Made by a program: the position numbers and the translations under genes. Under the pieces are notes generated by a model. It was given only the letters and a program-made list of their open reading frames with translations, searched no databases and was not told the origin of the DNA. From NCBI GenBank assembly GCA_038049695.1, contig CP142453.1, forward strand, positions 947,501 through 1,011,500: 64,000 nucleotides of DNA, in the 5' to 3' direction. The stretch is from Cinnamomum chago. Lineage: Eukaryota > Streptophyta > Magnoliopsida > Laurales > Lauraceae. Every line of letters starts with the position of its first letter. Within the stretch, counting starts at the first letter, position 1. Positions 1-64,000 of this stretch are shown here, in pieces.

Positions 1-180
1 AAGGAGGCAATTTCTCATTCATATCTTAATGGATTAGAGCAACCCAATACATGTCATTAAACTACTCATAGAGTAGATTACATCCCCATGTATTCCCACC
101 TAAAAGGATAAGTGGGTCCCACGTTTATTTTGGCTCAAAGATGACCAAAAAAATGGGTCATTCTAACCATTTTTCCAACA
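1..180 (-). repeat. 3' LTR of copia element 1 (partial, runs off window)
   Basis: On the minus strand the sequence begins TGTTGG at 180, a common start for Ty1/copia LTRs, directly after a G-rich polypurine stretch (complement of about 181-190). The LTR runs to lower coordinates and leaves the window, so its other end, its length and the target duplication cannot be seen. No matching LTR was found by eye on the high-coordinate side of the element, so its age cannot be estimated from an LTR pair. Confidence 0.6.
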
Positions 181-749
181 ATCCCCCACATGAATGAAAT
201 TGACCGAAAGCAATGAAATGATATGCAGACACACACAGAGAGAGTAAATTTGAAATTTTCTGTATAGAGAGAGGTAGCTTGTGGCCTTGAACCTTCCCTT
301 GTGAATTTCTATCAGATTTACTGGTTGAACAGTGAACATGATGTCTTGAACTGTTCATCCTTTTGCGTAAACCGAGACAATAGAGTTCACACAGAATCTT
401 CCCGTACACAATTGGTTCTCATGATTGTGTTCATTTTGGCCCTGAACAATACCTGGTTTCATGAGTGCTTTAGAGAATTTAGCCTTATTATTCTCATAGA
501 ATCGGCCCAGTTCACACTCACATAGGTGATTCTTATTAAGAGTATCCTGCTATACCCCATCTGATTAACCAAGATATAAGAATCATTAAAAGCTTTGCTT
601 ACCCTAATTACCGCTGCAGGTATCACTTATTAATATCATAGGAATGAGCAGGAGATTTCGTCTCCATAGTGATATCGTTAAGTCACACAATTCGGTTGTC
701 CCTTTGAACCTAGATCTTGGGATCTCCAGTCAACTAGGTTGGGTTGCCA
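181..749. other. 3' non-coding tract of copia element 1
   Basis: The stretch between the end of the pol region and the 3' LTR holds only short chance ORFs. Its main readable feature is the polypurine tract (minus strand) next to the LTR boundary at 180/181. Confidence 0.5.
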
Positions 750-3700
750 TTATGGTAACTTTTCATTCATAGGCTTTAAGCCCATTCCCCTCGATGAACG
801 ATTTACTTGCTCTCTCGCTAATCCTTTGGTTAAAGGATCTGCAATGTTATTTATGGACTTTATGTACTCAATTGTCATAATGCCATTAGAGAGCAGTTGT
901 CTCACGGAATTATGCCTTCGACGAATATGTCGAGACTTACCGTTATACATTGTACTCTGTGCCCTTCCAATTGCTGATTGACTATCGCAATGAATGCAAA
1001 TAGGAGGCACAGGTTTTGACCACATTGGAATATCTTCGAGGAATTGACATAGCCACTCAGCTTCTACGCCAGCTTTATCCAATGCAATAAACTCAGATTC
1101 CATAGTGGATCTAGCAATGCATGTTTGTTTAGAAGATTTCCATGATACCACTGCACCACCAAGTGTAAATAGATATCCACTTGTGGACTTTGAATCTTTA
1201 GTATCTGATATCCAGTTGGCATCACAATAGCCCTCAAGTACAGCTGGATATTTAGAGTAATGTAAACCATAGTTTTGGGTGTATTTTAAATATCTTAAAA
1301 CCCGAACTAAGGCCTTCCAGTGGTCTGATCCTGGGTTACTTGTGTATCTACTCAATTTACTAACAGCATATGCAATGTCAGGACGAGTGCAATTCATCAC
1401 ATACATTAGGCTGCCAATTATTTGTGCATATTCTCGTTGTGATATGCCTTTTCCATTATTCTTGGATAAATGAATACTAATATCTATAGGTGTCCTTGCT
1501 GGGTTGCTATTATCTTGATTATATTTTTTTAGTATACTCTCAATATAGTGTGATTGAGATAATATCAATCCATCTGATGTTTTAGAGATCCTTATCCCGA
1601 GTATGACATCTGCAACACCTAAATCTTTCATGTCAAACTTATTGTTTAACATTCTCTTGGTAGATTTAATGATATCAGCATTACTACCCATAATGAGCAA
1701 ATCATCAACATATAAACAAATAATGACACAGCCATTGTTAGTGTTCTTGACATATACACATTTGTCACATTCATTGATCTTAAACCCATTTGACATCATC
1801 AAGTTGTCAAATTTCTCATGCCACTGCTTTGGTGCTTGTTTTAATCCATATAGAGATTTGACAAGCCGACAAACTTTCTTAGTTTGACCTGGAACATTAA
1901 ACCCTTCTGGTTGTTCCATATATATCTCCTCGTCTAATTCACCATTGAGAAATGTTGTCTTTACATCCATTTGATGTATCTCGAGATTGTATATAGCAGC
2001 AATTGCTATTAACATTCGAATGGATGTTATTCTCGTCACTGGTGAATAAGTATCGAAATAGTCCAAGCCTTCTTTTTGTCTGTACCCTTTAACAACAAGC
2101 CTGGCCTTGTACTTATCAATTGAGCCGTCTGCTTTCAGCTTTCTCTTAAATATCCACTTGCATTCAAGAGTTTTGCAACCTTGTGGGAGGTCTACAAGTT
2201 CCCATGTATGGTTTTGCAAAATGAATTCAATTTCACTGTTTATGGCCTCTTTCCAATATGGTGCCTCGGGACTGGACACTGCTTCTTTAAAGCTTTGAGG
2301 CGCATCTTCCAACAGAAATGTTAGAAAATCTGAACCAAACGTTTTTGATGTTCTAGCCCTCTTACTCCGTCTAGGTTCATCAATCTCTTGTTGGTTTTGA
2401 TTACTGCTACTAGCAGTGTCATGAGTTCTTTTATGAGAACTCATTTCCTTCGATGGTTTGTAAGGAAATACATGTTCAAAGAACGATGCATTCCTTGACT
2501 CAATAATAGTGTTATGATGCATATCGGGAATTTCAGACTTGTGAATTAGAAACCGATACGCACTGCTATTATAAGCATACCCAATGAATACACAGTCTAC
2601 TGTTTTTGGTCCTATTTTCACTTTTTTAGGTGTAGGAACCGCCACTTTAGCCAAACACCCCCACACTTTTAAGTATTTGTAAGTAGGCATTCTGCCTTTC
2701 CACAATTCATAGGGGGTTTTATTGGTTTTCTTTTGAGGTATTCGATTGAGAATATAATTTGCAGAGAGGATTGCATCCCCCCACAAATTCTGAGGTAATC
2801 CAGAACTTATTAACATAGCATTCATCATTTCTTTTAAAGTTCTGTTTTTCCTTTCAGCAACACCATTTTGCTGAGGTGAATAAGGAGCAGTAGTTTGGTG
2901 TATAATCCCATGCTGTGAACAGAATTCACCAAAAGGTGATTCATATTCACCACCTCTATCGCTTCTTATCACCTTAATTTTCTTATCAAGTTGATTCTCA
3001 ACCTCATTCTTGTAATGTTTGAACATTTCCAAGGCCTCATCTTTACTTCTCAATAAGTAAACATAACAGTATCTTGTGCAGTCATCAATGAATGTAAGAA
3101 AATATTTCTTACCACCTTTAGTTTGAACAAACTCCAGGTCACAAATATCAGAATGAATTAATTGAAGAGGTTCAGAAGTTCTTTCAATAGATTGAAAAGA
3201 AGTTCTAGTAAGTTTAGCTTCTACACATGTTTCACATTTGATATTTGAATCAAAACTACATTTAGGCAAGCATTCCATGTTAACTAATCTACGTAATGCA
3301 TCATAATTAACATGGCCTAATCTACCATGCTACACATTAGAAGACTCAAGCAAATAAGCAGAAGAGTTTTTCTTATTACGTACAATTGTCATTACATTCA
3401 TTTTGAAGAGCCCATCGCTCATATACCCTTTTCCCACGTACATCCCAGATTTAGTGAGTACAAACCTATCCGACTCAAATACAAGTTTGAAACCTTTCTT
3501 ACTCAGTAGTGAGCCTGATACCAGATTCTTACGAATATCAGGTACATGCAGCACATTGTTGAGGGTGAGTTCTTTTCCAGAAGTCATCTTCAATACCACC
3601 TGTCCTTGGCCTTCAACCTTAGAGGTGGCAGAGTTGCCCATGAAGAGTTGTTCTCCAGTTGATGCTTGATAAGTGGAGAACATCTCTTTAATGGAGCAAA

Positions 3701-3750
3701 CATGTCGAGTGGCCCCTGTGTCCACCCACCATTCTCTGGTGTTACCAACC
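750..3750 (-). pseudogene. copia element 1, protease-integrase-RT-RNase H region
   Basis: Enzyme part of the copia polyprotein. In order: the protease tail; an integrase core with the DRGGEYES and [14 protein letters not shown] signatures; a copia reverse transcriptase with YVDD in the active-site region and the [14 protein letters not shown] block; and an RNase H ending in the usual IADPLTKGL-like tail near 800. Integrase before reverse transcriptase identifies copia rather than gypsy. The domain set is complete by eye, while the element as a whole is broken. Confidence 0.88.
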
Positions 3751-4739
3751 AGATTAACTTCTGAGACCAGAGCAGAAAGATTGATGTCTGAAACATCAGT
3801 GGAGAGAGTGTCCAATTCTGTCATGTTGGCCTGCGCAGGTTTCTTACTTGTATTGCCTTGGTCCTTGCGCTTACGACAGTCCTTAGCACGGTGGCCTGGT
3901 TTGTCGCACACATAGCATTTTCCTTTGAACTTCTTGTTGTCATTGGGACCTTGTTTTGGACCGTTGGGATTGTTCTTCCTCTTCTTGGGATTCTGCCCAT
4001 GTTCCACCACATTTGCCTTAGCTTCTGTGAAGGTTTTTCCTGCTTTCTTTTCAGAAGCACGATTGTCTTCCTCTATCCTCAATCTTATTATCAGGTCTTC
4101 AAGTTTCATCTCCTTTCGTTTATGCTTGAGGTAGTTCTTAAAGTCCTTCCAAAGTGGTGGCAATTTTTCAATGATTGCTGCCACTTGGAAAGACTCACTA
4201 AGAGACATTCCTTCTGCATGTATTTCATGGAGGATTACTTGAAGTTCCTGAACTTGATTGATAACCGCTTTGGAATCGTTCATCTTGTAGTCAAGAAATC
4301 TGCCAACAACGAATTTCTTCATTCCGGCATCTTCAGTCTTGTACTTTTTATCAAGTGAATCCCATAATTCCTTAGCAGTCTTTAATGAACAGTACACATT
4401 ATATAATGTGTTGTCTAGTCCATTGAGAATGTAATTTCGACAGAGGAAGTCAGCATGCTTCCAGGCTTCTACAGCAGCAACTACTTGCTTGTCTGTTTCG
4501 CCTTCTTTCAAAGCAGGAGCTTCTTCATGGAGGAACCTTGCCAAGTTCAGGGTGGTTAGATAGAACAACATCTTTTGTTGCCATCTCTTGAACTCAGTCC
4601 CATTGAACTTTTCAGGTTTCTCCCCATGGTTCACCATAACAGGGGTAGGGGTAGTGACTGGAGTATTCTTCTCAATACCCATGTCTGTTTTAACAAAACA
4701 GAAATCACTTAAACAGAGTATACTACAGAATTTAAACAA
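3750..4739 (-). pseudogene. copia element 1, gag region
   Basis: Gag of the copia element: the structural protein that forms the virus-like particle and binds the element RNA. The N-terminal part is a hydrophilic alpha-helical gag domain of the UBN2/retrotran_gag type. It is followed by a lysine-rich linker and a CCHC zinc knuckle, [14 protein letters not shown], at about 3880-3920. A protease-like segment with the active-site signature DTGA follows just downstream in element sense, as in other copia polyproteins. Part of a fossil element, not a host gene. Confidence 0.85.
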
Positions 4740-5340
4740 CTAACAGTACTGTAAACAGTAACTCAGACTATATGGTAACCTGTAACTGGTTACTGAAGAC
4801 TGAGGCAAACAACATACAATTTACAGAAAAGCCTGAAGTTCTGTAACTAAATGAATATAAAGAATGAAACTTAGTTTTACACTACTAGTTTCAGAAACAG
4901 AAGAAGAAGAAACTAGTAGAAAACTGGCATAAACCGAAACCAGAAATACTGAAGTAAACAGATGACAGAATGTACTCAGAACTTTAAGAATTTTGTCTTA
5001 AGATTGTTAGTGTTTACACTAGCCTTGATCATCTGCGAATCTCTGGTTTACTAACTACAACATCAGAGCACTGTTTTCCTGCCTTCAAACAGTAAGTTCT
5101 TTTACATTAAAAACAGAGTGCTGTTTACCTTCATTTTAATATAAACTGTTCTCCTAAAATGCTGAAGTACTTGTACTCGGACATAACATTATGTACCCTT
5201 TTGGGAGTCCTGCATGACAGCCGTGTGGGATTTTCGGTCTCCATTTCTAATTCAAGAGGGCCGCGCTTTGTGAACGGTGGGATTCAAAATCCCATACCAC
5301 CTTGATAAATGACTCCTGCATGTGAATAAAGTGCTAGTAG

Positions 5341-7092
5341 ACACATCACAAATTGCATTGGAAATGTGAGTACCTTGACTAGAGTCAAACTCGACTCATT
5401 ACCATTCCTCATATATAATTGTGAACATTAAACAAGCCACTTGAACATCACTTGCAAGCATGAAGTTTTTTGAGTTTAGACAGTCTCCGTTCTACACTTT
5501 GTCAGTCTTTTCTTTCGTGAAGAAGAGAAAATCAAAATTGTTGGTAGTCCAAAAACTGATGTATTATCACCCGAGTGAAAGAATAAGTCAACTAAGTTTA
5601 GACAATTAGACCCCGTGCTGCTTTGATTAGGTGATGCTAACGAGCAAATTAAAGTCTATCCCAAACAAATCTAGAACCAGCTACGTACGTATATATTATT
5701 AATCTTTCATGTTACCTAAATCTGGAGATCAGATTTCAGCACAATCTCAATATAAAAGTATAACAACTTATTTCCAATTTAAACCTCCCTGGCCACCTTC
5801 TTTCCGTAACCAATATTTTAGAAGCTAAAATTAATGGTTCAAGCCATTGGACTCTACTGTTATTGAGGACATCCCTAATGCACTGTGTTCAATTGATTGT
5901 TCATGCATTCAAGTACAGGACCCTGCAATTTCATTTTTTTTTCTGTAGTTCTGGTTGGGTTGAGCAGTGTGGGTTTAGCATATAGGCTAAATTGAACCAA
6001 AGATGGAAAGTGAAAGGGTCAACCAAATCTATAATTAAGAGGTCAGACTCAGGCTCGATTGACTAGTTCTTGTGTAATTTGTTGTGTTGATTCAGGGTTT
6101 CTTTTTTCCTGGTAGAAAAGTTGAATCAGGTTGGTGTATCAAACAACAATAGACTCAACCCAAACTCAACTCATTTATTATCAGATTAGAAATGTCAAAC
6201 CTGAATCAAACCTAAAAATAAAAAAGTTCAACTCAAACCTTTAATTACCAAATCCGATTGGTATGGGACAGCCCAAGACTTGCAACCTTTATTTACCTAT
6301 ATTTGAAATGAATCAATGTTAAAATGAATCAATGATCAAGTTTAACAGGTTGTAATATGACAATTGTCCATCGCCATGGTGGGCCTTTAACAATGCTTGG
6401 TAGATGCTTGGACAAGAGGATACTGATAAACTGCCTGTCTCAAGAGTCCAGATCGCTTGATGCTATTGGCCTGTTCGTTTCATGTAGTTAAATGTATAGG
6501 AATTATAATTAAAACTGGTTAAAATTGAAAAAATAAAGATAAATTTTCAAAGATGACTATCAACTTATCTCTCCTCTAATAAAAAAAAAATCAATGAGGT
6601 AGAAAATGAATACCCAGCTGCCACCTGACTCAGTAATTCAACTCATAGAAAAAACTGACGGTTGCATCTACATTGCTGCCTCATATCATTCACCCTTCGC
6701 TTTGTCGATAATCCTTGGTGGAGTTTGTTTGATGGGTTTCTCATGTTTTCAAATATTTCTATGTATTCTATACAAACAAACGGTAATAAGAGAAAACCCA
6801 CAGCAAGATCATGTCCTATCAAACTCTAAATAGTCAAAATAAATATCCCTGCTTGCTTCCTTAGCCCAGATTTACGTAAGTTGGGGCACCATTAAATTGA
6901 TTTCTAGATAAGTGAAAGTATTGGCATGGCCACTTGGGAGCCATACCTTGATTTGATGATGATAATCATCTCATCTCATGAGAAGCCTCTAAACAACAGA
7001 CATTTGGAATCTCACACACGTTTCTTGCTCTGGCAGGTGTGGGCCATATCTCTTCTTGAGTACAGATGTGTGAGGACTCATGAGCCCACTTT

Positions 7093-7128
<36 letters not shown>

Positions 7129-8995
7129 CTTGACGTCATGTAGGCACATGGGATATGTCTGGATGAAACATACTAGAAGCAAGAGACATGTGATGTGATG
7201 CAGAAGGATTCAAAGTCTCTTGTTTATTTCAAATGCAGCAGCAGCAGCAACATGGATCCACCACATTTGCAATGGCACTCCCCCTTTATTTTCACCTAAT
7301 AAAGGCATGTGGCTTCCTCCTGTTGGCCACACTAAAGTATGCTGGTGGCCCACTCAACCCTCACCATTTCAACTTGTGGGACATGATTCCCTGCCTTGGA
7401 TACTCCCTCCAACTCCAACACAGCACACGGGAGAATGGAAGAGTAACACTGTCCCCATCAAAACACTTTATTCACACCTTAACAATTCCTTATGTTTTTC
7501 TTTTTGCTCAACTGTTCATTAACTTTGGTTCCAAACGACCTGCAATTTGATAGTGAACTTTTGTGCTAAATAGAGTCAAAAGTGATTACCAAAAGCTCTT
7601 GATATAGAATAGAGGTATGTAAAAAGTCAACATTTGCATGTAACCATCTATTTACGGGCCACAAAGAATGGTTTTACGTACGGTCACTTCAAAAATCATG
7701 TGACTTTAAGATTCATAAGTGGATGATTGATTTCTTGAGATTGTTCTCACAAAAGGCCCACATTTGATCCATATAAGGTACTTCTAATTGACTGGACTCC
7801 ATAATTCACATGCATCAGTCATCCTACAAAGGGATCATCCCAGTATGCAAGTCATTCTTAAAAGTGGTACCCCAAAAGGAGATGATTTTTTGATTCCCCT
7901 GCTGGAACTTCACAGGGATTCCTGTCAACTTGGAAATAAACAATGTGATGGAGCACAGGAGAATGAAGAAGTGTCCATGTCATTTCTTAAATCAAATGCC
8001 ATGTCTTTGGAGATAATGTTACACACTAATTAATGGAATCCACCATTTCCTGTAGATTCGTTATTCTCTGAAAGTGTGGCACGAGGAAAGCTTATGGATC
8101 AATGATTTAGAAACAAGAAGGAACAGGGGGTGAAGAGGTGAAAATGGGCAGCTTGGGCCAGCTCGGTTTGATCAACTGGTTTAATCCAACTTAATAATGA
8201 CATAAGAATGCAAGTCCACATTAAACAAAAATCTGTTTAATATAATTAACGGTGGATCCAACTGTTCAGTCACCAGTTGTGCCACCCTGCAGGTTTTAAT
8301 CTAGCTGTTGCAAGAACGGCCTCTCATCCATGGGAAGCAGTTCTTATTTGAACGTTTAGGGTTTAAACTTGGTCAGTCACCTTTCCTTACTTGAGAGCTG
8401 TCCTATGTACGTCGCCTGAGGTCTATTTCCCTTCATTGGAGGGCTGGGGTCCCAGCCCCCACAAGCTTAGTACAAAGGAAAAAAAAAAAAAAAGAACTCT
8501 TAACAGTTCCGAATTTCATTTCTGGTTGAACAGGCAGTCCAGTCTAGTTTCTAGAACACTCTTATGACGGTAATTAAACATGACTAGTGGGGACATGAAA
8601 ACAATGCTTGCAATGACAGCAATTCTTTCATATGAAGAAGGTGTAAGGCATTGGTACTGTAATATAGTATGACTAATTTGACGATCATCAATGGAAGCAC
8701 TGTTCAAATTACGGCCTGCTTTGTAGTTTGTCCTTGTTCTAGATGATGGTGTTTTCTCATTTAGATGATTCATATTTTTTTTTTAGGTTTTCTTTTGATG
8801 GTTACAAAAAGTACCAAGAGGATAGTCAGGTAACATATCCCTCACTCGTTGAACCATGTCATGCAAGGAATACCTGTAAGAGAAATATGTCAAATCAGGC
8901 CTGTTTGAGGGGCAATATTTCCGGCCAGTGTTTGGGACAGGGCTTCCTCACCTTTTCATAAGGATCTGAATCAGCTTTACATTTTTAGAGCTTCA
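5341..8995. other. Intergenic region, no gene recognised
   Basis: AT-rich plant intergenic DNA. It holds a GA dinucleotide run at about 7093-7125, a possible MITE at 6467-6790 and an A-rich tail near 8478-8494. The last follows a GC-rich stretch ending in a short palindrome (GGGGTCCCAGCCCC) that could be the end of a SINE. Short ORFs here show no recognisable domain or gene structure. Confidence 0.6.
6467..6790. mobile_element. Possible MITE with imperfect terminal inverted repeats
   Basis: The left end reads GGCCTGTTCGTTTCATGTAG and the right end, on the opposite strand, begins CCGTTTGTTTGTATAG with further scattered matches inward. The CCTGTTTGTTT-type end is frequent among plant hAT/PIF-like MITEs. 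There is no coding capacity and a clear target duplication was not found, so both borders are approximate. Confidence 0.35.
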
Positions 8996-9109
8996 GACTT
9001 GCAATGCAATTGCAACCCCTTCAGTTAGCTTTTAAAATAGGTAGGGCTTCCTCACCTTTTCACAATGATCGCGCTGGTGCCCACTACATTAAAAGGAAAA
9101 AAAAAAAGG

Positions 9110-10186
9110 TAGGAACACTCGAGGACAAAACAGGTGATTTGTATTTTTCAAGCCAAATGCCAATATAACAGTTGTAAGTGTCTGGTTTTTTCATTTTCAA
9201 TTGGGGAACTGAAAAGAAAAAAAGTCATGTTATTACAACTAATTAGTTTTTTGAGAAGGAAATGAAGAAAAAAAAAATATGTTTCAGTCATTAGTAGCTA
9301 GATAGGAGTAATGGTATCTACTAATGAGAAAGAGTAATGCTACTTGGACAAACTTTTTTGGCCAGAATTTGGCCAACCCATATGGTTTGCATTGAATATC
9401 ACTATGATATTCAATGCAAACCATATGGGTTGGCCAAATTCTGGCCAAAAAAGTTTGTCCAAGTAGACTTTTTGAAGAGAACCACCAAGGATACAACAGA
9501 GACACTATTCTTCAAGTAAAGATGAATTTTCAACTGTGATGTATGTTGTCTCTATTTAAGTATCAAGATATCATAATATTAAAGGTTTTATGTAAATTAG
9601 TAGGAAGAAAAAAACCCTCACTTTTCTCCTTTAGAGCAGATGGGCTATGTACTATCCCAAAGTTTTCAACAAAAGCACCTAACACGTTAATGCCACCAAT
9701 ATCCTATATTGAATAATCTTAGAATAAAATTTTTCCTTTTCTTAGGGTCCGATTGACGGACAGGATATGCCTTAAATGAAGGAAAAAAAAATACAAATAT
9801 ATTAAAAGGAAAACATTTACTTGTGCACGTAAGAACTACACACTACGTATCCCATTGATTATCATAGATGCAGGGCCCACCTTTGAATCCAAGGACAATT
9901 CAGATGTGCAGTGTTCACAGAACTTGTGAATATATTTCTACATTAAAACAACTAAATTATTATGAATTTTACCATCATTATTTTTTTATAGAAAACTAAT
10001 TTGTAGTTAGATACACGTACCATCTTGTCTTCAGTAGTGAAATTTTGGTTTTCTTTTTATTGTAAGTGTGTTTCATCACCTAAAGGCTAAAGCTAAAGCT
10101 GAGCCCAGGTGACCTTTTGACCTGGTTTACAGGTGCATCACATTGACGGCAGCATGCAATCAATCCTCATTCACTTATTCATATTG
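9110..10186 (+). repeat. Repeat S, copy 1
   Basis: A roughly 1.08-kb non-coding repeat starting at GTAGGAACACTCGAGG and ending near AATCCTCATTCACT. Its first 0.7 kb recurs at 14878-15555 and its second half at 24877-25435, all on the same strand. Copies 2 and 3 share variants that copy 1 lacks, for example the doubled GTGTCCAGTGTTCAC, so copy 1 is the more distant. It contains a foldback insertion (9331-9476) missing from copy 2. It could be a local host duplication or a terminal repeat of an undescribed non-autonomous element; no TG...CA ends or coding sequence were seen. Confidence 0.75.
9331..9476. mobile_element. Foldback MITE with a perfect 62-bp inverted repeat
   Basis: Positions 9340-9401 and 9405-9466 are perfect reverse complements with a 3-base centre, giving a 127-bp hairpin. 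The paralogous repeat copy at 14878-15555 lacks this block, and the sequence GAGAA flanks it on both sides (9326-9330 and 9477-9481), which fits a 5-bp target duplication. The absence of arm mismatches indicates a recent insertion. There is no protein-coding content. Transcripts could fold into a long stem that enters the small-RNA pathway. Confidence 0.75.
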
Positions 10187-11111
10187 TAAGTGCCTAAAAG
10201 TTAAGGACTCAAATTAGGTTAGTATGAGATTCGTGATTTGCTGTTCAAGCTTTTTTGGGGAAGATGAATCGCCTTAGGACCTGAAAGGAAAGAAGAAATA
10301 GAGATCAAAGACCCTGGCTGCCGTCAGCCAAAGGCTCTCCGATGTCTGAGTTAGTGCTATCACTGAACAGATGATGAAGATGAGAGGCAAGTATGCTCTT
10401 ATGCTAGGCGTTCAGTAACGCGCTATGCAATATGTAATAATGGTGTGTTATTCAGCGTATTCAGGCATACCTTAGAAGGGATTGGTATCCCTCTATAAGT
10501 AGAGATTTCACATGGCGCACTCTTAGTGGGGGTAGCTGGAAATACTGTCAGGTCGAATCAAGAGATGACCTCCGGTATTAATGTGAATGTGACTGATCAA
10601 GATGACACCTGATCATTATCCAGCGCTTGCCTTGTCTGTCAGCACGTTTTGCAACGTAGTCGTAACTTCATAGAAATACAATCATGACCTAGTATCCATC
10701 TCTGTGGACGGACTGAGCTGAAGATGATACTGAGGCCAGATTCGGATGTATCCTGACACTATTGCCGATGTGCCTTATATCGAGACCGAAGTGAGCCTAG
10801 TTGGTACTCGCAAGTTGGTACTGTCTGCCGAGCTGAGGAGAGATATCTAGCTGGTATCGTTGCCGAGTTAGACGAATCCTGGCACTGTGGCCAAACTTGA
10901 ATACCGAGATCGGAATGAGCTGAGATGGTACTGCTACCGAGACTAGCGTAATCCTACTCTTAGGAAAACACCCCACACAATTGCCCCCTAGTTCACGACT
11001 TCTTGGAGTTCCCAAACTTTTTGAGGTCGGGAGCTGAGTATCGTGCTGAGAGGATCTGAGGTATCAATTGAATTCCATCTCAGTGTTATCTGATGACATC
11101 TGATCTTTATC

Positions 11112-11395
11112 ATGCAGTTTGTTTGCTTTCTTGAGATAATAAATAGCACGTCGGTGACGCTTCGTCTGCCCAAGGCGATAAATATTAAGTAGGTGACGCT
11201 TTATTAGCCCGAGGCAATAAATAACATGCTGATGTTTCGCCTTCCCAAGGCAATAAATGTAGCGTCTGAATCTCTGTGCGAGATTAACTCGCAATGCCAC
11301 ATGTCTCCATCTGGTTGGTCGTTCAACGAAATTGAAGCGACGCGTGCCTTCAGTAATTGGAACGGGCGCCATACCGTATATAAATAGGGCTTTTC
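11112..11395 (+). promoter_or_regulatory. Repeat-rich upstream region and TATA box of the LARD-like element
   Basis: Four imperfect units of roughly 48 bp, each with a core like GCCCAAGGCGATAAATA, lie at about 11112-11275. They are followed by TATATAAATAG at about 11378-11388 and a purine-rich leader. Upstream repeats before a TATA box are the usual layout of an LTR U3 promoter. This is a prediction from layout only. Confidence 0.5.
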
Positions 11396-11642
11396 TTACT
11401 TCGTCTCTTTCACTTTGGCATTTTATCAGAGAAAGCTCTGCTGCAAGAGAGAAGAGAACCCTACCAGAACTTTGCTAGAAGTTTGACTTAGCGGACCGGA
11501 GCCCGGAGTCTGTTTCCTTTTCTATGAGTTTTCTTCCCTGTCCTTGTCTTTGCGCACCGTCTTTCTCTGTTTTTAGGGGTTTTGCTCTAGGGTTTAGGGT
11601 TCTTGTCTCTGCCCCTTTTCCGGTATCACCACCCGTAGAGGA

Positions 11643-12530
11643 ATGAGATCTTATAGGAGTTGGGTGGAGACCCCAGAGGCCAGGGCTTGCTTCAGGGAGA
11701 TATATGGGATCCCAGAGGATGTCCCAACGAAACTAGATGACCCGAAAGACCTCTTCGATGATCGATCATTCCAGGATGGCTGGATGTCATTCCCGTTAGT
11801 CTCAATAATAGAGGGAGGGGTTAGGTTCCCGTCATCCAGCCGAGGGCGGCTGTTGATTTGGCCCAGCTCGTTGAGAGTTATTCGTTGCCCTCCACCCGTG
11901 AAGAAGAAATGGGAGATGAGATGGAAAAAAGGCGGCCTGTTGTGAAGGTGAAAGACTTGGGGGCGAAACTTTTTGGAGGCCGAACTCCCTTTTCCTCAGT
12001 AGTCTCGGGGAGCGTCGGGGAAGCTGCAACGGGTTTTGCTACTGGCGCTGGTGGTGCTGCTATTGCTGCTGGCACTGTCGCTGGAACTGTTGTTGTTGGT
12101 GCAGCTCGGTAGCGTTCCGCCGAGACCCCGAGAGAGGGAGGCCGTGCTGAGAAGAGGCAGCGTTCTGAAGGCCACGACTCAGGAGCTCGGCAGCAGTCTG
12201 CTGAAGGGGCTAAAGAGAAGGCCTCGAGGGAGAAGAGGCACCGGGGCGAGGGCTCATTAGAGAAAGGCCCTGGGCAGGCCTTGCTCCCTCAGCATGCGGG
12301 GCGACTCTGTGGAAGCTAAGCTTGCAACTTGGGCCTGGGAGGTCTATGACGGTGGAAGATCGTCTAACCATCAGTCCGTCGGTCGTTGCTGCTCTCGCCA
12401 ATGCGTGCGCTCTGCCACTCGACATGAAGAGGCACAAGGGTGTAGACGACGTGACACTGCTGTCTTCATCTCTACAGTCGATCTTCTCGATAATAGTCCG
12501 ATGCAGATCTGCGAACAACATTAGTTTCTG
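11643..12530 (+). pseudogene. N-terminal part of a gypsy-type transposon protein (relic)
   Basis: The reading begins MRSYRSWVETPEARACF at 11643 and continues with a short domain resembling the plant 'putative gypsy type transposon' family (PF04195-like, judged by eye). A Gly/Ala-rich and then a charged stretch follow, and a segment with SPSVVAALANACALP near 12370-12420. It is degraded. It belongs to the same relic as the downstream coiled coil. No catalytic motif is visible and its role in the parent element is unknown. Confidence 0.5.
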
Positions 12531-12559
12531 TTAGCTTTCTTCTGACGTTTGTCTTTTTT

Positions 12560-13152
12560 CTCAGACTGCACAGAGGGTTCAAGTGGTCCTAGAGAGGGCC
12601 CGTGAAAGCGGCTCCAAGGTCAAAAAACTGGAAGCAGAGAAGAAGAAACTCACTGCGACCTTGAAGGGGAGTAGCCGAGAGCTGAAGGCGGCGGAGGAGA
12701 AAATAAGCAGCCAGGAGGTAAAAATGGAGTTTGCGCTCCAAGAGCTTAGTAATGTGAAGGCCGAGACCCACGAGCTGAGAGGCGTGGTCGCGTTCAAGGA
12801 GAAGAAGATTCTCGCACTTGAGGCCGAGCTAGTAAAGCGGGATGCCCAGTTCGAAATGGCGCACAAGGAGAAAGCCGCCCTCGAAGCCTCGCTCCAAGCT
12901 GAAATCGAGACATGTTTCGAGGATGGGGTGGATGCTGCTACAAAAGCATATGAGGCTCAAGTTGAGAATATCAGCTCGACGCTGTTCGAGCTCGAGTGCC
13001 GAGCTGCTTTGAAAAAGGAAGGGATCCCAGATGATCATCCTGTCTACCAGTACCTGCCAAAGTTCACTCGTCCCGAGCCTGAGTCGAGTTCTACCCCCAC
13101 TGCAGAAGCTGCTGCGGAAGCTATTCCAACTCCGCCTGAGGATGCTCCCTAA
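12560..13152 (+). pseudogene. Coiled-coil C-terminal part of the same gypsy-type protein (relic)
   Basis: An open stretch that begins after a typical pyrimidine-rich splice acceptor near 12564. Its first 130 residues are rich in Glu, Lys, Ala and Leu in heptad-like spacing, for example KKLEAEKKKL and ELVKRDAQFEMAHKEK, predicting a long coiled coil. The C-terminus is acidic and proline-rich. Plant gypsy-type non-autonomous elements commonly encode such a coiled coil downstream of a PF04195-like domain. GC-rich codon use contrasts with the AT-rich surroundings, which supports an element origin. Confidence 0.55.
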
Positions 13153-13735
13153 GCCACCAGGACTGAGCCTTTTGACGTCAACGTTGAGGCTACTGAATCT
13201 TACAGTTTTTGTACTTTCTTTTTTGCTTTTCCTTTCTTATGTAAAGAACTGACTTTGTAATGATTCTTTCATCAATGAAGAGAATTTTTACATTCATACT
13301 TGCCTTCTCTTTTCTTCTGATAACAATGTGTGTGCTTGACTTTCGTTCCTCAATTGGGCTTTTAGCACGAATGCCCGATTTTTAACCAAGTAGTTGAGTT
13401 CAGTTCAGTAACCGGAACTGAGTGACTATTGGGTAAGAATAACTTTGGTTCCTTAACCAGAAGTAACTTGGGCTAGTCGAACTCGGTTCAACAACCGGAA
13501 TTCTAATTGCGCTGAAGTTTAAATAACTTTGACAAGTTCCTACACCTTTTAGAGATAGAAAACTCATAGATGGTTCCGCAACTGGACTAGATTCTCATAG
13601 GAAGCGATCAGGTCCTTCAACTACATAGTTGAATCCATAAGCAAACTAGGATAGCTGCCGAGTTCCATAACTTGGCGTGTTGCTCGTTTGGTCTCGTGAC
13701 CAGATTGGTTGGTTTTGTAACCGAGTTGAGATTTT

Positions 13736-14170
13736 GGCCGAGTTCCATAACTGCGGCCCTCTGCAGCTGGTTCTGTAATCTAGCTGTAGTCTCTTCCATG
13801 CTGGTGTTGTCACCGAGCTGAGACCTTTGCTGAGTTTTACAACTGCGGCGCTTTGCAGTTGGTTCTGTAATCGAGTTGTGGTCTCTTCTATGCTGGTGCT
13901 GTCACCGAGCTGAGACCTTTGCCGAGTTCCATAACTGCGGCGCTTTGCAGCTGGTTCTGTAACCGAGCTATGGTCTTTTCTATGCTGGTGCTGTCACCGA
14001 GCTGAGACCTTTGTCGAGTTCCATAACTACGGCGCTTTGCAGATAGTTCTATAACCGAGCTGTGGTCTCTTCTATGCTAATGCTGTCACCAAGCTAAGAC
14101 CTTTGCCGAGTTTCATAACTGCGGTGCTTTGCAGCTGGTTCTGTAACCGAACTGTGGTCTCTATTGAGTT
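13736..14170 (+). repeat. Tandem array, about five units of 92 bp
   Basis: The core GCCGAGTTCCATAACTGCGG recurs with small changes at about 13736, 13830, 13921, 14013 and 14105, giving a spacing near 92 bp. Each unit also contains GGTGCTGTCACCGAGCTGAG. A looser set of the CTGTCACCGAGGCC motif continues to about 14500. The array lies in the 3' part of the LARD-like relic. Confidence 0.75.
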
Positions 14171-14877
14171 TTGTAACTTTGGCGAGGATCAGAGTTGTTG
14201 TAAGTGAAGCTATCAGGGTCGCGGCTGGTGCTATCACCGAGGCCGTTGTCAGGGCTTTATAAGTCGAGGTTGGTGCTGTCACCGAGGCCCGACATTTGTA
14301 GGGGAGGCCGGTGCTGTCTCCGTGGCCACTGCCTAAGCTTTGTAGATTGGAACCGTCCGAGCTGTGGCCGGTGCTATCACCGAGGCCATTGCTGGAGCCG
14401 TCAAGTTTGTGATTGTTCGAGCAGCAGTTAGTGCTATCACCGAGGCCGATGCTAGAGCTATCGACTGAAGGAGCTAAGTTGTGGTCGGTGCTGTCACCAA
14501 GACCATAGCTGAAAACTCCTGCTGGATTGTGCTTCTACCTGAGTCGTGGCTGGAGATATCGCTGAGGCCGTTGTTGAAGCTATCGCGACTGGAACCGTCC
14601 GAGTTGTGGCTGGCGCTATCTCCGAACCGGGACTTGAGGATGAAGATTGCATGGCCATTTAGGGAACTGTTTTCGTGACCGCCGTTTCTTTTCTAGGGGA
14701 GGGGTCCCGCCAGAGATTGAAGCTGTGGTGAGCTCGAGCTCAAGCTTCGCCTTGGTTTGCCCTATCAACCAGTGCCTTCACGGCGACTATGGGGAATTGA
14801 AAGGGGTCTCTTTGAAGCTGGCTGCCAGGCAGCGGAGCTTGCTCGAAAGATGTGATGGCCGCAGCTACGGGCCCTAG

Positions 14878-15555
14878 TAGGAACACTCGAGGACATAACA
14901 GGTGATTTGTATTTTTCAAACCAAATGCCAATATAACAGTTGTAAGTGTCGGGTTTTTTCATTTTCAATTGTGGAACTGAAAAGACAAAAAGTCATGTTA
15001 TTACAACTAATTATTTTTTGAGAAGGAAATGAAGAAAAAAAAATCCGTTTCGGTCGTTAATAGCTAGATAGGAGTAATGGTATCTACTTATGAGAAAAAT
15101 CCACCAAGGATACAACAGAGACACTATTCTTCAAGTAAAGATGAATTTTCAACTGTGATGTATGTTGTCTTTGTTTAAGTATCAAGATATCATAATATTA
15201 AAGGTTTTATGTAAATTAGTAGGAAGAAAAAAAACACTCACTTTTCTCCTTTAGAGCAGATGGGCTATGTACTATCCCAAAGTTTTCAACAAAAGCACCT
15301 AACACGTTAATGCCACCAATGGTCTATATTGAATAATCTTAGAATAAAATTTTCCTTTTTCTTAGGGTCGAGTTGACCGACAGGATATGCCTTAAATGAA
15401 AAAAATAAAAAATAAAAATATATTAAAAGGAAAACATTCACTTGCGCACCTAAGAACTACACACATAGTGTATCTCGATTATCATAGATGCGAGGCCCAC
15501 CTTTGAATCGAAGGACAATTCAGATGTGCAGTGTCCAGTGTTCACAGAACTTGTA
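14878..15555 (+). repeat. Repeat S, copy 2 (left part)
   Basis: Starts at GTAGGAACACTCGAGG exactly like copy 1 and follows it up to ACAGAACTTGT, where similarity stops abruptly at the supposed left edge of the Helitron. It lacks the foldback found in copy 1 and so shows the empty site. Its last 310 bp (15246-15555) recur at 24880-25190 with only a handful of differences. Confidence 0.75.
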
Positions 15556-16899
15556 TCCATACATACATATCAGATGCATGCATATATGCACATAACCTTT
15601 TGAAGTACAACTTCATGTTCCTATTTCCCATTGCTTTGATTGTGTTTTAGAGTACAAAGCCTTAATTGAAATGTGAAGTTCTATTAATTGGTTATCAAAA
15701 CTATATATGCTTACTTCAAGATGAGCAAAGAGTGATCATGTATAAAGGTGTGGTTTTCCAGCATGGTGACAAAAATCATCCCCTATTTTTTTCTCTCTTA
15801 TTCTCTCAATCTCTATATCTTGCCCTTAATCTCTGCATCTTTAAATTCATCCATCTTTCCCTATCTCTCCCTCTCTCGCTTTCTGTTTCTCTTGTGGACA
15901 CTCTCAATTGTTCTTCATCTCTCTTTCTCTATCTCATCAATTTCCTTATTCTCTCTCTGAATATCCATCTCATTCTCTACCTCAGTTCTCTCTTTGTTGT
16001 TCGCCAACTATAACCTTTTTAATAATAAGGTTCTAAATTGTAGCTTGATTCAAACTTGGAGTCTCATAATGTTGTTGAGGATTTTTCATTCAGTGACAAA
16101 TCATTGAAGGGAACTCATGCTCCACTGCCTTATCATTATAAGGTGAATATAAGTAAAAATCTTCAGAATCAATTTGATAAAAGTTACTGCAAGCCCTTCA
16201 TTGAATCTAATGAAACTTTGGGTTGTGTCACGACTTCTCAACCACTCCACAACTTATACAAATAGAAATAAAAAATAGATTTGCTGACAATAGTCCATAG
16301 TGAATCATTTTCGATTTGTTTGTGTATATCCACCTTCAATGCACTGCCCCCTAAATCAATAGGAAGATCACAGTTAATTCGTGTTCTTATCTTGCAGCCA
16401 ATATGGGGTAGAGGAAAATGCCCATTGATCTAAAGCTCTTCAACTTGAGACTTACCCTACGCAATTGTTTCTCAAATCAGGTACTTTACAGATCTTGTGC
16501 TTTACAAATCAATTGTTTCACAAATCGGGTATGCTTTATACTTCTCTATATTTTTCTTTTTTTACCTACACAATTGTTGAATGCATATCATAGAAACTAC
16601 ATTTATAATAGTTGTGCAATTCTTGTATCTTTTTATTGTAGTTGCATATTTTATATAGTTTCCCTTGTTGACCAAAATAAATATACTTTTTCATTAACAT
16701 GAAACAAGTATGGTACTTCAAAAGGATGTAAATATATGCAAAATTGCAAGATTACAGCGCACACTTTCCTTACAGCTGAAGCGGTTAAATCGATATGATG
16801 GTATGAACACGTCTTGTTTACTTAACATTTTTTTATATATATATTTTAATTCTTATATACATAACAAATATATTATTTTATTTTCTCATCTAGGCAGTA

Positions 16900-17466
16900 A
16901 ACATTATTCAAAATTAGCTCGGCAGAGAAGACTATTATAAATAAGGTATCACCGTTTAACGAAGACTCATTCTGTAGCGACGACAACAGCCATTTCAAGA
17001 TCTAGATCTTTGTCCGCGATTGTAGGCTATGTAGAAAATCCCACAGGTAATAATAACAAATAGTCTACTCATTAAATTATAATAAACATGTTAGAAATAA
17101 CATATTGTATGCTTAATACAATTCTCATTTAAAAAAAGGTCAAGAACACGGAGCATCAGATAGAGGTGGATACTATAATGATGGTGCAATTCATCAAAAT
17201 CAATCTTCAGTCCATAGTCAACGTGATATTTGCAAGATTGCTAGAAGACAAAGAATAATGAAGCTACGAGATTTACGTGCATCAAGATATCAATCCCCAT
17301 CTCAAAAACGTATGTAAAGTACTTTTGCGTTAGTGCAATTATTCCTTCTTTCTATATAAAACGTCATCATCCAAGTAATTATTTCAATTCTTTTGACTTA
17401 GGTCGCACTGATGGTAGAAGAGACTTTGGCTTTCCAAATGAAACTTATCGAAAGTGCGGAGCAATA
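16900..17466 (+). pseudogene. Helitron N-terminal exons
   Basis: Short open segments with plausible splice borders, at about 16903-17045 (donor ACAG|GTAATA), 17139-17310, and from 17402 after an AG acceptor, lead into the long N-terminal reading frame. The last gives GRTDGRRDFGFPNETYRKCG, matching the start of the zinc-finger region of plant Helitron proteins, which carries a CxxCGA-type motif. Exon borders are predictions by eye. Confidence 0.5.
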
Positions 17467-18754
17467 ATGTGGGAACAAGAGGGGAATAAAAGAAGGGCAA
17501 CTGATCCATACTATATATTTAATAGATGTTGTCGGGATGGAAAAATTATTTTACCTATGTTGCAGCATCCTCCATTGTACTTGAGATCACTCATGGAAGA
17601 TTTCGGATGTAGAAATGCCTCCAAATTTAAAAGATCAATAAGAGCATATAATAATGCATTCTCATTCACATCATTGGAAGCAAAAATTGATAACACCATT
17701 TTAAGTGGAGGCGGTCCTTTTGCATTTCGTATACATGGTCACACACATCATAGAATTGGATCTCTGTTACCATTAAATGGTGAGCAACCAAAGTTTGCCC
17801 AACTATATATACATGACACGGCTCATGAGCTTAGAAACAGGAGAGTAGCCTTGGCAGATGGTAAATATGAAATAACTTTGGATGAGTCTATTATAGAAGG
17901 GCTAAAAGCAGTTTTAGATGAAGTAAATCCATATGTACAAAAATTCAGATCATTGAAGGATAAATTTCAAGGAGAGCTTCCACGGAATATATCAATGAGA
18001 ATACTTTCTGATAGATCTAAAGATGCAAGATGATATAATCGTCCATCAGTGGAAGAGGTAGCTGCATTAATATTTGATGAAGAATCTACAAGCCATTCCA
18101 ATAGAGATATCATCTTAGAGAGCGTCTCAGGGCTTTTGCAAAGAATATATAAGTGAACTTCATCCAAGTTATATGCCACTAAAATACCCATTGTTTTTTC
18201 CTTATGGAGAGGATGGGTGACATCCAAATATATCTTATTCAATGTCATCAATATCATCAAATTCTAAAGTCTCAATGAGAGAATACTACTGTTACAGACT
18301 ACAACAAAGACATGAGGAAGGAAAGACGCTCTTATTATTTGGAAAACTCTTCCATCAGTTTATTGTTGATGCATTTGCATGTATTGAACAGAACAGAGCT
18401 TCCTATATAAGAGCCAATCAAGGTACATTTAGACTTGGTTTTTACAAAGGTATTGAAGATGCAGTTGTTCAAGGAGACACTATAGCATCAACAATTGGTC
18501 AACGATATATACTACCTTCTTCCTTCACAGGTAGTCCACATTACATGATCCAACAATATCAAGATGCAATGGCTATTTGTCGATGGGCAGGGTGTCCCGA
18601 TATATTTTTAACATTTACAAGTAACCCAAAATGGATAGAGATCCAACATTTTATAGACTTACTTCCCGGACAAAAAATTGAAGATCGTCCTGATATTATT
18701 GCAAGGGTATTTCATATAAAGCTTAATGAATTGATGGAAGAGGTAAAAAAATGA
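17402..18754 (+). pseudogene. Helitron Rep protein, N-terminal and Helitron_like_N region
   Basis: Encodes the first half of RepHel, the enzyme that nicks and rejoins DNA during rolling-circle transposition. Recognisable blocks are FRIHGHTHHRIGSLLP and FAQLYIHDTAHELRNR near 17730-17840, SELHPSYMP and YPLFFPYGEDG near 18150-18210, and then the Helitron_like_N core AFACIEQNRASYIRANQG, TGSPHYMIQQYQDAMAICRW and FTSNPKWIEI at 18370-18640. Decay is clear: an in-frame TGA where Arg is expected (18031-18033), a frameshift near 18145, a TGA replacing Trp near 18219, and a stop near 18752. Helitron open reading frames in plants are normally continuous apart from introns. Confidence 0.8.
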
Positions 18755-18867
18755 AAGGTTTTTGGCAAAGTTATCGCAGGTAAAACTTTATTCCCTTTAT
18801 CAAGATTCAATTTCAATATACATTGTTTACAATGTCTGATAGTTAGAAAAATTTTCTTATTTTACAG

Positions 18868-20058
18868 ATATATATGCTATCAATTTAAAAAAAGAGGGCT
18901 TCCACATGCACATGTATTAATAACATTGGATCAAAATCACAAGATACTGAGCACTGAAGACATAGATAATGTTGTTTCCACAGAAATACCTGATATAAAT
19001 GAAGACGCAGAGTTATATGACACGATTAAGAGGTGCATGATCCATGTGGACCTCTAAATCCAAAATGTGTGTGTATGCAAGATGGAAACTGCAGTAAAAA
19101 ACACCCCAAACGTTTCAACGAGCGTACATCACTTGATAATTATGGTTATCCAACTTACAGAAGAAGAGATGATGGAAGAACTATTAACATAGGTGGTGTT
19201 ATGCTTGACAATAGATGGGTCGTTCCATATAACCCATATCTATCAAGAAAATATAATGCACACATAAATGTTGAAATTTGCAGCCAGATACGAGTGATAA
19301 AGTATTTGTATAAATATATACACAAAGGACCGGATCGAGCAACTATCATTATTGAAGAAAGTGGTCAATCAAGAGATGCATATGGTACATTGAGATATAA
19401 AGAAATTGATGAAATAAAACAGTACTTTGATTGTCGTTATCTTTCGGCGCCAGAATCGTGTTGGAGAATATTTGAGTTTAGAATGCACCATAGAAATCCT
19501 ACTGTTGCACGCCTACAATACCATCTCGAAAATCAACAAGTTGTTGTTTGCAGCGATAACGACAATCTATCATCTGTTTTAAATAGACCAGGAGTGAGTA
19601 AAACAATGTTCACAGAGTGGTTTACAACAAATTGCCAAGATCCAGAAGCCAGAAGTCTTAGATATGTTGACTTTCCAATGAATTACACTTGGAAAAGTAA
19701 TGAAAAGATATGGTCAAAAAGAAAGTGTCGGAAATGCATTGGGAGATTATATTATGCTCCACCTAATACAGGTGAAAGGTACTATTTGAGAATGCTTCTA
19801 CATATTATACGTGGCGCACAAAGCTATAAAGATCTAAGGAAAGTCAACGGTACTGTGCATGATTCATTTAAACTGGCGTGCTTGGAACTTGGATTGCTTG
19901 ATGATGACAATGAGTGGGACAATGCAATTTGCAAAGCATCAACTTGGGCTACAGGACATCAATTAAGGAACATGTTTTCAGAAATACTGATGTTCTGTGA
20001 GGTTACAAATCCATTACAATTATGGGAGAAAACTGTCAATCACTTTCTGAAGATATAG
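18868..20058 (+). pseudogene. Helitron Rep catalytic (HUH) domain
   Basis: After an intron-like gap (18781-18867, GT...AG) the frame gives YQFKKRGLPHAHVLITLD. The His-Ala-His at 18905-18913 is the metal-binding HUH motif of rolling-circle nucleases. At 19302-19320 the helix VIKYLYKYIHKG carries the two catalytic tyrosines separated by three residues, the Y2 arrangement specific to Helitrons. The Cys-rich block between them (CGPLNPKCVCMQDGNCSKK) is also family-typical. Key catalytic residues are therefore still readable, but the neighbouring stops prevent a full protein. The frame is lost near 20030, where the connection to the helicase shifts. Confidence 0.82.
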
Positions 20059-20061
20059 CAA

Positions 20062-21777
20062 TGAGACTAGAGAGACAAGGATGCACAATAGATTCAGAAT
20101 TTTATATATTTGAAATTCAAAATCAGGCACTTATTGAAATCGAAACCATCTTAAATAAGAATGGAAGATCGATCGTTGAAGGAATTCACAAATATACCAT
20201 TCCCTCACAATGAAGACACCGATTACATCTCAAATAGACTACTCCAAGAAAAGATGTCCTACAATACTGAAGAACTTATCTCTGAGTTTGATGTCTTATA
20301 TACAAAACTAAATCAGGGACAATTTAAAGTATTTCACAATATCATGACATCATGTCAAGAAAAAAATGGCGAAATCTTCTTTGTCAATGGCAGCGGTGGA
20401 ACAAGTAAGACATACTTGTGGAAAACAATTATTACAAAACTTAGAAGTGATGGCAAAATAGTTTTGGATGTTGCATCATCAAGAATACAATCTTTGTTGT
20501 TGCCAGGAGGTCGCACTGCACACTCGCGCTTCAAAATCCCACTACAACCTCATGAGACATCATGTTGCTCCATTAGTAAAAAATCAAATTTGGCTGATCT
20601 TATTCGAAATACAGCTTTGATTATATGTGACGAAGCGCCAATGATGAATAAGCATGACTTTGATGTTGTTGATAGAACTCTACGTGACATACTCAATGTG
20701 TCTAATCCCACTGCAGCCTCTAAATTATTTGGAAGAATAATTGTTGCATTCGGTGGAGATTTTAGACAAATTTTGCATGTAATAAGAAAAGGAAGTAGAG
20801 AAGATATAGTTTCTTCTTCAATTACAAAATCTTTGATATGGAAGAATTGTAAGGTTCAAAACCTAACAAAAAATATGCGGTTGCAAAATTTAACAAACAA
20901 TGATGATATGGCACAGTTTGCAAGATGGGTATTAAGTATTGGAGATGGAGATTAATGCAACTCTACCAGTGATGATGATGACGACGACTTGGTTGAGATA
21001 CCATCTGATTTAAGAATTGATACATACAATGATGAGGTTCTGCCACTGATAAACTTTGTTTATGAGAACATAGATAAGAATTATAAAGATCCATCTTATC
21101 TGAGGGATAGAGCCATCTTAACACCACTAAATGATTATGTTGACAAGATTAATGGTGTTGTTCTCTCAATGATTCCTACATAAGGGCAAACATATTTAAG
21201 CGCCGATACAATGGTGGAGTCTGATAGCAATGAAAGTAATCAAGGAATCTTGTACACTACAGAATTCCTTAATACATTAAATGTTAGTGGATTGCCAAAT
21301 CACCGTCTCGACCTCAAGATTGGAACTCCGATAATGCTGGTTCGCAATCTAAATCAGTCTATTGGGTTATGCAATGGAACGAGGCTTATTATCAAGGAAT
21401 TGAGACACAAGGTAATAGATGCAGAGATAATTACAGGAACAAATATAAGAGAACGTGTCTTCATATCACGGATTATAATGTCAACAGCTGATACAGAATG
21501 GCCATTTATACTGAAGAGAAGGCAGTTTCCAATAAAAGTTGCATTTGCGATGACAATTAATAAAAGTCAGGGACAAACACTGCAAAAAATAGGCCTCTAT
21601 CTCCCTAAGCCCGTCTTTTCTCACGGCCAACTATATGTAGCTATTTCCAGAGTCACAAAAAAATCTAGACTGAAAATATTTCTAAAGAAAAATGATGGCA
21701 TCCCTCTTGGCTATACAAGAAATGTTGTATACAATAAAGTCTTGAATGAAGTAAAAAGGCATTCCACGAACTCATAA
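20062..21777 (+). pseudogene. Helitron PIF1-like helicase domain
   Basis: C-terminal half of RepHel, a 5'-3' DNA helicase of the PIF1/RecD family that unwinds the displaced strand. The Walker A region reads GSGGTSKTYLWK (20391-20426); the family norm is GxGGTGKT, so the last conserved Gly is Ser here. Walker B is ICDEAPM near 20630. Further motifs are AFGGDFRQIL at 20752-20781, the motif-V-like KVAFAMTINKSQGQTLQ at 21538-21588 and the C-terminal GQLYVAISRVTKKSRLKI at 21627-21680. In-frame stops lie at 20953-20955 and 21181-21183, and a frameshift near 20210 joins this badly to the upstream part. Confidence 0.82.
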
Positions 21778-21905
21778 TAAAGGCAATAGTTTTTCCTATA
21801 GACCCTATAAAATATGTTATCATATTTAATATAATGCTTCTCATTAAAAATGGATCATAATCTTTGTTCCTATTACTACAGGATTTGAAAATCATAAAAT
21901 CATAA

Positions 21906-24112
21906 ATGTCGTCCAAGAGATATCATTGCCTCGAAGAACTCCACTGTTTTTCTGATAGATGGCATATCAAAGTAAGGCTTAGCAGAATCCTTGAAGATAG
22001 AGAGTACCATACAAGAAAGGGAGCAGGAAGAATAAATAAACTTATTCTTATTGATGAAAAGGTAAAAAATAGTTTGCATATATTTGTAATTACATTAAAT
22101 ATTTAATATTTAATCTAATTTAATTTCTGTTTTCTATTTTTTCAATTACAGGGCGATCAAATTCTGCTAACATTATTTAACGATGAGATCCCAAAATTCG
22201 GTACAAACTTATGTGAGGGTAGCTGTTACACCATAAGAAATATTCGGGTTAAGCCAGCTCCAGATGCGTACAATGTTGTTAGGCATGATTATCAGCTTAC
22301 ATTGGCAAGAGATTCCTCAATCGTACAAATAACTGATCTATGTCATGAAATTCCATTCATCAAGTTTTACTTTGTTCCAATTGATACACTTCCATCTCTA
22401 CTAAACAAAGTCAAATTTCTTCCAGGTAATTAACTATGAATTCTAGCTTCAAGTAGAATATATTATTATATAAATTATTATTCACTGCATTTTTTCCCAT
22501 TATAAAGATATCATCGGAATTATAGAAGATGTAACAGGCATATCATATATAAGAAAACAGGATGGAACAGAACTAGCAAAACTAGATGTTACATTATATG
22601 ATGAGAGGTATGTTTATTTACAAGATACATATTTATTTAAAATCTCCTATTGGATAAATATACTAATTTCTCTTTTTCTACTCTATTCTTGTAGTTTGAA
22701 AAAATTGAATCTAACATTATGGGGAGAGTTGGCATCATACCACTTTCATTCTTTAATGTCAAATGTTGGAAGAGTCCTCTTGACTACATCGACCGTAGTT
22801 AAAGAATACAATGGTAATTAGTTAGACTTTCTTCTATTAATTCAAACATATGATTTAACACTAATCTTAAGAGTAAGTGCAGGTAATATTTATCTGAGCA
22901 CATCATTCGCTACCAGGATAATGATCAACCCAACTATTCCAGAGGCAAATTCTTTACTAAAGTGGTAAAATTATGATCTTTTCAATTTTGATAAATTAAA
23001 TAATAAAATATATCATTCAAATATGTGTTTAAAAGATTAAATACAGGAATGAAGGCCACAGTGGTGATTCGATGAATAACAGAATTTTATTGGAAGATTT
23101 AGTTTCAATAGTGGAGAAAGGAGTCACTGAAGTAAGTTAGTTATCATTCACATCTTTTATATTATAATTGTGTGCATTTATCATTTATATTTGTAATTTA
23201 TGAACTGAAATAATAATTTTTTTCCTGGATATTTATAGGTGAAATATGTTACAGTCAAAGCTACCGTCGCAATGTTGCACATGGATAGACCATTATCATT
23301 CCTATCTTGTAATATGTGTGATAAAAAAATCGATCCACGTGTAAATAATGGTCAATGCAATCATTGCACTTTCCCCACCCGAACAAACAAAATAAGGTAA
23401 GTTATTAATAATGCACATAAATTAAATATATTCATTTATACTTTATAATTTTTAACTTTTATAACTGTAGATACATTGCAACAATAAGTGTAATGGATCA
23501 CACTGGAAGTGCAACATTTTTGCTCTAAGACAATGTCGTTAAGGAATTCTTGAATACATCAGAAGAAAATTTTGAAGTAAATGCAACTAAGGTGATGACA
23601 CAATGTTTGTTTGCTTCTATTCTTTTTAATATGCTCCTATCATATTCAATATGTTTAAATCTCAATTATCAAATGTTTGTTTCTTTTTATTCTTTGTCTT
23701 GTAAATTTATTTCTATCAAATGTTGCAGGATGATTGGTACACCCATTTCGCACCTCAAATCCATAAAGCACTATGGCAGGAATACTTGTTCCATCTAAAG
23801 ATAGGATCGAACATAAGCAAATCTACTTTGGATAGTGGAGTTCCGGTTAAAAAAATAGAACTCATAAACGTCAATCGTGAGGGAAAGTTTTTACAATCAG
23901 AAATAGAACATTGTGAGACTTTACAAAAAAATTTTAATAAGATTTATTCTTTTAAAAGATTTTTTTATTTCACTAACTTATTTTCACTTATGTCAACAGC
24001 ATTAAAGATGAAAGATAAAATCAACACTCCATCCATTGGGACAAGTAATGCACCTGATCAATTGGAAAGTGAAGTGCCAAACTCAGTGGCTAGCGCGGAT
24101 ACAAGTGGATGA
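21906..24112 (+). pseudogene. Helitron-encoded RPA1-like single-strand-binding protein, multi-exon
   Basis: Plant Helitrons often carry a replication protein A large-subunit homologue, thought to coat single-stranded DNA during rolling-circle replication. The ATG at 21906 opens the first exon (to 22061). Further exons with GT-AG borders include 22152-22425, about 22508-22607, 22694-22813, 22883-22964, 23047-23132, 23239-23397 and from 23470. The translated exons give OB-fold segments (KVRLSRILEDREYH; VTLYDES; NLTLWGELASYHF) and a C-terminal zinc ribbon with CNMCDKK and CNHC spacing at about 23310-23370. An in-frame TAA near 23527 truncates the last OB fold. Exon limits were judged by eye. Confidence 0.72.
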
Positions 24113-24844
24113 ATCGCACAATCTTTCTGAGATATCATTACCATTGAGTTAGTGAATGGTTGTGTCCAATCCAGTGTTCATTTGGGGTGGATTTGAATGG
24201 TTCATGGATTTTTATTATATTTAACGCTTTATGTATTCATGCTTGGTTTCATGTTTGGTAGTTTATCAGGTACATATTAGAATCACCAGGTCTCTGGAAC
24301 CCATGAGAATGGATACATAGATTATTCACCATGAGATGAAATAAGTTTTGACCGGCTCATTTTTTTCCTCCTATACATAACTTTATTGCATTGCCTTATA
24401 TTAAATGCTTATCTTATAATTTGAAGGTGGGGACATGCCTTCTAGAATAATGAAAATATTTACATGTTAATATGCTTTCATATCCTTGGTAGAATGCTGA
24501 CTTAATGGTACAGCATATACTTTCCACACAAAAAATTCTATATGGGCTGAACTTTCACTTTCCAGGTAGAGTACCCATTCAAATAATCCAACTAAGTCAC
24601 AATATAATACTTCCATGATTTGTCATTGATACATCTTTCTATTACTCAACTTTGGTCTGATATTCATCATTCATAACCTTTAGTTTCACTAATGATTAAT
24701 GTGCTCTTAAAAATGTAAAATGCACACCAAATGATTTTCATGATTTAAAATAAATCTTTTATGATAATCTATTTTATTTTATAAATATTTGAAGATTTAA
24801 TATTTTATGAATTTTGTAATAAACTATTTATTTAATTTTATCGA

Positions 24845-24877
24845 GGCCCGGGCTAAGCACGGGCCATTGTTGCTAGT
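24845..24877 (+). terminator. Helitron 3' terminal hairpin and CTAG end
   Basis: A GC-rich stem-loop (GGCCCG ... CGGGCC with a 9-base loop) stands 7 bases before CTAG, and the next base is T, as expected for insertion between A and T. This structure marks where strand transfer ends during Helitron transposition. Repeat S resumes immediately after it. Confidence 0.85.
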
Positions 24878-25435
24878 TTCTCCTTTAGAGCAGATGGGCT
24901 ATGTACTATCCTAAAGTTTTCAACAAAAGCACCTAACACGTTAATGCCACCAATGTCCTATATTGAATAATCTTAGAATAAAATTTTCCTTTTTCTTAGG
25001 GTCAAGTTGACCGACAGGATATGCCTTAAATGAAAAAAAAATAAAAAATAAAAACATATTAAAAGGAAAACATTCACTTGCGCACCTAAGAACTACACAC
25101 TTAGTGTATCTTGATTATCATAGATGCGAGGCCCACCTTTGAATCGAAGGACAATTCAGATGTGCAGTGTCCAGTGTTCACAGAACTTGTGAATATATTT
25201 CTACATTAAAACAACTAAATTATTATGAATTTTACCATCATTATTTTTATAGAAACTAAATTTGTAGTTAGCTACACGTACCATCTTGTCTTCAGTAATG
25301 AAATTTTGGTTTTCTTTTTATTGTAAGTGGGTTTCATCACCTAAAGGCTAAAGCTAAAGCTGAGCCCAGGTCCCTTTTGACCTGGTTTACAGGTGCATCA
25401 CATTGACGGCAGCATGCAATCAATCCTCATTCACT
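24877..25435 (+). repeat. Repeat S, copy 3 (right part)
   Basis: Begins directly at the Helitron 3' end with TTTCTCCTTTAGAGCAG and follows repeat S copy 1 to its end near AATCCTCATTCACT. Its first 310 bp duplicate the last 310 bp of copy 2. Shared variants make copy 3 the closer relative of copy 2. It carries no gene. Confidence 0.75.
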
Positions 25436-26757
25436 GATTCGTATATAGTAAATACAAGTGGCTTGTTGATGTGTGTTGAATACCCATGTAATCTATCAGT
25501 GGGCCCGCCATGAAAGTTCTCATTATCTGCTCATCACAGAGGCCACACTGGAATACAAGAAAAGTGGATCTGAAAAGCAGAGGAAAGAAAAAAACAGAGG
25601 ACCCAAAGGACCATTAATATCTATAATCAACGTACATTCATGTTGGTAACAAAGTTACCATCCCTGATGATTGAAGCAGGCCCACTCTAGAATAAACTTT
25701 TTCACCTACCCTGTTCATGAATGGACGCCGTCCTCACTTTCTCCTGTGGCCTACTTGATCATCTAATCTGTAGAATTTCTGTGCAACGACAGGGTTTACA
25801 AGACGACATTTTTCTTTTCCCATCACATTAGCCAACTTTTGATTGGCGGTGGATGCTCCTGCTGACTACAGTTTTTCTTTGTAGTCCCTCGAGCCATGTC
25901 TGAACTTGTAATGCAACTAACTGATCCTGCCATAGGATTAGTAACCTTAGCTCACGTTGCAGTTACTGGATTTGGTAATAAATATGAACGACCCACTTGG
26001 AAGATTCAGATGCCTATTTTAAGGAATTAGTTTATGTTGTCTGAGTATGACATGCACCAACCACCCAAGTGATGTATAATAATAAAAGAATGATAAAGAG
26101 CCTGTGAAGGGATGATGAGATGATGGGAAAATGAGGAATAGAAAAGGAAGAGAAGCACATGGAAAGAAGACTATTGATTGTATTAATTTGTGATGGGTAA
26201 TGGGGCTTCTCCATTGGGAATTGTTGCATTAATGAATGGGTATTAATTGTAGGGGTTGGTTTAAAATTTGGAAGAGAAATAATAAAGGAGAAGTGAAGTT
26301 AGCTAGAAAGGACTGAAGAGGTGTGATGGGTTTGATGAGGATTGGGATAGAAAGGACATGACGAGGGCCATCTGGAGGTGGCAGTGGGCAGTGGGGTAAT
26401 GGCATCGAGATGGACACAAGGCCGAAGACAAAAAAGATGCCCCAGCTTTCTCCTGCTTATAGTTTTTGGGTCTCTCACAAGTCACAAGTCACAGCCCATT
26501 GTGGAGGATAGTGGGTGAGAAAGAACTTGATGCACGATGCCTGTAGGTGAGTTAGGTAGCAAAATCTGCCACTAGCTGGACCCATCCCTAGATTCCTGCC
26601 CCTTCTCTTCTCTCTCCCTCTTTCTCTCGTATTTTTACATCATGGGAGGTAAAAAAAAAAAAGGAAGGACAGTGGATCTTACAGTGTCATTGACTATACC
26701 CCGGAAGGGAGGGAATGAAAATGAGGTTCTTTAAATTAGGAATTTAACATATTAATT
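25436..26757. other. Intergenic region, nothing recognised
   Basis: Non-coding AT-rich sequence with a purine-rich stretch at about 26090-26420 (its complement yields Pro/Ser-rich chance ORFs), a CT-rich run near 26608-26630 and a short A run at 26651. No gene, RNA gene or complete transposon was recognised. Confidence 0.5.
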
Positions 26758-27016
26758 TTCTTTAAATCTTATTTTTTCAATTTTATGACGAAAAATTTAT
26801 TAATGTCATCAGAGTCGTTTGACCTTAGTCCATAATTTATTTATTTTTTTACTTTTCTGCCCTGAATCCCTTGATATCATGGAAGTTTAACATTTAGATC
26901 CCATGATATCATGGGATTCAGGGCAAAAAAGTAAAATAAAAAAGTATACCAAAGTCAACGACTCTTGTGACAATATTAGATTTTCAGTCATGAAATTGGA
27001 GATGCAGGATTTAAGG
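26758..27016. mobile_element. Foldback MITE with long imperfect inverted repeats
   Basis: The left half (from TTTAAATCTTATTTTTTCAA) and the reverse complement of the right half match over about 110-120 bp. The best-conserved inner part is GCCCTGAATCCC..GATATCATGG against CCATGATATCATGGGATTCAGGGC (about 26860-26925). There are no ORFs. The size and nearly full-length arms suit a MITE. No target duplication was established. Confidence 0.6.
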
Positions 27017-27281
27017 TGGATTGATATGTCAAATCCCTTTTAAATTATCATAGTAGCCGGTTTAACCTATATTTAATAATCCAAAGAAATTAAGGTCAAG
27101 TATTGCCAGTTTGCCACCATTTTAAGCAGGCTCAGTTGGACTATTTCAATCATATGTTTTTATCCAGTCCAATTGAAGAAAGGATGCACCTCTTATCAAA
27201 GTGAACTCTGGCGTGTTAGCCCTTCTAGTGGGATTAGTTTTATATATATTAATCTTCAAATTCATGAATCTTGTGAATATG

Positions 27282-27816
27282 AGGGCCTGTTTGTTTGCTT
27301 GGAGGTATATTTTATGTGAATTGTGAGTGCTGTTTTTTTTTTTATATATATATATTGATGTCAAATCATATCTTCTGAGCATTTGGAATTTTGTATTTAG
27401 TTGGTAAAATTCTTGAAATATCAATCTCCTTATGAGTCACTTTTAACCTTTTAAACTATAAGAATTCCAGCCTTTTGCATTATGACTATACTTGGGCATT
27501 TTAATTTCCACTAAGCATCTATTTATTTGCATTAAGATACATAAGAATTTAGTGTGAATTGAACTCTATCAAAGGGTCATGTTAAAGAGGTAAGGGGTGA
27601 AGGATATGATTGGAGGTTTTGATAGGGCCTTCACTTTTCTATATATTGAATTACAAGAATGATGATTTGATATACATTTTTCATTTCCGCTTGATTCTAT
27701 TTCCTATTGATACTTATTTTATGACAATTTACCTTTAATCTATATTTTTAACCAGTTATATGACGTGAAACCTTATGTATTCAGTTCTCGTAGAATCTAA
27801 TGCAAACAAACATGAC
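27282..27816. mobile_element. Possible MITE with GGCCTGTTTGTTTGC-type ends
   Basis: The left end reads GGGCCTGTTTGTTTGC (from about 27283) and the right end, inverted, is GGTCATGTTTGTTTGC (27801-27816). The interior is AT-rich and non-coding. Ends of this kind recur at 6467 and 62183 in this window. Boundaries and target duplication were not confirmed. Confidence 0.4.
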
Positions 27817-27830
27817 CTTAAGACAATAGT

Positions 27831-27984
27831 GGGTTGCTTAGTTAGTTGGTAAGCCCGCATGTCACCCGGCTTTTAGGGATTGATCCCTTGGTATGCCATT
27901 ATTCCCACATGTGTGGGCTTTCCTTTCCACTTATATGGGTGCTCTTCGGTCCCAGCCCCTTGGATGGGGTATAAAAAAATAAAG
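27831..27984 (+). mobile_element. tRNA-derived SINE
   Basis: A short GC-richer block begins GGGTTGCTTAGTTAGTTGG, which resembles a pol III A box, and continues about 35 bases later with GGGATTGATCCC, close to the B box consensus GGTTCGANTCC. The body ends in TTGGATGGGGTATAAAAAAA, an A-rich tail. Size, box spacing and tail fit a plant tRNA-like SINE. No clean target duplication was seen, so the exact borders are approximate. Confidence 0.6.
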
Positions 27985-29339
27985 GCCCTTAGCAGATAAC
28001 ACCCGAAAAAAATGCAAATTGTCTTTGTATAAGAATTCTTGGAAACAAACAGAAATAAATTTGAGACTAAAACAAATTCCACTTTGAACCCTATTATTCT
28101 TACTTATTGGTTAAATCAAGAGTTTAGACTGTTCTGTCATTGGGCAAACTTTTATGGTTTAACGTTGAAACAATAAATATATGTTAGATCAATACCATCA
28201 CGAAAAGTAATATATAATGGGATCCGCTTCTATGAGAGCATCTATCACCTTACTATGAATGATATGGTGAGGGCTCTCATCCAATCTCTCATAATAAAGT
28301 AAGAGATATCTCTCATATATAATAAACTTAATGATCTAATTGGGTTATTAGTTGAGCCTATAGTCCAGCTAGGTCAAGCTAAATCCATTGGATCAATATA
28401 ATACAGTAGACTTGTGTCAGGTCAAGGTCCAATGAGTACAAAAATATTAATCAGGTCCATGTCGAAGTCCACCATAAACACAGCCTAGCTAGCTAGTCTC
28501 AATTTGAATACATCCCTACTTATTTTTGTTGAACAATCCAATTATTATTATTGTTATTTTTTTTAAAGGTTTGAACAATCCAATTATGGTTGATATGGAG
28601 ACAATATCTTATGTCTTCATCAAATCTAAATTAGACTTTAAGTTGTGGAGCTTTAAAAAACTTTGTGACCATGGTGGATTTTTAATCTTTCTTGCCATTA
28701 ATTTGCATAAGGACGAATTTGGTTAATGGACCTTTAATGAATTCCGGTTATTTGTTCATTTATCTCTTTAAGGAAAGAATTCATAAACTTGTTTTGGGGT
28801 ATAATTATTGGGTTTTCTTCACTTACAACTCACGTACATGCATGATACGATCATATCACAAATCCAAAATATATATCATCTGTCATCATCAACATCTTAG
28901 CATTGTCACATCTCCGTTTGAACAAATACAAAATCTCTCATGCACCATCCTAAAACAATGTCTTTATCATTAACTAATTAAAATTAAGTGATCGTGATAG
29001 TATTTTCTGTAAGTTTGATGCACATTAAACTTTTTGGTACAATTTGATGATAATTTTATACTTTATAATAAGGCTCACCCTTTGGAAATTCGAGCTTATG
29101 AAAATAAAAGCCCTCCAAGTACATGAGGTATTCCCATATGTATACTCCAATACGAACTTAAATATCATTTCTTTTTCTTTTTTTTTATCAAAAGTTAATT
29201 TTTTTGTGGGACCAACTCCTATTGGGATAAAATTTATGATATATTATACATTATGAAGTTCTTTATTTTGAGCGGTTCAAATTTCAAATATGTGAGTCAA
29301 CTGTGTTAGTCCACTCCTTTAACATGGGATTTCTAATAT
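27985..29339. other. Intergenic region, nothing recognised
   Basis: AT-rich, non-coding, with only short chance ORFs that lack recognisable domains and homopolymer runs of T near 28558 and 29170-29190. Confidence 0.5.
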
Positions 29340-29850
29340 TCTACCAAAAAAAGAGAAAATTTTCAAATAAGGCCTTCCGTTTTTTTCTTATTTCAAAAAA
29401 GACACAAGTTCCAAAAGTTTTTAAATTAGTCCCTAAACTTTCTAGAAAATTTTCTATTAAGGACATCTATCCATTTAAAGCTATTTTCAAACAACTTTTT
29501 TCCTTAGTTTTTTTAAAATACCTAAATCACCCTTTATAGCAATAAAATCCTCCATCACTTCCTCTAAATTCTCCTTATTTTCTTTATTGGCTTCCTCACG
29601 ACGATCAATGATAACAAGCAACTATACAATAATCGGACGCTTGTAGTGGCTGCTAGAACATGGTTTTAACTTAATGGTAATTTAGGTATTTTAAAAGGCT
29701 AAGAGAAAACATCGCCAGAAAAATACCTTTAAATTGATGGATGCTCTTGAAAACTTATGGACTAATTTAAAATTTTTTAAAACTTGTGTCCTTTTTTGAA
29801 ATAAGGTAAAAACTTAAGGCCTTATCTAAAATTTCTTTAAAAAGTAAATA
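29340..29850. mobile_element. Long-TIR foldback element, about 0.5 kb
   Basis: The left arm (about 29346-29535) and right arm (about 29680-29842) are imperfect reverse complements. Examples are AAATAAGGCCTT versus AAGGCCTTATCT at the outer ends, and AATACCTAAATCACC versus GGTAATTTAGGTATT at the inner ends. A short unique centre of about 145 bp separates them. Long inverted repeats with no transposase fit a Mutator-like MITE. Target duplications were not determined. Confidence 0.6.
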
Positions 29851-29984
29851 GAATTTCTACAAGTCAAAGTCTGATGGGATCCGAACTTTCTTGGATGTAA
29901 GCTCCAAATCTTAGAGCCCGTACTCCTAGTATCACTCTAATAGATAAAATTACTTAACAATGTTGCAAGCATATTTACTTTAAC

Positions 29985-30290
29985 TGATTTCACTTTATTT
30001 GGTGTTTGGGGGCTTTACTAATGGAGTTGGGTGAAGTAAAGATTATTTTAAAGAAATAATAAAATATAAGCAGGTTATTATGGTATTTTATTTTTAGTTA
30101 TTTATTATGGAATATTTTTAACCTTTTATATTGATTTTGGGATTTTTTTTGTTTTTAAGTGGAGAAATAAAGTTACTTTTTGACTTTTTTTTTAAAAATA
30201 TGGTAGAAAATTTGAATTAAAGTGTTTTTTATGAGACTTTTTTATTTTTTTGAGAAATGAGGGTTTTACCTTACTTGACTCTAAGAGCCT
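29985..30290. mobile_element. Diverged MITE, first of a tandem pair
   Basis: Shares its middle segment (AATAATAAAATATAAG ... TATTTTATTTTTAGTTATTT) with the better-preserved element immediately downstream. The ends are weaker: TTTGGTGTTTGGGG on the left and TTACCTTACTTGACTC on the right, roughly inverse to the family's GTGAAGTGAGG-type terminus. It is non-coding. Confidence 0.45.
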
Positions 30291-30565
30291 ATTTAGATAT
30301 ATGGTGAATTGAAGTAAGGTGAAGTGAAGCATCAAATTAAGAGATAATAAAATATAAGGTGTTATGATGGTGTTTTATTTTTAGTTATTTGGTATGGAAT
30401 CTTTTTGACTTTTTGTATAGAAAAGTGGAGTTTTTTTGTCTTTTAGTGGAGAAAGGATGTTGTTTTTTTTACTTTTTTTTTTAAAAGATGGAGGAAATTT
30501 TAAAATTGTGTACTTTTAATATGACTCACCTCACTTCACCACACATCCAAAATTCCAAACACGCA
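30285..30565. mobile_element. MITE with GGTGAAGTGAAG-type inverted ends
   Basis: The left end reads TTTAGATATATGGTGAATTG and the right end, inverted, TTTGGATGTGTGGTGAAGTG. A non-coding A/T-rich core resembles the neighbouring element at 29985-30290. The size near 280 bp and imperfect terminal inverted repeats fit a plant MITE. Superfamily is uncertain. Confidence 0.55.
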
Positions 30566-31082
30566 ATAGTAGAGTTGCCAAACAAGCCCGTTTTCAGGTA
30601 AAGATTTTTCCTTTTTTTTTTTCATACAAATCCATTCTACTATCCCATTAGTTCTCTCTCATTTGCTAGATATTTACAACAAATTAATGAAAGGGTTTTT
30701 TTTTTAATAAGAAAGGGATAATTAATGAGAGGTTTAAACCACTAAACTAGAATCCTCCATGCAAAATAAACAAGAAAAAGTTTGAGGTTTTGAAGTGTGC
30801 ATCGAAAAACCAACGCATTTATCTCACTATTAAACCAACCCCGACCTGAAGTAACAAAAACTAAAAGAAATAATTAGCACGCTCATATCTCTATGATTTT
30901 TATTATGGAAAGTTATCAAATTACCCCACTGTATGCAATGTACATTTCTTGTCATGTCAACATGGATTTTTCTTTTATTTCCTGTGATATATTCCATCTC
31001 CTGCTTCCTCTTTCTCACTACAAGTCTTCTCCATCTCTCTATATCATCTTTTGTATCTCATCCTCTTCCTTTCCCTTTCACC
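30566..31082. other. 5' flank of the HD-Zip gene
   Basis: Non-coding sequence leading into the gene. The last 90 bases are CT-rich (CCATCTCTCTATATCATC and similar), typical of a plant 5' leader. No convincing TATA box could be chosen; TGATATATTCC near 30985 is a weak candidate. The transcription start is unknown. Confidence 0.4.
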
Positions 31083-31088
31083 ATGTGA
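31083..31088 (+). promoter_or_regulatory. Minimal start-stop uORF (ATG TGA) upstream of the HD-Zip gene
   Basis: An ATG immediately followed by TGA, in the context TCACCATGTGA, lies 51 bases before the main start codon. Minimal uORFs of this kind can stall ribosomes and lower translation of the downstream ORF. It matters only if transcription starts upstream of it, which the sequence alone does not prove. Confidence 0.45.
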
Positions 31089-31125
31089 GCTGATCATCTC
31101 TATCTCAACCAGTTGGGCTGGTGAC

Positions 31126-31152
31126 ATGAACCCGTGCAATGACTTGCAATGA
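31126..31152 (+). promoter_or_regulatory. uORF overlapping the HD-Zip start codon
   Basis: An eight-codon ORF (MNPCNDLQ) starts 13 bases before the main ATG in another frame and ends 11 bases inside the coding sequence. Ribosomes that use it would miss the ATG at 31139, although the in-frame ATG at 31154 (codon 6) could still be reached by reinitiation. It suggests translational damping. Confidence 0.45.
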
Positions 31153-32578
31153 GATGGCATTCTTCCCTTCTAATTTCATTTTGCCATCGCATGAACAAGA
31201 TCATCCTTCCACCTCTCTCAATCAAATCATCTCCTCATGTACGCCTCAAGATTTTCGTGGTAAGTCCTTTCTCTCTCTCCTCTCTTTTATTTCTCAAGAC
31301 CATCTTAATCTTTCAAGGGAGAATTCTCATATCCAAACCAATTTAATTGCACTTTTTGTTGATGGGTCGGCCTTGTTTTTTTGTGGTGCAGGTGTTGCTT
31401 CATTGCTGGGGAAGAGATCCTTGTCATTTTCAAGAATTGAAGGGTGTGAAGAGATGAACGGGGATGATGATCTCTCAGATGACTGCTCACAGGCTGGTGA
31501 AAAGAAGAAGAGGTTGAACATGGAACAGGTGAAGACATTGGAGAAGAACTTTGAGCTGGGTAATAAGCTAGAGCCTGAGAGGAAAATGCAGCTGGCTAGA
31601 GCTCTTGGGTTGCAGCCTAGGCAGATTGCTATATGGTTTCAAAACAGGAGGGCTAGATGGAAGACCAAGCAATTGGAGAAGGACTATGATGTTTTGAAGA
31701 AACAGTTTGAAGCAGTTAAGGCAGATAATGATGCCCTCCATGCTCAAAACAAGAAACTCCAAGCAGAGGTATATATAGATCTATATAATTATATATGATG
31801 GGACTTTTGCATGAGATCTTGTGCAATATTTGTTCTTGTTCATGTTTCTCCCAAAAAAAAACGTACGGATTTGGCCTTTTGGTTTCATGGGTCTTGAAGG
31901 ATAACCATGGGTTAGAATGATTAGAAAGTTCTTGGGTTATTGAGAGGGAGGTAGATCATGTCTTTCAGGATAGCCATCTTGCCCATCTGATATAAAGGAT
32001 CATAACTTTTCAGGATTTTTTTATTTTGTGTTTTCTAACGAACTGGACACTCATGATTTCGATAGCTACCCAATTTTTATTTTATCGGTTTCTCTCATCA
32101 TTTGATCGTTGAATGGGCGACCCCATTCAAGAATTCAATTCGATTGAAAACATTGATGGGTTCTATCTTAATTCATCATTTCTCTATCTCAATTCTTCAA
32201 TTCCTTAATGGGGTTGATTGAATGATGCAGATCATGGCGCTGAAGGGCAGAGAAACAACAGAACCAATCAATCTCAATAAAGAAACTGAAGGTTCAAGCA
32301 GCAACAGAAGCGAAAACAGCTCGGACATCAACTTGGACAAATCCAGAACATCAGCTATTGACAGCCCTCTAGCTACACATCCAAACAGACCCCTCTTCCC
32401 AGCATCATTAAGGCCCACACCCGCAACCCATCATCTTCTTCAAAACTCCACGAGACCAGAGCTCCAATGCCCCAAAATCGAGCACCCCGTCCAAGAAGAG
32501 AGCTTCTGCAACATGTTCATGGGCATGGACGATCATTCTGGCTTATGGCCCTGGTCTGAACACCACAATTTCCACTAA
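31139..32578 (+). CDS. HB13: HD-Zip class I homeobox transcription factor, ATHB13/ATHB23-like
   Basis: Exons 31139-31259, 31392-31768 and 32231-32578 join in phase with GT-AG introns to a 281-residue protein, close to the roughly 290 residues of Arabidopsis ATHB13. Residues 77-134 are a homeodomain ([18 protein letters not shown]; recognition helix [14 protein letters not shown]). It is followed directly by a leucine zipper with heptad positions L135, L142, V149, L156, L163 and L170. The N-terminus ([15 protein letters not shown]) and the C-terminus ([13 protein letters not shown]) are hallmarks of the ATHB13/23/3/20 branch. Such proteins act in the nucleus, dimerise through the zipper and bind pseudopalindromic AATNATT sites; relatives shape leaf and root development and stress responses. 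The start at 31139 is preferred because MTCNxMAFF is conserved in this branch. It is the only intact host gene seen here. Confidence 0.95.
31260..31391 (+). other. HD-Zip intron 1, length divisible by three and stop-free
   Basis: The intron is 132 bases with GTAAGT at its donor and GGTGCAG at its acceptor. Because its length is a multiple of three and it has no in-frame stop, unspliced mRNA would stay open and encode 44 extra residues between residues 40 and 41. Homologues join QDFxG directly to VASLLGKRS, so splicing is expected normally. Confidence 0.8.
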
Positions 32579-32940
32579 ATGGTCTGGTCTGGTCTGGTTC
32601 TTGCTCTTCCCGTATCATATCATACTTCAATCTCTGCTTCTCTAGATGCCCATTAAATATATTAAGAGAGAGAGAGGCCTAAATTTGCCCATCAGTTTTC
32701 CTAGCTCCAATTGGTGTATAGAAAGTATATATCAGTTCAAACTTCAGAGTGTCATTTGGGGCTGAAAGAGATGGAATGAATAAAGGTAAGTTTTCTTAAA
32801 TTGTACCACTGCCATCTTTCTCTTGTTTGAGATAGATAGATGCTGTTAGACTGGATTATGATGAAATGAAGTGGGTTATATAGTAGGTGTTTTTTGCCCT
32901 GTGAGTTGATTGTAGCTGGATCATGGGTCATCAAATAAAG
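32579..32940 (+). promoter_or_regulatory. HD-Zip 3' untranslated region with two poly(A) signals
   Basis: The stop codon is followed by a TGGTC repeat (32581-32597) and a short GA run near 32667. Two AATAAA hexamers lie at 32779-32784 and 32934-32939. Either could direct 3' end formation; the true site cannot be told from sequence. Confidence 0.5.
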
Positions 32941-35299
32941 AGATGGATTTTTCCCCTTCTTACAATTTTTATTCCTAGGGATTGATGTTGTCTTTGTACT
33001 TTAAAATAAATAAATTTCTCTATTCAGATTTTGGAGTGTGATTGGGCCACAGGTCTCGGTTAACTTGGCTTAAAGGCTAAAAAGATCAATAGAACTTACA
33101 ACATATTTCAGAAGTAAATAAAGTAGATGGGCCCAAATGAGAGAGGAGCTGGGCAGCTAGAGTCCAATCAATCAACAATGCGTGTCTTTTTTTCCCCTAC
33201 TGTAATGAAAGGTTTGGCCGCATATCGTTCATTCATAATAGTGAGGACACGCCCACAATTAACCAGGACCGTCTAAATCATCAGCCTTGTTGTTGGATGA
33301 TCTAATAAAAATAAATCATTATCAGTCCATCAATTGGATCAGGTGTGACTCTCATGGTGTGCCCCATCGTTTGGGATATGTTTTCACTCGATGTGCCTGA
33401 ACGGCTGGCCTTACATCAATGTAAGGACGTGAGTGTGGAATGACAGCCACATGGTGAGACCGTATCGGGTGGAAGGGAGGTGCACGCTTTCCAAGAGGAA
33501 AGAAAACAAACGCAACAAGGGGAAGCAAAGCGAGAGAGAGAGAGAAGAGAAGAACGGAGAGGAGTTGAGAATCTCTTAGAGGCGTTAGAGAAATCCCGAC
33601 TGAAAGGAGTGAAAGTTCGGGGGCTACGTATTGAAAATTAGAAAAATATAAGGTTAGACCGTCTCGGGTGGAACCCGGTCCGGCTTTCTTTTTTTTTTTT
33701 TTTTTTTTATGACACATGTCGAGTCATTTCTTGGGATCCAAACGGTTGATCCTAATACCATATTAAATTTCATTAACTATTAATTCTTACTAAAATTTGA
33801 GGCGTTATTAGAGATATATACTTTTCAACACTTCTCATATGGAACTCACTCCTTGACATGTATGGCAAACTTCTTTTGCGGTAAATTTTGTTGCATGTCT
33901 CAATAACTGGGAGGGATCTTAATTTGAACAGCTCATATTTTTAATAGCCGGACTTCGCTCTACCGTTCCATTTTTTTTAACTCACCATTTCTTCTATAGT
34001 AAGAGGATCCGAAACCAGCAGAGAAAGGGAGAGGTTAGGTACGTATGGTATGGATGGGTGTGGTTTTCTTGCTGACAAGTCCTGTCTGTACGTCTTGGCC
34101 TCAGAAACTCATGCAAAGATAATTGTACATGTGATCCACTGTCATCCACAGTAGCTTCCCCCCCCCCCCCCCCCCCCCCCCCCTCTCTCTCTCTCACTCT
34201 CTCTCTCTCTGTGTGTGGAGTTTCTTTTATATTGATGAAAGTTTATTATGATTCTTTTAATTTGAATAATTTAGCTAAGTTTCTCTCATCTTTTCAAAGG
34301 TGGGAATCATTGAATTGTTTAAGTGGTTATTGCTGACTTTGGTTTAATATTAATATTACTTTTAACTAATAAAATATATTAATTTGATTCCTTCCATCTT
34401 TGTTTCTATAAGCTTTTTGGTACTTATTTTATTAACACATAGATTGCCCACTTAACAGTGTCAAATGCAGAGGAAAAGGGGGAAAAAAGAATATTGTACA
34501 CTACTCCTAGATGGGACCATCTATGATCACTTCAAACCCCTCACACATGCATAAATAATTAGAGGCACTCATATGATTAGAGGCCGATCCAACTGGTATC
34601 CACCCTTCAGTTCTTTTTTCTAAAATTGTGGAACTTTGAGGCCCTAAATTAAGGGATTAGGCCAGTGATCTCAGTAGTCAATCCATAATAGTCCTCTCAT
34701 CCTCTAAATGGTGTGATTGGATACATCTAAGTGGGCTCCATGCAAATATGGAGGTGCTTTTGAAAAGAAAACTTGGGGATGTTTTTTGTGCGCCTAAAAA
34801 ATACGAAAGTATGAAGGTAGAAATTCATATCAAGATGAGAGGAGACAAATAGCAGGTCATAGATGTAAGATCTGATATGATTTGCAATATATATCAAACA
34901 TATGGATTTAGATTTATGCATTAAATAATATATAAACTCAAATAATAAAAGCGTACTTTGCGCCATGATCTTGATGATGAGCGGAACTCTTTTCTCAAAT
35001 AAGGTTTTCTCCTATCTCCAGCTTATCACCCACTCCAATACACGTGAAATTGATGGTTACTTTTCAAATCTCGTACGTTAAGAGAGAAGACCGAAAAACC
35101 ATATATATAAATAAACCCTAGAGAGATTTCTTCTTATCAAAGAAATCTAAAAGTAAGTTTCCTTAATTCCCTCAAATTAGCCAACAAGAGTCCTATTTGA
35201 TTGGGCTTACTAAAATTGAATCCAAAACAAACTTAGTAAAACCAAAAACCAAAAAGGGAAAGTAACTTAAATTAGTGGGCCCAAACCGTGGGTCCCAAC
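32941..35299. other. Intergenic region with homopolymer runs and the flank of copia element 2
   Basis: Non-coding. A run of about 24 T follows GGTCCGGCTTTC near 33682-33709. A run of about 26 C at 34158-34183 passes into a CT repeat to about 34212. The stretch 34960-35299 is probably the 3' LTR of the minus-strand copia element 2, because a TGTTGGGACC start (minus strand) lies at 35300; its far end could not be fixed. No gene was recognised. Confidence 0.45.
34158..34212 (+). repeat. Poly-C run followed by CT repeat
   Basis: About 26 consecutive C followed by nearly 30 bases of CT with one CA interruption. Such G-runs on the other strand could form a G-quadruplex; the exact length may be affected by sequencing error. 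Confidence 0.9.
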
Positions 35300-37129
35300 A
35301 GTGTTGCACATGTGGTCATGATGACTACTCATGTCTAAAAATCTTCCACTTGGTCTGAATGACCACACATGTGGTCTCCCACTTGGTCATGATAACCACC
35401 AATATTCAATCCACCTTCTATTTTTATTTTATTTTTTTTATTTTGAAAACTATGTTTTATAAAATGACTCAACTTGGATTTAACAAATTTTAAAATCCCG
35501 ACGAGTGGCCACTCATTTATAAAAATAGTCCAATCAATCTTGTTTATGCTAATTCTTATATACTATAAGTAAATGAAACCAATAATGCGAGTCATGGCGA
35601 TCAAACATCAATTTTGCGACATAATTCCTTTCATGTACCACAACATTAGTGATTCCATTTAGTCAAGTCATAAATCGAGGAAAATAATAGGAGTGGACTA
35701 AAAATTCTAATTTATTGGTCCAACTGAGATTTATCTTGCTTTTCAATAATGAATTAATTGTGCACACAAAAATTAAGCAAGAGAACATAATCAGTATTAA
35801 TGAAAACTAATCAACAAAAATGTCTAAGTAAATAACATAAATCCTTGCAACCACATACATTAAGATAACACAATGAGACCCATTGTTTTAATATGGTCAT
35901 TATAGGCCTCTGCCAGTAATGCTTTGGTCATAGGATCTGCAATCATGAGATTTGTACCAATTTTCTCTATAGACACTAAACCATCTCGAACCTTTTCTTT
36001 AACGGCAATATATTTTATCTGAAAGTGTTTTGCAGCACTAGAGCTATTGTCGTTGTTAGAGAAGCGAACAGATGATGTATTATCACAATAAACTTTCAGC
36101 TTAGAAATGGAATCCATGATCTGAAGCCCTGAAATAAAATTTTGCAGCCATACAGCTTGATAAGTGGCCTCAAAACATGCCATAAATTCTACTTGAAATG
36201 TGGAAGAAGCAGTTGTAGTCTATTTAACACTTTTCCACAAAACAGCTCCACCAGTAAAGAGAAAAAATGTATCCTGATATAGATCTCTTTATATCGACAC
36301 TACAAGAAATTTAGACTGTTGCGACGAAATTTGACGACGAATTTTTTTATTGTCTTAAAAGAACACCCAAAGGGGACGAAATATAAATTTTGTCGTCTGT
36401 TTTCATTTTTTCCAAAAGTAAAGGAGACGAAAACAAAATCTCGTCTACAAAAATATGGCGCCAACTTGTTTTGTGTTGGCGCCAATTATTTTAGCTCATT
36501 AGAGACGAAAATTAGAGACGAAAATTGTTGTTACAATTTTTTTTTTTGTTTTGCGACGAACCTAATTCGTCACCAATAAGGATAAGTTATGGAAGACGAA
36601 CATATTTCGTTACCAAAATAAGGCGCCAATTTCATTTGCTTTAGCGCGGATTATTTTAGCTCATTGGAGATGAACATTTTTGTCACAAAATATAATTTGT
36701 TTTTATGACGAACTGAATTCGTCACTAATAAGGATAAGTTATGGAAGACGAAGATATTTCGTCACTAGAATAAGGTGCCAATTTCATTTGCGGGCACAAA
36801 TTATTTTAGCTCATTGAAGACGAAAATTTTTGTCACAAAATATAATTTGTTTTTTGCGACGAACGTAATTCGTCACCAATAAGGATAAGTTATAGACAAC
36901 GAACATATTTCGTCAAAAAAATAAGACGCCAATTTCATTTGCTTTGGCGCGAATTATTTTAGCTAATTGGAGACGAAAATTTTTATCACAAAATATAATT
37001 TGTTTTTTTGACGAACATAATTCATCACTATTAAGGATAAGTTATGGAAGACGAAAATATTTGTTCACCAAAATAAGGCGCCAATTTCATTTGCGGTGGC
37101 ACCAATTTCGTTCGCACTTGAACCTATTC

Positions 37130-37623
37130 CTCTCTTACAAGTATTGCTTTGGAAAAGCCTTTAAAATGACTAAAATGGGTCTCCCAAGGCCCTAACGTCC
37201 ACACCCCCCCCACCCCAATCCAACGCCCCTTTTCCAAAATTCATTTCCCCCTTTGTCCCTCCATCTATCCCGATCTCTCTTTTCCAAAACCCTTTTCCCC
37301 CTTTTCCAAAACTCTTTTCCAGAAGAGGAGAGAAGAACCCTTTTCCCCATTTTCCAAAACCCTTTTCCAACATCTCCCACCCATCGTCTCAAGCGCAGCC
37401 CCATGGCCCATTGGCCCCCATCAATCATCATCACCCTCCATCAACACACGCATGCAAACCCATCCCTGATCAGTGATCCCTCTCATCTCTACTTCTCTCA
37501 GTCCCTCTCGCCTAGAATTCCCAGACACAGCCACCATCACCAATCACCATCATCTGTGCCCATCATCCTCCATCCAGGAGTCCGCCACCGCCAGGTACAC
37601 CTACCTCTCTCAGTCTCTGCTAC
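37130..37623. other. GC-richer core of CACTA 1, possible captured host sequence
   Basis: Base composition shifts sharply from the AT-rich subterminal arrays. The stretch starts with a pyrimidine-rich CCCTTTTCCAAAA tandem motif (five or six imperfect copies) and continues as a Pro/Ser/His-rich open frame without a known domain. It looks like the 5' leader and start of some gene, but no family can be named. Confidence 0.35.
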
Positions 37624-38602
37624 TGTGAGAACTTGGTCCGGGTGGTACCCTTAACCACGGGGCGTAGCGTGTCAACCACGGGCTTCAAACGGTGAGTCTC
37701 CGTTAGCCCGCGTCAGAAATATCCAAGTCCTGACCTTGGGCTTATAAGTCAAACCCCGTATTAACTTAGCATGAGGCTTTTTAAAACCATGCGTCCCCGG
37801 AAATCGTAAGAACTCCGAAGTTAAGCGTGCTCGGGGGGGGGGGGGGAGCAATATTAGGATGGGTGACCTCCTGGGAAGTCCTCGCGCGTGCACGTGGGCC
37901 AAAGCGGACAATTTCATGCTGAGTTGGGCGGGGCTGTGACAGTTGGTATCAGAGCCGAGAACGACTCTATTTCTAGTGGGGGAGAATGTGAGATCTTGGT
38001 CCGGGCGGTACCCTTAACAACTGGGCTTAGCGTGTCAATCACGGGCTTCAAACGACGAGTCTATGATAGCCCGCATCGGAAATATCCAAGTCCTGACCAT
38101 GGGCTTATAAGTTAAACCTCGTATTAACTTAGCATGAGGCTTTTTAAAACCGTCCCCGGAAATCGTAAGAACTCCGAAGTTAAGCGTGCTTGGACGGGAG
38201 CAGTACTAGGATGAGTGACCTCCTGGGAAGTCCTCGCACGTACACGTGGGCCAAAGCGGACAATTTCATGCTAAGTTGGGCAGGGCTGTGACAGTTGGTA
38301 TCAGAGGCGATGACGACTCTATTTCTAGTGGGGGAGAATGTGAGATCTTGGTCCAGGCGATACTCTTAACCATGGGGCGTAGCGTCTCAACCACGGGCTT
38401 CAAACGATGAGTCTCCGTTAGCCCGCATCGGAAATATCCAAGTCTTGACCATGGCTTATAAGTCAAACCCCGTATTAATTTAGCATGAAGTCTTCTAAAT
38501 TCGTGCGGCTCCAAAATTGTAAGAACTCTGAAGTTAAGCGTGTTCGGGCGGGAGCAATACTAGGATGGGTGACCTCTTGGGAAGTCCTTTAGTTGGGCGG
38601 GG
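37624..38602 (+). mobile_element. Cassandra-type TRIM retrotransposon, three-LTR tandem (fossil)
   Basis: A non-coding LTR element with three LTR copies: 37624-37941, 37987-38293 and 38339-about 38602. Each LTR starts TGTGAGA; the first two end TGACA. The two internal domains are only 45 bp. They begin with the primer-binding site TGGTATCAGAG, matching the 3' end of initiator Met-tRNA, and end with a purine tract GTGGGGGAGAA. Each LTR carries a segment matching the second half of plant 5S rRNA, which defines Cassandra TRIMs. The two-internal-domain arrangement suggests recombination between copies. It appears broken at its right side. No ORF is expected in this family. Confidence 0.9.
37795..37891 (+). 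repeat. 5S-rRNA-like promoter core in Cassandra LTR 1
   Basis: AAGAACTCCGAAGTTAAGCG, followed after a G run by GATGGGTGACCTCCTGGGAA, matches roughly positions 40-115 of plant 5S rRNA. This covers the pol III A box and C box. It is part of the TRIM's LTR and is not a 5S gene. Equivalent segments lie at about 38157-38242 and 38518-38590. Confidence 0.88.
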
Positions 38603-41600
38603 TAAATGCAACAAAATCTTTTCGTCTCTATTTCTTAAATTTATGACAAAATATTTTTGTCTCTAATTTCTTCCTTTAATGACAAAATATTTTGTCACTA
38701 ATTACTTACAAGTATGTTTCCAACATAGTGTATTGGAGACGGAAAAAAAATTACTTGTTTCCAACAGAGTGTATTGGAGACAAAAAAAAATCGTCACAAA
38801 TTTATCTTTTTCAATGACGAATTTTTTTTTTCGTCTCCAATACCTTTTAGCGACAAGGCTTTGGCAACGAAACGGGTGACGAAAAATTTTCGTCTCAATT
38901 AGTTTCGGTTACGAAATCTGTACATTTTGGGACAAATTTGTGTCGTCCTTAAACCCCAAATTTCTTGTAGTGCGAGACACCCAACAAAATCCGAGTCTGA
39001 ATATCCAATCACTTCCAAATGATCAGATTTTCTATAAGTGAGCATATTTTCTTTAGTCCCTTGTAAATATTGCGTGACCTTCTTTGTTGCTTTCCAATGT
39101 ACCGTGTCAGGGTTAGACTGATACATTCCTAATATGCTAACTGCAAAACTGATGTCTGAATGGGTCCAAGTCTGAGCATATAAAAGACTTCCTACAACGG
39201 AAGCATATAGAATATCTTGCATCTGTTTTCTCTCGATGTTATTTATTGGACATTGATCTTTGGAGAATAGATCACCTCTTGATATAGGTGCTTTTCCTCC
39301 AGAACAATTCTTCATATTGAATCTTTCAAGAACTCTATTGATATAAGCTTTCTGTGAAAGTCCTAGTAGTCATCGAGATCTATTTCTAATCATCTCGATT
39401 CCAAGCACAAAGGATGCTTCACCCATCTCTTTCATTTCAAAATTCTCTATGAGGCATTCTTTTGTTGCATGTAATAAGCCAAGATCACTACTAGCAAGTA
39501 GAATATCATCTACATATAGGACTAAAATAATGAACTTGCTCCCAATGATCTTCAGATATATACATTAATCAACAATGTTTTCCTTAAACCCAAAGGAGGT
39601 AATGGTATCATGGAACTTAATATATCATTGCCTTAAAGCTTGTTTAAGCCCATATATAGATTTCTTTAATTTACAAACTAGTTTTTCTTTGCCTTTTTCC
39701 TCAAATCCTTCTAGTTGTTTCATATATACATCTTCAGATAAATTCTCATATAAGAACGTTGTTTTTACATCCATTTGATGTAACTCTAAATTAAAATGAG
39801 CTACTAATGCCATTACGATTCGAAAAGAGTCCTTTGAAGAAACTGGTGAAAATGTCTCTTTAAATCGTTCGATTCTGCCCTTTGAGTCTCGGTTGGTCTT
39901 AAAGATCCATTTACATCCTATAGTCGCAGACCCTTGAGGCAATTCGACGAGATCTCAGACTTCGTTTAATGACATGGATTTTAACTCTTCTTGCATGGTA
40001 TCAATCCATTTATTCGAATCATCTCCTTTAATGGCTTGAGAAAATGTTACCGGATATTCTTTAACACCTATGTCAAAATCAGATTCTTGAAGATAAACAA
40101 TATAGTCATCCGATATAGCAGACCTCTTAGATTTTTGGGATTTTCTCAAAGCTTCTAGTTCTGCTAAATTTTGATTCAGATGAATAATATCTTCAATCAT
40201 ATCATTATGAGTGACATTCTCATGTAGTGGTGCATCTGGTATGATAGGTTGTATTTTCATCGTATCATTCTGAAAAAAGTCATTTGGAATACCAACTCTA
40301 ATCGTTTCAATTGGTACTTGAATAAGTAATCCGATGTTCTTCAAATACCACATTTCGTGGCGCATTGCTCCCACTAATGTCATCATTTTCTATGAATCTG
40401 GCATTTCCGGTTTCAACAATTTTAGTGGTATGAGTAGGACAGTAAAATCTAAAACCTTTTGACCTTTTAGGATATCCTATAAAATACTCACTGATAGTCC
40501 TACGGTCCAATTTTCTCTCTTGTGGGTTATAAATTCTAGCTTCCGCTGGACAACCCCAAACATGTAGATGTCCTAAACTTGGCTTCTTACCTGTCCATAA
40601 CTCGTAAGAAGTTTTATGAACAACCTTAGTGGGTACACGGTTTATGATATATGCAACTGTTTTGAGGGCTTCTCCCCATATAGACTCAGGTAATTTAGAA
40701 TTACTTAACATACTCCGTACCATTTCCATAAGCGTTCTGTTACGTCTTTCAGCCACACCATTTTGATGTGGGGACCCAGGCAATGTATATTCAGCACAAA
40801 TATCATGACTTTCCAGGAATTTCGCAAATGGGCTAGGATTTTGACCCGATTCGTCATACCTCCCATAATACTCTCCATCCCTATCAGATCTCACAACCTT
40901 TATTCTTCTGTCTAACTGTTTTTCAACTTCAGCCTTGTAGATTTCAAAGGCTTTTAAAGATTTCGATTTCTCATATAATAGGTAGACATATCAATATCTA
41001 GTGAAATCATCAATAAAGGTGATAAAGTATTTTTGACCACTATAACATGGTATAGGAAAATAACCACAAATATCTGTGTGGATTAATTCAAGTGGTTCTA
41101 AACATCTTGTGGCCTTATGTTTATTGGTGTTTTTGGTCTGCTTACCTTTTCTGCAGTCTATATAAACACCAAAATCAATAAAATCTAGGGCTCTTAACAC
41201 CCCGTCATTTACTTATCTCTTTAATCTTTCTTGAGAGATGTGTCCTAGCCTTTTATGTCACAAAATTGAGGAGTTTTCATTCAAGATTCCTCTCTTAATA
41301 CCAACATTCATAATATTATTCTCATGCAAGATAAGTAAGGAACTAGGAAAACATGGATCCAGATTCAATTTATAAAGACCATCACATAAAATACTATCAC
41401 CAATTAAAACTTGATTCTTATAAATACTCAAGGTACTATATCCAAAAGAGAAGGTATAACCTTCTAAATCAAGTCTAGATAAAGAAATTAAATTTCTATT
41501 AATCGTAGGAACATAGAAAGTGGTATTAAGGTCCAACTGGAATCCAGAATCAAGAATCAATCTGCAAGTCCCCACAGGTTTCATTTCAGCCTCCAGCCGG

Positions 41601-43007
41601 TTTCCCATAAAAATATTTCTTTGATCACTGTTTGGACTCCGGCTTGAGTGAAAGCCCTGCATGGAATTTGCCACATCAGCAGTGGCACTAGAATCATTCC
41701 ACCAAGTATTTGAAGGAACATCTAAAAGATTTGTTTCATAACAAAAAAAAAAAAATAGAATTATTTATACCTCTAGATTCAAACCATTTATGTCTCTTCA
41801 AGTAGTCTTTCCTCAGATGTCCTTTTTTGCAACAGAGAAAGCACCTTGGTTCACTACATTTCTTCCCGACTTGGTCAGTTGAAGCAGGTTTCTTACCTTT
41901 CTTTCCCTTGGGATATATTTTCTTGTTCAAAAGGGTGTTGGAGATGAAATTTACTTTGTGTAACTGCCCTTCCTGCTTAAGTCTGCCTTCTTCTTGGACA
42001 TACATTGAGACCAACTCATTTGTAGTCCATTTCTCCTTATGAGTATTACATGAAAATTTGAAAGGCCCAAATTGAGGGGGCAAGGAGTTCAAAATAAATT
42101 GGACTATGTAATTTTCAGAAATTGTCATTTCTAGAGAATTGAGTTGGGCCGCTATATCCCCCATTTCTGCTAGATCCATCATATTTCATTGAAGATAATT
42201 TGGCAATCAAAGTAGCTGCTAAAGCCTTTTCAGATGCTTGAAATTGTTGCTCCACAGATTCGAAATAGGCCTTTGCATCTTCATTATTCGGGATGGAGCC
42301 ACGAATATTTTTCTCCTTCCTCCTTCGTCTCCTCTCATTCGTAGCAAGGGAGCAAATCATTTAGTGCATGTTTCTGCATTTTCTATTTTGTAAAAGAAAA
42401 AAAGGTGAACAGTAAAAACATTCTTATGTAGTGAAAAGTTTTCCGATTGGTCCAACCATTTTTCTATAAGGACGAGTGGAAAAAATGAGTTAAATTTTCT
42501 TCAACTCTGTTGAGGTCAATGTCCACCTTCGCTCCTGAACAGTCATAATTGTAGTATCGGCTTCGCCCTCGCCCTCGCCCTCACCCTTACCATAAAAATA
42601 TTGTTGTGTAGTTTCCTATTACTAATTGATTTTGGGAAAAGTGGTAGGTCAATAGGGGTGTCAGATCATACAAGTGGTATCAAAACTTGATAAGTCGGGT
42701 GTTTGGTCATAATTGTGGTCGAGCCCTCGCCCTTACCATAAAACTATTGTTATGCCGTTTCCCATCACCAATTGATTGTCTCCAAAATTAGCTTTAGCAA
42801 TGCTGCACAAATGTGACCTCAACTAAAATTATCTGCATTTTTTTATCTTCCCTTCTTTGAGTTAAGTGACTTCCCATTTATTTAAATGTTGCCTTAAACT
42901 TCTTTAATTTCCGGTTAGCATGTTAAACTCCTTATTAAAGTGTAGGCCCCACCATATTAAAATAATATCCATGCTAGCTAGGCCACCTTAACAGTGGAGA
43001 TTCTCTC

Positions 43008-43009
<2 letters not shown>

Positions 43010-43057
<48 letters not shown>
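43010..43057 (+). repeat. GA dinucleotide microsatellite
   Basis: An uninterrupted GA run of about 48 bases, next to the motif CTCTCGAG on its left. Confidence 0.95.
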
Positions 43058-43059
<2 letters not shown>

Positions 43060-45051
43060 CTTTATTTCTTCCACCAAAATTAGTAAGGTAAGATACATGG
43101 TCATAACATAGATATTTAGTTGAAAAGAAGGCTTTAAGTTGGGCAAGTTTGTGTGTCCAAAGTTAGAAAGCTAAGCTGGTGATAATGATGATAATATCTA
43201 AAATAATCATTGTTTAAAGGTTCTTTTTTCTGTTTCTTTCTTCTTCTTCTTCTTTTTTTTTTTTTTTTTTTGTTGGAAATTGTTTTGGCATTGTGCGCCC
43301 AGTCAAGAAAGCAATGACTCTGAAAATGAAATCATGAAAGCAATGTAGTAATGTACATGCATTTGAATTGGAAGTTTCTTAAGTTCTGGCCCCATGCATG
43401 TACAGATGCCTTTTCCTGTACAAGAGTCATGATTCTCTTTCAATCCAAGCTCTCTGTAAACTTAGTTGAACATGAACTAGTTCAATGATATAGGTAGTTC
43501 GATGGTACCCCACATGGATTTAATTGTTATATGATCAGCTGTGGATGGACGACAACCATGTAAGTAGCTGGCACTATCGATGATCCACATCATTGTCCGG
43601 TGGGATATTGTTGAAATGTGGAATAATAGATATCTTGTCAGTGAGATCTTGGGACCATCCTTTTGATGGATTCTTGGGTCGTCCAAACATACAACATGTG
43701 GGCCACATCCAGACACTACTATACCTGCTAGAAGAGTTTATCTATTTGTATTTTGTGGTTTGAAATGTGTTAAAAAGAAAGAGATGAAATTATTGGTTGT
43801 CTATGGGCCCAACTGACTTGTTAGGGTTAGGCTCTGACCCACAATGTGAGACTTGGACCTATTTTCCAGCCCAACAAATAAATGGACTTCTAGTCTTCCA
43901 CTGACTTAATTAGTTGCTCATGAACTGACATGACATTGCTCTTAGTTGTTTGTACACCTTGGACTCTGCTTTGAGGAGGGAACCCTCCATGACCCATGTT
44001 ACCATGGTAGGGTAAGTGGCAAGGCACAACAGTACTAAAATGCTAACACACTGAAAACAACGGATCAGCAGGCGGGTCTCTTCTTCTTTTAAATATAGGG
44101 CATTTGGCCGAGTTTTTTAGGCCCATTGACCCACTAAATACAAGAGGAGAGACTTATCCATCTATATAAAAAAAAAAAAAAAAAATCAGGTCTATTGAAT
44201 GATTCCAACTTTCTAATAATAGGGTAGGAGACCATCCTTTTTAATGGATATATTTCAAAGCTCTCTCGTATGAAGAGGTCAGGGGATGAGTAGCAAATAG
44301 CACCCTGCATCTTTAACTATAGAAGCTGTAAGAGAGTTTTCTACTATAGAAAGAGAGGGGGATCCTGATACATGTATAAAATTAACAACCATTATAAATT
44401 GGTTAGGTTCTCTGAGAAAAGGTCTCAAGAAAAACTCTGCTCAGAGATTTGAAGTTGACCAATTTTTACCCCGGGTGATCCAAGGTAGTGAAGCATCCTT
44501 CCTGTGACATGGTACCAATGGACCATGATGGGAGTTTACTACCTCGTTTGGTAACTCTTCCACTCATGTTGGTAGCAACCACAGGGGCAGCATTAATGAG
44601 CCTAACTTGAATGGCCATCCGCAAGGCTTGCCAAGGTGTGACATATGGACCAACCCTGTGTCAACCTTTTAAAGCAGAGCCCCTGATAATTCATTGGCTT
44701 GCCTGAATCATGTCAACCAGCATTGATAAATATACAGACAATTGGCATCAATGAATGGGCCGATCTTGGTGGGCCATGTTCCATCTTAACATTAAGAGCA
44801 ATCAGTACATAAGAAATAACCAATTGTGGATATGCAAACACACGCTTCCTCAGCGACATGCAGCTGGGAAAATACACACATCACAAGCAGACAGGAAGGC
44901 ACATATATAGACTCAAAGCGTCATCTCCTCAGAGAAACAGGGGCTTAAGAACTTGACAAATAAGATGAAGTGGGCTACAAGCTCCGCACAAATAAGATGG
45001 TGTGGGCCTACAAGCTCCTCACAAAATACTTGGCATTTGATAAGCAAATAG

Positions 45052-45054
<3 letters not shown>

Positions 45055-45123
<69 letters not shown>
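45055..45123 (+). repeat. CT dinucleotide microsatellite
   Basis: An essentially pure CT run of about 68 bases. Likely length-polymorphic. Confidence 0.95.
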
Positions 45124-45127
<4 letters not shown>

Positions 45128-48100
45128 AGATGTATTTATTATTAGCTTAGCTTAGGCATCAAAACGATCCTCCACAAGCTCCCCACAATATGGTAGGAAA
45201 GAACACAAGGCACTAATCATGTGCAAACTACAAAGTGGAACTTGGAGTTGGACACCCATTGTTTAAGGAGGTTTTTTACAAAGCTAATAAAAAAATAATA
45301 AATGTAAAGGAAATGGGCCCATATCTACTGCCCAAGTGAATGAAACATCCAAGTAAGGTCATGAGGGAGGAGAGAAGTAAGGCCAAAAGTTATGAAAAAA
45401 ATGTACATGGAAGTGGAATCCTTGTTGTAGGATATGGCTTCTCATATCATTACACTCAGGCATTCATGGAAGTTTTATATTAGATATACAAAGCATAGTT
45501 GGAGGTAATTAAAATCATTAATCATTGACTTCAGTCAGCAAATAAAGGAGTGATAATTAATGCATCTGGGGTAATTTAGTTCAATGGCCTTTTATTTTAG
45601 AGACTAGGGTGTTTTCCTTGGTTATTTATTTGTTTCAGGGAGGTGGAAAGACAGCATCTTCTCCTTAAAATAGTTGTAAATGCAATTAATAAATCAAAGA
45701 CTAAGTACTAAGTACTAAGTAGAATGTGTTTTGATGATCTAATGCCTATGCAAGCATCACTAAATTGTAAGATTGCCTTGGATTCGAATAACAGAATTTG
45801 CCTGCATGATCAAGATTCCCTTATATTTAACAAATATGATATGGTGTGTAATAAGCCTCTAATTTATTACTATGTCTGAGAGTGGGGAGCATTCTCACAT
45901 GAACTAGCGATCAGGTCAACCAATAGATTTTTTTCAGAACCAAGCCAAACTCTACCATATTATGTTGAATGTAACTAACCATAAAGTGGTATTTGCCAAA
46001 TCATAGGTGTTAATAGGGGCCAGACATTGCTGAAAGTGAAGTAGATCACATGCTCCTAGATGATCAGGTCCAAAACCCAAATCCATTAAAGAATGTTCTT
46101 TTATTCATTTTGTAATTGTTGAGAATTTTGAACTTGAACTAGTTTGATCCAGATCTTCTAGTGTTTATGTGGTATGACATTATCTATCATTTTCTAAATT
46201 AAACGAGATTATGGATGAGCTTGCCTATTGGCGTATTAGATGCTGAGAGGGCTTTAAGATCTAGTTGCCATATGTAACAATTAGGAGAAAGCTTGATCTG
46301 AAGCCCTCTTATATTTTGAGGGCTAGCTAGTGGGTTATGTTGAAAATTGTTTTCTTTTACTACATTGTACAACCAAACGTTGAATGTGAAGGTATATGTT
46401 ATGATGCACGGATACTTCGAAATGGGCAACGTATCGTGTCGTATCGTATTCGATACTTCACTTTTTATGTGTAAAATCCGTGTCCCTACCGTGTCTATGG
46501 CGTATCCTAGCCGTATCCATGTCGTATCTGGGCATCACAGGGTATAAGCATGAAAAGAAGAGGAGCATTGGACCATATATAGAAGTTTGTATGTCCCAAA
46601 TTTTAAGCGTACATGTAAAACTAGACACGCCACATTGCCAAGAGAGAGGTTATAGCACATGAAGATTTATGAAATCGATTTCAATTGTTCAAAGAGTTCT
46701 TCTGAGAGATTCTTTTTCCTTCATGCTTTTTTCTCCCATCTTGGCCAGTTCTCTGACGTTGAATTACTAGGGTCTGATCAAAACCCTGATTTTTCTTCTT
46801 AGAGATTCAGAGAAGGCATGAACAAATAGGGGCTTGATCTAGACTCCAGAGGTCATTGGGTATCATAGTTCTACTAACATTATTGATCGCGCTTAAGATT
46901 GACCCTGGAATTTTCAAATTTTAATCATTGATTAGGTTGTTTTTTGGGCTGAGAAAGTATGAGGTTAGGATTACACTAATTGATAACTTAAAAGGCAGTT
47001 TACCTTCTCCAGACTCGGTCAAGCTTGAGAGGGTGTATGTGAGTTTCATTATCAAATAAAATGGTCCCAGTCATAGACTATAGAAATCATGAGTGATGTT
47101 TTAATGAAATTTTATTTTCTCTAACAGCAAGCATTGTCTTTCCTAAGTATAAGTATCGGGATCTTTTTCTTAATCCTCTAATTGAATGTGATACACACAG
47201 TTAAAGCTTGTTTTACGAAGTCGATTAGGAAATCATGAACAAATAACTACTAAGTCACTCATGACTCATCATCAAAATACACATATGGTGAAGCCGATTA
47301 AGTTGGTTATAACTTTTGTTCAATTCTCTTTAGGTGTCTTTTTTTTTCTTTCATTTTTTTTTGTAGATCTTCTAGGATTTTTTTCACAATGACTGGTATA
47401 TAAGGTAAATGATGTAAGAAAATTAATGCAGCACAGTTGCTTAGGAGCTTACCCTAATTTGGGGGAAAAAATTGCATGAATTGGGATAAACAAGGAGAAC
47501 AGGAGCAGCAGCATCAGTACAAGCTATCTGGTTATCATCATATGTTCAGCATAAAACCGGTTCTCACCTCACCAGGGAACATCTCTGCACATACAAATTG
47601 TTGATAATATAAATTGAAACACAATCCAAAATTAGTTATGTCGAGCCGCTCCTAGAGTCCCTCCAAACTCTTCAGTAAAGAATGTGCCCTCAGGGCTTGT
47701 TCATGCAACAAGAGTATTTCATTCTATCTGGTTTTCATTTTCAAATAAGAGGGATTTTGCATTCCTAACCCTCTCATTAGAAGTCAAATTCCTCTCAATC
47801 AATAAATATTGGTTCATTTTATTCCTTTTCCACAAGGAAAATATGTCGTATCAACCAACTAAAAATTAGAGCAATTTAATTTTCTCTCTATACTGAAATT
47901 CTCTCGTCACACAAACATATCCTCAGGTGAGGAACTCTTGAGAAGAGCTTGGAGGGAACTCCAGAGGAGGCCCGACGCATGCCTAGAACCCTTAAGCTAG
48001 AAGTGTAGATTACCTGCTGAAGGAAGATCTAACTTGAGTCTTTATTTATAGTAATTTCTGTTTGTTCATTTAGTTAGGATCTGCAATGAGATGAGATATG

Positions 48101-49259
48101 TTCATTGAACCTAGTCGCCTTTGAGCACAGGTGGAGGTTTCAATGTATGTCTTTTTTTCCTGTTGCAAGTCCTTTTCTGATTACTGCATGATATTCTAAG
48201 ATGCCACATCATTTCCTTAAAAACGAATGCAAACCGGGAGGAAACCTATCAGGAAAATCACCACATTATCTCATTTTCCTCTTTTGTGGCGCCTTTGCAT
48301 ATGAGGTGTGCATTGCTCTAAAAATATTGTTGCATAGAAATTATTTTCTCTGGAAAACTTTGGGATATTTTCAATTCTGTGTTCTTCTTGAGACATCACA
48401 GTAGATACTTTATTTTCCAATAATTAGATTTTTTAAATATATTGAAAATATGTACAAAATACTTCTAAAAATCGCACTTTGCATGTCAAATATTGTTCCC
48501 ATTTTTCAGATACACTCTTGGTTTTCTTGCAATATTTCCAAATATTGATGATATTTTGAAAATATTGTGATACAATTAGGATAAACATTTCCTGGTAAAT
48601 GCCACGGTAATTTCATACTATTGTCAATATTTGTGAGAATGGGGTGGAGGAACGGTACTCAATGGGCCAGGCTTAGTGGTACCAGATAATTGGTCCAAGC
48701 CTTGCTAGTTCTATTTTCAGCAAGAAATCTTGTCAAGCACAGCCCATATATAGTCCTTAGGTAAGGCCAAGGTCTGGCTCATATTCTACATGGCAGGTGT
48801 GGACTTGATCTTTGGTAGACCCTAACAGGAAAGCAACAGAAAAATTGCAAAGAATCACATCAAAACATGGGATGCACTTGATACACAAACCAAGATAAGG
48901 CCATCGGCTATGGCCCTCGGTGGGGCTAGCCTCCTTGTTAGTATTTTTATTGGCTAATTCATGGGTTAGACAAAACTCTGGGTCCATTGAATTGTATTTT
49001 CTAATTTATTTTAGAATGGACTGTGGATGTGTCACACCGGAAGAGCCGAAGTGAAGAATAGAAGAAAAGAGCGGACCAGGCTAAATCCCCCCCAGGCCCG
49101 ATCGATCGGAGCCTTAGACCGATCGATCGGTCAGAAAAAGCATCCAGTTATTTGGATGGTCCGATCGATCGGATGCACGGTCCAATCAATCGGACAACGT
49201 GCGCAGAAAACGAGAAAGTCCCCTATTTTAACAAGACACTACTAGAAAAAAGGGTTTTT

Positions 49260-49840
49260 ATATCGGTTGCAAAAACTGCCCTATATCGGTTTTTCATATA
49301 ACCGATATAATATCTTCAGTCAATGTTTTTTATATTGGTTAATATTTTTTTATATCAGTCAATTTTTTTTTATATCGGTTACACAGGAACCGACATAATA
49401 ATCTCTATATATAATATCGGTTAGAAAAATATGTGATATTAATTGCAATCTTTTATATCGGTTATTATAAAACCGATATTATATACACATATTTTATATC
49501 GGTTGTATACATATATTTTATATCGGTTATTATAAAACCGATATGATATACACATATTTTATATCGGTTGTATACACATATTTTATATCGGTTATTATGG
49601 AACCGATATTATATATACATATTTTATATCGGTTATTATGAAACCGATATTATATACCCAATGATTTTACATCGGCACGTCCTGCGGCTAACCGCCAGTG
49701 CACCTGCGGCTAACCGCCAGTTCACATGCGGCTAACCGTTAGTGCACCTGCGGCTAACCGCCAGTTATATATACATATTTTATATCGGTTATTATGAAAC
49801 CGATATTATATACCCAATGATTTTATATCGGTCTTCAAAT
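49260..49840. repeat. CACTA 2 left subterminal repeat array
   Basis: A dozen or more copies of TATATCGGTT and its inverse AACCGATAT lie in AT-rich units. Inside is a GC-rich island of four 22-bp units, TGCGGCTAACCGCCAGTGCACC, starting at 49683, 49705, 49727 and 49749. CACTA subterminal arrays normally bind the transposase. Confidence 0.85.
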
Positions 49841-49849
49841 CCCTTAATC

Positions 49850-50490
49850 GCCCGCGCGGGCTCACTCCTTCTTTCCCTCCTTTTTTTTTCCTTCCCTCCC
49901 TTCTCTTTCTTTCTCCATCGTTCCTTCTTTCTCCACTCTCTCGATCTGCGCTTTTCCCTCTCCCGCCTCCCACCAAAAGCCCTCTTTTATCTCTCTCCCT
50001 CTCCCTCTTTTCTCTCTCTCTCTCTCTATCTACGCTTCTCTCACTCTCTCTGCTATTTCTATCTCTCTCTCGGCTATTTCTCTCCCTCTCTCTCTCTCTC
50101 ACTCACTCTCTCTGCTCTCGCTCGATCTCTCTGTTCTCTCTCTCTCACTCTCTCGCTCGTTCTCTCTGCTCTCGCTCGATCTCTCTGTTCTCTCTCTCTC
50201 ACTCTCTCGCTCGTTCTCTCTGCTCTCGCTCGATCTCTCTGTTCTCTCTCTCTCTCACTCACTCTCTCTCTCTCTGCCCAAAACCGATCTGAAAGAAAAC
50301 GGTCTCCCTCTCTCGCGCCGCTGCCTCTGCTCGTCCGAAACCGATCTGAAAGAAAACGGTCTCCCTCTCTCGCGCCGCTGCCTCTGCTCGTCCGAAACCG
50401 ATCTGAAAGAAAACGGTCTCCCTCTCTCGCGCCGCTGCCTCTGCTCGGACCCTCTCTACCGTTGCTGCCTCTGCATCTCTCCCCTCTCTA
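49850..50490 (+). repeat. CT-rich leader with two minisatellites
   Basis: Pyrimidine-rich sequence. A unit of about 57 bp with the core TGCTCTCGCTCGATCTCTCT repeats three times at about 50110-50250. A unit of about 60 bp beginning AAACCGATCTGAAAGAAAAC repeats three times at about 50281-50440. It ends in a good splice donor (TACAG|GTAGAG at 50491), consistent with a 5' leader exon in front of the captured genes. A 251-codon frame across it is an effect of CT repeats. Confidence 0.75.
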
Positions 50491-50808
50491 CAGGTAGAGT
50501 AACTTTCTCATCTCTTCTCTCTTCGTTTCTATCTGGCATACACTTCAAATGGGTTGGTTTGGAATGGTGTTTGATGAGTAAGTGGGTTCATGGGTGAGAG
50601 GAAAGAAGATGCACTGAGGGTGATAGAGATGATGAAGTCAGTTGATTGATGAAGATGATTAACAAATGATAATTATGGTTTTGGTTTGTGCTGGATTTTT
50701 TGGGCTTGATTGGATGGATAGAGAGATGTTGATGTAGTGGTGAAGTTGAGGTGGTGGGATGATGAGAATGGGTTCTAATTCTGTTAGCAGCAATATCTGT
50801 TAGGAGGG

Positions 50809-51006
50809 ATGCTTGCGCTTTTCCTAGGGTTTTTCTTCTTCTCCGGATTCAAAGGAAAGAATAAGGAGAAGGAGAAGTGTTGTGCTGCGAGCAGTGAGAA
50901 GAAATCTTCTGCAGAAGGAGAATGCAGATGGAAAGATAGCGACATTGATGTAGTCGTTGTTGGAGCAGGTGCGGCTGGTGCAGCTCTTGCTTACACGCTC
51001 GGAAAG
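50809..51006 (+). pseudogene. SQE: Captured squalene epoxidase exon 1
   Basis: The 66 codons encode the N-terminus of squalene monooxygenase, the ER-bound flavoenzyme that makes 2,3-oxidosqualene for sterols and triterpenes. A hydrophobic start (MLALFLGFFFF) is followed by a Lys/Glu/Ser-rich linker and the FAD-binding Rossmann motif DIDVVVVGAGAAGAALAYTLGK (given in two parts: DIDVVVVGAGAAG, then AALAYTLGK). The segment ends exactly at a GT donor after LGK (51007), the natural exon 1 end in plants. The rest of the enzyme, including substrate-binding parts, is absent. It lies in the sense direction upstream of the CTP synthase exons. The open frame is undamaged. Confidence 0.85.
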
Positions 51007-51359
51007 GTGAGATTTTTCTTCTCAATTGATGATGAATTTGGGTTTGGATTGGGGAATTAGGGGTTTTTAGAGTGTTTGATGTTGAGAATTTGGAGGTTTT
51101 TTTTTTTTTTTTTTTGAACTATGCAACAGACAGGGAGGGGAGAATTCCGAATGTCTTGTTGACTGATTTTGTCTTGTTATTGTTTGTGTGACTACTGGTT
51201 TAGAATTCAACACTGAAATCATGGGGGTAGCCATTTAAACTTAACTGGTGTAATAGTGGGATTGTAGTTGCAAGTTGAATCTGCTACAAGGTGTAGCGCT
51301 TGACGAAACAGCCCTTTTCTTCAGTACAAGTGAATTTTTATGATTAAGGAATGATACTT

Positions 51360-51830
51360 AACGTCTTTCTTAGAAGCATTGTTCACCCATAGCGGCAGCC
51401 CAATGTGGGTTGTAGGAACAGTTCCATTCTTGCATCCCAAGGTGTTGGCCAACTATGAAGGCAAGGAGTCACTTATGCACCACGAATCAGTTCTGTCTCT
51501 GCAAATATGGATTTCTGTTTGGATTTCACTACAATACATTTCGACACGGCATTAATGTTTGTTACATGATCTTCTTTTGTAGCAACACAGAAAGCTAGAG
51601 TGTTATTAGCAAATTGTAATGAGAGACTTGGATATGGTTGTTCCCACATAAGAAGTCTCTAAAGAAGTTGGCCCTATAGTGTCTCTCACATCCTAATGAG
51701 AGCTTCTCTTTCTATGATGAAGAGGAAAGGAGATGGGATCTCCTTGTCTGAGGTTATAGATAGGCTACCACTGGGAACAACAACAATATCACCACCGGGA
51801 AGATTTACTAGGTATGGATAATTGTAACTC
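51360..51830 (-). mobile_element. LINE (L1-type) reverse transcriptase fragment
   Basis: On the minus strand, degraded frames resemble the L1 reverse transcriptase core: a GLRQGDPxSPxLF-like block (about 51735-51770, damaged) and LQFANNTLAFC (about 51595-51630), where the family has FADDTLxFC, so both catalytic Asp residues are changed to Asn. It lies between the captured squalene epoxidase exon and the CTP synthase exons, antisense to both. It is an old, inactive scrap; limits are approximate. Confidence 0.55.
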
Positions 51831-51985
51831 ACAGTTTGAACAGAATATGACTATGGCCCCTGAATTTCTTATTTAAAATCTTTAAGTATTTGCTAACTGA
51901 GCAAACACCGTGCTCTTGGTTTATCCAAAATTCTAACATCTAAAGTCAATCATTTCCTCACCTGGTTATGTTATTGGTGATTTAG

Positions 51986-52986
51986 TCTGTTATTGACAAG
52001 GAGAGACGAGGTGATTACCTGGGGAAGACTGTCCAGGTTTTTATCTTAAGCATTTCCTTGGGTTATTCTAGCATTTCTCCTCTCCTTTAGCAAAAATCCT
52101 GAACGCTTTGTTCCCATTCAGGTTGTGCCTCACATTACAGATGCCATTCAAGAGTGGATTGAGCATGTTGCAATGATACTTGTGGATGGAATGGAAGGTC
52201 CAGCTGATGTTTGTGTCATAGAATTGGGTTGGACCATAGGTAAAAGTGATTTTCAGGTTTTGTGGTTTGCAAACTCCAGGGACTATGAAGCATTTAGTTT
52301 TTTATGGTATGAGAAAACGATTCTTTTGTTGCAGGGGACATTGAATCCATGCCATTCATTGAAGCTTTGGGACAATTTTCCTATCATGTAGGTATGGGAA
52401 TTTTATTGAGCACAGATTGCTCTGAGTTACACTCGGTTGTTTGTCTTCTTAAATAATTAATCGTGTGCCTATTTAAAAATTTTAAATAATTAATTGTGTA
52501 ATCATTCAAAAAAATAAAATAAATTGTGCACCTATTTTTCTTGCAGGTCCTGGAAACTTCTGCCTTGTTCATGTCAGTCTTGTGCCCGTCTTGAACATTG
52601 TTGGCGAACAGGTAGTTATTGGCTTTATGTATAACATAGCCGGTGTGTTTGTGGATATTTGTAGTGATGGGAAGTTTAAAAATTGGCTCATTAATTTGAA
52701 ATATTTTCATTTATAAACGACTTAGTTGGGTTTGATTGGTGCTTTGATTGTTCCACATTCAGAAAACTAAGCCAACTCAACATAGTGTACAGAGACTTAG
52801 AGGACTGGGTTTGACGCCAAACATCTTAGCTTGTTGCAGTGCTAAGGTCTCTCTCTCTCTCTCTCTCTCTCATATGTATGTTTTGTGTGATTGTGTTCTA
52901 GTTTGATATTTATTTGAATTGAATGTATTGGACAGCCACTGGAAGAAAATGTGAAAGAGAAGCTGTCCCAGTTTTGTCATGTCCCG
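51986..52986 (+). pseudogene. CTPS: Captured CTP synthase exons (six, with introns)
   Basis: Exons 51986-52036, 52122-52239, 52335-52391, 52547-52611, 52763-52846 and 52936-52986 translate without interruption to a consecutive part of the CTP synthase amidoligase domain. Examples are [77 protein letters not shown] and PLEENVKEKLSQFC. CTP synthase converts UTP to CTP in the cytosol. The kept introns show capture as genomic DNA, not retroposition. The N-terminal P-loop exon and the whole glutaminase half are missing. The near-invariant GGTIGDIES reads GWTIGDIES, and other odd changes ([11 protein letters not shown]) suggest relaxed constraint. Codon phases match the upstream squalene epoxidase exon. 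Confidence 0.9.
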
Positions 52987-54274
52987 GTACATTAGCTAGA
53001 ATACAGATGTCACTCCATATGTGTTCCTTAAAATTTTCTTTCCTTTTTATGGGAATTCTAACATGCACAAAACATCACTACTAGAGATTTCGTTATTGGT
53101 TTGAATGGGAGTGTGGATGCTGGGTGGACTGAGACTCATGTGAATCAAACACCTGTGAAAGTGGAAGGGGCCATGTAGCAATGTTTGCCAGGTGAATTCT
53201 CTGACTTGCCAGGGCTTTGAAGATGAATTTTTCCACTTGCTTTCATTTTTTTTTTTTTTTTTTTTTTTGACTTGATAGCATATGAAATCATATAGGTTCT
53301 GATTTTATTTGAATGATGACTATTTGAGTTTTTGCTTTTTGTTTTTGCCTTTTGCCTTTACTTCTTCTTTTTGTCAAGAGAGATGGAAAATATGTGTGGG
53401 TGATTAATTTAGTGGATAATTCTGAATCTGTTAAGCTTTGTGATAGTAGATGTGATTTAATATTATTGTTTGTGATTACTACGTATTCTTTATTCTTTGT
53501 CCGTGTTTGTTAGTATGCAGTATCTCATGGACTTGGTGTTAAGTTTTACATTGTTTGGAATTTAGCCCCTTGTAAAGAACCCCATTCGCCTGACTTTGCA
53601 AGTGTCATGTGTGATTTGGCCTCTTACATGGTTATTGGTGGGACTCATTGGCAACTCAAATGCAAAAGAAATTGTAGATTTGGCACCTTGCAAAATCCAG
53701 CTCCATTGGACATTGCTTGTTGTTTGGTTTTAGATGATAACTAGAGACTGTTGACTGACTTATTTTGACCCTTGGTTTTCCTATGCCTTATTGCCTTAAT
53801 GCTCTTGCAGCCTTCGAGTCTCACCCATATAAAATTAGATTTTCCCTCTCTTGACACGTGCAGTGGATTAGTTCTAACTAACTTGGCATAGAGAAATAAC
53901 AAGCGTGATGTGCAGATATTCTTACTATCTTGCCTTTCTATTTCTACTTTCATTTAGTTGTCCTTATAGCATCCAAGTCATGTTTCTTGCAATTTGCAAG
54001 TGGGACCTTGGAGATTCGACCCTTCCAACTGACACCCATTACAGTGGCCATTCTTCAATGCTATAAATATATATATATATATTTATTTATTTATATATAT
54101 ATTCTAAAAATCTAATGGTGCATGCATGGCCACTTTACTACTTTTGGGGTCAAGACCATCAATGGGTGGAGATTGCATTTAGTGTTGATGGGCCCCACCT
54201 CTCTTCCACCCCAATGGTCAATGTGAGTTTATTCCCGTCAGATTAGATTTGCTAGGATATATCACAATGATCCT
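52987..54274. other. CACTA 2 interior, nothing recognised
   Basis: Non-coding. If the last CTP synthase donor were not used, translation would end two codons later (Val-His-stop). A T run lies near 53247-53268 and a TA repeat at 54068-54083. The next CTP synthase exon was not found. Possibly intron or further captured sequence too diverged to name. Confidence 0.45.
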
Positions 54275-57200
54275 TGTCACGCCCCCGTACCGAAACCTCG
54301 GGGGCGGGAAAGGGATTAAGGTATAATTATATTCTTACTTCTCCCAAGATCCGCGTGTGTGAAGACAACACATTCTGAATATTTTGCGGAAGCATTTGTG
54401 GCGTTGCGACCCGAAGTCCGTGGCCATCGGATTCCGCGTCGCACTCAACCTTTAGCCCATAGCTATTATATCAAGAATCATATCAGACTGGAGTAACCAT
54501 CACAATAAATTACAGAGCTGACAGTAACAGGATATTACATTCCCAAATATATTCAAGTTACAATTATCAATGTACATTAATTAAGAATCCCAAGAAAAAG
54601 GCTAACAAAAGCCATACAACAAGAAGCTATAAACCACTACCCAAATGTGACGTAGCTCCGATGTCAAGCTCAATGTCTACATGACATAGCCGACAAACTA
54701 ACCTGCAAAGCATGGCTCTACCGCCAACAAAAGCACTCAACTCGGGGCGAAGAGATCTGAACCTGAGTACCAAAAGTAGTGGGTCAGACACGACGGTCTG
54801 GCAGGTGGATGAAAAGAACACAATATAGCGAATAATAATACCAATGATAAATCATGCTATTTGCTCAAAATGCTGCATATAATTATACGGGTGCAAAGTC
54901 GGGAATCTCGGGGAAAACTTGTATTCATTTCAAGCACGGGTAAAACATGAACATCTAATAAAACATGTATTCATTTACGTCATCTATAATCATAGATATT
55001 TGACCATCGGGTATTCGTCTAAAACATGTATAAATATAGTGGTTTGACAAAACAAACGTTTATTTGAAACTCAAGTAAAACACAAGTATACAACAAATCA
55101 GGTATCCATAACAGCCTAGCAAAACCAATGTCCATTTGAAACATATGTGAAAATACGGATATTTAACAAACCGGGTATTCATTTAAAACAAGTGTAACCC
55201 AAGAAATCTGACAAGACTAATGTTCGTTTAAACCTATTCCAAGGTATGGATATTTAAACAAATCGAGTATCATGTAAAATAGGTATAAACATAGGAATCT
55301 GGCAAAACAAGTGTCATCTAAAACATATTTCAAACCATGGATATTTGACAAATCGGGTAATCATTTAAGACGGTATAAACATAGGAATCTCACCAGCCAA
55401 ATGTCATTTAAAACAAGGCACGGATATTTAACAATTCGGGTATTCACTTAAAACATGTATAAACATCGGGATCTAACAAAACGAGTGTCGTTTAAAACGC
55501 ATTCCAAAGCATGGACATTTAATAACTCGGGTATTCATTTTAAAACATGTGTAATCATATAACTCTAGCAAAAACCATCGATCGTTAGAAACATATGTAA
55601 AAGCATGGGTATTCGCCCAACCGGCATCCATTTAAAACATGTGCGGGTACAAAGAACAGAAAATAATATAATAATAACTGAATTTATATTGGAGAACATT
55701 AGCACTTGTTTAAATAACAACTTTCATAAAGGAAACGAATCATTTATCGGAAAGCAAGTAAACGATATAAAACATGTCGGGTATCCAAGGAATCGGGAAC
55801 TGGCAAGATGGCAACCACACGAAGCTAAGTCCTCTATCACTAAAGCGATAGAGCAATAACTAGGCCCTGATCTCAGTCACTCGAGGTGAGGAGAAACAGG
55901 GGATCTCATATCAATACATATACATATACTAGGCCCTGATCTCAGTCACTCGAGGTGAGGAGAAACAGGGGATCTCATATCAATACATATACATATACTA
56001 GGCCCTGATCTCAGTCACTCGAGGTGAGGAGAAACAGGGGATCTCATGAATGCATATACATATACTATACGGGACCACGGTAGCGAGCCGGGCATCGGGG
56101 ACCACAGTAGCAATCTGCGGTATCGAGACAAGGCCACGGTAATAACCGGGTATCGGGACGGGACCACGGTAATAACCGGGTATCGGGATCCAAGCTGCAG
56201 CTGGCGGGACAAGAGGGGGATCTCCAAGTCGGTGGATCAGACCAACAAGGTTATCCAAGCTTAGTGGTGCCGACTCATAGGTCAAATACAATCGAGACAA
56301 TGCAAGTAAATCAAGTACAATAGATATACAGGCAAGTCGGGGGTGCTCAAGGGCACACTAACATTTCATATCGGGCAATACATGTCGGGACAAATAACTG
56401 TTACTAGTGTAACTTCAATGCTTTCGGGAAAACAAGTCATGTAATGCAAATCTCGGGAAAAAGAGGTGAAACAATGAACTATAACAATTTCGGGTAAACA
56501 TATCGGTTTCAAGATCTATTTAAGTGAATAGGGGTCCCGTATGTCGATTATGACAATTACTTGGTACTCCTTGAGTTAGAAGACATTCCGGGCTCCTTAT
56601 GCACTTTTACTACTTTCAAAATCTTAACATGAGCTTATGGGTAGTACTAGGTGTTACAATAGCAAGAATCAAGATTATACACGGTCCATCCTAGGCATGA
56701 CATTAATCCGGAAACATCGACCGACCTATTCAGTCATTGAAAGGAATAGAATTTGCGATAACCAAGGAAAAAGACTTGTGTTTAGATATTAGTAAGATAT
56801 CGCGTCATTCCATCCCGTTCAAGATTGAAATGGATTGAACTTCGATGCCACCGAACCAACCGTGAGGCGTCGGCTCAAGACATCTCACCCATAGTCCAAT
56901 TAGTCCAAAAAGGGTAGCCAAGGTCCCACCTAACACTAAGAAAAAAAAATAAAAATCTCAAAATCCACCGGTCCGATCGATCGGCCAAAATTTTCTGAAC
57001 AGGGACCGATCGATCGGTCGAAATTTCTACACAGGGCCCGATCGATCGGTCCAAAAACCCTTACAGTTACTGACAGACCGATCGATCGGTCTGCACGTCC
57101 GATCGATCGGTCCTGGGCGCAGTGCAGGTCCGTGACTTCTGATTTTTCTCTTTTTCTTTCCTTTCCTTCCAACATATAATCAATCACATAAAACTATAAA

Positions 57201-58494
57201 CAAGGGGGCTTAAACACATGTTTCCAAGACATTAAAATGAGCTAAAGAGCTCCTCATTTCAAGTTCCTCCATTTCCATCCTTTCCATCTATTCCATCCAC
57301 AATAAAACTCAAAGTGGAGAAAACTCATTCATGTGAAACCATTTGAAATTCTTGACAATAGGATGCATGCACTTTCAAGAGCTTAACAAGAAAGAATAAC
57401 TCATCAATAAGCACATCTCATAATCAATATTTATCATATCAAAAACAACTATTAAAATTACCAAAACCATCAATGAAATCAAGATTTTCACCAAAACATG
57501 TTAATAATCAAAACGATCCAATCAACCACTTGCCTTTGACTCTAATCAAGCAAATCAAGCTCCTAATCACCTCTCAAGCTCAAGATCCACAATCTCTACA
57601 AAAACCCCCCAAAACAACCCTAAAATGGGTTAAACAATGAAATGACAATGAAACCTTTCAATAATCAAGGTGGAGCTTCTCTAAGGCTAGTAGATTACAA
57701 TTCTAGAAGATGGGAAGAATCACTTACTTGGATGACCTTCAAATGAGAAGAACAAGCTCAAGGGAAGTCTTGTGATGGAGGGTTCTCTTCACAAATGGTA
57801 CCAATGGAAAGCTTGCAAGATGAGGAAGAAGAAGACGGTCTCCATTTCGAGTTTGGTGAACTATTGGTGTGGCTTGGAGATGAAGAAGCAAGAAGAAGAA
57901 GAGAGCACAAGGAACCCTAGGCTCAATAGTTGCTGATTTGTGCTGGAAATGAAGATGGGGAAGAAGGGAGGTGGGTTCTCTTATAGCAAGTGAGAAGGGG
58001 TCCCATAACTTAAGGGACTTGGGTGGCTGAAATCATCTAATTCGGGACCTTGGATGGATTCGACGAAGAAGGAAGAAATGATCGTCGAAATATCTAGTTT
58101 CCAAAAAGTATATGTTTCGCGGGTTTTGGGAATATCGAGTTTTGGGTACAGATTTGGTGTGAAAAGACTGTTTTGCCCTCAAGGCCAAGAAATCGGTTTT
58201 TGGGTTCTCAAATGGATACGAGATCAACATGAAAGTTGTAGGATTCCTCAAGATGAATGCAATGGGCTAAAAACACGATACGAAACCAATCGGGAAAATC
58301 TCACAAGTAAAAGCAAAGCCGAAAAGGGAACCCCCAAAGGGCCCCACAAGCTACCAAAGCACTCAAAAGCCCAAAACTAGAAGAAAAATCATGCTAGCTC
58401 ACAAACTCAACCCAACAAATACTAATCCCACTAAAAGAACTAATCCACAAATAAGACAACACTAATCCAAGAGATTAGGGGTCGGGTTCTCACA
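54275..58494. mobile_element. Long gypsy-like solo LTR, TSD ATCCT (fossil)
   Basis: The block starts TGTCACGCCCCCGTACCG and ends GGTTCTCACA, and ATCCT stands on both sides (54270-54274 and 58495-58499), the expected TG...CA ends with a 5-bp target duplication. It has no reverse transcriptase or other domain and no internal LTR pair was found. The simplest reading is therefore a single very long LTR, as known from Tekay/Del-type gypsy elements. It contains tandem arrays (55862-56185) and five CCGATCGATCGG palindromes (56973-57110). A perfect target duplication and placement inside CACTA 2 suggest a later insertion followed by LTR-LTR recombination. Confidence 0.75.
55862..56190. repeat. Tandem arrays inside the long LTR (69-bp and about 28-bp units)
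   Basis: The unit beginning AGGCCCTGATCTCAGTCACT recurs at 55862, 55931 and 56000, exactly 69 bp apart and almost identical. Directly after it, a second array of about 28-bp units around GGGACCACGGTAATAACCGG runs at about 56068-56188. Tandem arrays like these are common in long gypsy LTRs. Confidence 0.9.
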
Positions 58495-58689
58495 ATCCTA
58501 GCATTGCACATTGAATTTTACTTTTGCAGAGGTGAGAATCATGTAAAGACAGCAAATGAGAAGTCTCCTTCATGGGCAAAAGGGGCTGGTCGGTTAGTGG
58601 GGTCGGACAGGAAAACAAGGTCCATTTCACCTTTTGCATGACTCCAGCACTGGTGTGTACTTCTAGTAATGAGTTTCACATGCTTTTGT

Positions 58690-59040
58690 CCAGGATTGCT
58701 CATGGCTAGCCGTAGGAAAAGTTGGGGGCTAGCCGTGAGGCAAAGTTGGTCAGAAAATTCAAATCAGGATTGCTCACGACTAGCCGCATGAAAAGTTGGG
58801 GGCTAGCCGTGAGGCAACCGCAGGGGTGACCACAAGATGGTTCTAAAAAAATCGGTCTCTGGAAATCAAACCGTAATCCCACGGTTAGCATTGCGGCTAG
58901 CCGTAGGTGCACTGGCGGTTAGCCGTAGGAAGCACAGAAAATCATCCTGAAAAAAAAAATGCTTACTGGAAAACTGACCGTGGGTCTGGCGGCTAGCCCC
59001 CTTGCAAAGGGCGGCTAGCCGCCAGGTGACCGTAAGGTCA
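58690..59040. repeat. GGCTAGCCG-rich palindrome cluster in CACTA 2
   Basis: At least five perfect GGCTAGCCG copies (58704, 58727, 58801, 58895 and 59013) and several one-base variants. A 74-bp unit starting AGGATTGCTCA is duplicated at about 58693 and 58767. The 19-mer at 58906-58924 is the exact reverse complement of one in the left subterminal array (49686-49704). Confidence 0.8.
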
Positions 59041-59089
59041 CCTGACCCTTTTTAGAAGGACTATTTATAATAAAAAAAATGCATATATA

Positions 59090-59690
59090 ATATTAAATCG
59101 GTTACAGAACAAACGATATAATACAATCCCAAAAAACCGATATTATAAATAATTTTTATATCGGTTTCACTCTTTTTTATATCGGTTTTATAATAATGTA
59201 TGCTATAATTTCAGTTTCAAAACACATCAGTTCTCCGAAAACCGATATTATAAATATTTTTTATATCGGTTTCACTCTTTTTTATATCGGTTTTACAGTA
59301 ATGTATGCTATAATTTCAGTTTCTAAACACATCAGTTCTCCGAAAACCGATATTATAAATATTTTTTATATCGGTTTCACTCTTTTTTATATCGGTTTTA
59401 CAGTAATGTATGCTATAATTTCAGTTTCTAAACACATCAGTTCTCCGAAAACCAATATTATAAATATTTTTTATATCGGTTTCACTTTTTTTATATCGGT
59501 TTTACAGTAATATGTGTTATAATTTCATGTTCAAAAGACATCAGTTGTCTAAAAACCGATATGAAATAATACACATATTATATCGGTTATAGTTATTTAT
59601 TATATCGGGGGTACTTATATCGGTTTGAAGTTTACTAAAAAACAGATATAATAGGACTTTTATACCGGTTTTTAGCCGATATAAAAACCC
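59090..59690. repeat. CACTA 2 right subterminal array, 105-bp units
   Basis: ATGTATGCTATAATTTCAG recurs at 59196, 59301 and 59406 (105-bp spacing), with a fourth, more diverged copy near 59510. Each unit has two or three ATATCGGTT motifs. A 104-codon ORF here is only the translated repeat. Confidence 0.88.
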
Positions 59691-60300
59691 TTTTTTTCTA
59701 GTAGTGAGAATTAGTTTCCCTTTGAGACTATCTTTCCCAGTTTGAGTCATACTTGTGCACTAAGTCTAAAGCACGAATTTGGGGCTATTTATAGGGTGTT
59801 ACTCTCAACCTTAGAAGACACCAAGACACACAACTCTCATTGATCTGAGTCATAGATATCTTAGAGAGAGTTTATTCTCTTGAGCCATTGAGAGACTATT
59901 CTGAATGGCTGCTCTAGAAGGTTGTTGCTGCTTCTACTTTACTTGTAGAAGATTGATCATCTTGGTTGACAAGGTGCGGAGAGATCAAGTAAAGAGAACG
60001 GGGCGCGGTGGATGTCGTGTCAGTGGATTCTTTGCAAGAACAACTACATCCCTTAGGTCGAAGTACAGACTGAGGTAAAGGAGCTTGTGAGTATATCTTG
60101 TAACCGTTCGTGAACTCTTGATTTCTTATTCGTGGTTTTTCTCCCTAGATAGGGTTTCCACGCTAAATATTGTGTCTGCCTTCTTGTGGTGTGTGATTGG
60201 TAGATAGCTAGTTCTATATTGTTTGATTGGTTTATTTCCGCTGCATTGATTGGTTAAATTAGAACTAGTAATCCATTCTAATATCCCTCAAGGAAATTTT

Positions 60301-62180
60301 CACTCCTCAAGGCCCAAGGACAGTTCATTGGCAGAGTAACTTCGTTAATGCAAACATCCATCATTATAAACTCTGTCATATGATAAACCAAGGACAAGTA
60401 ATTGATACAAACATCCATCAGATAGATTGAAATTTGTTAGCTCATAAATTTACAAGCACCGCAAGGAATAAATCTCAATGGTTGGAGAAAATGAGCTATA
60501 AGAATCTCCCAGTGAAGGAATTTTGGTAGGGTTTCACATCTGCTGTACTCAAGTGGTCATCAGGCCCAATATTTAGTCTGGACCCACTCTGCAAACCTTA
60601 AAGTAGAAGTGGATCCTGTCCATTATTGAAATATCAGGCCCTCCATGTGTTGATCTTGCGAGACAGAATAGGCATCCAATCTGGATTTTTTGCAGGTATA
60701 AGCCCAAGCCCAGCCCATTGAGCAGTTGTGCATAAATCGGGTACACGCACTCTAACTTTAATTATTTTGACATTTTAGGAGCAAAATGTCACTATCAATG
60801 AAATTTCTCATAATCAATACAAACCTAATCCTATTTTATCCTTAGATAATAATCTCTCACCGAAACCCCCACCCAAAAAAAAAAAAAACCGGAAGGGATC
60901 TGAAGGTTAAGTTGTTGTTCATTCGTGTGATGAGGGCAAGGGGAATGTACCGAAAATCTTCTAATATAATTAAAACATTCTGGGCATCTAAACAGCTGGT
61001 GAGAGATTATTATTTTCCTCTCCCTTCATAGACTTCGGATAGAAGATAAACTAAAATTTGAGGGGTTTGAGTGAGGTTGTTTCATTTATTTTCAAGTCAA
61101 TGTTGAGTGGTTTCAGTTATAGCTTTCTATCATTTATTTTTCATGCCATGGGTCTTTTTTCTGTGTTCTTGTTGAATGTAAAAAAAAATTTGGATGGAAG
61201 AAAAAAAAAAAAAGAACCTAAATTTGAGTATGGTTTGGTATGGGTGGTCATTAATTAGGTCCCGTCTGGCTTGAGTTACAGGGCCTTTTTTCTGGATTTT
61301 GGTTTTACTATGTCTACTTTAATTCCAATGCAGCTTAATTGATTAGTGGATTTAGTTCTTATCCCCAAATTTACCTCGCGGGTTTAATTAAAATTTAATC
61401 CTGGACCAGTTCACTTAGGCACAAGCCGGTCAATTTTACTACTGGGCCAGAAAATAACCGGGCCCTAATGAATAATGTCTGGGTGTTGAACCCGAGGGCA
61501 TAAATTGATCAATAGGAGGACAAGCTGAGCCCCACATGCCATGATGGCCATGCATAGAAACTGTGTCCACTCTATCTTGCAAAAAATTGAACACAATTTA
61601 CAAGGTGCATGGTTTCCACGGCCATTGGGAATTGCGACATAATAGGAATCTAATTTTCTCAAATATATAGAAATTGTATTAGTCATAGAAAAAGAGTGGA
61701 AAGCATAGGATTCCAATAACTTTTTTCTCTTTCAATGCGTCCGGGTTAGGGAATGGGAGTAAAAGATGGCTCAAATATCGAATTTGTTCCCACACCAACC
61801 TAGGAATCCAAAGCATCAGAAACTAACACACACATAATTTCAAAAAATGACAAAAAGAGGAGGAAAAACATATGGTAAAGTAAGATGGTTCTCCATTTTC
61901 TATTTGTGGGACCTTTCCTTCTCCTTTTGCATTTTGCATTGAATCAAGGAGCATTTTTTTTTTTTTTTTTTTCAGTTAAACACCTTACAATACTCTTGGG
62001 ACAAAAATTTTCAATTGAAATGGAAGAGGGGAGAAATAAAAGGAAAAGCAAAGCCATCTTTTATATGTTCCCCCCAAAAAAAACAAACCATCATCTTTTT
62101 TTTACTGTGAAGAAGCCTTCATCTTTTTATTTTGCTTTGTCTATGGAGAAACACTATATAGGGATGATTTTCCTCCATTC
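60301..62180. other. Intergenic region, nothing recognised
   Basis: Non-coding, AT-rich. It has an A run near 60878-60888, another near 61201-61213 and a T run at 61957-61972. Short ORFs lack domains. Confidence 0.5.
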
Positions 62181-62722
62181 TTTAGGGCACGTTTGTGTAC
62201 CCATCCTTTTTACGGAAGAGGAAATTGACACGTCTGCAAATTTCATAGAAATAAAAACCTCATAAAAGGATTTCCGTAGAATTTAAAAATTCATGTTTGG
62301 TGCAAAAAATGTTTCCTCATTGAATTGGTGCAGATGTTGTTTGATGTGGCTGTGGATTCCTTATAGAAAATTAAAATTTCTTATTTTGTGATGTAATTTT
62401 TTGAAGAAAAATAACAATACATGTATATTATTTATTTTATATTAAATAATAATTTATATAAAGAAATAAAAAATGAAAGAGTTATAGGGATTTTGGATTG
62501 AAATGGACAAGAGTGAGGAAAAGAGGGAGAAGTTTTCCGAGGAAATCCATTTCCCATACCCCCCATGGGAAATTTATTTCCACCATTATCAAGGAAAATG
62601 CTGACAAAGCAGGAAATCATTTCCGCGGAATTGTTCCGCACCAAACGCCGGAAAAATGAGTTTTCTAAGGAAAGGCGTCCACTTTTCCGCGGAAAAGTGT
62701 TATACAAACCTGCCCTTAAAAA
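62181..62722. mobile_element. MITE of about 540 bp with inverted ends
   Basis: The left end TTTAGGGCACGTTTGTGTAC and the inverted right end TTTTAAGGGCAGGTTTGTAT pair, and inner segments (TTTCCG/CGGAAA-rich, TTTGGTGC versus GCACCAAA) continue the inverted similarity for more than 100 bp with mismatches. It is non-coding. Probably a hAT- or Harbinger-type MITE; superfamily unresolved. Confidence 0.5.
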
Positions 62723-64000
62723 ACATGTCCTTATTTGCTATACAAGTACTGTGATGAACTGTGGCCATATTAAGTAGCCAAACATCAGTGGATTTACTGC
62801 GTATTTGAGTATTTCCACTTTCATGAAAGTAAAAGTTTAAAGTTTTTTATTTTTATAAAAGCAAAAAATACAAAGTACCGAGTGTTTGAATGCTCATTTC
62901 CATGTATCTAGAATTGTAGATTCTCCTTCTCATCATTTCCCTCCCTTTTCTTCCCTCATATATTTTATAGATTCTACTTTTCAACTTCAAACAAATAAAG
63001 GTGTGTGCAGTGAGCTTTAAAAGATATGCTTATTCAACTAAGTACTTTTATTTTATGTTGGTGACTTATCGAGTAATAACAATGATAAGTTTCTATAAAA
63101 TAAAATAAAAATATATCTTTTAGGGCAAACTTCTTATTAGGTTCAGCCATGGGGCTTGGTGGAGCCCACCTTTGATCCATCCACCTTCGCACTGACTATC
63201 CCCCACCCTTTATGAATTGGCATCATGTCCAATTCTGACACTTACCTTTACCCGCTATGAGATTTACAATTTGAATTATACATACATATATAGTCAGAAG
63301 ACCTTTTAATTTCCGGGCTATTAATCAAGGGTTAGGATAACGGGTTGGAGCTTATTTTCTGCCTCACCCATAACTAAGATGGGACTTTTTCATCCTCTTC
63401 AAATTCCATTGATAAGCAATTAAACATGCATCTAGGTGGATGCTACAAGTTGAACATTGCATGAGAAGTTAGAACTTAGAAGCAAGAGGTCTACTCAGAA
63501 TAAAATTGCCTTTGATAGAAATTCAATACAGTTTTTTTTAATAATAATCCAATGCAGTTCTAGCAAATGCAGATATCTGTAAAAGCTAACATTAGAAATT
63601 CAAACAGGCAGGAGCCAGGACAAAAACCATAAAAGTGCTTGTTAGGGCCTATCATCTCCAATTTTCCCTGGACCCCCTAAAATGAAAAACATTCAAGCAC
63701 AATTACGAGATTTCTTTTTGACAATCATGCGACCCTTCTTCCTAGGGTTCCATTGGGGGAGGTCGTTTTCTGCAATTCCTTGGGTGCTTGTTGGACTATG
63801 TCCCCACTCCCCACACCTCAAAATCTATCAAAGATTCTCCATCCAAAAAGCTCAATGATGGCTTTTCCAGTCACTATCCATAACATAGTTCACGCACTTA
63901 AATACTTCAACTAACCCTAGACATCCAATTAATCTGGTTTGATTTATTTCATTCTATTGTGTCGATTTTTCCTTTTACCCCATTGATTACTGCCTCCATA
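62723..64000. other. Intergenic region, nothing recognised
   Basis: Non-coding AT-rich sequence to the window end; no gene start, RNA gene or complete element was seen. Confidence 0.5.

Follow-up and report, generated by a model that had tools for sequence, protein, structure and literature searches.

Probable stepwise exon shuffling by a Pack-type CACTA family in Cinnamomum chago, with a chimeric product that shows no sign of being a gene

Results

The window analysed here is a 64,000-nt stretch of Cinnamomum chago DNA (contig CP142453.1, positions 947,501 to 1,011,500, forward strand), and positions 49237-59706 of it are occupied by a CACTA element whose terminal inverted repeats (TIRs) begin CACTA at both ends, with AGA on either side. 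The 5' TIR, CACTACTAGAAAAAAGGGTTTTTATATCGG, lies on the plus strand at 49237-49266 and is preceded by AGA at 49234-49236; the 3' TIR, on the minus strand at 59676-59706, has the same letters with one extra A and is followed by AGA at 59707-59709. Genome-wide, with up to two mismatches, the TIR pattern has 592 forward and 584 reverse matches, and the reversed control has 0. Subterminal repeats (TATATCGG together with GCGGCTAACCG/GGCTAGCCG-type motifs) recur close to either end, and no transposase was seen by eye in element frames of at least 120 amino acids. Host-gene cargo with an identifiable parent, the criterion for a Pack-TYPE element, is present as pieces of squalene epoxidase (SQE; parent L018) and CTP synthase (CTPS; parent L028). 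The first-pass annotation had described captured and fused host exons within a CACTA transposon, and the TIRs, the target-site duplication (TSD) and both parents bear this out.

Other features lie elsewhere in the window. PIF1-like helicase frames at 20155-21777 are probably part of a Helitron, a homeodomain-leucine zipper frame at 31130-31798 is likely a host gene, and Copia-type polymerase frames stand on the minus strand at 750-3329 and 40307-40990, one of them with RVT_2 and integrase domains. Outside the window, nine CACTA ends in the same orientation, spaced by about 1.77 kb, form a tandem array at G000 C1:89889977-89904147 that is seemingly CACTA-derived.

The left part of the element carries a TC-rich leader exon of the CACTA family (49861-50493, plus strand, its start being predicted), which has no ATG in the window copy. 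A leader with a splice donor had been noted earlier at 50491; the leader stands and belongs to the transposon family, and the donor GT is at 50494-50495. The predicted leader intron (50494-50787, plus strand) contains 17 ATGs, ends at the acceptor TTCTAATTCTGTTAG and lacks 267 nt that are present in the SQE-only element L015. The 3' part of the leader, from 50380, recurs in related elements, and sequence common to elements with other cargo stops at 50776. In the predicted spliced RNA of the window copy, the first AUG is that at 50809.

Captured SQE DNA follows on the plus strand at 50786-51770 and comprises exon 1, to 51006, and part of intron 1. Since the capture begins inside host exon 1, the native start codon is absent, and the ATG at 50809 is internal to the parent protein. 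A native start at 50768, frameshifted by a 1-nt deletion, was considered and dropped, as comparison with the host gene places the start of the capture at 50786, past the native start. A 9-nt filler, CTGGGAACA, occupies 51771-51779 and is apparently templated. Captured CTPS DNA then runs on the plus strand from 51780 to 53075, with a truncated exon that has no acceptor (51780-51811) and six exons with AG/GT borders and retained introns (51986-52036, 52122-52239, 52335-52391, 52547-52611, 52763-52846 and 52936-52986). The truncated exon ends TAC-TAG in the window copy and TAC-CAG in the three other chimeric copies described below.

These pieces agree with the first-pass description of an SQE exon (50809-51006, 198 nt, ending in phase 0 at a GT donor) upstream of six CTPS exons with GT-AG borders, and the joined frame of 208 open codons, to which read-through adds Val-His-stop, was reproduced. 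Protein searches identified the CTPS part (best phmmer E 5.3e-57; Pfam CTP_synth_N, 6.2e-52), with further confirmation from PDB. The identity of the SQE piece follows from its 96.3% DNA identity to L018, where SE-domain exons follow on the same strand. That the SQE and CTPS exons join in phase would need no special cause, since any two intron phases would agree by chance in at least about a third of cases.

Cargo is not confined to these two genes. Ten nucleotides, CACTACTAGA, identical to the CACTA terminus, lie at 53076-53085 (plus strand) between CTPS and the end of an amidophosphoribosyltransferase (PurF) frame, which runs on the plus strand from 53086 to 53178 and ends in GLNGSVDAGWTETHVNQTPVKVEGAM and a stop. 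By sequence comparison, DNA common to a PurF-carrying CACTA relative, L046, extends on the plus strand over 53086-54274 and resumes at 58495-58694. The L046 frame matches plant amidophosphoribosyltransferase 2 (E 8e-61), and the first 340 nt of L046 are 81% identical to a subterminal part of the window's CACTA family. As a side observation, 53086-54274 corresponds to three stretches 1.1 and 2.0 kb apart in L046 that adjoin directly in the window and in L027, as though by splicing or internal deletion. The PurF-related DNA is interrupted by a secondary insertion of 4220 bp at 54275-58494, with TG...CA ends and a TSD of ATCCT (54270-54274 and 58495-58499); it resembles a solo LTR or another LTR-derived piece. 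At 58757-59706 the right end of the element matches SQE-only elements at 82-92% by sequence comparison. The fusion of SQE and CTPS in the first-pass annotation thus stands, and that two-gene account had missed the PurF piece from 53086, the stepwise fusion and the 4.2-kb insertion.

Both parent genes, which the earlier reading had proposed to locate, were found in the source genome (1.06 Gb), each about 96% identical to its captured piece. The SQE parent, L018, lies on C4 at 16.70 Mb and matches over 985 nt (L018 2505-3481). The CTPS parent, L028, lies on C4 at 86.78 Mb and is 95.5% identical over L028 2701-4023; read by eye, its exons run from MKYVLVTGG through to the end of the glutamine amidotransferase. 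Among other candidates, L019-L022 were dropped as SQE parents because they are themselves elements, L023 was dropped as CTPS parent at a dS of about 0.5, and an origin of the CTPS piece in another species was dropped once L028 had been found. As introns are kept and the CTPS part of the chimera starts mid-exon, DNA and not spliced RNA was captured.

The whole query was matched at four places (C3, C12, C1 and C4) at 97-100% identity, giving the window copy and the copies c12, c1 and c4. All four full-length chimeras have the identical junction of SQE to 51770, filler and CTPS from 51780, which, being present on four contigs, excludes the assembly error that had been raised as an alternative. 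CACTA-beginning TIRs with one or two base differences are present at both ends in 4/4 copies, and the 3-bp TSDs are exact in three (AGA/AGA, AAG/AAG and ATG/ATG) and imperfect in one (GAA/AGA). Its presence at four unrelated sites with TIRs of its own indicates that the chimera moved as a unit. The 4220-bp insertion is found in the window copy and is missing in the three other chimeras. The unity of the four rests on the shared junction, because the SQE tree does not group them and support for the chimera group in the CTPS tree is only 86/93.

Additionally, at least 7 further places carry SQE without CTPS and at least 22 carry CTPS without SQE (51 matches among the best 40 of 63 candidates); these counts omit both parents and four CTPS paralogue loci and, as each genome search scored the best 40 candidates per query, are lower bounds. 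All 7 SQE-only places and 13 of the 22 CTPS-only places were inspected, most of the latter as stretches of 1-4 kb. Both CACTA ends were found in 6/7 SQE-only copies, with an exact TSD in 5/6, and the seventh, L016, has ends with a few changes. Among copies with CTPS, L027 also carries PurF and has the left end of the window's CACTA family, and L007 and L008 match the sequence of L027 to the left of CTPS. Parental flanks extend past the chimera's breakpoint in L015-L017, which hold L018 2505-4450, and in L007 and L008, which hold L028 2635-4200. Since they keep more parent-gene sequence, such single-cargo copies are not simple deletion products of the chimera. Separately, four CTPS copies (L037, L039, L040 and L041, on C1, C12, C11 and C6) are 99.7-99.9% identical over about 1.1 kb, and at least three more places score as L039-L041 do; these CTPS-carrying copies represent a recent burst.

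The order CTPS-CACTACTAGA-PurF was present in all eight fetched copies of one clade (the window, c1, c12, c4, L027, L036, L044 and L045; support 99/97). The host gene L028 and three further copies extending this far (L007, L008 and L043) have the uninterrupted sequence CAT-GTTTTCCAGG. At the SQE/CTPS junction, the filler and the ACCA to its left together form ACCACTGGGAA, which CTPS contains 11 nt past its breakpoint; an equally good match was given by 6 of 20000 random fillers, in a test made once the match was already known. The chimera's left part and right end match SQE-only copies. No chimera-type right end appeared in the stretches examined of L027, which stop short of its right TIR, or of L046, which do not include its 5' TIR; those of L007 and L008 likewise do not reach the ends, and the donor elements were not seen whole.

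Substitutions relative to the parents provide no sign of constraint. The window copy has 0 synonymous and 7 nonsynonymous changes in SQE and 2 and 9 in CTPS (2 and 16 in total), and the corresponding synonymous/nonsynonymous counts in c1, c12 and c4 are 0/3, 0/4 and 0/4 for SQE and 3/5, 2/8 and 3/7 for CTPS. Exons and introns of the window copy have diverged to a similar extent, both in CTPS (exons 11/426, 0.0258; introns 21/837, 0.0251) and in SQE (exon 7/214, 0.0327; intron 20/757, 0.0264). Across 15 rows (14 element copies and host L028; L039, L040 and L045 were omitted as near-identical to kept rows) we counted 20 synonymous and 44 nonsynonymous distinct codon changes, the latter including three stops, against a neutral expectation of 72-77% nonsynonymous. 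Neither these rows nor the window copy (16/18) departed from a neutral nonsynonymous fraction of 0.74 (binomial p 0.32 and 0.19, respectively). The host paralogues L028 and L023 differ by 36 synonymous and 3 nonsynonymous changes (Fisher p 6.5e-10). The window copy carries 25 private substitutions, 14 of which are C to T or G to A. Neither the substitution counts nor the comparison of exons with introns revealed purifying selection acting on the fused frame, although with four young copies that have diverged by about 2.5%, selection that is weak or very recent would easily be missed.

The window CTPS has lost residues common to L028 and human CTPS (P>L, G>W, R>Q and R>C). The change from GGTIG to GWTIG is confined to the window copy, as the three other chimeras keep GGTIG, and the earlier argument that it speaks against CTPS activity is upheld. 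An open frame with all splice borders intact is found in 2/4 chimeras (window and c12); c4 has a stop in the last exon, and in c1 the acceptor before the last exon has changed from AG to AA. Upstream of the SQE start, c12 has a leader ATG at about 375 nt, and c1 and c4 have ATGs from about 757 and 788 nt.

The leader is not specific to the chimera. A 244-nt leader query gave at least 42 matches among the best 40 of 44 candidates, and 37 of these cover at least 200 nt, 11 being SQE-bearing copies and 26 not. In all eight places fetched from the 26, the leader reaches window position 50776 with a few changed bases. Beyond it lies a sequence we call fragment A in L047, L048 and L051, a stretch with a subtilase frame (PDB E 4.2e-30) in L050 and L054, and a sequence B in L049 and L052, which L053 leaves after about 21 nt. 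Fragment A looked by eye like a leucine-rich-repeat kinase; the frames of it that were compared with Pfam hit no family at E 0.001, and it is left unnamed. In copies outside leader elements, fragment A begins 0 nt and the subtilase stretch about 8 nt behind 50776; because related copies lie near them, these copies are taken as host loci.

At least three captured fragments (SQE, subtilase and fragment A) appear to be joined within about 10 nt of the leader point 50776, and in L015-L017 SQE sits between the leader and fragment A. The letters TTCT are common to the leader and host A at their junction. In L050, part of the leader intron recurs at the junction and just past it, no exact repeat of this kind is present in L054, and at the SQE/leader junction no clean microhomology was definable. 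In 12 places sequence B starts 0-7 nt past the leader matches, and it may belong to the family itself. The data do not support a uniform slot across every leader element, given that B directly follows the leader in those 12 places and that L053 departs from B early. We also observed that pieces 136-229 and 224-518 of B, contiguous in leader elements, lie 3-15 kb apart at G000 C7:11465131-11477732 and two similar C7 places, possibly a gene with introns or insertions.

Discussion

We have described stepwise exon shuffling by a Pack-CACTA family, the product of which shows no sign of being a gene. The element in the window is very probably a Pack-type CACTA element that is non-autonomous and whose chimeric cargo was put together passively. 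One genome holds the parents, single-cargo copies, a CTPS-PurF intermediate and the end product side by side, with their junction scars kept, and together these provide a worked example of multi-gene chimera building by CACTA elements. This supports the fusion of cargo-bearing copies as a route of exon shuffling.

The junctions suggest an order for two fusions. On the simplest reading, CACTACTAGA at 53076 would be the relic terminus of an inserted element. A PurF element with a deletion starting just after its tenth base would have landed in the intron of CTPS DNA that another element already carried, and the left end of the outer and the right end of the inner element would afterwards have moved as one, as a CTPS-PurF block. 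The chimera is a second-order product, with the CTPS-PurF block inside an SQE element. The block may have entered the SQE-type element by microhomology-guided template switching during break repair, a mechanism suggested by the match of ACCACTGGGAA behind the CTPS breakpoint. Alternatively, a single repair event copying two genes could have brought SQE and CTPS together, a reading favoured by the traces of template switching at 51770-51780, namely the templated filler and the microhomology. However, SQE and CTPS each occur alone elsewhere with longer parental flanks, the chimera's PurF junction is common to CTPS-PurF copies without SQE, and the P>L change is shared by the chimera with two such copies, L027 and L036. 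We consider one-step assembly most improbable and retain the fusion of cargo-bearing copies.

The first-pass annotation had suggested a transcribed chimeric gene or, alternatively, a source of small RNAs against both parents. The element may be transcribed from its own leader. With a leader and donor upstream, and with the ATG at 50809 the first AUG if the leader intron is spliced, transcription and some peptide from the window copy are possible. A new host gene would require that this SQE-CTPS fusion be transcribed, spliced, translated from 50809 and kept by selection; the open 208-codon frame, the intact splice borders and the ATG-free leader of the window copy are what such a gene would have. 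However, the substitution pattern is neutral, residues conserved between L028 and human CTPS are lost, the native SQE start is missing, c4 and c1 are disrupted, and c12, the other open-frame copy, has its leader ATG upstream. Neutral substitution had been named beforehand as one half of the evidence that would speak against a maintained gene, the other half being the lack of a transcript across 51006/51986, and the exons do diverge like introns. There is thus very little chance that a working host gene is present.

The chimeric protein looks to be not maintained by selection, and the locus resembles transposon cargo rather than a working new gene. The open frame and complete splice borders in two of four copies count against the reading as passive cargo; an open frame with intact splice borders is in itself no evidence of function. 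A role through RNA, in which element transcripts or siRNAs would act on host SQE and CTPS mRNAs, is somewhat less far-fetched and still unlikely. The window exons differ from host exons at just 18/640 compared sites and lie in sense behind a leader, and SQE or CTPS pieces occur at 33 or more places (4 + 7 + 22). Against this, the window pieces are in sense only, so a second strand would have to come from elsewhere, and the exons show no constraint beyond that of the introns. Passive assembly of transposon cargo is therefore the reading we keep.

It is also conceivable, though we hold the idea tentatively and rather doubt it, that the CACTA family owns a launch cassette of leader exon, donor and intron with a recurrent cargo slot. 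The SQE, CTPS, PurF and subtilase cargoes are all in sense (4/4), and agreement in either direction would arise by chance with a probability of 1/8. Joins at the slot were perhaps made by microhomology-guided template switching. If the cassette reading were true, captured exons could come to lie in sense behind a transposon first exon, and the family would be a repeated natural exon trap and not a random packer.

Several known systems are comparable. Pack-MULEs, which belong to another superfamily, carry pieces of captured genes, some of which are expressed by promoters lying in the element or at its edge; the window element likewise carries captured gene fragments but belongs to the CACTA superfamily. 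Among CACTA elements, Tgm-Express1 of soybean is described as holding fragments of several host genes with their introns, fused exons and chimeric open frames, and its chimeric RNAs were shown to start at the host F3H1 promoter (PMC1947982). The window element resembles that description in its several host-gene fragments with introns, fused exons and open frames. It differs in that its leader is the element's own, its fusion history can be read from related copies, and it is known here from DNA alone. The Tpn1 family of Japanese morning glory is reported to comprise hundreds of CACTA elements, most of them non-autonomous, in which the ends are conserved and the interior comes from host genes; some are transcribed (PMC5105172). 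The family studied here is similar in having mostly non-autonomous elements whose ends are conserved and whose interiors have given way to host genes; unlike in that account, the junctions give the order of two fusions, and several cargoes abut a single point of the leader.

In the tandem-insertion model for Arabidopsis Pack-CACTA elements, neighbouring elements lose their facing ends and move as a hybrid with the intervening DNA (PMC13317346, PMC8903248). The internal 10-nt CACTACTAGA is what an event of the kind outlined there could leave, although here the second element lies inside DNA that was seemingly already carried by another element. For Chenopodium CACTA elements, captured gene fragments are also described in the 5' region, and it is this region that was called prone to capture of foreign DNA (PMC8978399). 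The captured fragments of our element likewise lie in the 5' region; a leader exon and a breakpoint common to several elements, as in the family studied here, do not form part of the Chenopodium description.
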